NCBI GenBank assembly: GCA_027451885.1
Contig: DAIDHX010000279.1
Location: 1-45,266 of the forward strand
Direction: 5' to 3'
Source: Planctomycetales bacterium
GTDB taxonomy: Bacteria; Planctomycetota; Planctomycetia; Isosphaerales; Isosphaeraceae
DNA length: 45,266 nt
Both the position numbers and the translations under genes were made by a program. The notes beneath the pieces are model-generated. The model was not told the origin of the DNA. It saw only the letters and a program-made list of their open reading frames with translations, and ran no database searches. Below are positions 1-45,266 of this stretch, piece after piece. Each line of letters starts with the position of its first letter. Position 1 is the first letter of the stretch.

Positions 1-1
1 C

Positions 2-373
2 TATAATCCCAAGGGCCAGTTGGTCACGATCTATAATCCATTCTCAACAGTTCCCAATCCCAACAATCCTGGTCAATACATTCGGCAGGCATTCCAGGGC
101 AATAAAATCCCTTCTTCGATGATCGATCCGGTAGCGGCGAAGATTATGAATTATTATCCGCAACCCAACACAGCGGGATCTTCGTTTACCAATGCCAACA
201 ACTACCTGAGCAACGCGATGATGACTGTCAGTCAGAGCGAGGGTAGTGCGCGCATCGATCAGAATGTAAATGATCACTACCATTTCTTTGGCCGGTTCGC
301 CTGGCTTCTGACAAACCTGACTCAGCCGAAACGGGCGCTCGTTGGCAAGAGGCCGCATCCCAATCGTGATTGA
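2..373 (+). pseudogene. TonB-dependent receptor-like fragment, truncated
   Basis: The reading frame is open at the window's left edge, so the N-terminus lies outside. The translated piece contains the stretch IPSSMIDPVAAKIMNYYPQP, an NNYLSN segment and RIDQNVNDHYHFFGRF. This pattern is typical of the plug-to-barrel region of large carboxypeptidase-regulatory/TonB-dependent (Oar-like) outer-membrane receptors common in Acidobacteria. Such receptors normally exceed 1,000 residues and continue as a beta-barrel for several hundred residues after the 'FFGRF' strand. Here the resemblance stops at about base 335 and the frame closes at 371-373. Neither of the other two forward frames downstream resumes a receptor-like sequence, so this looks like a cut-off remnant rather than a frameshift. 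Family assignment comes from remembered sequence patterns. The true N-terminal extent is unknown. Confidence 0.55.
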
Positions 374-887
374 TCCGGCAAGGCGGATCGAGGTTCAGAC
401 CGCCCCACCCGCGCGCCCCAGGCCCACATCCGGGCCGGCGTCAAGGGTACACGCGTCGACCTTGCCTGACGGAAGTCGCATGCCGGGCGCGAGATACGGC
501 TGACCGCGTGACGATTCTCGGTCCCCTGGCGATCGCCGTCGTAACCCTCGTAATCAATACAACCCGCGCAACCCGCACATTCCGCACTGCACGCGAGATC
601 CGGCGATGCACGCGAGCGCAAGCCAGGAGGGGCCTGGCTCCGCCGCCCGGCACAAGGTGCGGACGAGCCAGGGCGAATGCGCGATCGGTTGCAAGCACCA
701 GGCCGCGGCGAAGAGGCCAGCGAGGATCGCCCGCGTACGGATTCTCGCCTCTCAGAGTAAATGCCAGCCCCGAACCGGATCTGATCCGGAAATGGAACCC
801 GTCCCCCGACTCCACCCGTCGAGCACTTCCAGGACCGGTGTCCGTGTCCGGAGCCTGTTTCTGCTTTCGGGCGGTCCGCCCCTGACG
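374..887. other. Intergenic, no gene recognised
   Basis: This 514-base GC-rich stretch has long open frames on both strands, but they are the usual by-product of high GC. The translations are Arg/Pro-rich, lack ribosome-binding sites and resemble no family. It follows the truncated receptor fragment and probably contains decayed sequence. No repeat, RNA gene or terminator was seen. Confidence 0.5.
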
Positions 888-1733
888 TTATCCCCTCGGC
901 AAGAAGAAAAGCCCTCGATTGATGGTCTGCGAGTCCTCATAAAGCCGTGGCCGGATAGGATGCGGCGCGGGCTCGCCTTCCTTCCGAGGCTTTTGGATCT
1001 TCGATTGCGGAATGGGATCGAGTTCCCAGGAAGATACCCCCGGCGCGGGCTGAAGGGGCTTAAGACGGAAGCCAGGTACTTCCTTGATGTTCAAATCCAG
1101 GGATGGGGAGGAAGGCGGACTCCAGGTCGCGATGTCCAGCATCTGCAAGGCGAAATCGGCGAAAGTCCTGGCGTATTGCGGCATGACCCATACATAGGTC
1201 TTACCGTAATGTGAGACGACGCTTGCTTGCTCGGGAACGTCGGACTTGCTCCCAACACAGAGCCACCCGGTTCGTATGCCTGGACCGTGCCCGTCCTCTA
1301 GATAACCTTGAAGTAATTTGAAATCCTCTGGATCAATGTCGTTTACTCCGAGGGCGATTTGGTACGCGGCGCGCATTGCGCGAAGGCGATCCGGATTTGA
1401 CATCGGATTCAGCGTCCAGTTGCCAGTGATCGCCCTGCTGGCGGTTGCATTAAGTGTTCCCAATGTGCCGACGTGACTTTGAAACGTTAGGGCTCCAAGC
1501 CCCGTCGCGCCGGTGTCCATGATGTTGGCTGTGCCTGTATTGATCACAGTGTAGTAAGGCAGGCTCGCGGGGCGCGCCGCGATCCGAGCAAGGTTGTCAA
1601 TCACTTGCCCTTCCTGCAGTTCGGGGATCGACTGGCCAAGCCGCAATGTGGTTACCCGAAGCTGTTCAGCATTACAGCCACAGAGAGCCAGTAGTACACT
1701 GAAAAGCGGTTTCCAGGCGCGTTTGGCCGTCAT
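888..1733 (-). CDS. Unknown predicted lipoprotein
   Basis: This is a 281-residue protein of unrecognised family. The ATG at 1733 is preferred over the GTG at 1748 because GGGGGA lies just upstream and because the protein then begins MTAKRAWKPLFSVLLALCGC. That is a short basic N-region, a hydrophobic core and a cysteine at about residue 20 in a lipobox-like setting (L-C-G-C), so export and lipid anchoring are inferred. The mature part has a segment around IPELQEGQVIDNLARIAARP followed by PYYTVINTGTANIMDTGATG. I associate this with poorly characterised planctomycete envelope proteins but cannot name it. The C-terminal third is proline-rich. It stands alone, downstream of no obvious operon partner. 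No function is proposed. Confidence 0.7.
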   Translation of the reverse strand: MTAKRAWKPLFSVLLALCGCNAEQLRVTTLRLGQSIPELQEGQVIDNLARIAARPASLPYYTVINTGTANIMDTGATGLGALTFQSHVGTLGTLNATASRAITGNWTLNPMSNPDRLRAMRAAYQIALGVNDIDPEDFKLLQGYLEDGHGPGIRTGWLCVGSKSDVPEQASVVSHYGKTYVWVMPQYARTFADFALQMLDIATWSPPSSPSLDLNIKEVPGFRLKPLQPAPGVSSWELDPIPQSKIQKPRKEGEPAPHPIRPRLYEDSQTINRGLFFLPRG

Positions 1734-2042
1734 GCTTCGATCCCCCACGCCCTCGAACGAATTCTATCGCGTGTATCGAGTTTGACGGTCCTTCAGGTTT
1801 AGACGATTCTTCCTTTTTTGTGGCTCTTGCAGGAAGTACAGGGTAATTCGTCGTCATACACCGCTTCAGTCGCGATCCATTAATAACAAAATAGCGCAAA
1901 GCCGCTTGCAATGCGGACGAGCTCAGCAATAAAAGGGGAGCAATCCAGGCCATACAAGGCGATCCTGTGACGATCACTTTCGCTCAGCAGGGACTCCTGC
2001 ATACCAGGGTGCCCGCGATTCCTCGCCTGGTGGCATACGAGA
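1734..2042. other. Intergenic, no gene recognised
   Basis: About 310 bases lie between the lipoprotein start and the end of the broken toxin gene. The base composition is less GC-rich than the neighbours. It must hold the promoter of the lipoprotein gene, but no convincing -35/-10 pair was identified. A minus-strand open frame here overlaps the lipoprotein start and has no family likeness. Confidence 0.4.
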
Positions 2043-2356
2043 TCACGGTTCAAGCTTTTTCCGTGCGGAGTGATGGATAGACAGGATCACCACCGCTGCG
2101 CCGCGGACCGTAAAAAGGATGCGATGCTTGTTCCTGTGGCTTGCTTTGCCATAAACAAGCTCCTGGATCTTCTCGGCGAATTCTGACGATTCACGAGCCG
2201 CGGGGCAAAGGGTGGGGTGCCTGGTCAGGGTCTCAATGTGCTTGAGAAGCCCCCGATACCACTGATTCGCAAAAGCCGGAGAGTTTTTTCGACCATCCAG
2301 GCGTGGGCCGCGTCTGCGCCGTTGCGCGCCCTGTCGGTGATCTCCACCCTGTACAT
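2043..2356 (-). pseudogene. RelE/ParE-type toxin, frameshifted
   Basis: The ATG (2356-2354) overlaps the antitoxin stop codon as TGATG, the usual coupling in toxin-antitoxin operons. The first 24 codons read MYRVEITDRA... then HAWMVEK. The reading then has to shift at a run of six A residues (plus-strand T run about 2284-2289) into NSPAFANQWYRGLLKHIETL, a block around SSEFAEKIQELVYG, then HRILFTVRGAAVVILSIHHS and a stop at 2045-2043. Restoring one base in the A-run gives an uninterrupted protein of about 104 residues. It has the hallmarks of ParE/RelE toxins: an N-terminal helix with A..W, a conserved H.I.TL..HP segment, and the C-terminal RILFTV...VVILSIHH strand. As written the toxin would be truncated and inactive. 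A sequencing error in the homopolymer is the main alternative. Confidence 0.75.
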
Positions 2357-2643
2357 CAGCCCGAAATCCCGTGCTTCTTCCTAACGTGCTTCTTGAAGTT
2401 GTCCAGGCTCATCGTCCGACCAGCCTTCATGTCTTCCAGGCCCTGGCGGATGCGTTCGATGACCCTGGCTTCTTCCGCAAAGTCGAGCAACTTCTGATAC
2501 GAAGCAGCATCCTGTACCACCAGCTCAGCCTTGCCGTTGATCGTCAGAATCAACGGATCACCCGTCTCCTTCAACTGCTGGAGGAACTCGGGCGTCTTTT
2601 TCTTGAAGTCAGTTAACGAATGAATGTCTCGATCGAGTTTCAT
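2356..2643 (-). CDS. Phd/YefM-type antitoxin
   Basis: This 95-residue protein begins MKLDRDIHSLTDFKKKTPEF and continues LKETGDPLILTINGKAELVVQDAASYQKL. This is the classic Phd/YefM fold signature: a DNA-binding N-terminal domain with 'plILT.nGka.lVv.d...y..l'. The C-terminal third (ARVIERIRQGLEDMKAGRT) would be the flexible toxin-binding tail. A clean AGGAG lies seven bases upstream of the ATG. It is the first gene of a two-gene operon whose second gene, the ParE-type toxin, overlaps its stop codon but is frameshifted. Antitoxins of this family neutralise the toxin and repress their own promoter. Here it may persist as an orphan repressor. The family call is firm, but the present-day function is not. 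Confidence 0.9.
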   Translation of the reverse strand: MKLDRDIHSLTDFKKKTPEFLQQLKETGDPLILTINGKAELVVQDAASYQKLLDFAEEARVIERIRQGLEDMKAGRTMSLDNFKKHVRKKHGISG

Positions 2644-2939
2644 CGGGCGGCTCCTGGGAACGTTTCAAGAACCGAATTCGATTCTGGTGCCTCTGCCGTC
2701 CAAGGCCAGGCGTTGATCGCAACACGCGTGTTGCCGGCTCCCCTCTGTTCCGTGACGCGAGCCACACATCCTGCCGCGGTGCGGGCGGGGAATACCCGAT
2801 CGGCCACGCGTTGGTGCCCAGCCTCGGAGGCGTCCCGCCTGTCGTCAGTTTCCTTATCACTGGCAGAAACCGCCCGATCCGGCGGGAAAACCGCGAGATT
2901 CCTGGTTCGAACTCCGCTCTTCGAGCGCATTCTTAAGGT

Positions 2940-3019
2940 GACCAGGTCCCGAAAAGCCTGGTCATGCCCCTTCGTCTTCGACCTCCTTTGAGAGCGCACG
3001 CGGGTCGACCAGGCTGGTC
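2940..3019. repeat. Paired GACCAGG/CCTGGTC inverted repeats
   Basis: There is a perfect 7-bp stem GACCAGG (2940-2946) and CCTGGTC (2957-2963) with a 10-base loop. About 45 bases later comes an almost perfect palindrome GACCAG-G-CTGGTC (3007-3019) directly abutting the 24-bp tandem repeats. The shared arm sequence suggests two copies of a REP-like palindromic element. No transposase is visible next to them. Confidence 0.5.
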
Positions 3020-3062
3020 CTGCACACGTCTGACACCTTGGTCCTGCACACGTCTGACACCT
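3015..3062. repeat. 24-bp perfect tandem duplication
   Basis: Two identical 24-bp units lie head to tail (3015-3038 and 3039-3062), each beginning TGGTCCTGCACACG and ending GACACCT. The unit reads the same in spacing as the degenerate array 200 bases further on but differs in sequence. It lies between the palindrome at 3007-3019 and non-coding DNA. What it does is unknown. It may be the end of a small mobile or REP-type element. Confidence 0.75.
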
Positions 3063-3250
3063 CGCAAGAACCCATCAGCCCCCGGCGCCCGGATCCCCTG
3101 AGTCACACCATGCCCAGAACGCGACTGGGACGAAACGCCTCACGCGCCTTGCTGGTCGTAACGGATTCAACAATGCTTCCGGTTCCATCGATTCTGAGTG
3201 TTCCGCGAGCGCGCGGGCGTGAGAAAGAGCCAGGTGCACGGTCGACGCTC

Positions 3251-3538
3251 GCGCCGAGCGAACACATCGCGGCTGCGCGGAGCGAAGCCATTACCCCTGC
3301 GCGGAGCGAAGCCAACCGCGCCGGCGAACCGAACCCATGCTTGTCAGAAAGTGAAGCCATCACAGGGGAAACGTCAGTCCAGGCGCGTCTGGCGAACCGA
3401 ACCCAAGCGCGCCAGAAAGTGACACCGCCACCAGCGAAATCCGACCCACATCGCCCGTGCGGAGCGAACCCATCCCGCCCGTGCGGAGCGAACCCACGGC
3501 GCTCGCGCCGGCACAGCGCTCGCGCGGAGCGAAGCCGG
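3251..3538. repeat. Degenerate 24-bp-period repeat array
   Basis: A core close to GCGCGGAGCGAAGCCA recurs. Copies start at 3251, 3275 and 3299 at exactly 24-bp intervals (the last two identical over 16 bp), with a diverged copy near 3323. A second pair with the variant GTGCGGAGCGAACCCA lies at 3457 and 3481, again 24 bp apart, with a further copy at about 3522. Intermediate copies near 3343 and 3390 are more decayed. The period equals eight codons, but the open frame through it does not look like a protein. Confidence 0.6.
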
Positions 3539-3698
3539 CGCGCGAACAAATCCAACCCAGGCGCCCCGGGCGGCCGTATCCGAGGCAGAATCCTTGCATT
3601 CGGCATGATGATTGCCACCCAGCGCCAGCGCTTGGCAAGCGGCGGCGGTCTGATCATGATGGAACAATCAAGCCAGAGCGTTTCAAGGAGATCGAACC

Positions 3699-3989
3699 AT
3701 GGCCGCGCGAGACGCAGCGAACGTGCTCGAACAGGACTTCCCGGAGACGCGGTGCAAGATACTCGAGATTGCGGCTGTGCTCGATCGGATCGATCGGGCA
3801 CCGGCCCGGCAAGGCGAGCCGCCCGATCCAAGGCTCGCACAGTTGCGGCAGGGGCTCGAGGCCCTTCTGGAGCCTGGCCCTGGCCGGGCCGAGACCATTC
3901 AGCGCATCTTCTCACTGGCCTACGAACCGGAGTGGATGGCACGCTTCGGTCTCGCCGATCCGGCCGCGAGGCAGAATCCGCGGCCTTGA
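3699..3989 (+). CDS. Small protein of unknown function
   Basis: This 96-residue protein has a well-placed AGGAG upstream of its ATG. Its composition is unlike the shadow frames around it: acidic and leucine-rich with regular helix-like spacing. The segments ETRCKILEIAAVLDRIDR, DPRLAQLRQGLEALL and AETIQRIFSLAYEPEWMARF read as three amphipathic helices. I recall similar small proteins as conserved hypotheticals in planctomycetes and other phyla, but know no function. It has no signal peptide or membrane segment, so it is probably cytoplasmic. The next intact gene on this strand is the TatD/EboB-like hydrolase 845 bases downstream, across a stretch holding a decayed minus-strand gene. Any functional link is therefore only suggested by synteny. 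Confidence 0.7.
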   Translation: MAARDAANVLEQDFPETRCKILEIAAVLDRIDRAPARQGEPPDPRLAQLRQGLEALLEPGPGRAETIQRIFSLAYEPEWMARFGLADPAARQNPRP

Positions 3990-4834
3990 TCGACACCCCC
4001 TCGATTCCTGGCGAGTCACCGGCCGGCTGGCGCGCGACCGCGCACGCAGCCGTTCCGGCAAACAAGGGGACAAGCTTCGATCGCTTGCACCTTCTGTTCC
4101 TTCGCTTTCAGAGGCAAGCCAGGCACGCAGGCAAGCGCCTGCGCAGTGGATCATTACGCATCCCGTCCAGACGCGATTTCGCGGATGGTGTTTGCGTTTG
4201 GAATCGCGGCCAGGCTGGCGAGGCCGTATCAGGCCGGTCGAACTCTGCCCTCGCCTGGCGAATCCGGGCGGCAAACCCAGGTGGCCGGGCGCACGATTCG
4301 TTTGGTTTTCTTCCGCGGCACGAGCCATCCTCCGATCGCAACAGGGTTCAGCGGCGTTCCATGATGGTAAGATGACAGTCGCGAGGCCGCTCTGAGGGTC
4401 CATGCTCCACTGGTATTTGCGTTCAGAGAGATCATTGACAGTAATTGGTAAGATCGCGTCCTGCTCAATCGCCTGGTGAATGGCAATGCTGTACTTACCA
4501 TCGGCAGCGGTGCTGAAAACGCGCGGCAGACCCCGGCGGCCGGCTGACGGCGTTTGCTTCCGGGTTGGCCAGAACGTGCTCGGGATCGTAAACGGTCAAA
4601 ACAAGCTGTTTGATGTGTTCTATGTTGCCGTCCGGCTCCTCATTCCAGATGATTTGGAGGCGCACGGTTGTTCTGTCCCGGACTTCGAGTGAGTATGACA
4701 GCCTCTTGCGCTCAGGCGATCGATCGCGATCGTGGACGCGGCCATGGGTCCGCGACCCGCTCCAAGAACGAGTGCCGTGTTGCTCCAGATTCGCTATGCT
4801 GGAAGAGAATGAGTCCAGGACCGAGGAGGCGGCC
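3990..4834. other. Intergenic with decayed minus-strand gene
   Basis: This 845-base stretch lies between the small protein and the hydrolase. The only protein-like content is on the minus strand at 4359-4728 (listed separately as a pseudogene). The rest, 3990-4358, shows only GC-driven open frames. The hydrolase promoter must lie in the last 100 bases, but no clear motif was identified. Confidence 0.45.
4359..4728 (-). pseudogene. Decayed gene of unknown family, one frameshift
   Basis: The minus strand contains two protein-like blocks in different frames. The upstream block (about 4728-4550) includes YSLEVRDRTTVRLQIIW, EEPDGNIEHIKQL and VYDPEHVLANPEANAV. The downstream block (about 4550-4359) includes RVFSTAADGKYSIAIHQAI, LPITVNDLSERKYQWSMD and TVILPSW. 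They join through a one-base frame change in the GC-rich run near 4540-4555. The composition is clearly less Arg/Pro/Gly-biased than surrounding shadow frames and local GC is lower. No start codon with a ribosome-binding site and no convincing C-terminus are seen, so both ends look eroded. The family is not recognised. It could also be a chance open frame, though two matched halves make that less likely. Confidence 0.35.
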
Positions 4835-5644
4835 ATGAATTATATCGACCCCCACATCCACATGGTGTCTCGCGTGACCGACGACTACAAGCGCATGGCG
4901 CTTGCCGGGTGCGTGATGGTGAGCGAGCCTGCGTTCTGGGCGGGATTCGATCGCTCGGGGGCTGAGGGCTTTCGGGACTATTTTCGCCAGTTGACGGAGT
5001 TCGAGCGGAAGCGCGCGGGGGCTTATGGGATCAAGCACTGCTCGTGGCTTTGCATCAATGCCAAGGAAGCCGAGAATGTGTCGCTTTCGCGTGAGGTGAT
5101 CGCGATGATTCCGGAATTCCTGGACCGGCCGGGCGTGCTGGGGATCGGCGAGATTGGGCTTAACAAGAACACCCGCAACGAGTCGACGGTGTTTCTCGAG
5201 CATCTTGACCTGGCTGGGCGGCTGGGCGAGCTGGTGCTTGTGCACACGCCGCATCTGGCGGACAAGTATCAGGGCACGCGGATGATTCTCGACATGGCGC
5301 GGAGCGAGTCGCGGATCCCGCCGGAGCGGATCTGCATCGACCATGTCGAGGAGCATACGATTCGCCCCGCCCTCGACGCGGGGCACTGGGTGGGGATGAC
5401 GCTCTATCCGATCACCAAGTGCACGCCGGCCCGGGCGGCCGACATGATCGAAATCCATGGCGCGGAGCGGGTGATGGTGAACTCCGCGGGGGACTGGGGG
5501 CACAGTGATCCGCTCGCCGTCCCTGAGTTTATCTTCGAAATGCGGAAACGCGGTCACGACGAGGCCTTGATCCAGAAAGTGGTTCACGACAACCCGCTTG
5601 CCTTCTTTTCGCAGTGCCGCCGGTTCAGCAAGCCCACGCGCTAG
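4835..5644 (+). CDS. TatD/EboB-like metal-dependent hydrolase
   Basis: This 269-residue amidohydrolase-fold protein starts at the ATG (4835) behind GAGGAGG. It opens with IDPHIHM, the first metal-binding HxH of TatD-type TIM barrels. Later ligand candidates follow: GIGEIGL (Glu), LVHTPH (His), CIDHVEE (His) and NSAGDWG (Asp). The specific wording (IDPHIHMVSRVTDDYKRMA..., EPAFWAGF, DWGHSDPLAVP) matches the EboB branch. EboB is the TatD-like member of the ebo gene clusters implicated in exporting lipid or terpenoid-type metabolites to the cell envelope. The other ebo genes (eboA, eboC, eboD, eboE) are not in the window. The spinster-type transporter that follows is on the same strand 144 bases later and may work with it. 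The substrate is unknown. Confidence 0.85.
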   Translation: MNYIDPHIHMVSRVTDDYKRMALAGCVMVSEPAFWAGFDRSGAEGFRDYFRQLTEFERKRAGAYGIKHCSWLCINAKEAENVSLSREVIAMIPEFLDRPGVLGIGEIGLNKNTRNESTVFLEHLDLAGRLGELVLVHTPHLADKYQGTRMILDMARSESRIPPERICIDHVEEHTIRPALDAGHWVGMTLYPITKCTPARAADMIEIHGAERVMVNSAGDWGHSDPLAVPEFIFEMRKRGHDEALIQKVVHDNPLAFFSQCRRFSKPTR

Positions 5645-5788
5645 CGATTTCCCCAGCCAGTTGGCGCTTGTCGAAACGCGGCCGAGGGGAATTCGCCCGC
5701 CCGCGGGGCTCGATCCCCGCGCCCGGCCCCGGTATAAATCGCATTGTTTTCCTTGAACTTTTCCTGTTCCCGCTTTGAGGTGGTCACG

Positions 5789-7198
5789 GTGTCCGAGTCG
5801 ACGAGTGTTGAGAGCAAGCCGAAGGAGGCGCACGCGAGCGCGGCAGCGCGATTCGCGGCGGGGCCGATTTTCGCGCTCCTCGTCCTGTTCGCGATGAACC
5901 TGCTGAATTATGTGGATCGCTATTCGTTCTTCGCGGCGGGCTCGAAGATCCAGGACGCGCTCAACATCGAGGATGACGCCTTCGGGGTTCTGGGGGCGTC
6001 GTTCATGATCGTGTACACGATTGTGTCTCCGTTTATGGGGGTACTGGGCGATCGGCTCAATCGCAAGCTGCTGATTTCCGGCGGGGTTGCGCTCTGGAGC
6101 GTGGCGACGGTGGGCACGGCGTTTTCGACCGATTACCGCCACATGTTTTTCTGGCGCGCGTTGCTGGGCGTGGGCGAGGCGAGCTACGGGGTGATCGCGC
6201 CTGCGCTTCTGGCGGATCTGTTTCCGGTGAAGTCGCGGGGGCGTGCGATGGGGGTGTATTACCTTGCGCTTCCGGTTGGATCGGCGCTTGGCTACATCCT
6301 GGGGGGCAAGATCGCGCAGTTTTTTGGCTGGCGCGCGGTGTTCTGGGTGGTGGGCTTGCCGGGTTTGCTGGCGGCGGCGGCGGGGCTTTTCATGCGTGAC
6401 CCAGGCCGGGGTGCGTCCGAGGAGGGGAATGCCCGCAAGCCTGCGGCGCGGCCCACGTTTGCCGATTATCTCGAGCTCTTCAAGACGCCGACGTTCCTGT
6501 TCAACACGGCGGGGATGGCCGCGGTGACATTCGCCACGGGGGCCTATGCGGCGTGGGGCTCGACGTTTTATCAGCGCGTGCACGGGCTCTCGGTGGGTGA
6601 TGCCGGCAGCTATCTGGGGATCTTGCTGGTCGTCGCCGGCGTGCTGGGGATTTTGCTGGGCATGGTTCTGCCCGACGTGCTCGCGCGCTATACCAACCGG
6701 GCTTACTTGATCATCGCCGCGGGCGCGGTGGTGCTCGCCGTGCCCCTGGGGGGTTTCGGCGTGCTGGCGGCGTCGTACACGGTCTCGCTGGGGCTGGTCT
6801 TCGGGGCTTCGATTCTGCTCTCGATGGTGCTCGGGCCGTGCAATACCGTGACGGCCAACGTGGTGCCGGCCAACCGCCGCGCGGCGGGCTACGCGGCCTT
6901 TATCTTTTTGATCCATCTCTTCGGCGACATCAGCTCGCCAATTCTGCTGGGCGGCATCTCGAGATACTTCGGCTCGCCCCGGGGTGCGCAGTCCGCGCTC
7001 GGGCAGTTCCTGGCGTCGCTGGGCGCGAAGCCGGTCGATCATACGAATCTCTCGGTCGCGATGCTGGCGGTGATTCCCGTGCTGTTCCTGGGTTTCGTGT
7101 TCTTTGCGATCGGTTCGCGGCATTTGCCGTGTGACGAAGAGAAAGCGAAAGGCGCAGACGGTCTCGCCTGTGAAGAGCTTGCCCAGTTCCATCATTAA
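5789..7198 (+). CDS. MFS transporter, spinster type
   Basis: This is a 469-residue major facilitator. The GTG at 5789 is chosen because TGAGGTGG precedes it and the upstream TTG at 5744 has no ribosome-binding site. About twelve hydrophobic segments are visible. The spinster-family signature is present: FAMNLLNYVDRY in helix 1, the loop GDRLNRK between helices 2 and 3, and FFWRALLGVGEASYGVIAP in helix 4, then LFPVKSRGRAMGVYY. Spinster homologues carry lysophospholipids and sphingosine-phosphate in eukaryotes, and bacterial members are proton-driven exporters of amphipathic compounds. A central cytoplasmic loop (about residues 207-225) carries charged residues. It follows the EboB-like hydrolase and converges with the kinase gene, with only six bases between stop codons. 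The substrate is not predictable. Confidence 0.85.
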   Translation: MSESTSVESKPKEAHASAAARFAAGPIFALLVLFAMNLLNYVDRYSFFAAGSKIQDALNIEDDAFGVLGASFMIVYTIVSPFMGVLGDRLNRKLLISGGVALWSVATVGTAFSTDYRHMFFWRALLGVGEASYGVIAPALLADLFPVKSRGRAMGVYYLALPVGSALGYILGGKIAQFFGWRAVFWVVGLPGLLAAAAGLFMRDPGRGASEEGNARKPAARPTFADYLELFKTPTFLFNTAGMAAVTFATGAYAAWGSTFYQRVHGLSVGDAGSYLGILLVVAGVLGILLGMVLPDVLARYTNRAYLIIAAGAVVLAVPLGGFGVLAASYTVSLGLVFGASILLSMVLGPCNTVTANVVPANRRAAGYAAFIFLIHLFGDISSPILLGGISRYFGSPRGAQSALGQFLASLGAKPVDHTNLSVAMLAVIPVLFLGFVFFAIGSRHLPCDEEKAKGADGLACEELAQFHH

Positions 7199-7204
7199 CC
7201 AGGT

Positions 7205-8935
7205 CTAGGAGACGAGACGGGTCGGGGCCGTTTCCACGTCCGCGGCGGGATCGTGCTTTTGCTGGGCATCGAGACCCGAGCCGGGGTCGAGATTGAGCTC
7301 GCTTTCGTGCCCGCGCCACCAGGCCTCGGCCTCCAGGGCGGACCATTCGCTGGCAGAGTCGCAGGCGGCGAGCGCACGGCCGAGCTCGGCCGCGGTTGCA
7401 TAGCGATCCGCCGGGCGCTTGGCCAGGCAGCGGAGCACCACCTGTTCCAGGTCGCGCGGAATGCTCTCACGGACCTGCCGCGGCGGGATCACGGCGTCTC
7501 GCGTGTGGGCGATCATCACGGCCATGGAGTCATCGAGCGGAAACGGGGGGCGGCCGGTGAGCAGGAAATAGGCCACAGCGCCTAGTGAATAAATGTCGGT
7601 ACGTTGATCCGGAGGGCGGTCGCGGATGATTTGCTCGGGTGCCATGTAGAGCGGAGAGCCCACGACCGTGCCCTCGCGTGAGAGGTGCGGCGCGGCGTCC
7701 TCGCTCACGGTCTTGACGAGCCCGAAATCGAGCAGCTTGACGACGTCGTAGCGGCCGCCGCGGTGGGAGGCCATGAGGTTGGCGGGCTTGATGTCGCGGT
7801 GGATCAGGCCCAGGCCGTGGGCTTCAGAAAGGGCGTCGCACGCCTGCCGCAGCAGATAAACCACGCGTCCGGGCGCGAGCGGTCCATGGCGCTCGACCAG
7901 GTCGGCCAGGCTGAGGCCGGGTAAGTACTCCATCACATAATAGAATGAGCCATCGTGATTGCGGCCGTAATCGAAGATTTCGATGGTGTTGGGATGGGAG
8001 AGATTGGCGGTGGCGCGGACTTCACGTTCGAAGCGTGCGAAGACGCGCGGGTTGCCGACGAGGTCGGGGCGGATGAGCTTGATGGCGCAGGGGCGTTTGA
8101 GAAGCTGGTGCTCGGCGAGATAGACCTCGCCCATGCCGCCGCGTCCGAGCCGCTTGCCGAGCTTGTACTGGTTGAGCAGCCGGGCTTCATGAACTTGCAG
8201 CCGGAGAGTATTGATGGTGTGGCTGCCGAAGACGGCGGTGAATGCGCCCAGGATGAGCAGGAGGGCGTTTTCGCTGCTCCGCTCGAGGGTCAGCACGCGG
8301 ACCGCGATCTGGTAGAACTCGGGATGGATCGCGCCCAGGATCGAGGGCACGACCACGGGGGCCACGGCCATGGGCAGGATCATGAGCGCGGCCCTGCGCC
8401 AGGTGTTCGGAATGAAGATGGCGTAGGTGAAGATCGTGGCGAGAATCCAGTAGACGCTGCTGCGGACTGGTCCGAGCGCGAGAAACGGGTCGTCGGCTCG
8501 CACGCCGCGGAGAATCAGGCTGTATTCAGCGGCCAGGAAGAACGAGACGACCATGAAAAAGAGGGCGGATTCGAAGACTCGCAGGAATGGCATGCGGGGC
8601 CGCCAGCGCGAGCTCAGGGCGGCAAGCGCGGAGACCAGCAGCACGAGCACGGTGGCCTGGAGGCGGATGAAGAGCGAGGATAACGGATGCAGAAAGAGCG
8701 AGCGCACAAACGCCGACCCGAAGCCCACGACCAGCACCACCGCCGCCGCGCGAATCCTGCGCTGGAGCAGCCAGGTCGGGTCGTCGAGCGTGTCGCCCTG
8801 GGCGTCGCCGCCGACGCGAACGGTGTGCGAGAGCATGCTCGGCGGGTGGTATTCGCGCGTCGGCTCCGTGGTCCAGTCCTCGCGTTGCTGGTCCGCGACC
8901 GAGTCCGCCGGGGATGGGGAGTTGCCTGTGATCAC
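7205..8935 (-). CDS. Ser/Thr protein kinase, N-terminal membrane domain
   Basis: This kinase has about 576 residues. An N-terminal module with some six hydrophobic segments (about residues 62-81, 92-108, 120-142, 159-176, 182-200 and 222-241) is followed by a PknB-type kinase domain at about 257-540. The domain carries the Gly-loop GRGGMGEVY (264-272), the ATP-anchoring Lys in AIKLI (286), the catalytic loop HRDIKPAN (379-386), DFG (403-405) and APEQ. All catalytic residues are present. The arrangement is reversed relative to PknB, whose sensor lies C-terminal and outside, so the signal here is probably read within the membrane. The start is uncertain: the GTG at 8935 is used, and the ATG at 8836 is equally possible. 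It lies 124 bases after modC on the same strand and may be co-transcribed. Its substrates are unknown. Confidence 0.9.
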   Translation of the reverse strand: MITGNSPSPADSVADQQREDWTTEPTREYHPPSMLSHTVRVGGDAQGDTLDDPTWLLQRRIRAAAVVLVVGFGSAFVRSLFLHPLSSLFIRLQATVLVLLVSALAALSSRWRPRMPFLRVFESALFFMVVSFFLAAEYSLILRGVRADDPFLALGPVRSSVYWILATIFTYAIFIPNTWRRAALMILPMAVAPVVVPSILGAIHPEFYQIAVRVLTLERSSENALLLILGAFTAVFGSHTINTLRLQVHEARLLNQYKLGKRLGRGGMGEVYLAEHQLLKRPCAIKLIRPDLVGNPRVFARFEREVRATANLSHPNTIEIFDYGRNHDGSFYYVMEYLPGLSLADLVERHGPLAPGRVVYLLRQACDALSEAHGLGLIHRDIKPANLMASHRGGRYDVVKLLDFGLVKTVSEDAAPHLSREGTVVGSPLYMAPEQIIRDRPPDQRTDIYSLGAVAYFLLTGRPPFPLDDSMAVMIAHTRDAVIPPRQVRESIPRDLEQVVLRCLAKRPADRYATAAELGRALAACDSASEWSALEAEAWWRGHESELNLDPGSGLDAQQKHDPAADVETAPTRLVS

Positions 8936-9059
8936 GATTCGTGCGCCCCGGCCTGGCACCGTTCGTTCCCCTTGCGGCAGGGATACCCATGACGTGGTAT
9001 CGAATTCCTGGATGATACCAGCAAGAGAGAAACTCAGGCAGGGTTGTTGTGCTTCGGAA

Positions 9060-10196
9060 TCATTGTTTACCCGTTCCGGGCGTGTGGGCCTGGCGGCGCT
9101 CGGCCTCGGCCGATTCCTCCACGCTTGTGATCCGGCAGCTTCTGGCCTTGATGATGAGCACGACCTGCGCCCCTGGGGCGAGCTCGAGCTGGCGGACGGC
9201 GGAGGGGACGAGACTGGCCAGAAACGACACCTCTCCGCACTGCACGACCACCTCGACGTTGGGGCCGTGGGTGAGGATTCGCTCGACCGCGCCTGGAAGC
9301 TGGTTGCGGGCGCTGAGCCCTGGGACGGATGCACGAGCCAGCAGGACATCGTCGGCCCGGAGCTGGACGTGCACGCGTTCGCCGGCATGCCCCTCGAGCC
9401 GGGGAACGATCAAGGCGGGGCCGCCGTCGATCTGGACGCGGCTGGCGCCGTCGTCCCGGAGCTGGTCGAGGAGCGTGGCATGGAACAGGTTCGTGAGCGG
9501 CTCCCAGTCCACAGCCGCGAGGGCATGATTCGCGAGCACATCGATCGAGGGCCCCTCGGCCGCGATCCGCCCGTTTTCGAGCAAAAACATCCGGCCGCCG
9601 AGTGCCACGGCCTCGGCGGGTGAATGCGTCACGTGGAGGATGGGGATTTGCTGGTCGGCCTGGATGTCCATGAGTCGTGAGATCAGGGCGTTGCGGCGGG
9701 CCAGATCGAGCGCGGAAAAAGGCTCGTCGCAGAGCAGCAGGCGTGGTCTGGGCGCGATGGCGCGCGCGAGTCCGACGCGTTTGCGTTCGCCGCCGGAGAG
9801 CGTTGCCGGCCGGCGGTCGAGCAGGTGCTCGACGCCACAGAGCGCAGCGACCTCGTGAACGCGCTGTGCGATTTCGAGCCGTGGCTGCCCCGCGAGACCA
9901 AAGGCGATGTTCTGGCGGGCGCTCAGGTGTGGGAAGAGCAGGTCGTCCTGATAGATCATGCCGATGCGGCGGCGGCGGAGCGGGGCCGAGATACGCGTGG
10001 ATGCATCGAAGAGGGTTTCGGTGTCGAGCGTGATCCGGCCGCGATCCGGGCGTGCGAGGCCCGAGATGAGCCTGAGGAGCGTGCTTTTGCCCGCGCCTGA
10101 GCGTCCGAAGAGAACCCCGATCTCGGGGCCGAGACGAAGCTGGAGTTGGAGGGTGAGAGTGGGGCTGACGCGGCGTTCGACATCGACCTCGAGCAT
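9060..10196 (-). CDS. modC: Molybdate ABC transporter ATP-binding protein
   Basis: This 378-residue ATPase of the molybdate importer couples ATP hydrolysis to uptake through ModB. Walker A is GRSGAGKST (31-39), the Q-loop lies near IYQDDLLFPH, the signature is LSGGE (133-137) and Walker B is LLLCDEPFSALD. The C-terminal 90 residues, including VQLRADDVLLA and a final segment LAPGAQVVLIIKA, form a TOBE/Mop-like molybdate-binding regulatory domain. This distinguishes ModC from generic ABC ATPases. The ATG at 10196 lies 16 bases after the modB stop, so the genes are translationally close. Sulfate or tungstate as substrate cannot be excluded, but the TOBE domain and ModA/ModB partners favour molybdate. 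Confidence 0.93.
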   Translation of the reverse strand: MLEVDVERRVSPTLTLQLQLRLGPEIGVLFGRSGAGKSTLLRLISGLARPDRGRITLDTETLFDASTRISAPLRRRRIGMIYQDDLLFPHLSARQNIAFGLAGQPRLEIAQRVHEVAALCGVEHLLDRRPATLSGGERKRVGLARAIAPRPRLLLCDEPFSALDLARRNALISRLMDIQADQQIPILHVTHSPAEAVALGGRMFLLENGRIAAEGPSIDVLANHALAAVDWEPLTNLFHATLLDQLRDDGASRVQIDGGPALIVPRLEGHAGERVHVQLRADDVLLARASVPGLSARNQLPGAVERILTHGPNVEVVVQCGEVSFLASLVPSAVRQLELAPGAQVVLIIKARSCRITSVEESAEAERRQAHTPGTGKQ

Positions 10197-10212
10197 GACG
10201 CGGCCTCGGCAT

Positions 10213-10881
10213 TCACAGATGCGGTTCGGGGAGTCGATCACGGCCCTGGGCGGCGGCGAGCGCGGCGATCGAGACCAGGGCGATGACGAGCGAGAGCCCC
10301 AGGGCCCTGGCGTCGTCCCCTTGTTGAACGGCGTCGTAGATTGCCAGGGAGGCGGTTTGGGTGCGGCCGGGAATATCGCCGGCGACCATGAGCGTGCAGC
10401 CAAAATCACCCACGGCCCTGGCGAACGCCAGCACCACCCCCGCGGCGAGCCCGCGCCAGGCGAGCGGCAGGGTGACGGCGGCAAGAACCGAAAGATTGCT
10501 CCTGCCGAGGAGTCGGGCCGCGTCTTCCAGTCTGGGGTCGACCGCCAGAAAAGCGGCCCGCGCGGGAATGAGAAAAAGTGGAAACGCGGCCACTGCGGAG
10601 GCGACCGCCGCGCCCGTCCAGTGGAAGACCAGCGAGGCGCCAAACACGAGTTCGATCCAGCCACCCAGCAGCGAGCGGCGGCCGAGCAAGAGCAACAGGG
10701 CGTAGCCAAGCACGGTCGGCGGCAACACGAGCGGCAAGCACAGGAACCCGATCAGGAGCGGCCGGCCGGGCCACGGCCGGCGTGCCAGCAAAAGCGCCAG
10801 GGGCGCGCCCACGACGATATCAAAGGCCGTGGCCAGGGTCGCAACCTTGATCGACAGCCAGACAGGACCCAGATCGAGCAC
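10213..10881 (-). CDS. modB: Molybdate ABC transporter permease
   Basis: This 222-residue integral membrane permease starts MLDLGPVWLSIKVATLATA, as usual for ModB, and has about five membrane segments. The EAA-type coupling region is visible as VDPRLEDAARLLGRSNLSVLAAVTLPLAWRG, where the permease docks on ModC. The preceding SAVAAFPLFLIPARAAF and following VLAFARAVGDFGCTLMVAGD are standard for the family. The length matches typical ModB (220-230 residues). It is the middle gene of modA-modB-modC, 29 bases after modA and 16 before modC. No special features were seen. Confidence 0.93.
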   Translation of the reverse strand: MLDLGPVWLSIKVATLATAFDIVVGAPLALLLARRPWPGRPLLIGFLCLPLVLPPTVLGYALLLLLGRRSLLGGWIELVFGASLVFHWTGAAVASAVAAFPLFLIPARAAFLAVDPRLEDAARLLGRSNLSVLAAVTLPLAWRGLAAGVVLAFARAVGDFGCTLMVAGDIPGRTQTASLAIYDAVQQGDDARALGLSLVIALVSIAALAAAQGRDRLPEPHL

Positions 10882-10910
10882 GAACCTTTGCCTCCGCGTT
10901 CTCGCCGGGA

Positions 10911-11717
10911 TCAGCCGCGCTGGTCCGGCGCCGCGATAAACCCATAACGACCCAGGATCTCCCGCCCCTTCACGCCGAGGATGAACTCTTGAAGCCGACG
11001 GGCGTCGTCCTGCCGTTTGCTCGAGACAATCACCCCCATCCCTTGCACGATGGGATCGTAGAGCTTCCTGTCGACCGCCAGCATGCGGTAAGAGTCCCCA
11101 CGCACCAGAGCACGGCCCACGATCGCCGCCTCAACCTCGCCCCGCTCCAGATAAACAAGCGCCTGCCGAACCGACTCGCCGAGCACGACCCTGGACTCGA
11201 CTCGAGCCCACAGCCCGCTCCGTTCCAGAGCCTGCTTCGCCGCGCGGCCATAAGGGGCAAAGGCTGGGTTGGCGATCGCGATACGCTTGAACTCAGGACC
11301 AGCCAGATCCTCAAAAGCATGAACTCGATCGCCGATTTCCGAGCGCAAGGCCACTACCAGCGATCCCTGGGTGTATGCCTTCACCGTGGCCGGTACGACC
11401 GCGCCCGCGGCGGCGAGATCGGCAATGTACGACTCATTCGCGGCCAGGAACAGGTCGTAAGGCGCGCCCTGCTTGATCTGTGCCGAAAGCTGCCCCGACA
11501 CGCCGAACACCGCCTCGGCCTTGATGCGCGTCTCTCCCTCGAACGCCGCCAGCACATCGGGCAAGGCATACGTGAGGTCGCTCGCTGCCGCCACCCGCAG
11601 CGGCGCCTGGTCTTGGGCCGCGCTCGATCGCGGCGGATCAGAAGGGGACCCGGCCGGTCCGCAGCCGGCAACCACAATTCCGCAAAGCCCCCAGACGCAC
11701 CAGATCAAGCGACTCAC
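10911..11717 (-). CDS. modA: Molybdate-binding lipoprotein
   Basis: This 268-residue substrate-binding protein captures molybdate outside the cytoplasmic membrane. The GTG at 11717 is preferred (GGAG eight bases upstream). It gives MSRLIWCVWGLCGIVVAGC, a lipoprotein signal with lipobox VAGC at about residue 19. The mature domain begins LRVAAASDLTYALPDVLAAF and continues VFGVSGQLSAQIKQGAPYDLF and LAANESYIADLAAAG, the canonical ModA ligand-binding segments (Ser/Ala backbone contacts to the oxyanion). A later block, IAIANPAFAPYGRAAKQAL, is also diagnostic. It is the first gene of modABC and is divergent from the ATPase gene at 11937. No ModE gene or clear ModE box was found in the shared 219-base gap. 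Confidence 0.92.
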   Translation of the reverse strand: MSRLIWCVWGLCGIVVAGCGPAGSPSDPPRSSAAQDQAPLRVAAASDLTYALPDVLAAFEGETRIKAEAVFGVSGQLSAQIKQGAPYDLFLAANESYIADLAAAGAVVPATVKAYTQGSLVVALRSEIGDRVHAFEDLAGPEFKRIAIANPAFAPYGRAAKQALERSGLWARVESRVVLGESVRQALVYLERGEVEAAIVGRALVRGDSYRMLAVDRKLYDPIVQGMGVIVSSKRQDDARRLQEFILGVKGREILGRYGFIAAPDQRG

Positions 11718-11936
11718 GCCATGTTCTCCGATCTGCCAGCTCAGCACGATCTTATGAACGCCGACACGAGCAAATCGTACGGGGTTGCCCGACCGCGGGT
11801 CAATCGGCTCAGATTGCGGCCAATCTCGTTATCAGGTAAGACGAAGAACTTGCGGGAACAGGGGGTCGATGCGCGCTCCTCGACATCTTCACAATCGCTC
11901 GATGAAGGCAAGCATTCAGGAAAGGCGACGACAGGG

Positions 11937-13409
11937 ATGAAGCTGGAACAGTTCTTGCAGCATCATGGGATTGCGGGCAATCCGTTCAGCGAGGAAGACG
12001 CGCAGACAGACACGGTCTTCAAGAAGCGGTGTCTGGAGACGATCCATCACCCGGCCTGGAACAAGTTCTTTGGGAGCCCGCTTGACCCTTCGACCGCGCT
12101 TGTGTTTGGGGAGAAGGGGAGCGGCAAGACAGCACTTCGGCTGCAGGCCACGGCGGAGCTCTCGGCGCACAACCATCAGCATCCCGGCGAGCGTGTGCTG
12201 GTGATTTCGTACGACGATTTCAATCCCTATCTGGACAATTGCAAGGCGGCGTCGAAGGCCAGGAACGTGGACGTTGCGCTCGCGGACTGGAAGCTTGAGG
12301 ATCACATGGACGCGATCCTCTCGCTGGGGGTGACGCAGCTTGTAGACATGCTTACGGGTGAGCGTGTGGATTTGACGGTGCTTTCGCTCGATCAGAGGCG
12401 CGACCTGCTGATGCTTGCCGCGCTTTACGACGCGTCGACGGGCGAGCCGATCGCCCGCCGCTGGGATCGGCTCAGGCGCAGGTCTGGCTTTCGGCCGCTG
12501 TGGACCAGGCGCGACCTGCAGGTGATCTTCGGCAGCACGGTGTTCGTGGGGATCTTGATTGCGCTTTTTCCGTCGCTGCTCAAGCTTTCCACCATTCCCT
12601 GGCTGCTCTTGCCGATTCTGGGTGCGTGGTTTTACTGGGGCTGGAGACTGGCGCGGGCGGAGTGGTTCGCCCGGGATATTCGCAAGAGCCTGCGCGTACT
12701 GGGGCGTGATCCTTCCGCCCTGCGCTGGGAGCTTTTGTGGTTCAAGCCGACGGAGCTGGGCGGCCAGCCGCTGCCGAGCGCGCGCAGCGGCGGCGCGGAG
12801 GAACGCTACGAGCTTCTGCGCAAGTTCATGGGCGTCCTGCGGACGCTGGGCTACGCGGGCGTGATCGTGCTGGTGGATCGCGTCGATGAGCCGCAGCAGG
12901 TCGAGGGAGACCCGCGCCGGATGCGCGCACTCGTGTGGCCGCTGCTCGACCACAAATTCCTCAGGCACCCCGGAATCGGCGTCAAGCTCCTTCTGCCAAT
13001 CGAGCTGGCTTACTACCTCGAAAAAGAAGGCAAGGAATTCTACGACCGCGCCCGGCCCGACAAGCTCAACATGATCAAACCCCTGCGCTGGACCGGGCCC
13101 TCGCTCTACGACCTGGCCGGCGACCGTCTCACGGTCTGCCGCGCGGATCCGGCGACGAACGGCGATGTCCCCCGCCTACGCAATCTCATCGATGACGCGA
13201 TCAGCGATGATTATCTCAAAGATGCCCTTGGCAACCTGCGTACACCGCGGCACCTGTTCAAGTTTCTGCACAGGCTGATCGAAGAGCATTGCCATCGCCA
13301 CACCGAGGACTCGCCTCGGTGGACGATCGATTACGACACGTTCCGCACGACCTACGCAGCCTACATGCGGGATCTGGAGGCGTTCGACCGCGGTTACGGC
13401 CACGGCTAG
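11937..13409 (+). CDS. P-loop ATPase with membrane hairpin, unknown role
   Basis: This is a 490-residue protein. It opens MKLEQFLQHHGIAGNPFSEEDAQTD and carries a clean Walker A, GEKGSGKT (58-65), and a Walker B-like VIVLVDRVDEP (about 309-319). Between them lies an insertion with two adjacent hydrophobic segments (about 196-212 and 218-236), IFGSTVFVGILIALF and TIPWLLLPILGAWFYWGW, forming a likely membrane hairpin. The overall plan recalls KAP/STAND-type NTPases, in which membrane segments interrupt the nucleotide-binding domain. I recall close relatives as conserved hypotheticals in planctomycetes. The C-terminal part (LRTPRHLFKFLHRLIEEHCHR) resembles the lid/helical region of AAA-type proteins. 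It has no operon partner on the same strand, being divergent from modA and convergent with the WD40 gene. The function is unknown. Confidence 0.75.
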   Translation: MKLEQFLQHHGIAGNPFSEEDAQTDTVFKKRCLETIHHPAWNKFFGSPLDPSTALVFGEKGSGKTALRLQATAELSAHNHQHPGERVLVISYDDFNPYLDNCKAASKARNVDVALADWKLEDHMDAILSLGVTQLVDMLTGERVDLTVLSLDQRRDLLMLAALYDASTGEPIARRWDRLRRRSGFRPLWTRRDLQVIFGSTVFVGILIALFPSLLKLSTIPWLLLPILGAWFYWGWRLARAEWFARDIRKSLRVLGRDPSALRWELLWFKPTELGGQPLPSARSGGAEERYELLRKFMGVLRTLGYAGVIVLVDRVDEPQQVEGDPRRMRALVWPLLDHKFLRHPGIGVKLLLPIELAYYLEKEGKEFYDRARPDKLNMIKPLRWTGPSLYDLAGDRLTVCRADPATNGDVPRLRNLIDDAISDDYLKDALGNLRTPRHLFKFLHRLIEEHCHRHTEDSPRWTIDYDTFRTTYAAYMRDLEAFDRGYGHG

Positions 13410-13412
13410 GCG

Positions 13413-14597
13413 TCAGGAGACCGGTTTCACCAGCCAGCCACCGCTAGGCGCGATCAGGGTCAGGTGGAACGCCGACTCCGCGCGGGTGCGGCTATCGACC
13501 AGAAAGAGCAGGGGTCTCGTGAGATCCCAGATTCCGATCGTCGCCCCCTTGCCGCCGAAAACCAGCCGGCTCCCATCCGGGGAGAAGGCAAGGGAAGTGA
13601 CGATGCCGACATGCTCGCCCAGACGATGGCAAAGCCGATTCGTGGCGAGATCCCAGAGCCGAATGGTCCGATCGCCCCCCGCGGCCGCCAGGGTGCGGCC
13701 GTCAGGCGAATACGCCAGCGCAAGCACGCCGTAAGCATTGCCCGTGAGCCTTGCCTGAATCCGCCCCGTTTCCGCATCCAGAACCAGAACGTCCTCGGGC
13801 GAACCCGACATGTCACCCACGGCGATGGTCTTGCCATCCGGTGAAAACGCCGCGTGTTCCACCGCCGACGACCCCTGCTGCGCCAGGTTGCGAATCGGTT
13901 TGCCCGATTCCAGATCCCAGAGAATGACGCTGCGATCCTGCCCCGAGGACAGAAGCCGGTCGCCCCGCGGCCCAAACGCAACCGTACGCACCGTGTCGCG
14001 ATGCTGCCGAAGCTGATGAACCAGAACGCCCGTGCCCGGATCAATTACCCGCACGACACCGTCTTCACCCCCCAGGGCAAGCAGCTTGCTATCAGGCGAG
14101 AACGCCAGCGAGTGTGCTGTCGGCCCCACAATCCGGAGCGTACGCCTGAATCGCCCATTCTGGATCGACCAGACCGAGATCGCGCCGAGGCCGCTCACCG
14201 CCAACCGCTTGCCATCCGGCGAATACGCCGCTGCCAGGCGTCCCCGATCGTCCTGGATCGAGCCGGCGTCGAGCACCTGGCCACGCTCCAGATTCGCCAG
14301 CGACCAGATCGCGATCTCGCTGCTGGTGCCGCACGAGACCACGGTCTCACCGTCCGGGGCAAAAGCGACCGCTTCAATGCGATCGTCCGGATCAGGAATC
14401 AGGCGAGCGACAGGCGGCCTGGGACCGGCCTCCTCCAGCTCCGGGAGCGAGATCAGCGCCGCGGATCCGGCTACCAGCGATGCGAGCAAAAACCCACGCG
14501 AGAACAACCTCCGCCAGCGCACCCCCTCCGTGGTGGCTCGCCGACCCTGCACGCTCGCCACTTCCCGGATCTCGTTCGCCGCACCCCAGGATCCCAT
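13413..14597 (-). CDS. Membrane-anchored WD40 repeat protein
   Basis: This is a 394-residue protein. The ATG at 14597 is chosen because AAGGAG lies about eight bases upstream, while the more distal start at 14657 has none. An N-terminal cytoplasmic stretch is followed by one hydrophobic anchor (about residues 33-51, FSRGFLLASLVAGSAALIS). About seven WD40 blades follow, seen as repeated 'AFSPDGk.l...G.d..i.iWdl' units: VAFAPDGETVVSCG, AYSPDGKRLAVSG, AFSPDSKLLALGGEDG, AFGPRGDRLLSSGQDRS, AFSPDGKTIAVGD, AYSPDGRTLAAAGGDRT and AFSPDGSRLVFGG. These would make one complete propeller on the outer side of the membrane. WD40 propellers are protein-interaction scaffolds, and no enzymatic residues are expected. 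It converges with the ATPase gene with three bases between stops. Confidence 0.9.
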   Translation of the reverse strand: MGSWGAANEIREVASVQGRRATTEGVRWRRLFSRGFLLASLVAGSAALISLPELEEAGPRPPVARLIPDPDDRIEAVAFAPDGETVVSCGTSSEIAIWSLANLERGQVLDAGSIQDDRGRLAAAYSPDGKRLAVSGLGAISVWSIQNGRFRRTLRIVGPTAHSLAFSPDSKLLALGGEDGVVRVIDPGTGVLVHQLRQHRDTVRTVAFGPRGDRLLSSGQDRSVILWDLESGKPIRNLAQQGSSAVEHAAFSPDGKTIAVGDMSGSPEDVLVLDAETGRIQARLTGNAYGVLALAYSPDGRTLAAAGGDRTIRLWDLATNRLCHRLGEHVGIVTSLAFSPDGSRLVFGGKGATIGIWDLTRPLLFLVDSRTRAESAFHLTLIAPSGGWLVKPVS

Positions 14598-14694
14598 CGA
14601 ATTCACTCCTTCACCAAGGTTCACATGTTCACTATGGGCGGGGGCAGTTGCCCTCACGCGAGAACACGCTCACCTTCAACTGATTCCTCGACCC

Positions 14695-14934
14695 TCAGTC
14701 CCATGCGCTGAGTGGCCTCAGCGGTTCAGGGCACTGATAGACGTTCGCGATGAACGCTCGGATCTTTCGCACGACCTCGCAGGTTCTATCCTCTAAAGAC
14801 TTCAGAATGACCTTCGCTGTCAAGCCGTTCCGTTGCGAAGGCGTACATCCATGTGCCTTGACTTCGTGATTCTGTGGTTCAAACGCGACAGGGTCAAGCC
14901 AAAATGGCAGTTCCTTCAAGGGGAGTGCTGCCAC
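14695..14934 (-). CDS. Doubtful small ORF, 79 residues
   Basis: The product includes LPLKELPFWLDPVAFEPQ, NGLTAKVILKSLEDRTCEVV and RKIRAFIANVYQCPEPL. It reads more like a real protein than the GC-driven frames nearby, being mixed-charge and not Arg/Pro-rich. The frame stays open about 50 bases further upstream without a good start or ribosome-binding site. It may therefore be the surviving tail of a larger decayed gene or not a gene at all. No family is recognised. Confidence 0.3.
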   Translation of the reverse strand: MAALPLKELPFWLDPVAFEPQNHEVKAHGCTPSQRNGLTAKVILKSLEDRTCEVVRKIRAFIANVYQCPEPLRPLSAWD

Positions 14935-14966
14935 AAGCGGCTTTTGCCTGGTGATGCCAAAATGGC
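14898..14966. repeat. Two GCCAAAATGGC inverted-repeat sites
   Basis: The 11-mer GCCAAAATGGC (arms GCCA/TGGC) occurs at 14898-14908 and again at 14956-14966, 58 bases apart. A partial copy (AGAAATGGCAG) lies at about 14991-15001, and a related reverse motif (CAGTTTTGGCAT) lies at about 15074-15085, inside the hsp20 promoter. They could be binding sites for a regulator of the downstream heat-shock gene, or a decayed repeat. Confidence 0.4.
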
Positions 14967-15078
14967 GTTTCTAGTCGGCGACGGAAGCGCAGAAATGGCA
15001 GTCGTGTGATCCTTGTAGAATCGTTCTGCATGTCCGCAACATCTTATTATAAATTGTCTTACGTGATTTTATGCAGTT

Positions 15079-15095
15079 TTGGCATGCGGCTTGCT
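15079..15095 (+). promoter_or_regulatory. Sigma-54 (RpoN) -24/-12 promoter for hsp20
   Basis: TTGGCATGCGGCTTGCT matches the RpoN consensus (YTGGCACG-N4-TTGCW) with a single change (T for C in the -24 box). The diagnostic GG (15081-15082) and GC (15093-15094) are exactly 12 bases apart. Transcription would start near 15106 and give a leader of about 100 bases to the hsp20 ATG. An enhancer-binding activator would be needed, but none is encoded in the window. Confidence 0.7.
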
Positions 15096-15204
15096 TTTGA
15101 GAGTGAGATGTCTGGTTGGCCCTGGTGGTCAGGGCGAACCGGCGGCCTGACGCCCCGGTGGGTGTTATGGCTGGTGAACCCCTGGTTCGAGGAGGCTACG
15201 AGAG

Positions 15205-15648
15205 ATGGTTCCGATGTTGCGTCCCGGGTTTTCGTTTGCTCCCTTCTCGAATTTCCGCACGAACCGGCTCGACGAGCTTTTCGACCGAGTCTTTGGCGAG
15301 GAGCCGGCGGCGGGTGCGAGCTGGGCGTGGTCGAGTGCTGCGGTTTCACTGTGGCACGACGATGACAAGGTTTACGTCGAGGCGGAGCTTCCCGGAGTGA
15401 GCGAGAAGGATGTCGAGGTGACGGTGCATAACGGCGTGCTCACGATCAAGGCGGAGCGTCAGCCGGTGGAAGGCCGCCAGTACGTTTACAACACGAGGAC
15501 CTTCGGGCGCTTCGAGCGCTCGATCGTGTTGCCTGAGCTGGTGGATTCGAGCGCAGTGGAGGCCACGCTCACGAACGGGGTGCTTCAGCTTGTTCTGCCC
15601 AAGCATCCGGAATCGCGTCCGCGGAAGATCACGCTCAGGACTGCGTGA
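15205..15648 (+). CDS. Hsp20/alpha-crystallin small heat-shock protein
   Basis: This 147-residue holdase chaperone binds unfolding proteins in the cytoplasm without ATP. The ATG follows GAGGAGG at nine-base spacing. After an N-terminal region with Phe-rich FSFAPFSNF and LDELFDRVFGE, the alpha-crystallin domain spans about residues 45-140. It includes VYVEAELPGVSEKDVEVTV, NGVLTIKAER, a block like FGRFERSIVLPE and ATLTNGVLQLVLPK. The final KITL is a near-match to the C-terminal I-x-I/V anchor. The length is typical. It is a single-gene unit with its own sigma-54-type promoter and converges with rsgA across a GC-rich hairpin. Confidence 0.95.
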   Translation: MVPMLRPGFSFAPFSNFRTNRLDELFDRVFGEEPAAGASWAWSSAAVSLWHDDDKVYVEAELPGVSEKDVEVTVHNGVLTIKAERQPVEGRQYVYNTRTFGRFERSIVLPELVDSSAVEATLTNGVLQLVLPKHPESRPRKITLRTA

Positions 15649-15671
15649 GCGGCCTGGACGAGCAGACGCGG

Positions 15672-15699
15672 GGCGGCTGGGGCGGATGCCCTGGCCGCC
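15672..15699. terminator. GC-rich hairpin between hsp20 and rsgA
   Basis: Arms GGCGGC..GGGC and GCCC..GCCGCC pair with two internal mismatches around a four-base loop, in the 78-base gap between two convergent genes. A bidirectional terminator is the natural reading. There is no T-tract on either side, so intrinsic termination would be weak and the call rests on position and stem strength. Confidence 0.4.
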
Positions 15700-15726
15700 T
15701 CGTGGCGCGGCATGTGGGCTCAGGGC

Positions 15727-16878
15727 TCAGTCTTCCTCGATCGACTCCTGGGCGAGCAGGCGGCGATAGCTGTCGTAGCGGCTGGGGTGGATCTGCCCCT
15801 CGTGCAGCGCGAGCTTGACTGCACAGTCTGTCTCGTGGGAATGCAGGCAATCTGGGAAGCGGCAATGGGGGACGTACGGGCGGAACTCGACGAAGAACTG
15901 CTCGATCTGGGCTGCGGCGACTCCCCAAAGCTCGAACTGGCGCAGCCCAGGAGTATCGACCACGAAACCCCCTTGTTCCAGATGGATCAGGCTTGCGGAC
16001 GTCGTGGTATGCCGGCCCTTGGAGTTCCAGTCAGAGACCTCGGCCACGCGCAGGTTGAGCCCGGGCTGGATGGCGTTGAGCAGCGAGCTTTTACCAACCC
16101 CGCTTTGACCCGCGACCGCCGTCACGCCCTGGCTGAGAAGCTCCGCGATCCGATCGGTTCCGCGCCTCTCCGCGGCTGAGACGACAATCGTTTCGTACCC
16201 AAGCTGAGAATAGAGACCCACCACCCACTGAAATCGGGCAAGATCGACCAGGTCAGCCTTGTTGAGCACGATCACGGGTCGGACCTTGCCGCTCTCCGCG
16301 GAGACCAGGTAACGATCGATGAGGCCGAGCTTGAGCTCGGGCTCGGCGAGTGCGGAGACAATGAGCACCTGATCGACATTGGCCGCGATGATATGCCTGC
16401 GGCGGCGGTAACCACGGGCGACAATGCCCGATCGCGGCTCAACCTTCTCGATCAATCCTGAGCCGCCCCCCTGGCCGGGTCGAAACCAGACGCGATCGCC
16501 CACGGTGATGACACCGCGGCCTTCGATTTCCAGGCTTTTGAGCATCTTGCGCGTGTGGCAGGAATGCATGACCCCGTCGTCGGTACGAACCGAGGAGATC
16601 AGCCCATGGGTTTCGACGACGATTCCCCGCAAGCAGGTGGACGCATTGACGGCGAAGCGGCTTTCAGGATCGAGCCGTGCGCCCGGCTCTGCCGCGGGGG
16701 AGTCGTCCTCGATGATCGTGCGATGGCGGGAATGTTCGCCCTTGGGGCGAACGCGATCGGCCCCGGGCGCAGCGGAAGCGGCCGGGGCGTCGTCGCGATA
16801 GGCCTGGGTGAGGTCATTGGCCCGGGTGCGGTTCTTGCGATTCTTTCGCAGTGCGACGCGAATCTTTTTTCTGCCCAC
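15727..16878 (-). CDS. rsgA: Ribosome small-subunit GTPase RsgA
   Basis: This is a 383-residue circularly permuted GTPase that checks late 30S subunit assembly. The motifs appear in permuted order: G4 NKAD (206-209), then G1 GQSGVGKSS (257-265), G2-type switch with KGRHTTT, and G3 DTPG (308-311). The C-terminal zinc site is Cys339, Cys344, His346 and Cys352 (CRFPDCLHSHETDC). An N-terminal OB-fold begins around residue 82 (LRGIVVETHGLISSVRTDDG). The first 75 residues are a basic, disordered extension not present in the Escherichia coli form. It starts with GTG behind GAGG, 30 bases after the stop of the exported-protein gene, so the two are probably co-transcribed. Confidence 0.95.
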   Translation of the reverse strand: MGRKKIRVALRKNRKNRTRANDLTQAYRDDAPAASAAPGADRVRPKGEHSRHRTIIEDDSPAAEPGARLDPESRFAVNASTCLRGIVVETHGLISSVRTDDGVMHSCHTRKMLKSLEIEGRGVITVGDRVWFRPGQGGGSGLIEKVEPRSGIVARGYRRRRHIIAANVDQVLIVSALAEPELKLGLIDRYLVSAESGKVRPVIVLNKADLVDLARFQWVVGLYSQLGYETIVVSAAERRGTDRIAELLSQGVTAVAGQSGVGKSSLLNAIQPGLNLRVAEVSDWNSKGRHTTTSASLIHLEQGGFVVDTPGLRQFELWGVAAAQIEQFFVEFRPYVPHCRFPDCLHSHETDCAVKLALHEGQIHPSRYDSYRRLLAQESIEED

Positions 16879-16908
16879 GGGCTTGCCTCAAACTGCCAGG
16901 AAAGGGGA

Positions 16909-19485
16909 TCAGCCTGGTCCTCTGCGTCTGCCGCCACCGCCGCCCGGAGGTGCGGCCGGCACAGCGCCTGCGCCGGGGGCGGAACCGCCGCCTTGCGGAC
17001 CGAAGCCAGGCGCACCTTGCTGTGGCTGACCGGGCTGCTGGCTGGCCTGTGCTGCTTCCTGAGCAGCCGCTTTGGCCGCCGCCGCCGCGGCGATTTCTGA
17101 GTAAATCTGAGCCAGAGACGGCAACAGGTACGTGAGCGCGGCTGAGGTTGCGGGCGTAGTTGGATTGGGGAACGCCACCCGCCCTGTGATCCGAACCTCC
17201 TCACCTTGAGTGTTGATCGTGAGCAAGCCGGGGAATAGCAGAGCCCTGAGCTCCTCGGACTTGGGGAGCCGCTCGGCGTCGATCTTGAGCACGAGCAGCT
17301 CATCGCCGGAGGACGAGGATGCTCCATTTGCACCGGGCGGGCCGCCGAAACCGGGTCCACCGGGCCTGCTGCCGCCGCCGGGAGGGCCGCCGAAACCGGG
17401 TCCACCGGGCCTGCTGCCGCCGGGCGGGCTGCCGCCGAAGCCGGGTCCACCGGGCTGGCTACCGCCCGCGCCTGGCCCCATGCGGCCGCGGCGTCCACCC
17501 CCCTCGCCGGCAGGTCCACCCCCCGCGCGGGCAGCTCCACCCCCCGCGCCGGCTGCATCCGGCTTCGCGGCTGCCAATTGTTCCTCTTTGCGAGTTTTGG
17601 CAATCGTGAGTGCCGTGTTGATCATCGATTGCAGGTTGCCCGGGAAGCTCGCCAGATACACAGGCAGCGTGTCCCGGCCGTCGTCCACCGCCAACATCGA
17701 GAGCCCATCAGGAGACCTGGCGAGCGTGCTCGCGATGGTCTCTCCTGGTTTCCAGTCTTTCTTGAGAATCGCGGTGCTCGCGGCCTGGACCGCGTCGGAC
17801 GCGGTTGAGACCACAAGATACTTGCCTTCGAGCAGGATCGTGGGCCGGAACCCGGATGGACCGAGCTTCAGGGGTGAGCTCGAGGGTGTCTGGAGCACGT
17901 ATTTCTTGCTCTTCATGTCGGTCGAGGGGGCGACCACGAAGTGCGGAGACGTGGTCGACGCCGAGCGCTTGCGTGTGCCGCCGCCGCCGCCGCCCGCCCC
18001 GCGGCCTCCTCCGCCGCCCGGTTTGTTCGCCTCCGAGGCTTCCTTTTCCTCACGTGCCTTCTCCATCGCCTGTGCCTTCAGCTCGCCGTTCACCGCGATC
18101 ATGAGCGAGTCGATCGCCTTGCCAACCGCCTCAGGATTCTTCATCTCGGCGACGAACGTTACCTTGGGGAAGTACGATTGGAGCCCGGCGACGAGACCAG
18201 CCAGATCGAGCCCCTGTGCACCCGATGTGGAGGAGGACTCGTCACTTGCGGCTGCGCTTTTTCCAGGTGCGAGGTAAACCACCATGCGCGGTCCCAGGTT
18301 GGCCAGCAGATCCCGTTCGAGATCGATCTTGCTCCCAGCCTGGATCGTCTCCGTGAGGTCGTCCATCCACTTCTTGACCGTGCCGGATTTGTCGCCGGCG
18401 ATCATCCCTTTCAGGAAATCGTCGGGCTTGATTGTGAACTCGAGGAAGGAGGTCACGCCGTCGGCGGTGGGAATGAGGCTGTTCTTGTCGAAGGTGGCGT
18501 CGCTCGCCCCGGCGTTGAGGGCCGACTTTGAGGCGGTGACCCGCGCCACCCACTGCAGGGCGTCGCCGTCGAAGCCGAGGCGATAATCGATGGCCTTGAG
18601 GCCGGTCTCGCCGGCTTTCTGCAGGAAGGCCGCCATTTCGCTGCCGGCGGGAGCTTGCGAGTTCAGGTCCATGAAGGCGATGAGAACGGGCTGGAAGCTC
18701 CCTTCGCGTTTGAAGAGGCTCACGCACTGGGGGTGATCGACCACAGAGGGGGCCTGGCCGTCGAGCGTGGCGATGACCCTGTCCGCGGTCGAGGCAGGGC
18801 GTGCGATGACGAGGTCGTTCTTTTCGGCCCACCAGACCCAACCCTGTTCGGCCGCGTTGGTAGCGCCTTCCTTGGCGACGAGTACGAGTCCGCGGCTCGA
18901 CTTCCATTCCATCTTGGGCTTATCCTCGCCCATGAGGCCCTTCATCCATTTGCTGGAGATGGGACGAAATTCCTTGGCTGCGCCGCCGCGCAGGACGAAG
19001 GTCGAACGTGCGATGATTTGCGGTTTGGTCTCGATATTCAGCGCGATCACGAATCCTTCCTGGGCGGCATGCTCGATCAGCGTGACGATTTCCTGGCCCG
19101 TCAGGTTGACGCCGGGGAAGGGCGCCAGGAACTTGTCCAGAGTCTGGGCGGCGACTTCCTCGAGCATCACGCCGAGGGAGGTTGTGTTGAGCATCTTGTA
19201 AGCCGCGGTGGCTTTCCATTCCCCCTCGCGGAGCTTGAGCCCATCGCATTCGACGTAAAAGACGAGGCCGTCCTTGGAGGCATAGCGTCCCAGCTCAACG
19301 GCTGCGGCGGAGCTGTTGTTCGCAGGCTCGACCTTGGCGGTGGGGGCCTGCGCGAGCGCGGCCCCGGCTGTGAGAGCGACCGCGGCGAGGCTGAGTAGAA
19401 TTCCACGCGTTCGTCGCCAAGAGTCGTTCCTCGCGGTCCGGGGCGGACCGGCGGGGATGGCCATGCCAGGCGCTGGAAGTCGCAC
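16909..19485 (-). CDS. Large exported protein with Gly/Pro repeats, unknown
   Basis: This 858-residue protein has a signal peptide after a basic N-region (about residues 21-46, GILLSLAAVALTAGAALAQA). Starts at the GTG (19485) or the ATG (19464) are both plausible. The mature part alternates globular segments with low-complexity linkers: a Gly-rich stretch at about 500-512, and a Gly/Pro/Arg stretch at about 665-735. The latter contains three 15-residue repeats of the type PGGPGFGGPPGGGSR. The C-terminus is Ala/Gln/Gly-rich and ends in GGGGGRRRGPG. Globular parts have no recognised catalytic motif. Segments such as KFLAPFPGVNLTGQEIVTLI and DLLANLGPRMVVYLAPG recall planctomycete DUF3352-like exported proteins, but I am not sure. 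It is the upstream partner of rsgA. The function is unknown. Confidence 0.8.
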   Translation of the reverse strand: MRLPAPGMAIPAGPPRTARNDSWRRTRGILLSLAAVALTAGAALAQAPTAKVEPANNSSAAAVELGRYASKDGLVFYVECDGLKLREGEWKATAAYKMLNTTSLGVMLEEVAAQTLDKFLAPFPGVNLTGQEIVTLIEHAAQEGFVIALNIETKPQIIARSTFVLRGGAAKEFRPISSKWMKGLMGEDKPKMEWKSSRGLVLVAKEGATNAAEQGWVWWAEKNDLVIARPASTADRVIATLDGQAPSVVDHPQCVSLFKREGSFQPVLIAFMDLNSQAPAGSEMAAFLQKAGETGLKAIDYRLGFDGDALQWVARVTASKSALNAGASDATFDKNSLIPTADGVTSFLEFTIKPDDFLKGMIAGDKSGTVKKWMDDLTETIQAGSKIDLERDLLANLGPRMVVYLAPGKSAAASDESSSTSGAQGLDLAGLVAGLQSYFPKVTFVAEMKNPEAVGKAIDSLMIAVNGELKAQAMEKAREEKEASEANKPGGGGGRGAGGGGGGTRKRSASTTSPHFVVAPSTDMKSKKYVLQTPSSSPLKLGPSGFRPTILLEGKYLVVSTASDAVQAASTAILKKDWKPGETIASTLARSPDGLSMLAVDDGRDTLPVYLASFPGNLQSMINTALTIAKTRKEEQLAAAKPDAAGAGGGAARAGGGPAGEGGGRRGRMGPGAGGSQPGGPGFGGSPPGGSRPGGPGFGGPPGGGSRPGGPGFGGPPGANGASSSSGDELLVLKIDAERLPKSEELRALLFPGLLTINTQGEEVRITGRVAFPNPTTPATSAALTYLLPSLAQIYSEIAAAAAAKAAAQEAAQASQQPGQPQQGAPGFGPQGGGSAPGAGAVPAAPPGGGGGRRRGPG
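17342..17476 (-). repeat. Three 45-bp coding repeats (Gly/Pro-rich)
   Basis: Copies begin at 17342, 17387 and 17432 (plus-strand CCGCCGAAACCGGGTCC and variant), exactly 45 bp apart and in frame within the exported-protein gene. Each encodes a 15-residue GGPGFGGPP-type unit. Near identity at DNA level suggests recent expansion or contraction by slippage. Confidence 0.75.
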
Positions 19486-19657
19486 GGTTGTCTGTCCTCT
19501 GGAATCTTGCCGGTAGGATCCCGCCGCATGACGGGGGGATTGGTCGCGGTACCACGCGTTTCATCGTACGAGTCCAGGCGCACCGCGCCAACATTCCATC
19601 CCCCGCCGCCCGCGTGCTATTTTCTGGATTCGAATCTCAGACTTGCAGGGAGGGAGC

Positions 19658-20458
19658 ATGGGAGCAATTCCTTGCTGGCAAATCGACGCGTTCGCCGAAC
19701 GGCCGTTCACGGGCAATCCCGCCGCGGTTTGCGTGCTCGATCGCGAGCCCGACCCGCGCTGGATGCAGGCCGTCGCCGCCGAGATGAATCTTTCCGAGAC
19801 CGCCTTCGTGCGTCCTGTTGGCGAGGGCTATTCGCTGCGCTGGTTCACGCCCACGTCCGAGGTCGATCTCTGCGGCCACGCCACGCTGGCTTCCGCGCAT
19901 GCGCTTTTCTCCGCGGGCATGCATCCGCTCGCGGAGCCGATCGAGTTCCTGACGCTGAGCGGCCGGCTTGTTTGCAGGAGCGAGGGGGACCTGATCGCGA
20001 TGGATTTCCCCGCGACTCCACCCCGCCCGGAGGCGCCCGGGGCTGAGCTCCTGCACGCGCTTGGGATCGAGCCGCTGTATGCGGCGAAGACGCGCTTCGA
20101 CTGGTTCTTCGTGCTCGAGGAGGCGCGCCTGGTCCGGGCGCTCGAGCCGGACTTTGCCACGCTGGCCCGCGCAGGCGTGCGGGGCGTGATTGTCACCAGC
20201 CGGTCCGACGATCCGCGTTACGACTTCATCTCGCGTTTCTTCGCGCCTGGCGTGGGGGTTGATGAAGACCCCGTGACCGGCTCCGCGCACTGTGCGCTTG
20301 CGCCTTACTGGTGCGGCGTGCTGGGGGCGACTGAGCTTGCGGGCTACCAGGCTTCCGCGCGGGGTGGAGTGGTGCGAGTGGGTCTGGCGGGGGACCGGGT
20401 GATTCTCCGCGGCAAGGCGGCGACCGTGTTTCGCGGCGAGCTCGTGGCCGCTTGGTGA
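19658..20458 (+). CDS. PhzF family isomerase/epimerase-like protein
   Basis: This 266-residue PhzF-fold protein is chosen to start at the ATG with GGGAGG just upstream. Two pseudo-symmetric halves are expected. The N-terminal signature QIDAFAERPFTGNPAAVCVL is diagnostic, as are MNLSETAFV (with the catalytic Glu of PhzF), LRWFTPTSEVDLCGHATLA and, in the second half, FFAPGVGVDEDPVTGSAHC. PhzF itself isomerises a phenazine precursor, but most family members are uncharacterised. The neighbours here give no phenazine context, so the substrate is unknown. It is cytoplasmic, with no signal peptide. It stands alone between the divergent exported-protein gene and a convergent small gene. Confidence 0.92.
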   Translation: MGAIPCWQIDAFAERPFTGNPAAVCVLDREPDPRWMQAVAAEMNLSETAFVRPVGEGYSLRWFTPTSEVDLCGHATLASAHALFSAGMHPLAEPIEFLTLSGRLVCRSEGDLIAMDFPATPPRPEAPGAELLHALGIEPLYAAKTRFDWFFVLEEARLVRALEPDFATLARAGVRGVIVTSRSDDPRYDFISRFFAPGVGVDEDPVTGSAHCALAPYWCGVLGATELAGYQASARGGVVRVGLAGDRVILRGKAATVFRGELVAAW

Positions 20459-20590
20459 CAGCCGTTCGCGATGTGCTTCGGGCCGGTCGCGGCATGGGCC
20501 CGCAATCGGATCGCGTTCGCCTGGAGCACAGAGATCCTGGGGCTGTTCTGGGTTGGATCGAAACGGGCTGATCGGACTCCTCAAGGTGAC

Positions 20591-21028
20591 TCAACCGAGC
20601 TTTCGAACCACAGCGGGAGCGTCGAGGGATGAGCGTGGAAAGGCGAGCGAGCGCCGGTCGTGGTGCGTGCCAGGGTGATCCTCGCTCATGATCAATCGCA
20701 TTGCCTTGAACCGGAGATAGCAGCGTGGGCAACGATGGATGTGGGTCTTGATCTGCTCCTCGACCTGAGGGTCCAGCTTGTGTGCGGCGTATTCTTGCGC
20801 CAGAGCCAGGACGCGACTGCAATGAATCCCGGCGATTTTGAAATCCATCATGGCCTCCATTTGAGGCGCCAGGGACCATGCTCCGACTCCGGCACAGGCG
20901 ACCAGCGCGAGCGTGGCGAAGGATCGCGCCCAGTTGCGGCGCGTGCGCCGGGCTCTGAGCCGAGTCGACAGACTTTTGAGCTCGCCGCGTGGGCAGGCGT
21001 TCCAGTTGTCAGTGGATGAGCGGCTCAT
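20591..21028 (-). CDS. Membrane protein with anti-sigma-like zinc finger
   Basis: This is a 145-residue protein. A basic N-terminal region (about 1-32) precedes one hydrophobic segment (FATLALVACAGVGAWSLA, about 38-55). After it comes HCSRVLALAQEYAAHKL, then a stretch to HIHRCPRCYLRF. The spacing H-C ... H-x3-C-x2-C resembles the zinc-binding domain of anti-sigma factors (ZAS/zf-HC2), though in classical anti-sigmas this domain precedes the membrane segment. The gene is 181 bases downstream of the Crp/Fnr regulator on the same strand and may belong to its transcript. No sigma factor gene is adjacent, so the anti-sigma role is only a possibility. Confidence 0.7.
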   Translation of the reverse strand: MSRSSTDNWNACPRGELKSLSTRLRARRTRRNWARSFATLALVACAGVGAWSLAPQMEAMMDFKIAGIHCSRVLALAQEYAAHKLDPQVEEQIKTHIHRCPRCYLRFKAMRLIMSEDHPGTHHDRRSLAFPRSSLDAPAVVRKLG

Positions 21029-21209
21029 GGGGGGCTCTCCGAGCCTGGTTGGATCTGGCGCAGGCCGTCGCGGCGAGTCGCGTTTGGGCGCAATCCGCAG
21101 TTCAAGCTCAAAACAGATTGTCGACCGCGGGCCAGGCCGGGTCTGTGAGTTGAACCACAGTGCCGAAGAGAGCCCGGGTTGCCGCAGGAGTCGGCCGCGG
21201 CTTGAAGAG

Positions 21210-21902
21210 TCAAAACGCGGCCTCCGTTTTCAGGCCGTCGCGATTCATCACGGTGATTGCGCGGCGGCGCACGCGAATCAGGCCGTCGAGCTGCAGCTCG
21301 CCGAGCACAATCGTCACAGTCTCACGCGTGGTTCCGATCAGGCCGGCGATTTCCTGGTGGGAGAGCTTGAGACGAATGAGCCATTCCTTGCCGATCAGTT
21401 CGCCGTGTGACTCCAGAAGCTCGAGGAGCACGCCAGCGACGCGTTGCCGGTTATTACGGAAGAGAATGTTGCGCAGCCGGGACTCGATCCGCCGCCGTCG
21501 CAGGCCGACCAGCTTCGTGACACTGAAGGCGACATTGGGTCTCGCCTCGACAATCTGGCACAAAACCTGGCGGGGGATCGCGAGCAGCTCGGTGGGCTCG
21601 ACCGCCTCCGCGAAATCGCTCCGCGGCGATTCGTCGACCAGCGCCAGCTCGCCAAAAAGCTCGCCTTCCTCAATGAAGGCGAAGATGAATTCCTTCCCTT
21701 CCGGGGTGATTCCCTTGATCTTCACCCGCCCAGATGCAACAACGAGCACGCTTTCTCCCGGGTCGCCTGGAGCGTAGATCAGCTCGCCTTTCGTGAATCG
21801 GCGCATGACAGCGCGGCGTTCGAGCGCCTCGGCTTCCTCAAGCGTGAGCGTCTCGAAGAGATCGCAGCGTTTCAGGTACCAGATCTTCGAGGGTGTCGAC
21901 AT
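21210..21902 (-). CDS. Crp/Fnr family transcription regulator
   Basis: This is a 230-residue protein, standard for the family when started at the ATG (21902). The effector domain (about 15-125) has the cyclic-nucleotide-binding beta-roll with GELIYAPGDPGESVLVVASG. Its phosphate-binding cassette is FGELALVDESPRSDFAEA, retaining the Glu and Arg that contact cyclic nucleotide phosphate. A long dimer helix leads to a winged helix-turn-helix (178-210: LSHQEIAGLIGTTRETVTIVL). There is no N-terminal Cys cluster, so it is not an oxygen-sensing FNR. It is divergent from the DUF547-led gene group across about 300 bases and is the obvious candidate regulator of that group. The ligand is unknown. Confidence 0.93.
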   Translation of the reverse strand: MSTPSKIWYLKRCDLFETLTLEEAEALERRAVMRRFTKGELIYAPGDPGESVLVVASGRVKIKGITPEGKEFIFAFIEEGELFGELALVDESPRSDFAEAVEPTELLAIPRQVLCQIVEARPNVAFSVTKLVGLRRRRIESRLRNILFRNNRQRVAGVLLELLESHGELIGKEWLIRLKLSHQEIAGLIGTTRETVTIVLGELQLDGLIRVRRRAITVMNRDGLKTEAAF

Positions 21903-22199
21903 GTCCCGGAAACTCTCGCCATAATCGGCCTCCACGCGCCTTGAGTGGAGCACCGCGGCCGCTTCAGGCGGTGAATGATAAACAGAGGCGGCTCGAATCG
22001 ACAATCATTGCGCCCGGGACGAGCTCCAGGGCGCGCCCGCGTTCGGAACTCCGAGCGTCTCCTGAACGTGAATCCCAGGAAGTGTAAGCCGACGCACAGA
22101 CCATTTCTGGCGGTTTGCCAATACTTCTCAGGACCGATCAACCGTGTCGCAAACGGTCGTGCCTGAGGATCATCCCTTACCTTGAATGGAGTGCCAGTG

Positions 22200-23042
22200 A
22201 TGAGTGCACGGAACAGCCGAGTATTGAGCAATGTCGTCTGGATCGCCCTGTTTTTCTTTCTGGGATTGCCTGCGATCGCCCTGGCGGGGGCCAAGGTGGA
22301 AGTCGGCAAACGGTGTGGCGAATCCGATCGCCCCGCGGTCGGCGAGGTGAGCCACGCGGATTATGACGGCCTGCTCCAGAAATACGTGGACGACCGCGGG
22401 CTTGTCGCCTATGCCGCGTGGAAGGCTAGCCCGGATGATCTTAGCGCGCTTGCCGCCTACCTCGAACGAGTGGGTTGCGTCGATCTGCGCAAGCCGGCTT
22501 CCCGGGAGGCGAAGCTCGCATTCTTTATCAATGTCTATAACGCTCTTACGCTCCATGGAATTCTCCGCGAGTACCCCACCACGAGCATCCGCAATCACGT
22601 CTCGCGCTTCGGCGGCTACAATATCTGGAAAGATCTGATCCTTTGGATTGATAATCGATCCTTCTCGCTGGACGACATTGAGCACAACGTCTTACGAAAG
22701 ATGGGTGAGCCCAGGATTCACCTCGCGCTGGTCTGTGCGTCGAGGGGGTGTCCGCAGCTTGCGAATCACGCCTACCTGGCCGATCGCCTTGACGAGCAGC
22801 TTACCGCCAATGGCAAACGATTCTTCGCGCGCAGAGAGAACTTCCAGGCGGACGCCGTCGCGGGCTCGGTCTCGATTTCGCAACTTTTCCAGTGGTACGG
22901 CACGGATTTCGCCGCGACACCGACGGAGCAACTCCGCGTGCTGCAGCCGATGCTTCCTGTCGATCTCTCAGGCTGGCAGAGCGTGCGAGTGCGTTATTTG
23001 AGCTACGACTGGTCCTTGAACGACCGCGCCCCCGCGCGGTAG
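22200..23042 (+). CDS. Exported DUF547 protein
   Basis: This is a 280-residue protein. The ATG at 22200 is chosen because GGAG lies upstream, and it gives a signal peptide (about 1-29, VVWIALFFFLGLPAIALAG). The DUF547 core is clear: KLAFFINVYNALTLHGIL (about 105-122), GGYNIWKDLI, FSLDDIEHNVLR, then RIHLALVCASRGCPQL (about 172-187) and a C-terminal FQWYGTDF. The conserved Asn/Tyr and CASRGCP residues are thought to form an active site, but no enzyme activity is established for the family. In many bacteria DUF547 genes sit beside TVP38/TMEM64 and mercuric-reductase-like genes, exactly as here. It is the first gene of the group and divergent from the Crp regulator. Confidence 0.9.
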   Translation: MSARNSRVLSNVVWIALFFFLGLPAIALAGAKVEVGKRCGESDRPAVGEVSHADYDGLLQKYVDDRGLVAYAAWKASPDDLSALAAYLERVGCVDLRKPASREAKLAFFINVYNALTLHGILREYPTTSIRNHVSRFGGYNIWKDLILWIDNRSFSLDDIEHNVLRKMGEPRIHLALVCASRGCPQLANHAYLADRLDEQLTANGKRFFARRENFQADAVAGSVSISQLFQWYGTDFAATPTEQLRVLQPMLPVDLSGWQSVRVRYLSYDWSLNDRAPAR

Positions 23043-23200
23043 TTGAAACGCCCGTTCGCCTCGTGAGTGTGAAGGCGGTGGCGGTGCCTCGACGAGTTAC
23101 AAGCTCGACGCCCGCGGCGGATCGGCGCGCGCGGGACGCGGTTTCGTCGGCTCGCCTGAGCCAGGCCGAGGACAGATTGCCGCGGATCATGGAGCGAGAG

Positions 23201-24118
23201 ATGCCGGACACGAGCGACAGGCAGGCTCTGACTTCCGACCGGCGTGAGTCTTCATCGGCTCTGAGACCGGTGGCGTTGCTCATGCTGATCACCGGCATGG
23301 GGCTTCTCGCCCGCCGTCTACCAGTTTCCCAGATTCTGGGGTTGGTCGAGAACCGGATCGCGGGTCTTGGCCATGCGGGGCCCATCGTCTACGGACTCGT
23401 GTACGTGGCGGCCGTGGTCGCGGTGGCACCCGCGTCTGTGCTCACGCTCGCGGCGGGAGCGCTTTTCGGCCCTGTGCTCGGCGTGGTCGTGGTGTCCCTG
23501 GCCTCGACGACGGGCGCTGCCCTGGCGTTCTTGATCGCGCGGCATCTTGCACGCGAGGAGGTAATGAGGCGGTTGCGAGGGGATGCGCGGTTCACCGCGA
23601 TCGATCGAGCGATCGGCGAGAGCGGCTGGAAGATCGTTGCGCTTTTGCGGCTCTCGCCCGCCGTGCCGTTCAATCTCCAGAACTATCTCTACGGCGTGAC
23701 CAGCATTCGTTTCTGGCCGTGCGTGCTCACGAGCTGGATCACAATGTTGCCAGGAACAAGTGTGTATGTGTACATTGGATATGCGGGGCGAGCGGGGCTG
23801 GAGGCCGCGGCCAGCGGCGGCCGTACGCCCGCGCAGTGGGCGATGCTGGCGGTTGGGCTTCTGGCCACGATCGGAGTGACCGTGTATGTGACCCGGCTGG
23901 CGCGGAGCGCGCTCGCCCAGCAGTCGCGATTCACGGCGGGCGGCGCCGGACCCGATCTCAGTTTTGCGCGGCCGCCCGACACCCCGCGGCCACCGAAGTC
24001 ACGCGCGGCCGGGATACTCCTCTTGCTGGCCGCGCTCGCCGTGCTCGGAATGGGCGTTTACCTTCAGTTGAACCCCGGCTTGATCGAGGGCTGGCTGGTT
24101 CAAATGGTCGCTGAATAG
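23201..24118 (+). CDS. TVP38/TMEM64 (SNARE-associated/DedA-like) membrane protein
   Basis: This is a 305-residue polytopic membrane protein. The second of two nearby ATGs (23201) has GGAG at six bases; the first (23189) is also possible. The family signature is the re-entrant loop region: PASVLTLAAGALFGPVLGVV, then STTGAALAFLIARHLARE and later LRLSPAVPFNLQNYLYG. Members of this superfamily act as lipid scramblases or flippases, such as DedA-type undecaprenyl-phosphate carriers. An unusual extra C-terminal hydrophobic segment (about 275-295, AAGILLLLAALAVLGMGVYL) follows a Pro-rich linker. It lies 158 bases after DUF547 and 15 bases before the flavoprotein gene, which argues for co-transcription with the latter. 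Confidence 0.9.
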   Translation: MPDTSDRQALTSDRRESSSALRPVALLMLITGMGLLARRLPVSQILGLVENRIAGLGHAGPIVYGLVYVAAVVAVAPASVLTLAAGALFGPVLGVVVVSLASTTGAALAFLIARHLAREEVMRRLRGDARFTAIDRAIGESGWKIVALLRLSPAVPFNLQNYLYGVTSIRFWPCVLTSWITMLPGTSVYVYIGYAGRAGLEAAASGGRTPAQWAMLAVGLLATIGVTVYVTRLARSALAQQSRFTAGGAGPDLSFARPPDTPRPPKSRAAGILLLLAALAVLGMGVYLQLNPGLIEGWLVQMVAE

Positions 24119-24133
24119 CAAGGAGAATCTGCG

Positions 24134-25681
24134 TTGACGGAGGAAACGGATTGTTGGAGCGAAAACGGGGTCCAGGCCGCGCTTGATCCCCCGGACGAGC
24201 ACAACGCGCGGTTACTGGCGAATGTGCATCCGCCGGCGTGGGTGAATCCCAGTCCGCGAGGGCGTTACAATCTTGTGGTCGTGGGCGCGGGGACGGCTGG
24301 GCTAGTGACCGCCGCGGGCGCTGCGGGGCTGGGGGCGAAGGTGGCGCTCATCGAGCGTCGCCTGATGGGCGGAGATTGCCTGAACGTCGGCTGCGTACCA
24401 TCCAAGGCCCTGATCCGCGCCGCGAGAGCCGCGGCCGATGTGCGCGATTCGGGCGCGCTTGGCGTCAGGGTGGCCGGAGCCGCGACCGTCGATTTCGCGG
24501 CGGTCATGGAGCGGATGCGCAGGCTCCGCGCGGCAATCAGCCCGCATGACTCAGCAGCGCGGTTTCGCGACCTGGGCGTTGACGTCTTTCTCGGCTCGGG
24601 GCGCTTCACGGGGCCGCGGACGGTCGAGGTCCGTGGCCAGACGCTGCACTTTCAGAAGGCTGTGATCGCCACGGGGGCCAGAGCCTTGCCGCCGCCGATC
24701 CCGGGCATCGACCGCGCAGGTTGCCTCACGAACGAATCGGTCTTCTCACTCACAGATCTGCCGCGCCGCCTGGCGGTCATCGGAGCGGGACCGATTGGCT
24801 GCGAACTGGCGCAGGCCTTCGCGCGGTTCGGCTCTCAAATCACGCTGCTCGAGGCCTCGCATCAGATCCTGGGTCGCGAGGACCGCGATGCCGCGGCCGT
24901 CGTCGAGAACGCGCTTCGCCGAGACGGGATAACGATCCATTGTTGCAGCAAAATCACGCGTGCGGGGCGGGACGGCGCGAGGCGTGTTCTTACTCTCGAA
25001 CGCGACGGCCAGAGCCACGATCTGAGCGTCGACGCGATTCTGGTGGGCGTCGGCCGGACGCCCAACATCGAGGATCTCGGGCTGGCGGCGGCAGGCGTGG
25101 CCCACGACCAAAACGGCGTGATTGTCGACGACCGCCTGCGCACGACCAACCCGCGAATCCTGGCCGCGGGCGACGTCGCCAGCCGCTACAAGTTCACGCA
25201 CGCGGCAGACGCCCTGGCGCGAATCGCCATCCAGAACGCGCTCTTCCTCGGCCGCGCTCGCGCTAGCGCTCTCACTATCCCCTGGTGCACATATACCGAT
25301 CCCGAAATCGCGCATGTCGGCCTCCACGAGCACGAAGCCCTGTCCCAGGGCATCCCCATCACCACATTCGTGCAAAAGCTGGAGGACGTCGACCGCGCCA
25401 TTCTTGACGGCGAGACGGAGGGATTTGTCAAGGTCCACGCCATGGCGGGAACCGGCAGAATCGTGGGCGCGACGATCGTTGCGCGGCACGCGGGGGAGAT
25501 GATCTCAGAGCTGACCTCGGCGATCGCCGGCAACCTGGGGCTCAAGCATCTGGCTCGAACGATCCATCCCTATCCGACCCAGGCCGACGCCATACGCCGA
25601 GTGGGAGACGCCTACAATCGCACCCGGCTCACGCCGTTCGCGAAGCGGGTTTTCGCGCGTTGGCTCGCTTTCACCCGGTAA
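24134..25681 (+). CDS. Mercuric-reductase-like FAD disulfide oxidoreductase
   Basis: This 515-residue class I flavoprotein disulfide reductase starts at a TTG behind AGGAG. FAD-binding GAGTAG (51-56), redox-active pair CLNVGC (Cys82, Cys87), NAD(P)H site GAGPIGCELA, second FAD motif LAAGDVASRYKFTHAA, and dimer-domain HPYPTQADAIRRVGDAYNR with the proton-relay His are all present. It lacks both the N-terminal heavy-metal-binding domain and the C-terminal vicinal cysteines that MerA uses to accept Hg(II). It is therefore unlikely to be a true mercuric reductase. A 45-residue N-terminal extension (ARLLANVHPPAWVNPSP) is typical of the branch found beside TVP38 genes. The substrate is unknown; a small disulfide or a modified thiol is plausible. 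Confidence 0.9.
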   Translation: MTEETDCWSENGVQAALDPPDEHNARLLANVHPPAWVNPSPRGRYNLVVVGAGTAGLVTAAGAAGLGAKVALIERRLMGGDCLNVGCVPSKALIRAARAAADVRDSGALGVRVAGAATVDFAAVMERMRRLRAAISPHDSAARFRDLGVDVFLGSGRFTGPRTVEVRGQTLHFQKAVIATGARALPPPIPGIDRAGCLTNESVFSLTDLPRRLAVIGAGPIGCELAQAFARFGSQITLLEASHQILGREDRDAAAVVENALRRDGITIHCCSKITRAGRDGARRVLTLERDGQSHDLSVDAILVGVGRTPNIEDLGLAAAGVAHDQNGVIVDDRLRTTNPRILAAGDVASRYKFTHAADALARIAIQNALFLGRARASALTIPWCTYTDPEIAHVGLHEHEALSQGIPITTFVQKLEDVDRAILDGETEGFVKVHAMAGTGRIVGATIVARHAGEMISELTSAIAGNLGLKHLARTIHPYPTQADAIRRVGDAYNRTRLTPFAKRVFARWLAFTR

Positions 25682-25747
25682 TACCGCGGCGCCGGTGGCG
25701 GCAGGCCGGATTGCGCGTGTGCGAGCGTGGCATCTTCCCGGCCGCGA

Positions 25748-26962
25748 TCAGGTTTGCGAGGTAGCAACGTTATTATAGATGTTCATGAAGTGAGTATCGA
25801 GATAGTGCTTGAGCCACATGCACCACCGGCCATCGAAGCCGTGACCATGGTATTCCGCGATCGCGCGGCCATCCCCTGTGTTCAAGATCTGCAAGAATCG
25901 GCGCCTGGGGCGATAAGGCTTGAGCGGCTCTCGATTGAGGAAGAGCCCGAGATTGCGCCAGAGGACCGGTCCCTGTCGTACGGCGAAAACGCCGGCCTTG
26001 GGTGTGGGTGCCGATTCCAGGCTGGCGCTGTCGCCCACGGCGAAGATTGTGTCGCAATCGAGCGTTTGCAAGCTGGGGCGAACCAGCAGGAATCCCTTGC
26101 CATCGGTCGGCATTCGCAGTGTTTTGAGGATTGGAGGCGCGGTTGCGCTCGTCGCCCAGATGACGAGGTCCGTCTCGACCGGAACGCCATTGCAGAGCGT
26201 GAGCGAGCCTGGGGCGACCTGTGCCACGCGCCGGCCGAGATAAAGCGCAATGCCGCGGTTGAAGAGTCGCCTGCGCGCCAGGTCACGAGTCCGCGGATTC
26301 GTACCCACGGCGAGCTCGCCGCGCGAGTGGAAGAGTGAGATCTCCAGGCGAGTCGGCCCCAGAATCCGAGTGACATAGGGCGCGATGCAAAGCGCGATTT
26401 CTGTTCCTCCCGCGCCCCCGCCGACCACCGCGATTCGCAACCTGCGGGCGCCACTGGGTTGGGAGATCTCGCGCAGGCGAGCGGCGAGGCGATCGAGAAA
26501 CGTCGGCATCGGCTTGATCGTCACGATCGAGCGCGGGTCACTCTCGTTCGGGATGCGGGATGGGATCGACCCAATTCCGATCGAAAGCGCGTGGAAGGGA
26601 ATCGACTCGCCGTCCTCAAGGTTCACGGCCTGGATGGCGTGGTCGATTCCCGTGACGTTCCCCAGGACCAATCTCGCACCCGCGCTGTCGCAGAGCCGGG
26701 TGAGGTCGATTTCCATTTGTTCGCGACGATACTGGCCGGCAAGCACGCCTGGGAGCATTCCGGAATAGGTCGAGATCGGACTATTCGAGATGCACGTGAG
26801 ACGCGCACCGGGAATCGGGCGCCGTTGCCATTCCCGCACAATATGCGCGTGCGTGTGGCCCACGCCCCAGAGGACGATCGCGCGATCGTGCGCGGAATTC
26901 CACGTGCTCGAGCTCTCCCGTCTCGTCGTCACTGGGGTGTTTCCCATCGCATGAGCCAGCAT
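25748..26962 (-). CDS. FAD oxidoreductase of the 'N-terminal to SelD' family
   Basis: This 404-residue NDH-2-like flavoprotein has a dinucleotide motif VLWGVGHTHAHIVREW near the N-terminus, a second, NADH-type motif AVVGGGAGGTEIALCI, and the FAD ribityl motif FAVGDSASL. The form GxGHxHxH followed by ISNSPISTYSGMLPGVLAG is diagnostic for the family known as the N-terminal half of SelD (selenide, water dikinase) fusions (TIGR03169 type). Here the SelD half is missing and the protein ends naturally. No sec or sel gene is in the window. It is transcribed opposite to its neighbours, between the MerA-like and the fused transferase genes. No strong ribosome-binding site was seen at either of two candidate ATGs. 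Confidence 0.85.
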   Translation of the reverse strand: MLAHAMGNTPVTTRRESSSTWNSAHDRAIVLWGVGHTHAHIVREWQRRPIPGARLTCISNSPISTYSGMLPGVLAGQYRREQMEIDLTRLCDSAGARLVLGNVTGIDHAIQAVNLEDGESIPFHALSIGIGSIPSRIPNESDPRSIVTIKPMPTFLDRLAARLREISQPSGARRLRIAVVGGGAGGTEIALCIAPYVTRILGPTRLEISLFHSRGELAVGTNPRTRDLARRRLFNRGIALYLGRRVAQVAPGSLTLCNGVPVETDLVIWATSATAPPILKTLRMPTDGKGFLLVRPSLQTLDCDTIFAVGDSASLESAPTPKAGVFAVRQGPVLWRNLGLFLNREPLKPYRPRRRFLQILNTGDGRAIAEYHGHGFDGRWCMWLKHYLDTHFMNIYNNVATSQT

Positions 26963-27194
26963 TTTGATTCTTACTCAGCCGCGACTGCCACGCGATTGAT
27001 ACAGCGCGGGGGAAGTCTGGACCTGTTCTCATCATGGCCTAAAAGTTGGTCACGAAGTGTGATTGGGCTCACTTTTCGAGATGGCCTGCGGTGTCTAAAC
27101 TTTGGTTTTGGGGCTGGAGCAGCTCCTGTTAGCCTGGCGGATTCTGGAATGCGGGATCCGTGGGGCGTTCTTTGCAAAGGAATTGCCGTCTCGC

Positions 27195-28640
27195 ATGAGG
27201 CTCGAACCACAAGCGATTGTCGCGGAACGACTGGCGATCTTTGCAAGGTTTCCCGCGCCTGGGCGCGCGAAGACCCGGTTGATCCCCGCGCTTGGACCAG
27301 AAGGTGCAGCGTGTCTGCATGGGGAGATGGTTCAGCATACGCTCGAGACGGCGGACCTTCTGGCGGAGCGCCGGCCTACCGCGATCGAGATCTGGTATAC
27401 CGGCGGTGACGCGTGCCAGTTCGAGGCCGCATTTGGTCCGCGAGATTATCGAGAGCAGCCTGAAGGTGATCTCGGCGCACGAATGGGTCAAGCTTTTGAG
27501 GCCATGTTCGAGCTTGCGTCCGCGGCCGTGATCATTGGCACGGATTGCCCAGGGCTCGACGCGCGGACGCTTGAGGAAGCATTCGATTCGCTCCACAGCC
27601 ATGACGTCGTCCTTGGCCCCGCGCGGGATGGAGGCTATTACCTGATCGGGTTACGCGCTTCCGCGCCTGTGCTCTTTCAGAACATGGCCTGGGGAACGGA
27701 AGTGGTTCTGGAAGAAACCCTGCGGCGGGCAGAGGCGATGGGACTCACGGTGCATCGCCTGGGCGTGCTCGATGACGTGGACGTGCCGGCGGATCTCACG
27801 GTGTGGCGGCACTATCAGGCTCTGGGGCGGAGGGCGCCGGCTGGGGAGTCGCCGCCGCTCCTTTCGGTGGTCATTCCGACGCTCAATGAAGCCGAGCGGA
27901 TTACCGCCACGATCCAATCCGCCCGTTGCGAGGGCGTTGAAATCATCGTCTCCGATGGCGGCAGCGTGGACGGGACCCGAGAGATCGCGGCGCGTGCGTG
28001 CGCACGCGTCATCTGCTCGAGTCTGGGGCGAGGTCCCCAGATGAATGCGGGCGCGGGCGCGGCCCGCGGCAAAAACCTGCTCTTTCTCCACGCCGACACG
28101 ATCTTGCCCGATGGATATCGGGACGAGGTCCTGAATGCCTTGCAACTTGCCGGCGTGGTCATGGGCGCGTTTTCGTTGCGGATCGACTCGCCTGGCCTCT
28201 TGATCCGCGGCGTCGAGCAGGCGGTCCGAGCCCGGTGTGCGCTCTTTTCACTTCCATACGGCGACCAGGCGTTCTTCCTACGTTCTGCTCTGTTTCACGA
28301 TCTGGGTGGATTTGCCGCGATTCCCTTGCTGGAAGACCTTGATCTCGTGCGCCGGGCCAGACGCAAGGGGCGGGTGCTCTGCCTGCGCTCACCGGTCGTC
28401 TCCTCGGGAAGGCGCTGGGCGGCGGCAGGAACTCTGCGCATGACGTTGATCAACCAACTTTGCGCACTCGGCTTCCACCTCGGCGTCGCACCAGCACGGC
28501 TGACGGCCTGGCGCGACAGGCTCTCATCCGCCAGAAAACAACGCGTGCCGAGCCATTCCCACCCCTCGGATCATCAGAGTGCTTTACGCCAGGCAGAGAC
28601 AATGCGCCAGGCGAACGAATCGCGCAATCCCCAGACGTGA
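27195..28640 (+). CDS. Fused rSAM/selenodomain-associated transferases 1 and 2
   Basis: This 481-residue protein joins two families usually encoded separately. Residues 1-215 match the TIGR04282/DUF2064 nucleotidyltransferase-like type: IFARFPAPGRAKTRLIPALG, IIGTDCPGL (113-121), GPARDGGYYLIGL (141-153). Residues 222-450 match the TIGR04283 GT-A glycosyltransferase type: LSVVIPTLNEAERI, SDGGSVDGT (253-261), GRGPQMNAGA (278-287), LHADT (298-302, metal-binding DxD-like) and PYGDQAFFLR. The last 30 residues are unstructured. These enzymes are linked by genome context, and in some species by arsenosugar work, to making modified sugars. Fusion suggests the first domain activates a sugar for the second. 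The ATG at 27195 has AAGGAA upstream. Confidence 0.9.
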   Translation: MRLEPQAIVAERLAIFARFPAPGRAKTRLIPALGPEGAACLHGEMVQHTLETADLLAERRPTAIEIWYTGGDACQFEAAFGPRDYREQPEGDLGARMGQAFEAMFELASAAVIIGTDCPGLDARTLEEAFDSLHSHDVVLGPARDGGYYLIGLRASAPVLFQNMAWGTEVVLEETLRRAEAMGLTVHRLGVLDDVDVPADLTVWRHYQALGRRAPAGESPPLLSVVIPTLNEAERITATIQSARCEGVEIIVSDGGSVDGTREIAARACARVICSSLGRGPQMNAGAGAARGKNLLFLHADTILPDGYRDEVLNALQLAGVVMGAFSLRIDSPGLLIRGVEQAVRARCALFSLPYGDQAFFLRSALFHDLGGFAAIPLLEDLDLVRRARRKGRVLCLRSPVVSSGRRWAAAGTLRMTLINQLCALGFHLGVAPARLTAWRDRLSSARKQRVPSHSHPSDHQSALRQAETMRQANESRNPQT

Positions 28641-28802
28641 TCCCAGGACAAGAGAAGAGACTGTATCTTATAAGTCCGCTCGAATCCCCGCATGCGACTG
28701 TGGGATGGCTCACAGACATTCGGGGCAAAAGACGACGACAATCAAAAGAATCCTTGTGAGCCTGGAGCGATCGAGCAGGGAACCTATCGAGGGAGATTAG
28801 GG

Positions 28803-29810
28803 ATGGACTCGATCTACTGGGTGCTCTCGCGCGATTGCAACCAGCGTTGCGCTCATTGCTATAACGACTCGGAGCCAGGCGCGCCTGGACTCAGTCTGGA
28901 GCAGGTCGATCATTGCATCAGCCATTTGCCGGATCCAGCAGAGGTCGAGGTGGAGCGGATCATTCTCTCCGGCGGGGAGGTGCTGGTTTGGCCGGACTTG
29001 CTTTTTCACACCCTTCAAAGGCTGTCGGTACGTCTTGGTCGAAGGACAGAGCTGTGGGTTCAGACCAACGGCGATCTCCTTGATGAGAGCACGCTCGATC
29101 GGCTGCTTGCGCACAACGTCAAGCGCGTCGACGTTTCGAGCATGGATTCGTTTCACCCCAGATCGACCACGGCCCGCCTGGGCTACCTCACGGAGCTTTT
29201 CCGGTCGAGAGGGATGGTTCCCGCGGCGGGTGGCGAGGCCGCCAGCGCCCCTGCCACGTTTGGATTCTGGGGCGCGACGCCCGAGCAATGGATCGGGCCG
29301 CTTTGGCCTCGAGGCCGGGCGCGCACCCACGGTCTTTCGGCCGCTGGACCCGAGCATAAATTCTGCGGCATGTGGAGCGGCGCCAGGAATTTCCTCAACT
29401 ACCATGGGCCCGGCTCCGAGATCAATCTCCAGCTTGGGGATGTCTATCCCTGCTGCCCCATGACCTGCCGGCCCATTGGCAGTTTGCTGGGCGAAAGCTT
29501 GATCTCGATACTCGATCGCTGCGCGCGGCATCCTGTCTTCCAGGCGCTCAACGAAGGCAAACCCGAGACGATGGGCGAATCGATGGGCGTGAGCGCGGAA
29601 TATGCACGCGAGCGCACACGAGAACTGGGGAATGAGTGCCTCTGGTGCGACGAATTCTTTACCACCCACGCGACCCGCTTGCTCATGCCAGGCGCGATCA
29701 CGGAACGCGGGGCCAGGGATCTCGAGAGCGAGGTTGTACAAATCCATCGGAAACGGCCGGAGCCCCAGCATCCGCCGGCGTTCGTGGCGACGCGTACGTT
29801 CCAGGAATGA
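28803..29810 (+). CDS. Radical SAM protein with C-terminal Cys cluster
   Basis: This 335-residue protein starts at the ATG with GGGAG seven bases upstream. The SAM/[4Fe-4S] motif is CNQRCAHC (Cys12, Cys16, Cys19), followed by LSGGEVLVWPDL (the GGE motif) and a TNGDLL segment, so the AdoMet radical barrel is intact. The C-terminal half has further cysteines: KFCGMW, the run PCCPMTC after a conserved-looking GDVYP, and ECLWCDEF near the end. This resembles a SPASM-type auxiliary Fe-S cluster domain. It is not the ArsS-type (TIGR04167) enzyme usually found with the neighbouring transferase families. It lies 162 bases after the fused transferase gene on the same strand and 40 bases before a tiny membrane protein. 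The substrate is unknown. Confidence 0.88.
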   Translation: MDSIYWVLSRDCNQRCAHCYNDSEPGAPGLSLEQVDHCISHLPDPAEVEVERIILSGGEVLVWPDLLFHTLQRLSVRLGRRTELWVQTNGDLLDESTLDRLLAHNVKRVDVSSMDSFHPRSTTARLGYLTELFRSRGMVPAAGGEAASAPATFGFWGATPEQWIGPLWPRGRARTHGLSAAGPEHKFCGMWSGARNFLNYHGPGSEINLQLGDVYPCCPMTCRPIGSLLGESLISILDRCARHPVFQALNEGKPETMGESMGVSAEYARERTRELGNECLWCDEFFTTHATRLLMPGAITERGARDLESEVVQIHRKRPEPQHPPAFVATRTFQE

Positions 29811-29850
29811 AGAGACCGAGATCCCAACGACTCATGCTCAGGGAGGAGTC

Positions 29851-30093
29851 ATGATGTGCAACGAATGCCGCCGCGGGACGCGAGCCGCGGCTGTGTTTCT
29901 CGTCATGTTTCTGTGCGTGTGTCTGGGGGGAATCGCAACCTGGGTGCTCGGGACACCCCAGCGCGGGCGGGCGCGCATCCCAGCCGCGAATTCCACCGCG
30001 ACGGTAAGAATCTGGCCCTCGCGCGATCTCCACCAGGTCAAACTGATCCCGCGGCGGCTCTATTCGCAGCCGATTCCGCGCCTCGTACACTGA
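29851..30093 (+). CDS. Tiny Cys-containing membrane protein
   Basis: This 80-residue protein has an excellent ribosome-binding site, GGGAGGAG, two bases before the first ATG (29851) and five before a second ATG (29854). The second ATG has the better spacing. The N-terminus has CNEC, then one hydrophobic helix (about 12-34, AAAVFLVMFLCVCLGGIATWVLG) with two more cysteines. The remaining 45 residues are basic and polar with no recognised motif. It starts 40 bases after the radical SAM gene on the same strand, so co-transcription is likely. It could be a membrane partner of that enzyme. A peptide substrate is conceivable but nothing shows it. Confidence 0.6.
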   Translation: MMCNECRRGTRAAAVFLVMFLCVCLGGIATWVLGTPQRGRARIPAANSTATVRIWPSRDLHQVKLIPRRLYSQPIPRLVH

Positions 30094-30098
30094 TCCCC

Positions 30099-30302
30099 TT
30101 ATGAATCAGGATCGATTCGCGTCCGGATCGATCGCCCTGGGCCCAGTGTTCGCCGGCCTGGATCTGAGCTTCTCAGCCCGAATACGTCCAGGTGCAAAAT
30201 GTCCGCAAAGTGTGCGACGCCGAACAGTTTGCCCGCGACCTTCGAGATAGAATCCCCAGGCTCGTGGTTGGGCCGTTCCACCACCTGATTGCCGCAACAC
30301 AC
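30099..30302 (-). CDS. Possible LysM-like remnant, 67 residues
   Basis: The product contains [20 protein letters not shown], a short block and then [12 protein letters not shown]. The spacing is that of a LysM domain (xPGDtlskIA...fg...n....LxPGqxlxIP). LysM binds peptidoglycan-type glycans. There is no signal peptide, and the N-terminus ([12 protein letters not shown]) overlaps the leader of the prepilin gene on the other strand. It is either an isolated domain left from a decayed gene or a chance frame. No ribosome-binding site was identified. Confidence 0.3.
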
Positions 30303-30318
30303 ATGGAGGAAGCAAATT

Positions 30319-31377
30319 ATGATGCGACGTAAATGTCAAGCCGTGCGCTGCGACGGGAGCAGCGCGTTTACCCTGATTGAGCTTCTGGTCGTGATCGCCA
30401 TCATCGGCGTACTGGTTGCGTTGCTGCTCCCCGCGGTTCAGGCTGCGCGGGGCGCGGCCAGGCGCGTGCAGTCCACCAATAATCTCAAGGAAATCGGCGT
30501 TGCGATGCATAACCACCACGATGTCTGGGGCTATTTCCCCAACAACGGCGGCGGGCCCTGGCTTTCCATGCAAGACTACCAGCAGAATTATCAACCCTAC
30601 CTGAATACCCCCACCGTGGTGACGAACGCACCAACCTGGTCCTGGCCCTGGGGATTCGGCGATCCCACAAAGGCGGGTCGCAAGCAATCTGGTTCCTATG
30701 CGTTTGCGCTTCTGCCGTTCGTTGAGCAGAACAACCTCTATAACGCGCTCAACATGCCCGCCGCGAATGCGACCGTTCCGGCCGCGGTTTACAGTACGAC
30801 CGTCTCGATTTACTACATTCCAGGCCGCCGCCCGGCGATTCCCAGGAATGTTCCGCTGGTGGATCCTGTGTATCCGGGTTGGGGCTACGATGGCGCGGGG
30901 CTCAATCCCTGGGCTCACACCGATTACGCGGGTAATGACCAGGTGATCCGGCCGAACTGGACCGAGCCGCCGACCTCGACCTTCGGCAACGTGACGAACC
31001 TGGCCATGATCACCGACGGCTCCTCGAACACGATCCTGGCCGGAGAAAAGGCGCTCGATCCCGACGCGATCGACGCTGGGAGTTGGTTCTGGGACGAGCC
31101 TGTGATCCTGGGCGGGGCGGGTGGAGGCGCGCGTTGCGGCGGTAATCTCTACCAGGATCGCAGAGGACTGCGCGAGCTTGTGGCTGGTCCCTACGATCCT
31201 TACCAGGACGGCGGCTCGTGCGGCGGTGGGAACTGGGGATCGCCGGATCCGTCCACCGTTCAATTCCTGATGGGCGATGGCTCGGTGCGGGGCATAAAGT
31301 ACAGCGTCAGCTTCTTCGTCATGGAAAAACTGATCAAGCCCAGGGACGGCGGCATCATCTCGGCGACCGACTATTAA
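30319..31377 (+). CDS. DUF1559 prepilin-like (type IV/II pseudopilin) protein
   Basis: This is a 352-residue protein. The ATG at 30319 has GGAGGAAG upstream. It carries a class III signal: basic leader, then [20 protein letters not shown] with Glu at mature position 5, cleaved and methylated by prepilin peptidase. The helix runs into [25 protein letters not shown], the standard DUF1559 continuation. The C-terminal hallmark is [16 protein letters not shown]. These proteins are massively expanded in planctomycetes and are thought to be surface or pseudopilus subunits. Individual roles are unknown. The lipoprotein gene 82 bases downstream is a frequent companion and probably shares its transcript. 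Confidence 0.95.
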
Positions 31378-31459
31378 GCTTTCCCGTTCAGAGGATCGCT
31401 TGAGGCGACGCCTGGGCCGTCGCGGACCGGCGGCCCGCTTTTCATTCGAGGTTGATCAG

Positions 31460-31942
31460 ATGCATCCGCGCCTTCTTTCGTCCAGGATCTTGCCCGTGGC
31501 GGGCTGCAGCGGTTGGCTGCTCCTTCTTATGATGTCCGGCTGTGGAGAGAGAGGTCCTGTGCTTGTGCCCGTCAAGGGTAAACTCCTCGATAAAGTGGGA
31601 AACCCCATCTTTCCCGGGAGTGTATGGTTCATCGTGGATGGTCAGAAGGCAGAGGGCCCAGGTGCGGCGAAGGATGCGAGCAGCCTGCTGCACGAGGATG
31701 GGTCGTTCACCTTGCGAACCTACCCTTACGGCGAGGGTGCGATGGTTGGGCGTTACCGGGTGACGATTTCGCTTGGCGCGGGCAGTTCTCCCAGGCTGGC
31801 CAAATACGCTGGCCCAAAAACCAGCGATGTGGTCGTCGATGTGCCGGAACAGGGTCTTACGGACCTCGTGGTGCGGCTCGGCGAGGAAGCCGCGTTTCCG
31901 GATCAGTCCAGTCGCAAGGCTTTCACGAAAGGCAGGCGCTGA
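31460..31942 (+). CDS. Small lipoprotein with Ig-like regulatory domain
   Basis: This is a 160-residue protein. The ATG at 31460 is chosen because GAGG lies upstream and the result begins MHPRLLSS, followed by a hydrophobic core and the lipobox-like MSGC (LLLLMMSGCG). The mature domain starts PVLVPVKGKLLDKVGNPI and continues with FTLRTYPYGEGAMVGRYRVTI. This beta-sandwich pattern is typical of planctomycete 'carboxypeptidase regulatory-like' lipoproteins encoded just after DUF1559 genes. The role is presumably structural or adhesive at the cell surface. It ends with a basic tail (FTKGRR). Confidence 0.85.
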   Translation: MHPRLLSSRILPVAGCSGWLLLLMMSGCGERGPVLVPVKGKLLDKVGNPIFPGSVWFIVDGQKAEGPGAAKDASSLLHEDGSFTLRTYPYGEGAMVGRYRVTISLGAGSSPRLAKYAGPKTSDVVVDVPEQGLTDLVVRLGEEAAFPDQSSRKAFTKGRR

Positions 31943-32161
31943 GCTGGCCTTCCCGGCAAGGCCCGCGCTTCCTTTGTCCCGGGCAGCGCCAGCCAGGGCG
32001 GCCTGGCAAGCTTCAGGCCGGTCCATCGCGGCCGTGAAATCCACGTGCGCGAAACACCACGTGTCTTTATGAAAAACTATGTTCCTCCTGGCTTGAAAGC
32101 ATGCCCTTGACTGACTTGCCGGGCAGGGGCCGAATCTCCTGGAGAACGCCAGTCTTCCGCG

Positions 32162-33616
32162 CTAGGCCAGGATGTCCTTGACGACCGTGCCGTGGACGTC
32201 GGTGAAGCGGAAGTCGCGGCCGGCGTAGCGGTAGGTGAATTTCTCGTGATTGAAGCCGAGCAGGTGCAGGATGGTGGCGTGCAGGTCGTGCACGTGGACC
32301 TTCTTGTCGACGGCCTGGAAGCCGACGTCGTCGGTCGCGCCATGGACGTATCCCCCCTTGACGCCGCCGCCGGCCAGCCACATCGTGAAGCCGTAATGAT
32401 TATGATCCCGGCCGTTTTGCTTGCCCTGGTTTGAGCCAGGGGTGGGGAGCTCGACGGTTGGTGTGCGCCCGAACTCACCGCCCCAGATCACGAGCGTGTC
32501 GTCGAGCATCCCGCGCTGTTTGAGGTCGAAGAGGAATGCCGCGATCGGCTGGTCGCACTGCTGGGCGAGATTGCGATGCCCTTGCTCGAGGTCGTCGTGA
32601 TGATCCCAGGGCTGCCCTTCGCCATGCCAGAGCTGCACAAAGCGCACGCCGCGCTCGAGCAGCCGCCGGGTGATCAGAAGCTGGCGGGCGTGCACCCCCT
32701 TGCCGTACATTTCGCGGATCGATTCGGGCTCGCGTGAGATATCAAAGGCGTCGACCGCGTCCGACTGCATGCGGTACGCCAGCTCGAACGACTGGATGCG
32801 AGTTTCGAGCTCGGCTTCGCCCGACCGGCGGTCGAGGTGCCTGCGATTGAGCTCGGCGAGCAGGTCGAGCTGCGCGCGCTGGGCCTGCGCGCTGAATTTG
32901 GCGTTGCGGATGTGCGCGATCAGCTTCTGGATGTCGGTGTGGTTGCTGTCGAGATACGTCCCCTGGAAGATGCCCGGCAGGAACGCCGACTGCCAGTTCT
33001 GCGACTCGGCGATGGGATAGCCGCCGGGGCACATCACAATGAATCCGGGCAGGTTCTGGTTCTCGGTGCCGAGGCCGTACATCACCCACGAGCCCAGGCA
33101 GGGGCGGGCCTGCCTGGCCTCGCCGCAGTTCATGAGCATGAGCGAAGGTTCGTGGTTGGGTACATCGGCGTGCATCGAGCGGATCACGCAGATGTCGTCG
33201 ATCATGCCCGCGGTGCGGTGGAAGAGCTCGCTGACCTCGATGCCGCTCTGGCCGTATTTGCGGAACTGGAACGGCGAGCGCATCGCTGCGCCTGTCTTGC
33301 GCTCGGTGGGCAGGTTGGAGGGTACGGGCTTGCCGTGGTGGCGGTCGAGCAGCGGCTTGGGGTCGAACGTGTCGACGTGCGAGGGGCCGCCGTTCATGAA
33401 CAGGTGAACGACGCGTTTGGCCCGCGCGGGGCTGGGAGGCGCCTTGGGAGCGAGCGGGTTGATCGACACGCGCCCGCCCGTGGGGTTCGCCTTTTCGCTG
33501 GCCAGGAGCCCATTCTCGGCCAGGAGGCTGCTGAGAGCCAGGCTGCCCATTCCCATGCCGGAGCGCAGCAGCATCTCGCGGCGGGTGGTTGGTGCGAAGA
33601 GTCGGTCGGGAGCCAT
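32162..33616 (-). CDS. DUF1501 protein, Tat-like signal
   Basis: This 484-residue member of the sulfatase/phosphatase-like DUF1501 family starts at the ATG with GAGGA seven bases upstream. The N-terminus has a twin-arginine-type motif, [20 protein letters not shown], consistent with folded export. Family landmarks follow: [59 protein letters not shown] and, near the end, [31 protein letters not shown]-like wording. The length is typical. It is encoded 39 bases after the DUF1549/1553 gene and the two form a conserved planctomycete pair, probably acting on sulfated or complex polysaccharides. The exact chemistry is not established. Confidence 0.95.
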   Translation of the reverse strand: [484 protein letters not shown]

Positions 33617-33655
33617 TGCGCGATCCTCGTGGGCCCTGGCGATTGTGCCGTGGTC

Positions 33656-36490
33656 CTAGTCTGTGAACATGAATTCATTTGTGAGCAAAAGCGCCTGAGC
33701 GAGCAGCCGCCAGGGGGCGCCTGGCTCCCTGGCCGCGGGCGCGGCCTTGACGCGCTCGATGAAGGCCGCGGCGAGCGTGAGCTCGTCGTTTTCAGGCGGG
33801 CGCGCCAGCACGCGGAGGTAGAGGGTGCGGATGCCCTGGTTGGCGTCTGCCCTGGGATCGACGGTCTCGGCCAGGCGGGCGGCCTGTTCGAGCACGAACG
33901 GCCCGTTCATGAGGAAGAGCGCCTGCTGCGGCACGGTGGTGACGAACCGTTTTGGGCTGGTGGCGTCGGGGATGGCGAAATCAAACGAGCGGTAGAGTCC
34001 ATCGAGATTCTGGCGATCGATGAAGCCATAGAGCGTGCGCCTGCCGGAAAATGGCGGATCAACGATCGCGGTGGTCGGCCCGCCCATTTTCTGGTCGAGC
34101 ATGCCTGAGACGGCGAGCATGGCGTCGCGCATCGATTCGAAGTCGAGCCGCTGGCGGTTGAAGCGCCAGAGCAGGCGGTTTTCGGGGTCGCGCTCGAGCT
34201 CGGCGGATCGGGACTCGCTGGCCTGCTGGTAGACGCTTGAGGTCATGATCAAGCGATGGAGCCATTTGAGGGACCAGCCGTGGGCCATGAATTCGACGGC
34301 GAGGGTATCGAGCAGTTCGGGGTGGCTGGGGGGGTCGCCGCGGAGGCCGAAGTCGCTGGGGGTGGGCACCAGGCCCTTGCCGAAGTGCCACATCCAGACG
34401 CGGTTGACGAAGACGCGGGCGGTGAGCGGGTTCCTGGGATCGGCGATGGCGCGGGCGAGGTCGAGGCGGCCGCTTCCGGTGGCGAACGGCGTGCGCTCGG
34501 GGTTCGAGAGCACCTTCAGGAACCGCCGCGGCACGGCCTTGCCGGGTCGTCCGGGATTGCCGCGGATGAAGACATGCGGCTCGACCGGGTTGGGGGCGTC
34601 GGCCATGACCATGGCCCGCGCGGGTGCGCCCGGGTGAGTGGCGTCGAGCGCAACCAGGGCGCCGTTGAGTTGCTCAAACCGGTTCCGCTGACCCTGGTCG
34701 AGGATCCGCCTGGCCTGGTCGGGGGCGATCGAAAAGATTCCCTTCTCGCCTGTGAATGCCGCCGCGAGCGACACCCAGTCCGCCGTGCCGGGCGCGGTCT
34801 TGCCGGCGGGTTTGGCTTCGCGGTTGTGTTGCTCGAGCTGGGCCAGCAGCTTGACATAGCCCGCGACCACGTCGCCCATGCTCGCGGGAACCGCCGCCAG
34901 GACGCTCGTACGCACCAGCGGGTGCACCGCCGGCTTGCCGTCTTTCTTTGCGTTCAGGAGCGTGTCGCGGGTCGCGGCCGCCTTCGCCTTGAACTCGGCC
35001 TCGGGCAGGTCGCGATAGGCCTTCCAGGCGCAGAGGACCGGATCATCGGCTCGCGCGGCGCTGGCGGCTTTTTGCCACATCATGATGAATCCGCGGAGCC
35101 GGCGCGGGTCGAGCCCGCTCGCCCTGGCGCGGGCGTCGAGCTCTCCGCTCCGCGCGTTAAAGCGAAGCGTCCAGGCGACTTCGAGATATTTTGATCCCCT
35201 TGCGCGGTACTCGTTGAGCACGTCGCGCACCCGGGCGGCCAGGTAATCGTCGCGTTTCTGGATCGCGGCGGCCCGCTTGCGCTCGTAGTCGGCCGCGACG
35301 GCGTTCTTCGAGCCCGGATGCTCGATGAGCGGCAGTTCGCCTGGCTCGACCGAACTGGCAAAGACGCCATGGAGCGAGTAGTAATCCTCGGACGGGATCG
35401 GATCAAATTTGTGGTCGTGGCAACGTGCGCAGGTGACTGTGAGCCCGAGCAACCCGCGCGAGACCACGTCGATGCGGTCGTCGATGATCTCGTTCTGGTC
35501 GAGCAGGAATCTGCGCCCGACGGTCAAGTAGCCCATGGCGGCCGCGGCGGGAGAGCCCGGGGGATGCACCCGGTCGGCCGCGAGCTGATCGAGAATCATC
35601 TGGTTATAGGGCGTGTCGCTGTTCAGCGACGAGACCACGTAATCGCGGAAGGTGTACGCATAAGGATAGCGCCGATCCTGGGTGAAGACGTATCCCTTGG
35701 TGTCGGCGTAGCGTGCGACATCGAGCCAGTGGCGACCCCAGCGCTCTCCATAATGGGGCGAGGCAAGCAGGCGATCGATGAGCCGCTCATAGGCCGCGGG
35801 CGATTCGTCGGCCTCGAACGCCTCGACCTCCTTGACGGTGGGCGGGATGCCGATCAGGTCGATCGAGGCCCGGCGGATGAAGGTGCGCCTGTCCGCCCGG
35901 GGCGAAGGTGCAAGTCCCGCGGCCTCGAGCCGGGCCAGGATGAACGCGTCGATGGGCGAACGCAGCCAGGTTGTATCGCGCACCGGCGGCGGCGCGGACG
36001 CCCGCGGCGGCTTGAACGACCAGTGCTCGGCGGCGGACCCCGCGGGCGCCTTGCTCGTCACCGCGACGTGACCCCAGGGTGCGCCCAGGTCGACCCAGCG
36101 CCTGAGCCTGGCGACCTCGTCGTCGCTTAGCTTCCCCTTGGGCGGCATCTTGATCTCAGCGTGGGTGCGCGCCACGGCCTGGATCAGCAGGCTCGCACCC
36201 GCCTTGCCAGGCACAATCGCGGGACCAGTGTCGCCCCCCGACAACAACGCCTCGCGACTATCCACCCGCAAGCCCGCCGATTGCTTCTCCGCCCCATGAC
36301 ACTGGGCGCAACGATCCGCCAGGAGCGGCCGCACCTTCGTCTCAAAATACTCCGTCGCGGCGGGATCCAGCTTGCGCGGACCATCCTCCGCGCGGGCAGG
36401 CACGCGCGTCACAAACAGGCTCGCCACGCCCAGGAACCAGGCGCATCGTGCGAAGGTTCTCGATCGAGAACGGTCAAACCTCGATCGCAT
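33656..36490 (-). CDS. Planctomycete cytochrome c / DUF1549-DUF1553 protein
   Basis: This is a 944-residue exported protein with a signal peptide (about 12-36, CAWFLGVASLFVTRVPARA). The PSCyt1 domain follows at once, with the haem c motif CAQCH (61-65) and a methionine ligand candidate in EIKMPPKGKLSDDEVARL. DUF1549 comes next (about 155-365), containing SPIDAFILARLEAAGLAPSP and HYGERWGRHWLDVARYADTKG. DUF1553 follows (about 660-920), with LARAIADPRNPLTARVFVNR and RRTLYGFIDRQNLDGLYRSF. A variable region separates them. This fused organisation with a downstream DUF1501 gene is a planctomycete trademark. It probably serves extracytoplasmic oxidative breakdown of polysaccharides, but the reaction is unproven. 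Confidence 0.95.
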   Translation of the reverse strand: MRSRFDRSRSRTFARCAWFLGVASLFVTRVPARAEDGPRKLDPAATEYFETKVRPLLADRCAQCHGAEKQSAGLRVDSREALLSGGDTGPAIVPGKAGASLLIQAVARTHAEIKMPPKGKLSDDEVARLRRWVDLGAPWGHVAVTSKAPAGSAAEHWSFKPPRASAPPPVRDTTWLRSPIDAFILARLEAAGLAPSPRADRRTFIRRASIDLIGIPPTVKEVEAFEADESPAAYERLIDRLLASPHYGERWGRHWLDVARYADTKGYVFTQDRRYPYAYTFRDYVVSSLNSDTPYNQMILDQLAADRVHPPGSPAAAAMGYLTVGRRFLLDQNEIIDDRIDVVSRGLLGLTVTCARCHDHKFDPIPSEDYYSLHGVFASSVEPGELPLIEHPGSKNAVAADYERKRAAAIQKRDDYLAARVRDVLNEYRARGSKYLEVAWTLRFNARSGELDARARASGLDPRRLRGFIMMWQKAASAARADDPVLCAWKAYRDLPEAEFKAKAAATRDTLLNAKKDGKPAVHPLVRTSVLAAVPASMGDVVAGYVKLLAQLEQHNREAKPAGKTAPGTADWVSLAAAFTGEKGIFSIAPDQARRILDQGQRNRFEQLNGALVALDATHPGAPARAMVMADAPNPVEPHVFIRGNPGRPGKAVPRRFLKVLSNPERTPFATGSGRLDLARAIADPRNPLTARVFVNRVWMWHFGKGLVPTPSDFGLRGDPPSHPELLDTLAVEFMAHGWSLKWLHRLIMTSSVYQQASESRSAELERDPENRLLWRFNRQRLDFESMRDAMLAVSGMLDQKMGGPTTAIVDPPFSGRRTLYGFIDRQNLDGLYRSFDFAIPDATSPKRFVTTVPQQALFLMNGPFVLEQAARLAETVDPRADANQGIRTLYLRVLARPPENDELTLAAAFIERVKAAPAAREPGAPWRLLAQALLLTNEFMFTD

Positions 36491-36729
36491 CTCGGTCTCC
36501 AGCGTCTCGGGGCGGGGCTGGTCTCATGCCTTGCGCAGGCTGAAGAACCCTCGGCAGGACGCGATGCAGCCTTCCGGCAACCCCATCGCGCACGGGCTCT
36601 TTAACACCCCGCGGTGTGCTTACCCTCTTATTATCTCGATCTCAGGCGACCATGGCAAGTCGCGCGGAGCAAACGCATCCACGCGTGCCCCGTAGTCCGA
36701 GCAAATCCAGACTTTTCCGTTTCGGGGAA

Positions 36730-36758
36730 TTGACGGACGTGTACAGGCTGCCCATAAT
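36730..36758 (+). promoter_or_regulatory. Sigma-70 promoter of the tetR-RND operon
   Basis: TTGACG (36730-36735) and CATAAT (36753-36758) are separated by exactly 17 bases, close to the housekeeping consensus and rare in such GC-rich DNA. The predicted start near 36765 falls inside the inverted-repeat operator. The leader to the tetR ATG would be about 32 bases. Confidence 0.7.
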
Positions 36759-36761
36759 GCA

Positions 36762-36777
36762 GACTGACTGGTCAGTC
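36762..36777. promoter_or_regulatory. TetR-type operator, perfect inverted repeat
   Basis: GACTGAC-TG-GTCAGTC has two perfect 7-bp arms, the shape and sequence (TGACYGGTCA core) seen at operators of TetR-family efflux regulators. It covers the predicted transcription start and lies 19 bases before the tetR ATG, so bound repressor would block initiation. Autoregulation by the adjacent gene product is the natural inference. Confidence 0.75.
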
Positions 36778-36796
36778 CGCTCGAGAGATTGCTGAA

Positions 36797-37474
36797 ATGG
36801 ACGATCTGGTAGATAAACGTGGCCGCCGTTGCAGTGATGAGGCCATGCAGGCGCGGCGTGAGGAGATCCTTGAAGCTGCAACGGAACTGTTTGCAGAGCA
36901 GGGGTTTTCGGAAACGCTGACGCAGGCTTTGGCGGATCGTCTACAGATTGGCAAGGGCACGATTTACCGGCACTTTCCGAGCAAGTGTGAGCTTTTTCTG
37001 GCCGCGGCGGACCGGGTGATGCAAAAACTGAACCTGGTGGTCGACGCCAGTCTCGAAGGGGTGGTGGATCCGCTGGATCGGCCAGGCCGGGCGATGGCGG
37101 CGTATCTCAGGTTTTTTGCGGAGAATCCTCACTTCGCGGAGATGTTGATTCAGGAGCGGGCGCATTTTCGCGATCGGAAACGGCCGACCTACTTCGAGCA
37201 CCGAGAGCGTACCGTGGTGCGCTGGCGGGAGCTTTATCGGGCGATGATCGAGGCCGGCCGGTTCCGCAACATGCCTGTGGAGCAAATTGTGGACGTGGTT
37301 TCCAGCGCACTCTATGGAACCATGTTTATTAACTATTTTGTTGGGGCGAACAAGTCGCCGGAAACGCAAGCTAAAGACATCATCGACATCGTCTTCAACG
37401 GTGTACTGAGCGACCGCGAGCGGCAGGCGCGAAGCGGCCACGCGGCACGGTCGCATTCAAATCATATGGCGTAA
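36797..37474 (+). CDS. TetR family repressor of the efflux operon
   Basis: This is a 225-residue regulator. The N-terminal DNA-binding domain includes RREEILEAATELFAEQGF (about 20-37) and the helix-turn-helix LTQALADRLQIGKGTIYRHF (41-60) followed by PSK. The C-terminal ligand-binding domain (about 75-205) is helical, with RAMAAYLRFFAENPHFAEML and ALYGTMFINYFVG. The length is typical. It is the first gene of the operon. A perfect inverted repeat overlaps its promoter, and the membrane-fusion gene starts 24 bases after its stop. It likely represses the whole operon and releases DNA on binding a pump substrate. The inducer cannot be predicted. Confidence 0.95.
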   Translation: MDDLVDKRGRRCSDEAMQARREEILEAATELFAEQGFSETLTQALADRLQIGKGTIYRHFPSKCELFLAAADRVMQKLNLVVDASLEGVVDPLDRPGRAMAAYLRFFAENPHFAEMLIQERAHFRDRKRPTYFEHRERTVVRWRELYRAMIEAGRFRNMPVEQIVDVVSSALYGTMFINYFVGANKSPETQAKDIIDIVFNGVLSDRERQARSGHAARSHSNHMA

Positions 37475-37498
37475 GGGATCGGGAGAGGGGCCACTTCG

Positions 37499-38821
37499 AT
37501 GAGTCTTCCAAGGGCGCTAGGGATCGTGCTGGTGGTGGCGATTGTGGGCGGCTGCCGCCAGAGCACGCCTCCTGAGCTAAAGCTGCCGGATCCGCGCGTG
37601 GAATTCATGACGCCGGTATCGGGGCAGATCACCGATGTCGCGGAGTTTCCCGGCCTCACCGACGCGCGGATTACCGTCTCGGTTCGTTCCCGCGTTGCCG
37701 GCTACATGACCAAGGTCTACTTCAAGGACGGTTCGAAGGTCGAGGAGAACGACGTTCTCTTTGAGATCGACCCGCGGCCGTACCGCGCTGAGCTGGAACG
37801 GGCCCAGGGCAATCTGGAGCAGATTGAAGCGCACAAGCGGCGGCTCGAGCATGAGTACGAGCGGGCCAAGAAGCTGTATGCGACCCGGTCGATCAGCGTG
37901 GAAGAGTTCGAGCGTTACGAGGGGGACTATCGCGAGACCGAGGCGAACTTGCAGGTGGCCCGCGCCAATCGCGACCTGGCCAAGCTCGACCTGGAATGGA
38001 CCGAGATCCGGGCTCCCGCCTCGGGTTTGCTCTCGCGCAGGCTGGTCGACCCGGGCAACCTGATCAAGGCGGACGAGACGGTTCTGACCACCATCGTGAC
38101 CCAGGATCCGATGTACGTCTACTTTGACGTCGACGAGCAGAACACCCTGCGGGTGCGCAGGCTGATTCGCGAGGGGCATGTGAAGGCGAAGTCGGAAAAG
38201 GAAGTGCCGGTGATGGTGGGGCTTTCGGACGAGGCGCCGAACTTCCCGCACGAGGGCATCGTGGACTTCACCGATAACCGCGTCGACGTGAACACCGGCA
38301 GCTTGCGGTTCCGGGCCATCGTCTCCAATCCCAAAGGGGTGCTCACGCCAGGGCTATTCGCCCGCATTCGCCTGCCGATTGGCGACCCGCATCCCACGCT
38401 CTTCGTCAAGGAAGAGGCGATCGCATCCGACCAGGGGCGCAAGATCGTTTACGTGGTCGAGTCGAAAGCGCCGGCGGGCCAGGCGAAGCCCAAAAGCGGC
38501 TCGGCCGAGCCCAGCGCCCCGGCGAAATCCGATTCCGCCGCGACCGCGCCCAGGCCAGGCGAGCTCGCCGGCAGGATCTCAACCCGCGAGATCAAGATTG
38601 GCACGCTACGCAACGGCTACAGGGCGATCGAGGGGGGGCTCAAGCCTGGGGATCGCGTGGTGGTCAACGGGCTGCAGCGAATCCGGACTGGGATTGACGT
38701 GATCGCCACTGAAATGAAGGACGTCCCCGCGGCTCCGACCGACGTCTCCTTCCAGGAGCACGGACAGGACGAAGCGGTGGGGGGCGTTTCCAAGGGAGCA
38801 GCGCGAAGCTCTTCCCCCTGA
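37499..38821 (+). CDS. RND efflux membrane-fusion lipoprotein (HlyD/AcrA type)
   Basis: This is a 440-residue periplasmic adaptor. The signal MSLPRALGIVLVVAIVGGC has lipobox VGGC with Cys19 lipidated. Domains in order: beta-barrel/lipoyl entry at VEFMTPVSGQITDVAEFPGL; lipoyl half VRSRVAGYMTKVYFKDGSKV; an alpha-hairpin (about 95-160, RAQGNLEQIEAHKRRLEHEY); second lipoyl half LEWTEIRAPASGLLSRRLVD; beta-barrel with VDFTDNRVDVNTGSLRFRA; then a low-complexity Ala/Pro/Lys insertion (about 322-355) before the membrane-proximal domain. The insertion is unusual; AcrA-type proteins have no such linker there. It bridges the RND pump to an outer-membrane channel, but no TolC-like gene is in the window. 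Confidence 0.94.
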   Translation: MSLPRALGIVLVVAIVGGCRQSTPPELKLPDPRVEFMTPVSGQITDVAEFPGLTDARITVSVRSRVAGYMTKVYFKDGSKVEENDVLFEIDPRPYRAELERAQGNLEQIEAHKRRLEHEYERAKKLYATRSISVEEFERYEGDYRETEANLQVARANRDLAKLDLEWTEIRAPASGLLSRRLVDPGNLIKADETVLTTIVTQDPMYVYFDVDEQNTLRVRRLIREGHVKAKSEKEVPVMVGLSDEAPNFPHEGIVDFTDNRVDVNTGSLRFRAIVSNPKGVLTPGLFARIRLPIGDPHPTLFVKEEAIASDQGRKIVYVVESKAPAGQAKPKSGSAEPSAPAKSDSAATAPRPGELAGRISTREIKIGTLRNGYRAIEGGLKPGDRVVVNGLQRIRTGIDVIATEMKDVPAAPTDVSFQEHGQDEAVGGVSKGAARSSSP

Positions 38822-38924
38822 TTCCGCTACCCGCTCGCATTCCTTTGTAACCAGCCCCAGCGCTCCCCGGCGCCACGCGCCTTGCCGGCTCTGACATCCC
38901 TGATTCCATCCAGAGACCCGCGCT

Positions 38925-41900
38925 GTGTTTTCACGCTTCTTCATCGATCGACCCATTTTTGCGTCGGTGCTCTCGATCGCGATTACCCTGGCGGGGTTGC
39001 TCGCGGCCGTCAATTTGCCGATCGCGCAGTATCCCCAGATCTCGCCTCCCACGGTCTCGGTCGATTGCAATTATCCCGGCGCGAGCGCCCAGGTCGTCGC
39101 CGAAACCGTCGCCGCGCCGATCGAGCAGGAAGTCAACGGCGTCGACAACATGCTTTACATGTCGTCGCAGTGCACCAACGACGGCTCGTACAACCTGACC
39201 GTCACATTCAAGCTGGGGGTCGATCTCAATCTCGCGCAGGTCATGGTGCAAAACCGCGTGGCGCTCGCGCTGCCGCGGCTGCCGGACGTGATCAAGCAAA
39301 CCGGCGTGAACACCAAGAAGCGCTCACCCGACATCCTCATGGCCGTCGGTCTCTACTCGCCTGACAATCGCTACGACCAGCTCTATCTCAGCAACTACGC
39401 CACGATCCATATCCAGCCTGAACTGCAGCGGCTCATCGGCGTGAGCGACATCAACATGCTTGGTCAGCGCGACTACAGCATGCGAATCTGGGTTGATCCA
39501 GACAAGATGTCGGTGCGCGGGGTCACCGCCGGCGATGTGGCCAATGCAATCCGCGAGCAGAATCTCCAGGTGGCGACCGGCCAGGTCGGTCAGCAACCCA
39601 TGGAGCGCGGGCAGCGGACCCAGGTGACCACCCGCACCATGGGCCGGCTGGCCACGCCCGAGCTCTTCGAGGACATCGTCATCAAGACGACGCCCGACGG
39701 CCGGTATCTGAAAATCAAGGATATCGGCCACGTGGAGATCGGCGCCAAGAACAGCGACGTCGATAGCGCGGTCGACGGCAAGCCGAGCGGTAATCTCGCC
39801 GTCTTCCTGCTCCCAGACGCCAATGCGCTCGACACGGCCGACCTGGTCCGGGCCAAGATGGAGGAACTCAGCAAGGATTTCCCCGAAGGCCTCGACTATG
39901 TGATTCGATACGACACCACTCCCTATATTCGAGAGTCGATCTACGAGGTCTTCAAGACCCTGCGCGACGCGGTCATCCTGGTCGCGCTTGTGGTGCTCCT
40001 GTTCCTGCAGAACTGGCGATCCGCGTTGATCCCGCTCGTGGCCGTGCCGGTGGCGATCATCGGCACGTTCGCGGTGATGATCGTGATGGGATTCAGCCTC
40101 AACAACCTGACGCTGTTCGGGCTGGTGCTCGCGATCGGCATCGTGGTCGACGACGCGATCGTGGTGGTCGAGGCCGTGGAGCATCACATCGAGCAGGGGA
40201 TGGCGCCAAGGGCCGCCACGATCCGGGCCATGGAGGAAGTCTCCGCGCCCGTCATCGCGGTCGGGCTTGTGCTCTCGGCCGTGTTCGTCCCCTGCGCCTT
40301 CATCACAGGAATCACGGGTCAGTTCTTCCGCCAGTTCGCGCTCACGATCGCAACCTCGACGATTATTTCTACCTTCAACTCGCTCACGCTCTCGCCAGCG
40401 CTCGCGGCCATCCTGCTCAAGCCCAAGGTCAAGGGATCGCAGCGGGTGTTGCCGACCCTGGGCGTGGCGGCCATCGCGGGGTGGGTTGGGTACGCGCTTC
40501 TCGGCGAGCGAACCGCGCACTGGCTGCCGCGGATCTCAGGCCAGATTCCCCTCGCATGGGCCCCCTGGATCGCCGCCACTCTTGCCGCGGCCGCCGGCCT
40601 CGTTCTGGCGCCCATCATCAACCGAATCCTGAGCTTCTTCTTCGGCGCCTTCAACCGTGGCTTCGACCGCGCAGGCAAGCTCTACACCTCGTGCGTGCGG
40701 ATCATGCTCCGGGGCGCGGTCGTTGTGCTCCTGGTTTACGGCGGCCTGATCTATCTCACCGGGTTTACGCTCAACCATCTCCCCAAAGGCTTCATTCCAT
40801 CGCAGGACATGGGCTACCTGCTCGTCAACGTCCAGCTTCCGGACTCGGCCTCGTCGGAACGAACCTTCCGCGTGATCTCCCGCATGGAAAAGATGGCGCG
40901 AGAGGTCCCCGGCGTCGCCCACACGGTGGCCGTTTCCGGGCAGTCGTTCCTGCTCTCCGCGTTTGGTTCAAACTTCGCCTCCATGTTCATCGTTCTCGAT
41001 GAATTCTCCAAGCGGCCCGAGCCCACCGTCGAGCGCTTCTTCAAATGGCTGAAACAGCCGGAAATCGAGGCCTGGTGCCGCAGGACCTTCGGCATCAAGA
41101 AGCTCGAGTCGCTCGATAGCGACTCCATCGCCAACATCCTCAGGCGCAAGTTCGGGGCGGCGATTCCCGAGGCCATGGTCACCGTGCTGCCGCCGCCGCC
41201 GGTGCGCGGCGTCGGCCGCGCAGGCGGATTCAAGCTCATGATCGAGGACCGGGGCGCGGGCAGCAGCCTCATGATGCTCCAGAACATGACCGACGCGCTC
41301 GTCGAGGAAGGCAGCGATCCGAGGAGAGGAAAAGGACTCACCGGCCTGTCTTCGGTCTTCCGCGCCAATGTTCCCCAGGTGTTCGTCGATCTCAACCGCA
41401 GCTCCGCCCTCATGAAGGAAGTCGACCTCCACGACGTCTTCGATACGCTGCAAATTTACCTGGGTTCGCTCTATGTCAACGATCTCAACCTCTTCGGCCG
41501 CACCTGGCAGGTGATCGTGCAATGCGACGATCGCTTCCGCGACCAGCTTGAGGACGTGCAGCGGCTCAAGGTCAAAAGCCGCAAGGGGACGATGGTGCCG
41601 CTGGGCTCGCTCGCCAATATCGAGATGCGCAACGGCCCCTTCGTTCTTACACGCTATAATATGTACACGGCTTCTTTTATCACCGGGAGCTCGACCCCTG
41701 GCTTCAGCTCGCGGTCGGCGATCGATACCATGGACGCCTTCGCCGCCGCCGTGCTGCCGGGGACCATGGCCACCGAATGGACCGAGATGGCGTTCCTCGA
41801 GCTCCAGGCCGGCAACACCGCGATGATCATCTTCGGCTTCGCGGTCGTGATGGTGTTCCTGGTGCTTGCCGCCCAGTACGAAAGCTGGTCGCTCCCCCTG

Positions 41901-42455
41901 GCGGTGATTCTGGTCGTGCCCATGTGCCTCTTAAGCGCGGGGGCGGGCATCGCCGTTTCCGCCACCGATGTGAATATCTTCAGCCAGATCGGCTTCGTGG
42001 TGCTCGTCGGCCTGGCGAGCAAGAACGCGATCCTGATCGTCGAGTTCGCCAAGGTCAACCGGCTCATGGGCCTATCGATCAAGGAGGCCACGCTCGAGGC
42101 GTGCCGCTTGCGGCTGCGCCCAATCGTGATGACCTCGGTCGCGTTCATTCTGGGCGTTGTGCCCCTCTTGCTCTCCTCAGGCGCGGGAGCCGAGATGCGG
42201 CGCACCCTGGGCACGGCTGTTTTCTCAGGCATGCTGGGCGTCACCCTCTTCGGCGTCGTGCTCACGCCCGTCTTCTTTTTTGTCATCGAATGGGTGAGCG
42301 AGACCAGGCTGTTCACAACCGGACCGCTCCACGCCATCGCCGACTTCGCGCTTGTGCTCGTGAGCCCCAGACGCATGCTCCGCAGGGTCCGCGATCGCGC
42401 GGTTTCCAACCGCATACAGCCCGAACAAACCCCCGCGTCCCGCGAAGAGGAGTGA
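38925..42455 (+). CDS. RND efflux permease (HAE1/AcrB family), first copy
   Basis: This 1,176-residue proton-driven transporter is about 130 longer than AcrB. It starts at a GTG: MFSRFFIDRPIFASVLSI. The proton-relay aspartates are present in helix 4 (LAIGIVVDDAIVVVE). Porter-domain segments include GVDNMLYMSSQ and GASAQVVAETVAAPIEQEV. Two insertions explain the extra length. One at about residues 498-585 follows LLKP and contains two more hydrophobic segments, VLPTLGVAAIAGWVGYALLG and WAPWIAATLAAAAGLVLAPI. The second, of roughly 35 residues, falls near 700-735 within the second porter half (VERFFKWLKQPEIEAWCRRT). The second RND gene follows after seven bases. It probably acts as a homo- or hetero-trimer with its neighbour. 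Substrates are unknown. Confidence 0.94.
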   Translation: MFSRFFIDRPIFASVLSIAITLAGLLAAVNLPIAQYPQISPPTVSVDCNYPGASAQVVAETVAAPIEQEVNGVDNMLYMSSQCTNDGSYNLTVTFKLGVDLNLAQVMVQNRVALALPRLPDVIKQTGVNTKKRSPDILMAVGLYSPDNRYDQLYLSNYATIHIQPELQRLIGVSDINMLGQRDYSMRIWVDPDKMSVRGVTAGDVANAIREQNLQVATGQVGQQPMERGQRTQVTTRTMGRLATPELFEDIVIKTTPDGRYLKIKDIGHVEIGAKNSDVDSAVDGKPSGNLAVFLLPDANALDTADLVRAKMEELSKDFPEGLDYVIRYDTTPYIRESIYEVFKTLRDAVILVALVVLLFLQNWRSALIPLVAVPVAIIGTFAVMIVMGFSLNNLTLFGLVLAIGIVVDDAIVVVEAVEHHIEQGMAPRAATIRAMEEVSAPVIAVGLVLSAVFVPCAFITGITGQFFRQFALTIATSTIISTFNSLTLSPALAAILLKPKVKGSQRVLPTLGVAAIAGWVGYALLGERTAHWLPRISGQIPLAWAPWIAATLAAAAGLVLAPIINRILSFFFGAFNRGFDRAGKLYTSCVRIMLRGAVVVLLVYGGLIYLTGFTLNHLPKGFIPSQDMGYLLVNVQLPDSASSERTFRVISRMEKMAREVPGVAHTVAVSGQSFLLSAFGSNFASMFIVLDEFSKRPEPTVERFFKWLKQPEIEAWCRRTFGIKKLESLDSDSIANILRRKFGAAIPEAMVTVLPPPPVRGVGRAGGFKLMIEDRGAGSSLMMLQNMTDALVEEGSDPRRGKGLTGLSSVFRANVPQVFVDLNRSSALMKEVDLHDVFDTLQIYLGSLYVNDLNLFGRTWQVIVQCDDRFRDQLEDVQRLKVKSRKGTMVPLGSLANIEMRNGPFVLTRYNMYTASFITGSSTPGFSSRSAIDTMDAFAAAVLPGTMATEWTEMAFLELQAGNTAMIIFGFAVVMVFLVLAAQYESWSLPLAVILVVPMCLLSAGAGIAVSATDVNIFSQIGFVVLVGLASKNAILIVEFAKVNRLMGLSIKEATLEACRLRLRPIVMTSVAFILGVVPLLLSSGAGAEMRRTLGTAVFSGMLGVTLFGVVLTPVFFFVIEWVSETRLFTTGPLHAIADFALVLVSPRRMLRRVRDRAVSNRIQPEQTPASREEE

Positions 42456-42462
42456 GCAACAC

Positions 42463-45266
42463 GTGTTTTCGCGATTCTTCATCGATCGGCCGATCTTCGC
42501 CTCGGTCCTTTCGATCGTCGTTGTGCTCGCAGGCGGGCTCGCCGCCTTCGGGTTGCCGATCGCCCAGTATCCCGAGATCACTCCCCCCACCGTCGAGGTC
42601 GCGGCCTACTACCCAGGCGCCAATGCTCAGGTCGTGGCCGATACCGTCGCCGCCCCCATCGAGCAAAATGTCAACGGCGTCGAGAACATGCTCTACATGT
42701 CCTCGCAATGCACCAACGACGGCACCTACACCCTCACCGTCACCTTCCGCCTGGGCATGGACCTGAACATGGCCCAGGTGCTCGTGCAAAACAAGGTCTC
42801 GCTCGCCGAGCCGATCCTGCCCGACCTCGTCAAGCGCAGGGGCGTGGCCGTCAAGAAAAAGTCGCCGTCCGTGCTCATGATGATCAACCTGTTCTCGCCC
42901 GATGACAGCCGAGATAGTCTTTATATGAGCAATTACGCAACGATTCAGCTCAAGGACGAGCTGGCGCGGCTCGAGGGCGTGGGCGACATCACCTACATCG
43001 GCCAGCGCGACTACAGCATGCGGGTCTGGGTCGACCCGCAAAGGATGGCCTTCCGCAGCTTGACCGCGGCCGACGTCACCAGCGCCATCACCCAGCAAAA
43101 CATCCAGGTGGCGGCCGGCCGGCTCGGCCAGCCCCCCGCGCCCCGCGGCCAGGTGTTTCAGTACACCATCAGCACCCTGGGGCGACTGGTCGACGTCGAT
43201 CAGTTCCGCGACATGATTCTCAAAACCGACGCCGAGGGGCGCGTGGTGCGGCTCAAGGACGTCGCCGAGGTCGAGCTAGGCGCCCGCGAATACGACCAGG
43301 AATGCACGCTCGACGGCCACCCCTCGGTCGCGCTCTCGGTCTATCAACGCCCTGGCTCGAACGCCTTCGAAACCGCCCAGGCCGTGCGCGATAAGATGGA
43401 AGAGCTCAAGTCGCGCTTCCCCACCGGGCTTGATTATCAGATCGTCTACGACACCACGCCGTTCATTCGCGAGTCGGTTCTCGAAGTGCTCAAGACCCTG
43501 CGCGACGCGGTCATCCTGGTCGCGCTTGTGGTGCTTCTGTTCCTGCAGAACTGGCGATCCGCGCTGATCCCGCTGGTGGCCGTGCCGGTGGCGATCATCG
43601 GCACCTTCGCGGTGATGGCGGCCATCGGCTTCTCGCTCAATAACCTCACCCTGTTCGGGCTGGTGCTCGCGATCGGCATCGTGGTCGACGATGCGATCGT
43701 GGTGGTCGAGGCCGTCGAGCACCACATCGAGCACGGCATGGCGCCCCGCGAGGCCACGATCCTGGCGATGCAACAGGTGTCATCCCCCGTGATCGCCGTC
43801 GGTCTTGTGCTCACCGCCGTGTTCACGCCGTGCGCATTCATCACCGGGATCACAGGGCAGTTTTACCGCCAGTTCGCGCTTACGATCGCCACCTCGACCG
43901 TGCTCTCCGCGTTCAATTCGCTCACCCTGTCGCCAGCGCTCGCCGCCCTGTTGCTCAAGCCGCGCAAGAAGGGCGTCTACCAGACGCTCCCCTGGCCGGC
44001 CTTCGTGGCGCTCTTCGCCTGGGCAGGTTACGCCTGGCTCGCTCCTCAGATCCAGAGCCATTACGGCGAGATGATCAGCCGCGCTCTCGCCCCCGCGCTC
44101 GAGAAACTCCCGGTGCCTGTGCTCGACAAGCTCGCCGTGCCCGCGCTCGGCTTGCTCCTGGGCGCCATCGTGGGCGCCATCGCCATCAAGCCGCTCAATT
44201 TCCTCTTCGGAAGCCTGTTCCATCTGTTCAACCTGGGCTTCGACGGTGCAACCCGCGTCTATACTCGCGTGGTTGGCGGGCTGCTCCGGGTTTCGGTGGT
44301 CGTGCTCGTGCTGTATGGCGGCCTGCTCGGGCTCACGTATTACAGCTTCACCAATGCCCCCAGCGGTTTCATCCCCGCGCAGGATAAAGGCTATCTGCTG
44401 CTCAATGTGCAGCTTCCGGATTCGTCCTCGCTCGAGCGCACCAAGGCGGTCATGCTCGATATCGAGCGGCAGGCACGCGCGCTCCCCGGCGTTTCCCACA
44501 CCGTTGCCATCGCCGGCCAGTCGATGCTCCTGAACGCCAACGCGCCTAACTTCGGCTCGATGTACGTCATGCTCGACGAGTTCCATCACCGCGCGGAGCA
44601 CGGCCTCACCAGCCGCTTGATCGCACGCCGGCTCGAGAGAGCCATGTCCGCGGAAGTCGGCGAGGGCGCGGCCAACGTCTTCGAGGCTCCCGCCGTCGAC
44701 GGCCTGGGCACGGCCGGCGGCTTCAAGATCATCCTCCAGGACCGCGGCAACCTGGGCATGAACGCCCTCGAAAACGTCGCCGATGGCATCGTGGCCCGGG
44801 GGGTGAACGACCCCATGCTCACGAGCATGTCCTCGAACTTCCGCGCCCACACACCCTGGCTCGACCTCAAAATCGACCGCACCAAAACCAGGCTCCTCGG
44901 CGTGTCCATCGCCGAGCTCTTCAACACGCTCCAGGTGTATCTGGGATCACTCTATGTCAATGATTTCAACCTCTTCGGCCGAACCTGGCAGGTGAACGTG
45001 CAGGGCAAGTCGGAATTCCGCACCCAGATCGCCGACCTGGCCCAGCTCAAGGTGCGCAGCGAACGCGGCGGCATGGTGCCCCTGGGCAGCATGGCCGAAA
45101 TCATCGACGTCTCGGGCCCCGTGCTCATCATGCGCTATAACATGTATCCCGCCGCCGCGATCAACAGCGATAGCGCGCCCGGCGTGAGCTCAGGCGCCGC
45201 GATCGAGCGCATCCAGAAAGTCGCCGAGACCGACCTGCCCATCGCCATGCGCACCCAGTGGACCGA
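42463..45266 (+). CDS. RND efflux permease, second copy (cut at window end)
   Basis: The GTG at 42463 is preceded by GAGGAG, which lies in the last codons of the first permease gene. About 934 residues are visible and the C-terminal membrane half continues beyond the window. It begins MFSRFFIDRPIFASVLSIVV, like the first copy. It has the same proton-relay motif (IGIVVDDAIVVVE), and a similar hydrophobic insertion of about 90 residues after LLKP (AFVALFAWAGYAWLAPQ, ALGLLLGAIVGAIAIKPL). It lacks the second insertion of the first copy. The proteins are collinear without gaps for the first 430 residues, and one DNA patch is nearly identical. Tandem RND pairs may form heterotrimers (MdtBC-like) or have diverged in substrate. 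Confidence 0.93.
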   Translation, partial: MFSRFFIDRPIFASVLSIVVVLAGGLAAFGLPIAQYPEITPPTVEVAAYYPGANAQVVADTVAAPIEQNVNGVENMLYMSSQCTNDGTYTLTVTFRLGMDLNMAQVLVQNKVSLAEPILPDLVKRRGVAVKKKSPSVLMMINLFSPDDSRDSLYMSNYATIQLKDELARLEGVGDITYIGQRDYSMRVWVDPQRMAFRSLTAADVTSAITQQNIQVAAGRLGQPPAPRGQVFQYTISTLGRLVDVDQFRDMILKTDAEGRVVRLKDVAEVELGAREYDQECTLDGHPSVALSVYQRPGSNAFETAQAVRDKMEELKSRFPTGLDYQIVYDTTPFIRESVLEVLKTLRDAVILVALVVLLFLQNWRSALIPLVAVPVAIIGTFAVMAAIGFSLNNLTLFGLVLAIGIVVDDAIVVVEAVEHHIEHGMAPREATILAMQQVSSPVIAVGLVLTAVFTPCAFITGITGQFYRQFALTIATSTVLSAFNSLTLSPALAALLLKPRKKGVYQTLPWPAFVALFAWAGYAWLAPQIQSHYGEMISRALAPALEKLPVPVLDKLAVPALGLLLGAIVGAIAIKPLNFLFGSLFHLFNLGFDGATRVYTRVVGGLLRVSVVVLVLYGGLLGLTYYSFTNAPSGFIPAQDKGYLLLNVQLPDSSSLERTKAVMLDIERQARALPGVSHTVAIAGQSMLLNANAPNFGSMYVMLDEFHHRAEHGLTSRLIARRLERAMSAEVGEGAANVFEAPAVDGLGTAGGFKIILQDRGNLGMNALENVADGIVARGVNDPMLTSMSSNFRAHTPWLDLKIDRTKTRLLGVSIAELFNTLQVYLGSLYVNDFNLFGRTWQVNVQGKSEFRTQIADLAQLKVRSERGGMVPLGSMAEIIDVSGPVLIMRYNMYPAAAINSDSAPGVSSGAAIERIQKVAETDLPIAMRTQWT

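Follow-up and report, generated by a model that had tools for sequence, protein, structure and literature searches.

Short homogenized tracts in tandem RND permease genes of a planctomycete suggest recurrent gene conversion within one transmembrane block

Two tandem RND permease genes of a planctomycete, here called A and B, share a patch of nearly identical DNA that is very probably the footprint of partial, nonreciprocal recombination (gene conversion) between them. They are paralogues of long standing, and A and B each have separate orthologues within the family. Within codons 343 to 384 and 397 to 419, the two copies are closer to each other than to their orthologues, synonymous sites included, and outside this bounded stretch each copy is again orthologue-like, a pattern that corresponds to concerted evolution. 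The tracts are short, homogenized at synonymous sites, and sharp edged, and similar ones are seen in other genomes, for the most part inside codons 342 to 500.

The window, i.e., the whole stretch of DNA that was analyzed, is one whole contig of 45,266 bases from a 6.18-Mb genome (G000) assembled in 316 contigs. Its plus strand carries, in a row, a TetR-type regulator gene 5' of the pump genes (36797 to 37474; PF00440, E = 2.3e-17), an RND periplasmic adaptor (membrane fusion) gene (37499 to 38821; TIGR01730, 238.9 bits, cutoff of 94.9), permease gene A (38925 to 42455; 1,176 amino acids), and permease gene B (42463 to 45264), which is cut by the contig end and leaves 934 amino acids within the window. 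Gene A encodes an AcrB/OqxB-like RND permease, passing NF000282 (1270.1 bits; cutoff of 1250), TIGR00915 (1050.9; cutoff of 940.35), and PF00873. The truncated gene B is also AcrB/OqxB-like; it passes PF00873 (853.2 bits) and no NCBIfam cutoff, its scores of 1064.7 for NF000282 and 897.4 for TIGR00915 lying below the thresholds, as expected for a truncated copy. Both genes also exceed the weak MMPL and SecD_SecF_C Pfam cutoffs, and we take them to be of the HAE1 type. The MdtB/MuxB and MdtC equivalog models, with cutoffs of 1584 and 1774, gave only 422 and 455 bits for gene A and 353 and 366 bits for the truncated gene B. Another sequence of the genome (G000:C130:1-525, L099/L005) opens with a frame 69% identical to residues 955 to 1129 of gene A; it may be the part that gene B, cut at position 45264, lacks. 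The RND repertoire of this genome is large, with 33 stretches matching the RND permease at E ≤ 0.001 on at least 17 contigs, several of them being pieces of one gene.

A first-pass annotation of this DNA had described positions 39952 to 40207 and 43490 to 43745 as nearly identical, in exact register, and bordered by far more diverged flanks. These observations were confirmed. The starts of genes A and B lie 3,538 bases apart, the two copies of the patch lie at the same offset, and 234 of their 256 bases match (0.914); when starts from 38925 to 40479 were scanned, 39952 to 40207 was the best 256-base window at this offset. The adjacent 256-base windows match at 154/256 positions (60%) upstream and 184/256 (72%) downstream, the downstream flank being the less diverged of the two. 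Near identity does not, however, extend over a single 255-base patch as described, since two tracts of 97% identity (125 and 69 bases) flank a 36-base island of 64%. On the plus strand, the first converted tract (codons 343 to 384) spans 39952 to 40076 in gene A and 43490 to 43614 in gene B, with 121/125 matches. The unconverted island (codons 385 to 396) spans 40077 to 40112 and 43615 to 43650 (23/36 matches), and the second converted tract (codons 397 to 419, in TM4) spans 40113 to 40181 and 43651 to 43719 (67/69 matches). The end of the patch, 40182 to 40207, has 23/26 matches. Over codons 342 to 427, the two proteins differ at five amino acids, three of which fall within the island. The likeness includes synonymous sites, as had been noted; among codons for the same amino acid, 67/81 are identical in the patch versus 260/448 in the rest of codons 1 to 929.

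Because the patch had been chosen before any test, an uncorrected p of 0.00015 was set aside in favor of a scan-corrected value. The scan permutes matches inside amino-acid classes and thereby allows for protein conservation, the codon bias of the pair, and the choice of place. For the window pair, it gave p = 0.0125 (65/80 in codons 345 to 432 versus 252/440) and, on a second alignment, p = 0.0055. Identical A-B runs of at least 25 bases total 143 bases (p = 0.0004), the longest being 46 bases (p = 0.017). Synonymous divergence is not uniform along the two genes (uniform divergence being the outcome that the first-pass annotation had set against its own reading), and identity at synonymous sites exceeds what constraint and codon bias account for.

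The first-pass annotation had also proposed a comparison with orthologous pairs, which we made with 34 tandem pairs from relatives, among the matches listed. Here, A0 and B0 are the copies of the window genome, and G001 and G002 provided further copies. Outside the patch, A0 is nearest to A of G001 (nucleotide identity of 0.746) and B0 to B of G001 (0.799), with A-B identity at 0.628. Inside the patch, A-B identity rises to 0.907, above A0-A of G001 (0.880) and B0-B of G001 (0.860); the orthologue closest to B0, B of G006, also stays below it (0.891). At the upstream edge, and again at the island, the nearest copy switches abruptly between paralogue and orthologue. In codons 300 to 342, A0-B0 identity is 0.643, versus 0.767 for A0-A and 0.829 for B0-B of G001; in codons 343 to 384, the same comparisons give 0.960, 0.881, and 0.849, and all other comparisons among the G000, G001, and G002 copies reach at most 0.881. 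Within the island, B0 is nearest to B orthologues (0.833 and 0.889) and A0 to A of G001 (0.750). In the second tract, A0 and B0 are again closest (0.971, versus at most 0.928 to the G001 and G002 copies). A donor test on 15 informative sites of the first tract found seven that match A of G001, five that match B, and three that match neither, a split that singles out neither gene as the donor.

Pooled counts and trees were based on the first pairs of 19 genomes in the same family as the window; 11 second pairs and five pairs from outside this family were not included. Among the 37 other sequences, the tandem partner comes closest for 16/38 genes in codons 342 to 427 (both G000 copies included), for 12/38 in codons 428 to 500, and for 0/38 in the rest. 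Among codons for the same amino acid, the fraction identical between A and B of one genome is 0.726 in codons 342 to 427, 0.682 in codons 428 to 500, and 0.597 elsewhere; between A orthologues, it is 0.541, 0.520, and 0.545, respectively. Within-pair fractions exceed orthologue fractions by +0.11 to +0.23 in the eight 20-codon bins of codons 342 to 500 and differ from them by -0.05 to +0.11 in the bins outside. This region of recurrent conversion corresponds to 39948 to 40424 in gene A and, in register at +3,538, to 43486 to 43962 in gene B (both plus strand).

The trees were discordant along the genes. The tree of the rest (codons 1 to 341 and 501 to 929) splits A from B with an SH-aLRT of 100 and contains none of the 19 possible A-B sister pairs. 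The patch tree of 38 sequences lacks this split and contains five of 19, with bootstrap/SH-aLRT values of 97/94 for G004, 100/98 for G019, 99/83 for G030, 100/100 for G022, and 34/92 for the window pair, G000, whose bootstrap is weak. Six A-B sister pairs appear in the tree of codons 342 to 500, and G000 is not among them, although its A-B grouping over these codons is not rejected (p = 0.314). An A clade is rejected by the AU test for the patch (p = 1.1e-5, at a cost of 191 log units) and for codons 342 to 500 (p = 5.7e-8). A smaller tree gave 98/98 for the G000 pair, which we treat as weaker evidence since that tree did not include G001, the nearest relative of G000. The A and B copies of genus g14 still form separate clades even over codons 342 to 500. 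As the A and the B copies of the second pairs were not recovered as clades, we do not claim an independent duplication for these pairs.

The family search covered 39 genomes, six of them new, and tandem pairs were counted among the matches listed, so that weaker pairs may exist. Two genomes in which gene B is split over contigs (G002 and G017) and one in which only A is readable (G026) did not enter the tests of pairs, and A of G002 served as an orthologue control. Pieces on separate contigs were not taken as pairs (G005, G008, G020, and the first pair of G031), and neither were two partial matches on one 3.6-kb contig of G012. The scan was significant for 19/35 tandem pairs, and 16 of these centered in codons 342 to 500; three centered elsewhere, and the other 16 pairs had no significant window. 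Among the controls, 7/68 were significant (2/24 orthologue comparisons and 5/44 same-genome nontandem RND comparisons, the latter from 11 other genomes), and none of these centered in codons 342 to 500, where some nonsignificant controls do center. An uncorrected test of codons 342 to 427 was raised in 4/44 nontandem comparisons (G006, G025, G029, and G047; p = 0.017 to 0.041). Assemblies of 3 to 5 contigs are also among those with significant tandem pairs (G022, G025, G029, and G036). Four pairs fetched later were all scan significant, three in codons 342 to 500 and G062 in codons 17 to 95; for comparison, codons 342 to 500 hold 138/520 usable codons in the window pair (about a quarter), and their share in these four pairs is about a fifth. 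With the region fixed at codons 342 to 500, two of five later pairs were significant, G060p2 (p = 0.0015) and the partly readable G059 (72/83 versus 64.8 expected; p = 0.016), and G063 (0.07), G061 (0.30), and G062 (0.50) were not.

Quartets of two same-genus genomes gave a further view; some genomes enter more than one quartet, and not every quartet is an independent case. In codons 342 to 427, concerted codon patterns outnumbered orthologous ones in 8/11 quartets, e.g., 13:1 in G016/G030 and 6:2 in G000/G001. The exceptions were G011/G028 (3:9), G011p2/G028p2 (1:15), and G018p2/G031p2 (2:9). Outside codons 342 to 500, concerted patterns led in only 1/11 (G029/G036, 23:20); the two kinds were equally frequent in G016/G030, and G000/G001 had 17 concerted versus 32 orthologous patterns. 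In the second tandem pairs of 11 genomes (p2, the tandem pair ranked second in its genome, a class that may lump different paralogues), the concerted fraction was 0.88 in codons 401 to 420 and 0.85 in codons 461 to 480, and it was also 0.80 in codons 261 to 280. Among 69 loci from named records (L101 to L169), there were seven candidate tandem places. One of them, L144, seems to be an artefact of overlapping reading frames, and L101 is apparently the same contig as G001:C465. An excess in codons 342 to 500 was found for L103 (p = 0.0054) and was not significant at 0.05 for L102, L104, L105, and Escherichia coli mdtBC. The strongest window lies outside codons 342 to 500 in tandem pairs L082 (codons 87 to 117), L093 (27 to 119), L092 (241 to 294), and L172 (17 to 95).

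The converted block carries part of the proton relay. By AcrB-like numbering of residues and helices, anchored by alignment to a solved RND permease, we take codons 342 to 500 to be approximately TM2 to TM6, the relay set to be AcrB D407, D408, K940, R971, and T978, and Asp409-Asp410 of gene A to be the equivalents of AcrB Asp407/Asp408. These paired aspartates of TM4 are encoded at 40149 to 40154 in gene A and at 43687 to 43692 in gene B (plus strand) and are D/D in 19/19 A proteins and 19/19 B proteins. All five relay residues are present in 19/19 A proteins, and the other three in the 17/17 readable B proteins; the equivalents of K940, R971, and T978 lie outside the readable part of the window's truncated B. 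Columns in which A and B proteins use disjoint residues number 0/159 in codons 342 to 500, 23/221 in codons 121 to 341, and 6/168 in codons 961 to 1128. Codons 501 to 560, directly after the block, are diverged, with A-B identity at 0.31.

The first-pass annotation had left the choice between gene conversion and very strong local constraint. The discordant trees, the paralogues closer than orthologues only in the patch, the sharp edges, and the recurrence support gene conversion. We propose that the periplasmic parts diverged once the gene had been duplicated in tandem, and that TM2 to TM6 stayed so similar in protein that their DNA remained close enough for the two copies, 3.5 kb from each other, to recombine by homology. 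A conversion event would renew the identity on which later events depend. The exchange would be tolerated because half of the proton relay lies in the converted helices and both proteins keep its residues. A process limited by homology fits the data, since bins of 20 codons with higher local amino-acid identity show more excess (Spearman 0.64) and codons 342 to 500 are the longest well-conserved block, with diverged sequence next to it.

Within gene conversion, it is also possible, though we hold it the less likely option, that selection confines and maintains the exchange, the two permeases cooperating (e.g., in a mixed trimer like MdtB2C1) and needing a common proton-relay half. Nine 60-codon windows have A-B amino-acid identity of at least 0.70; the five in codons 331 to 510 show an excess of 0.14 to 0.21, and the four others (codons 31 to 120 and 1021 to 1110) show only 0.06 to 0.09. 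The lack of disjoint A/B columns in the block, compared with 6/168 in codons 961 to 1128, points the same way, as does the mixed-trimer precedent of MdtBC (PMC7015380). Against selection, the excess also follows amino-acid identity and the block is the longest conserved one, so that homology alone could account for the confinement, and E. coli mdtBC, itself a mixed trimer, has no excess (45/94 versus 42.0 expected; p = 0.28). A more specific and still more tentative proposal is that the tandem RND pairs of this planctomycete family and its relatives form two-subunit pumps, in which selection on conversion might keep the TM2-to-TM6 proton-relay half as a shared, repeatedly exchanged module as the periplasmic substrate and docking parts diverge.

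Local constraint on DNA or RNA, such as a structure, a hidden signal, or an overlapping gene that keeps the copies alike, appears very improbable. The protein is indeed highly conserved here, with A-B identity of 0.86 between genomes in codons 342 to 427, and long antisense frames overlie the stretch. A-A pairs of the window's genus are also mildly raised in these codons (three pairs, uncorrected p = 0.016, 0.023, and 0.035), the G000/G001 pair having 56/76 identical codons versus 47.6 expected (p = 0.016); the B-B comparison of the same genomes is not raised (51/79 versus 53.2 expected; p = 0.77). A constraint must act on orthologues too, so the flat orthologue fractions speak against it. Over the 19 genomes, codons 342 to 427 and the remainder give 0.541 versus 0.545 for A-A, 0.533 versus 0.552 for B-B, and 0.535 versus 0.533 for A-B pairs from different genomes. 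On these pooled counts, the constraint offered as an alternative by the first-pass annotation is not supported, codon sharing between orthologues being no higher in the patch than outside it. The antisense frames themselves (minus strand, up to 398 amino acids, across both RND genes at 38925 to 45264) are taken for side effects of base composition.

Shared genome codon bias, which makes conserved stretches look alike, is slightly less probable again. In its favor, the A-B same-codon fraction outside the region is 0.597 within genomes versus 0.533 between genomes, but the permutation is stratified by amino acid and none of the significant nontandem comparisons centered in codons 342 to 500. In G030, A and B share 75/82 codons, but only 22 to 26 of 59 to 60 with the genome's own second pair, and in G000, neither A nor B exceeds expectation when compared with another RND gene, on C127 (25/48 versus 24.1 and 26.3 expected). 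Misplacement of reads from one copy into the other during assembly is the least probable reading. The genome is fragmented and gene B runs off the contig, but the tracts differ by 4 and 2 mismatches and the same pattern occurs in the assemblies of 3 to 5 contigs.

Gene conversion, the reading that we prefer, is an ordinary process with domain-limited cases known elsewhere, and it is replicated here across genomes. It would restrain divergence in part of a duplicated pump as the remainder goes on diverging. For bacteria, this provides a case from many genomes in which conversion is largely restricted to a single functional block of a transporter, and it allows one to ask whether DNA identity is enough to explain the restriction or whether selection is behind it. 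Trees built from the TM2-to-TM6 block of RND permeases can misplace tandem paralogues. Among the known cases is that of TLR1/TLR6 in mammals, whose recombination machinery differs from that here.

According to the available parts of the respective reports, nearly the same C-terminal region of TLR1/TLR6 was converted independently in nine species (PMC2077338); these are likewise tandem membrane-protein paralogues with an orthologue-like N-terminal part, but a different protein, an animal receptor. The mtrA-1/mtrA-2 genes of methanogens are paralogues in one operon in which long-lasting gene conversion homogenized one domain (PMC4632066), and they resemble A and B in having a converted part and a distinct other part; unlike here, they encode an archaeal methyltransferase subunit, and the converted domain is not in the membrane, as opposed to a transmembrane block. 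The bacterial release factor paralogues RF1/RF2 show conversion confined to a domain of shared function in two reported cases of opposite direction (PMC4530459); the available part of that source makes no mention of a tandem arrangement like that of A and B. MdtB/MdtC and MuxB/MuxC are two-permease RND pumps, MdtBC forming a mixed trimer, and the terms "gene conversion" and "recombination" are absent from the text of the MdtBC paper (PMC7015380). In E. coli, as here, two homologous RND permease genes (mdtBC) come after an adaptor gene, but these lack a conversion signal and have a lower amino-acid identity in the block (0.63), and the window genes lie far under the MdtB and MdtC model cutoffs. 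A Burkholderia RND paper mentions a tandem pair, and the word "recombination" is absent from it (PMC2891726). Among the papers listed in searches of the open-access literature, we found no report of gene conversion in RND permeases, which is no proof of absence.

Likeness was also observed between loci that are not tandem partners. In G029, the first and second pairs (L062 versus L086) are identical at 23 to 25 of 25 codons in about codons 391 to 419, in all four combinations; the scan was not significant, and conversion between the two pairs is possible. In G018, gene A (L073) and gene B of the second pair (L091) have 28/30 same-amino-acid codons identical in codons 675 to 775 (scan p = 0.001), possibly reflecting conversion between distant loci.
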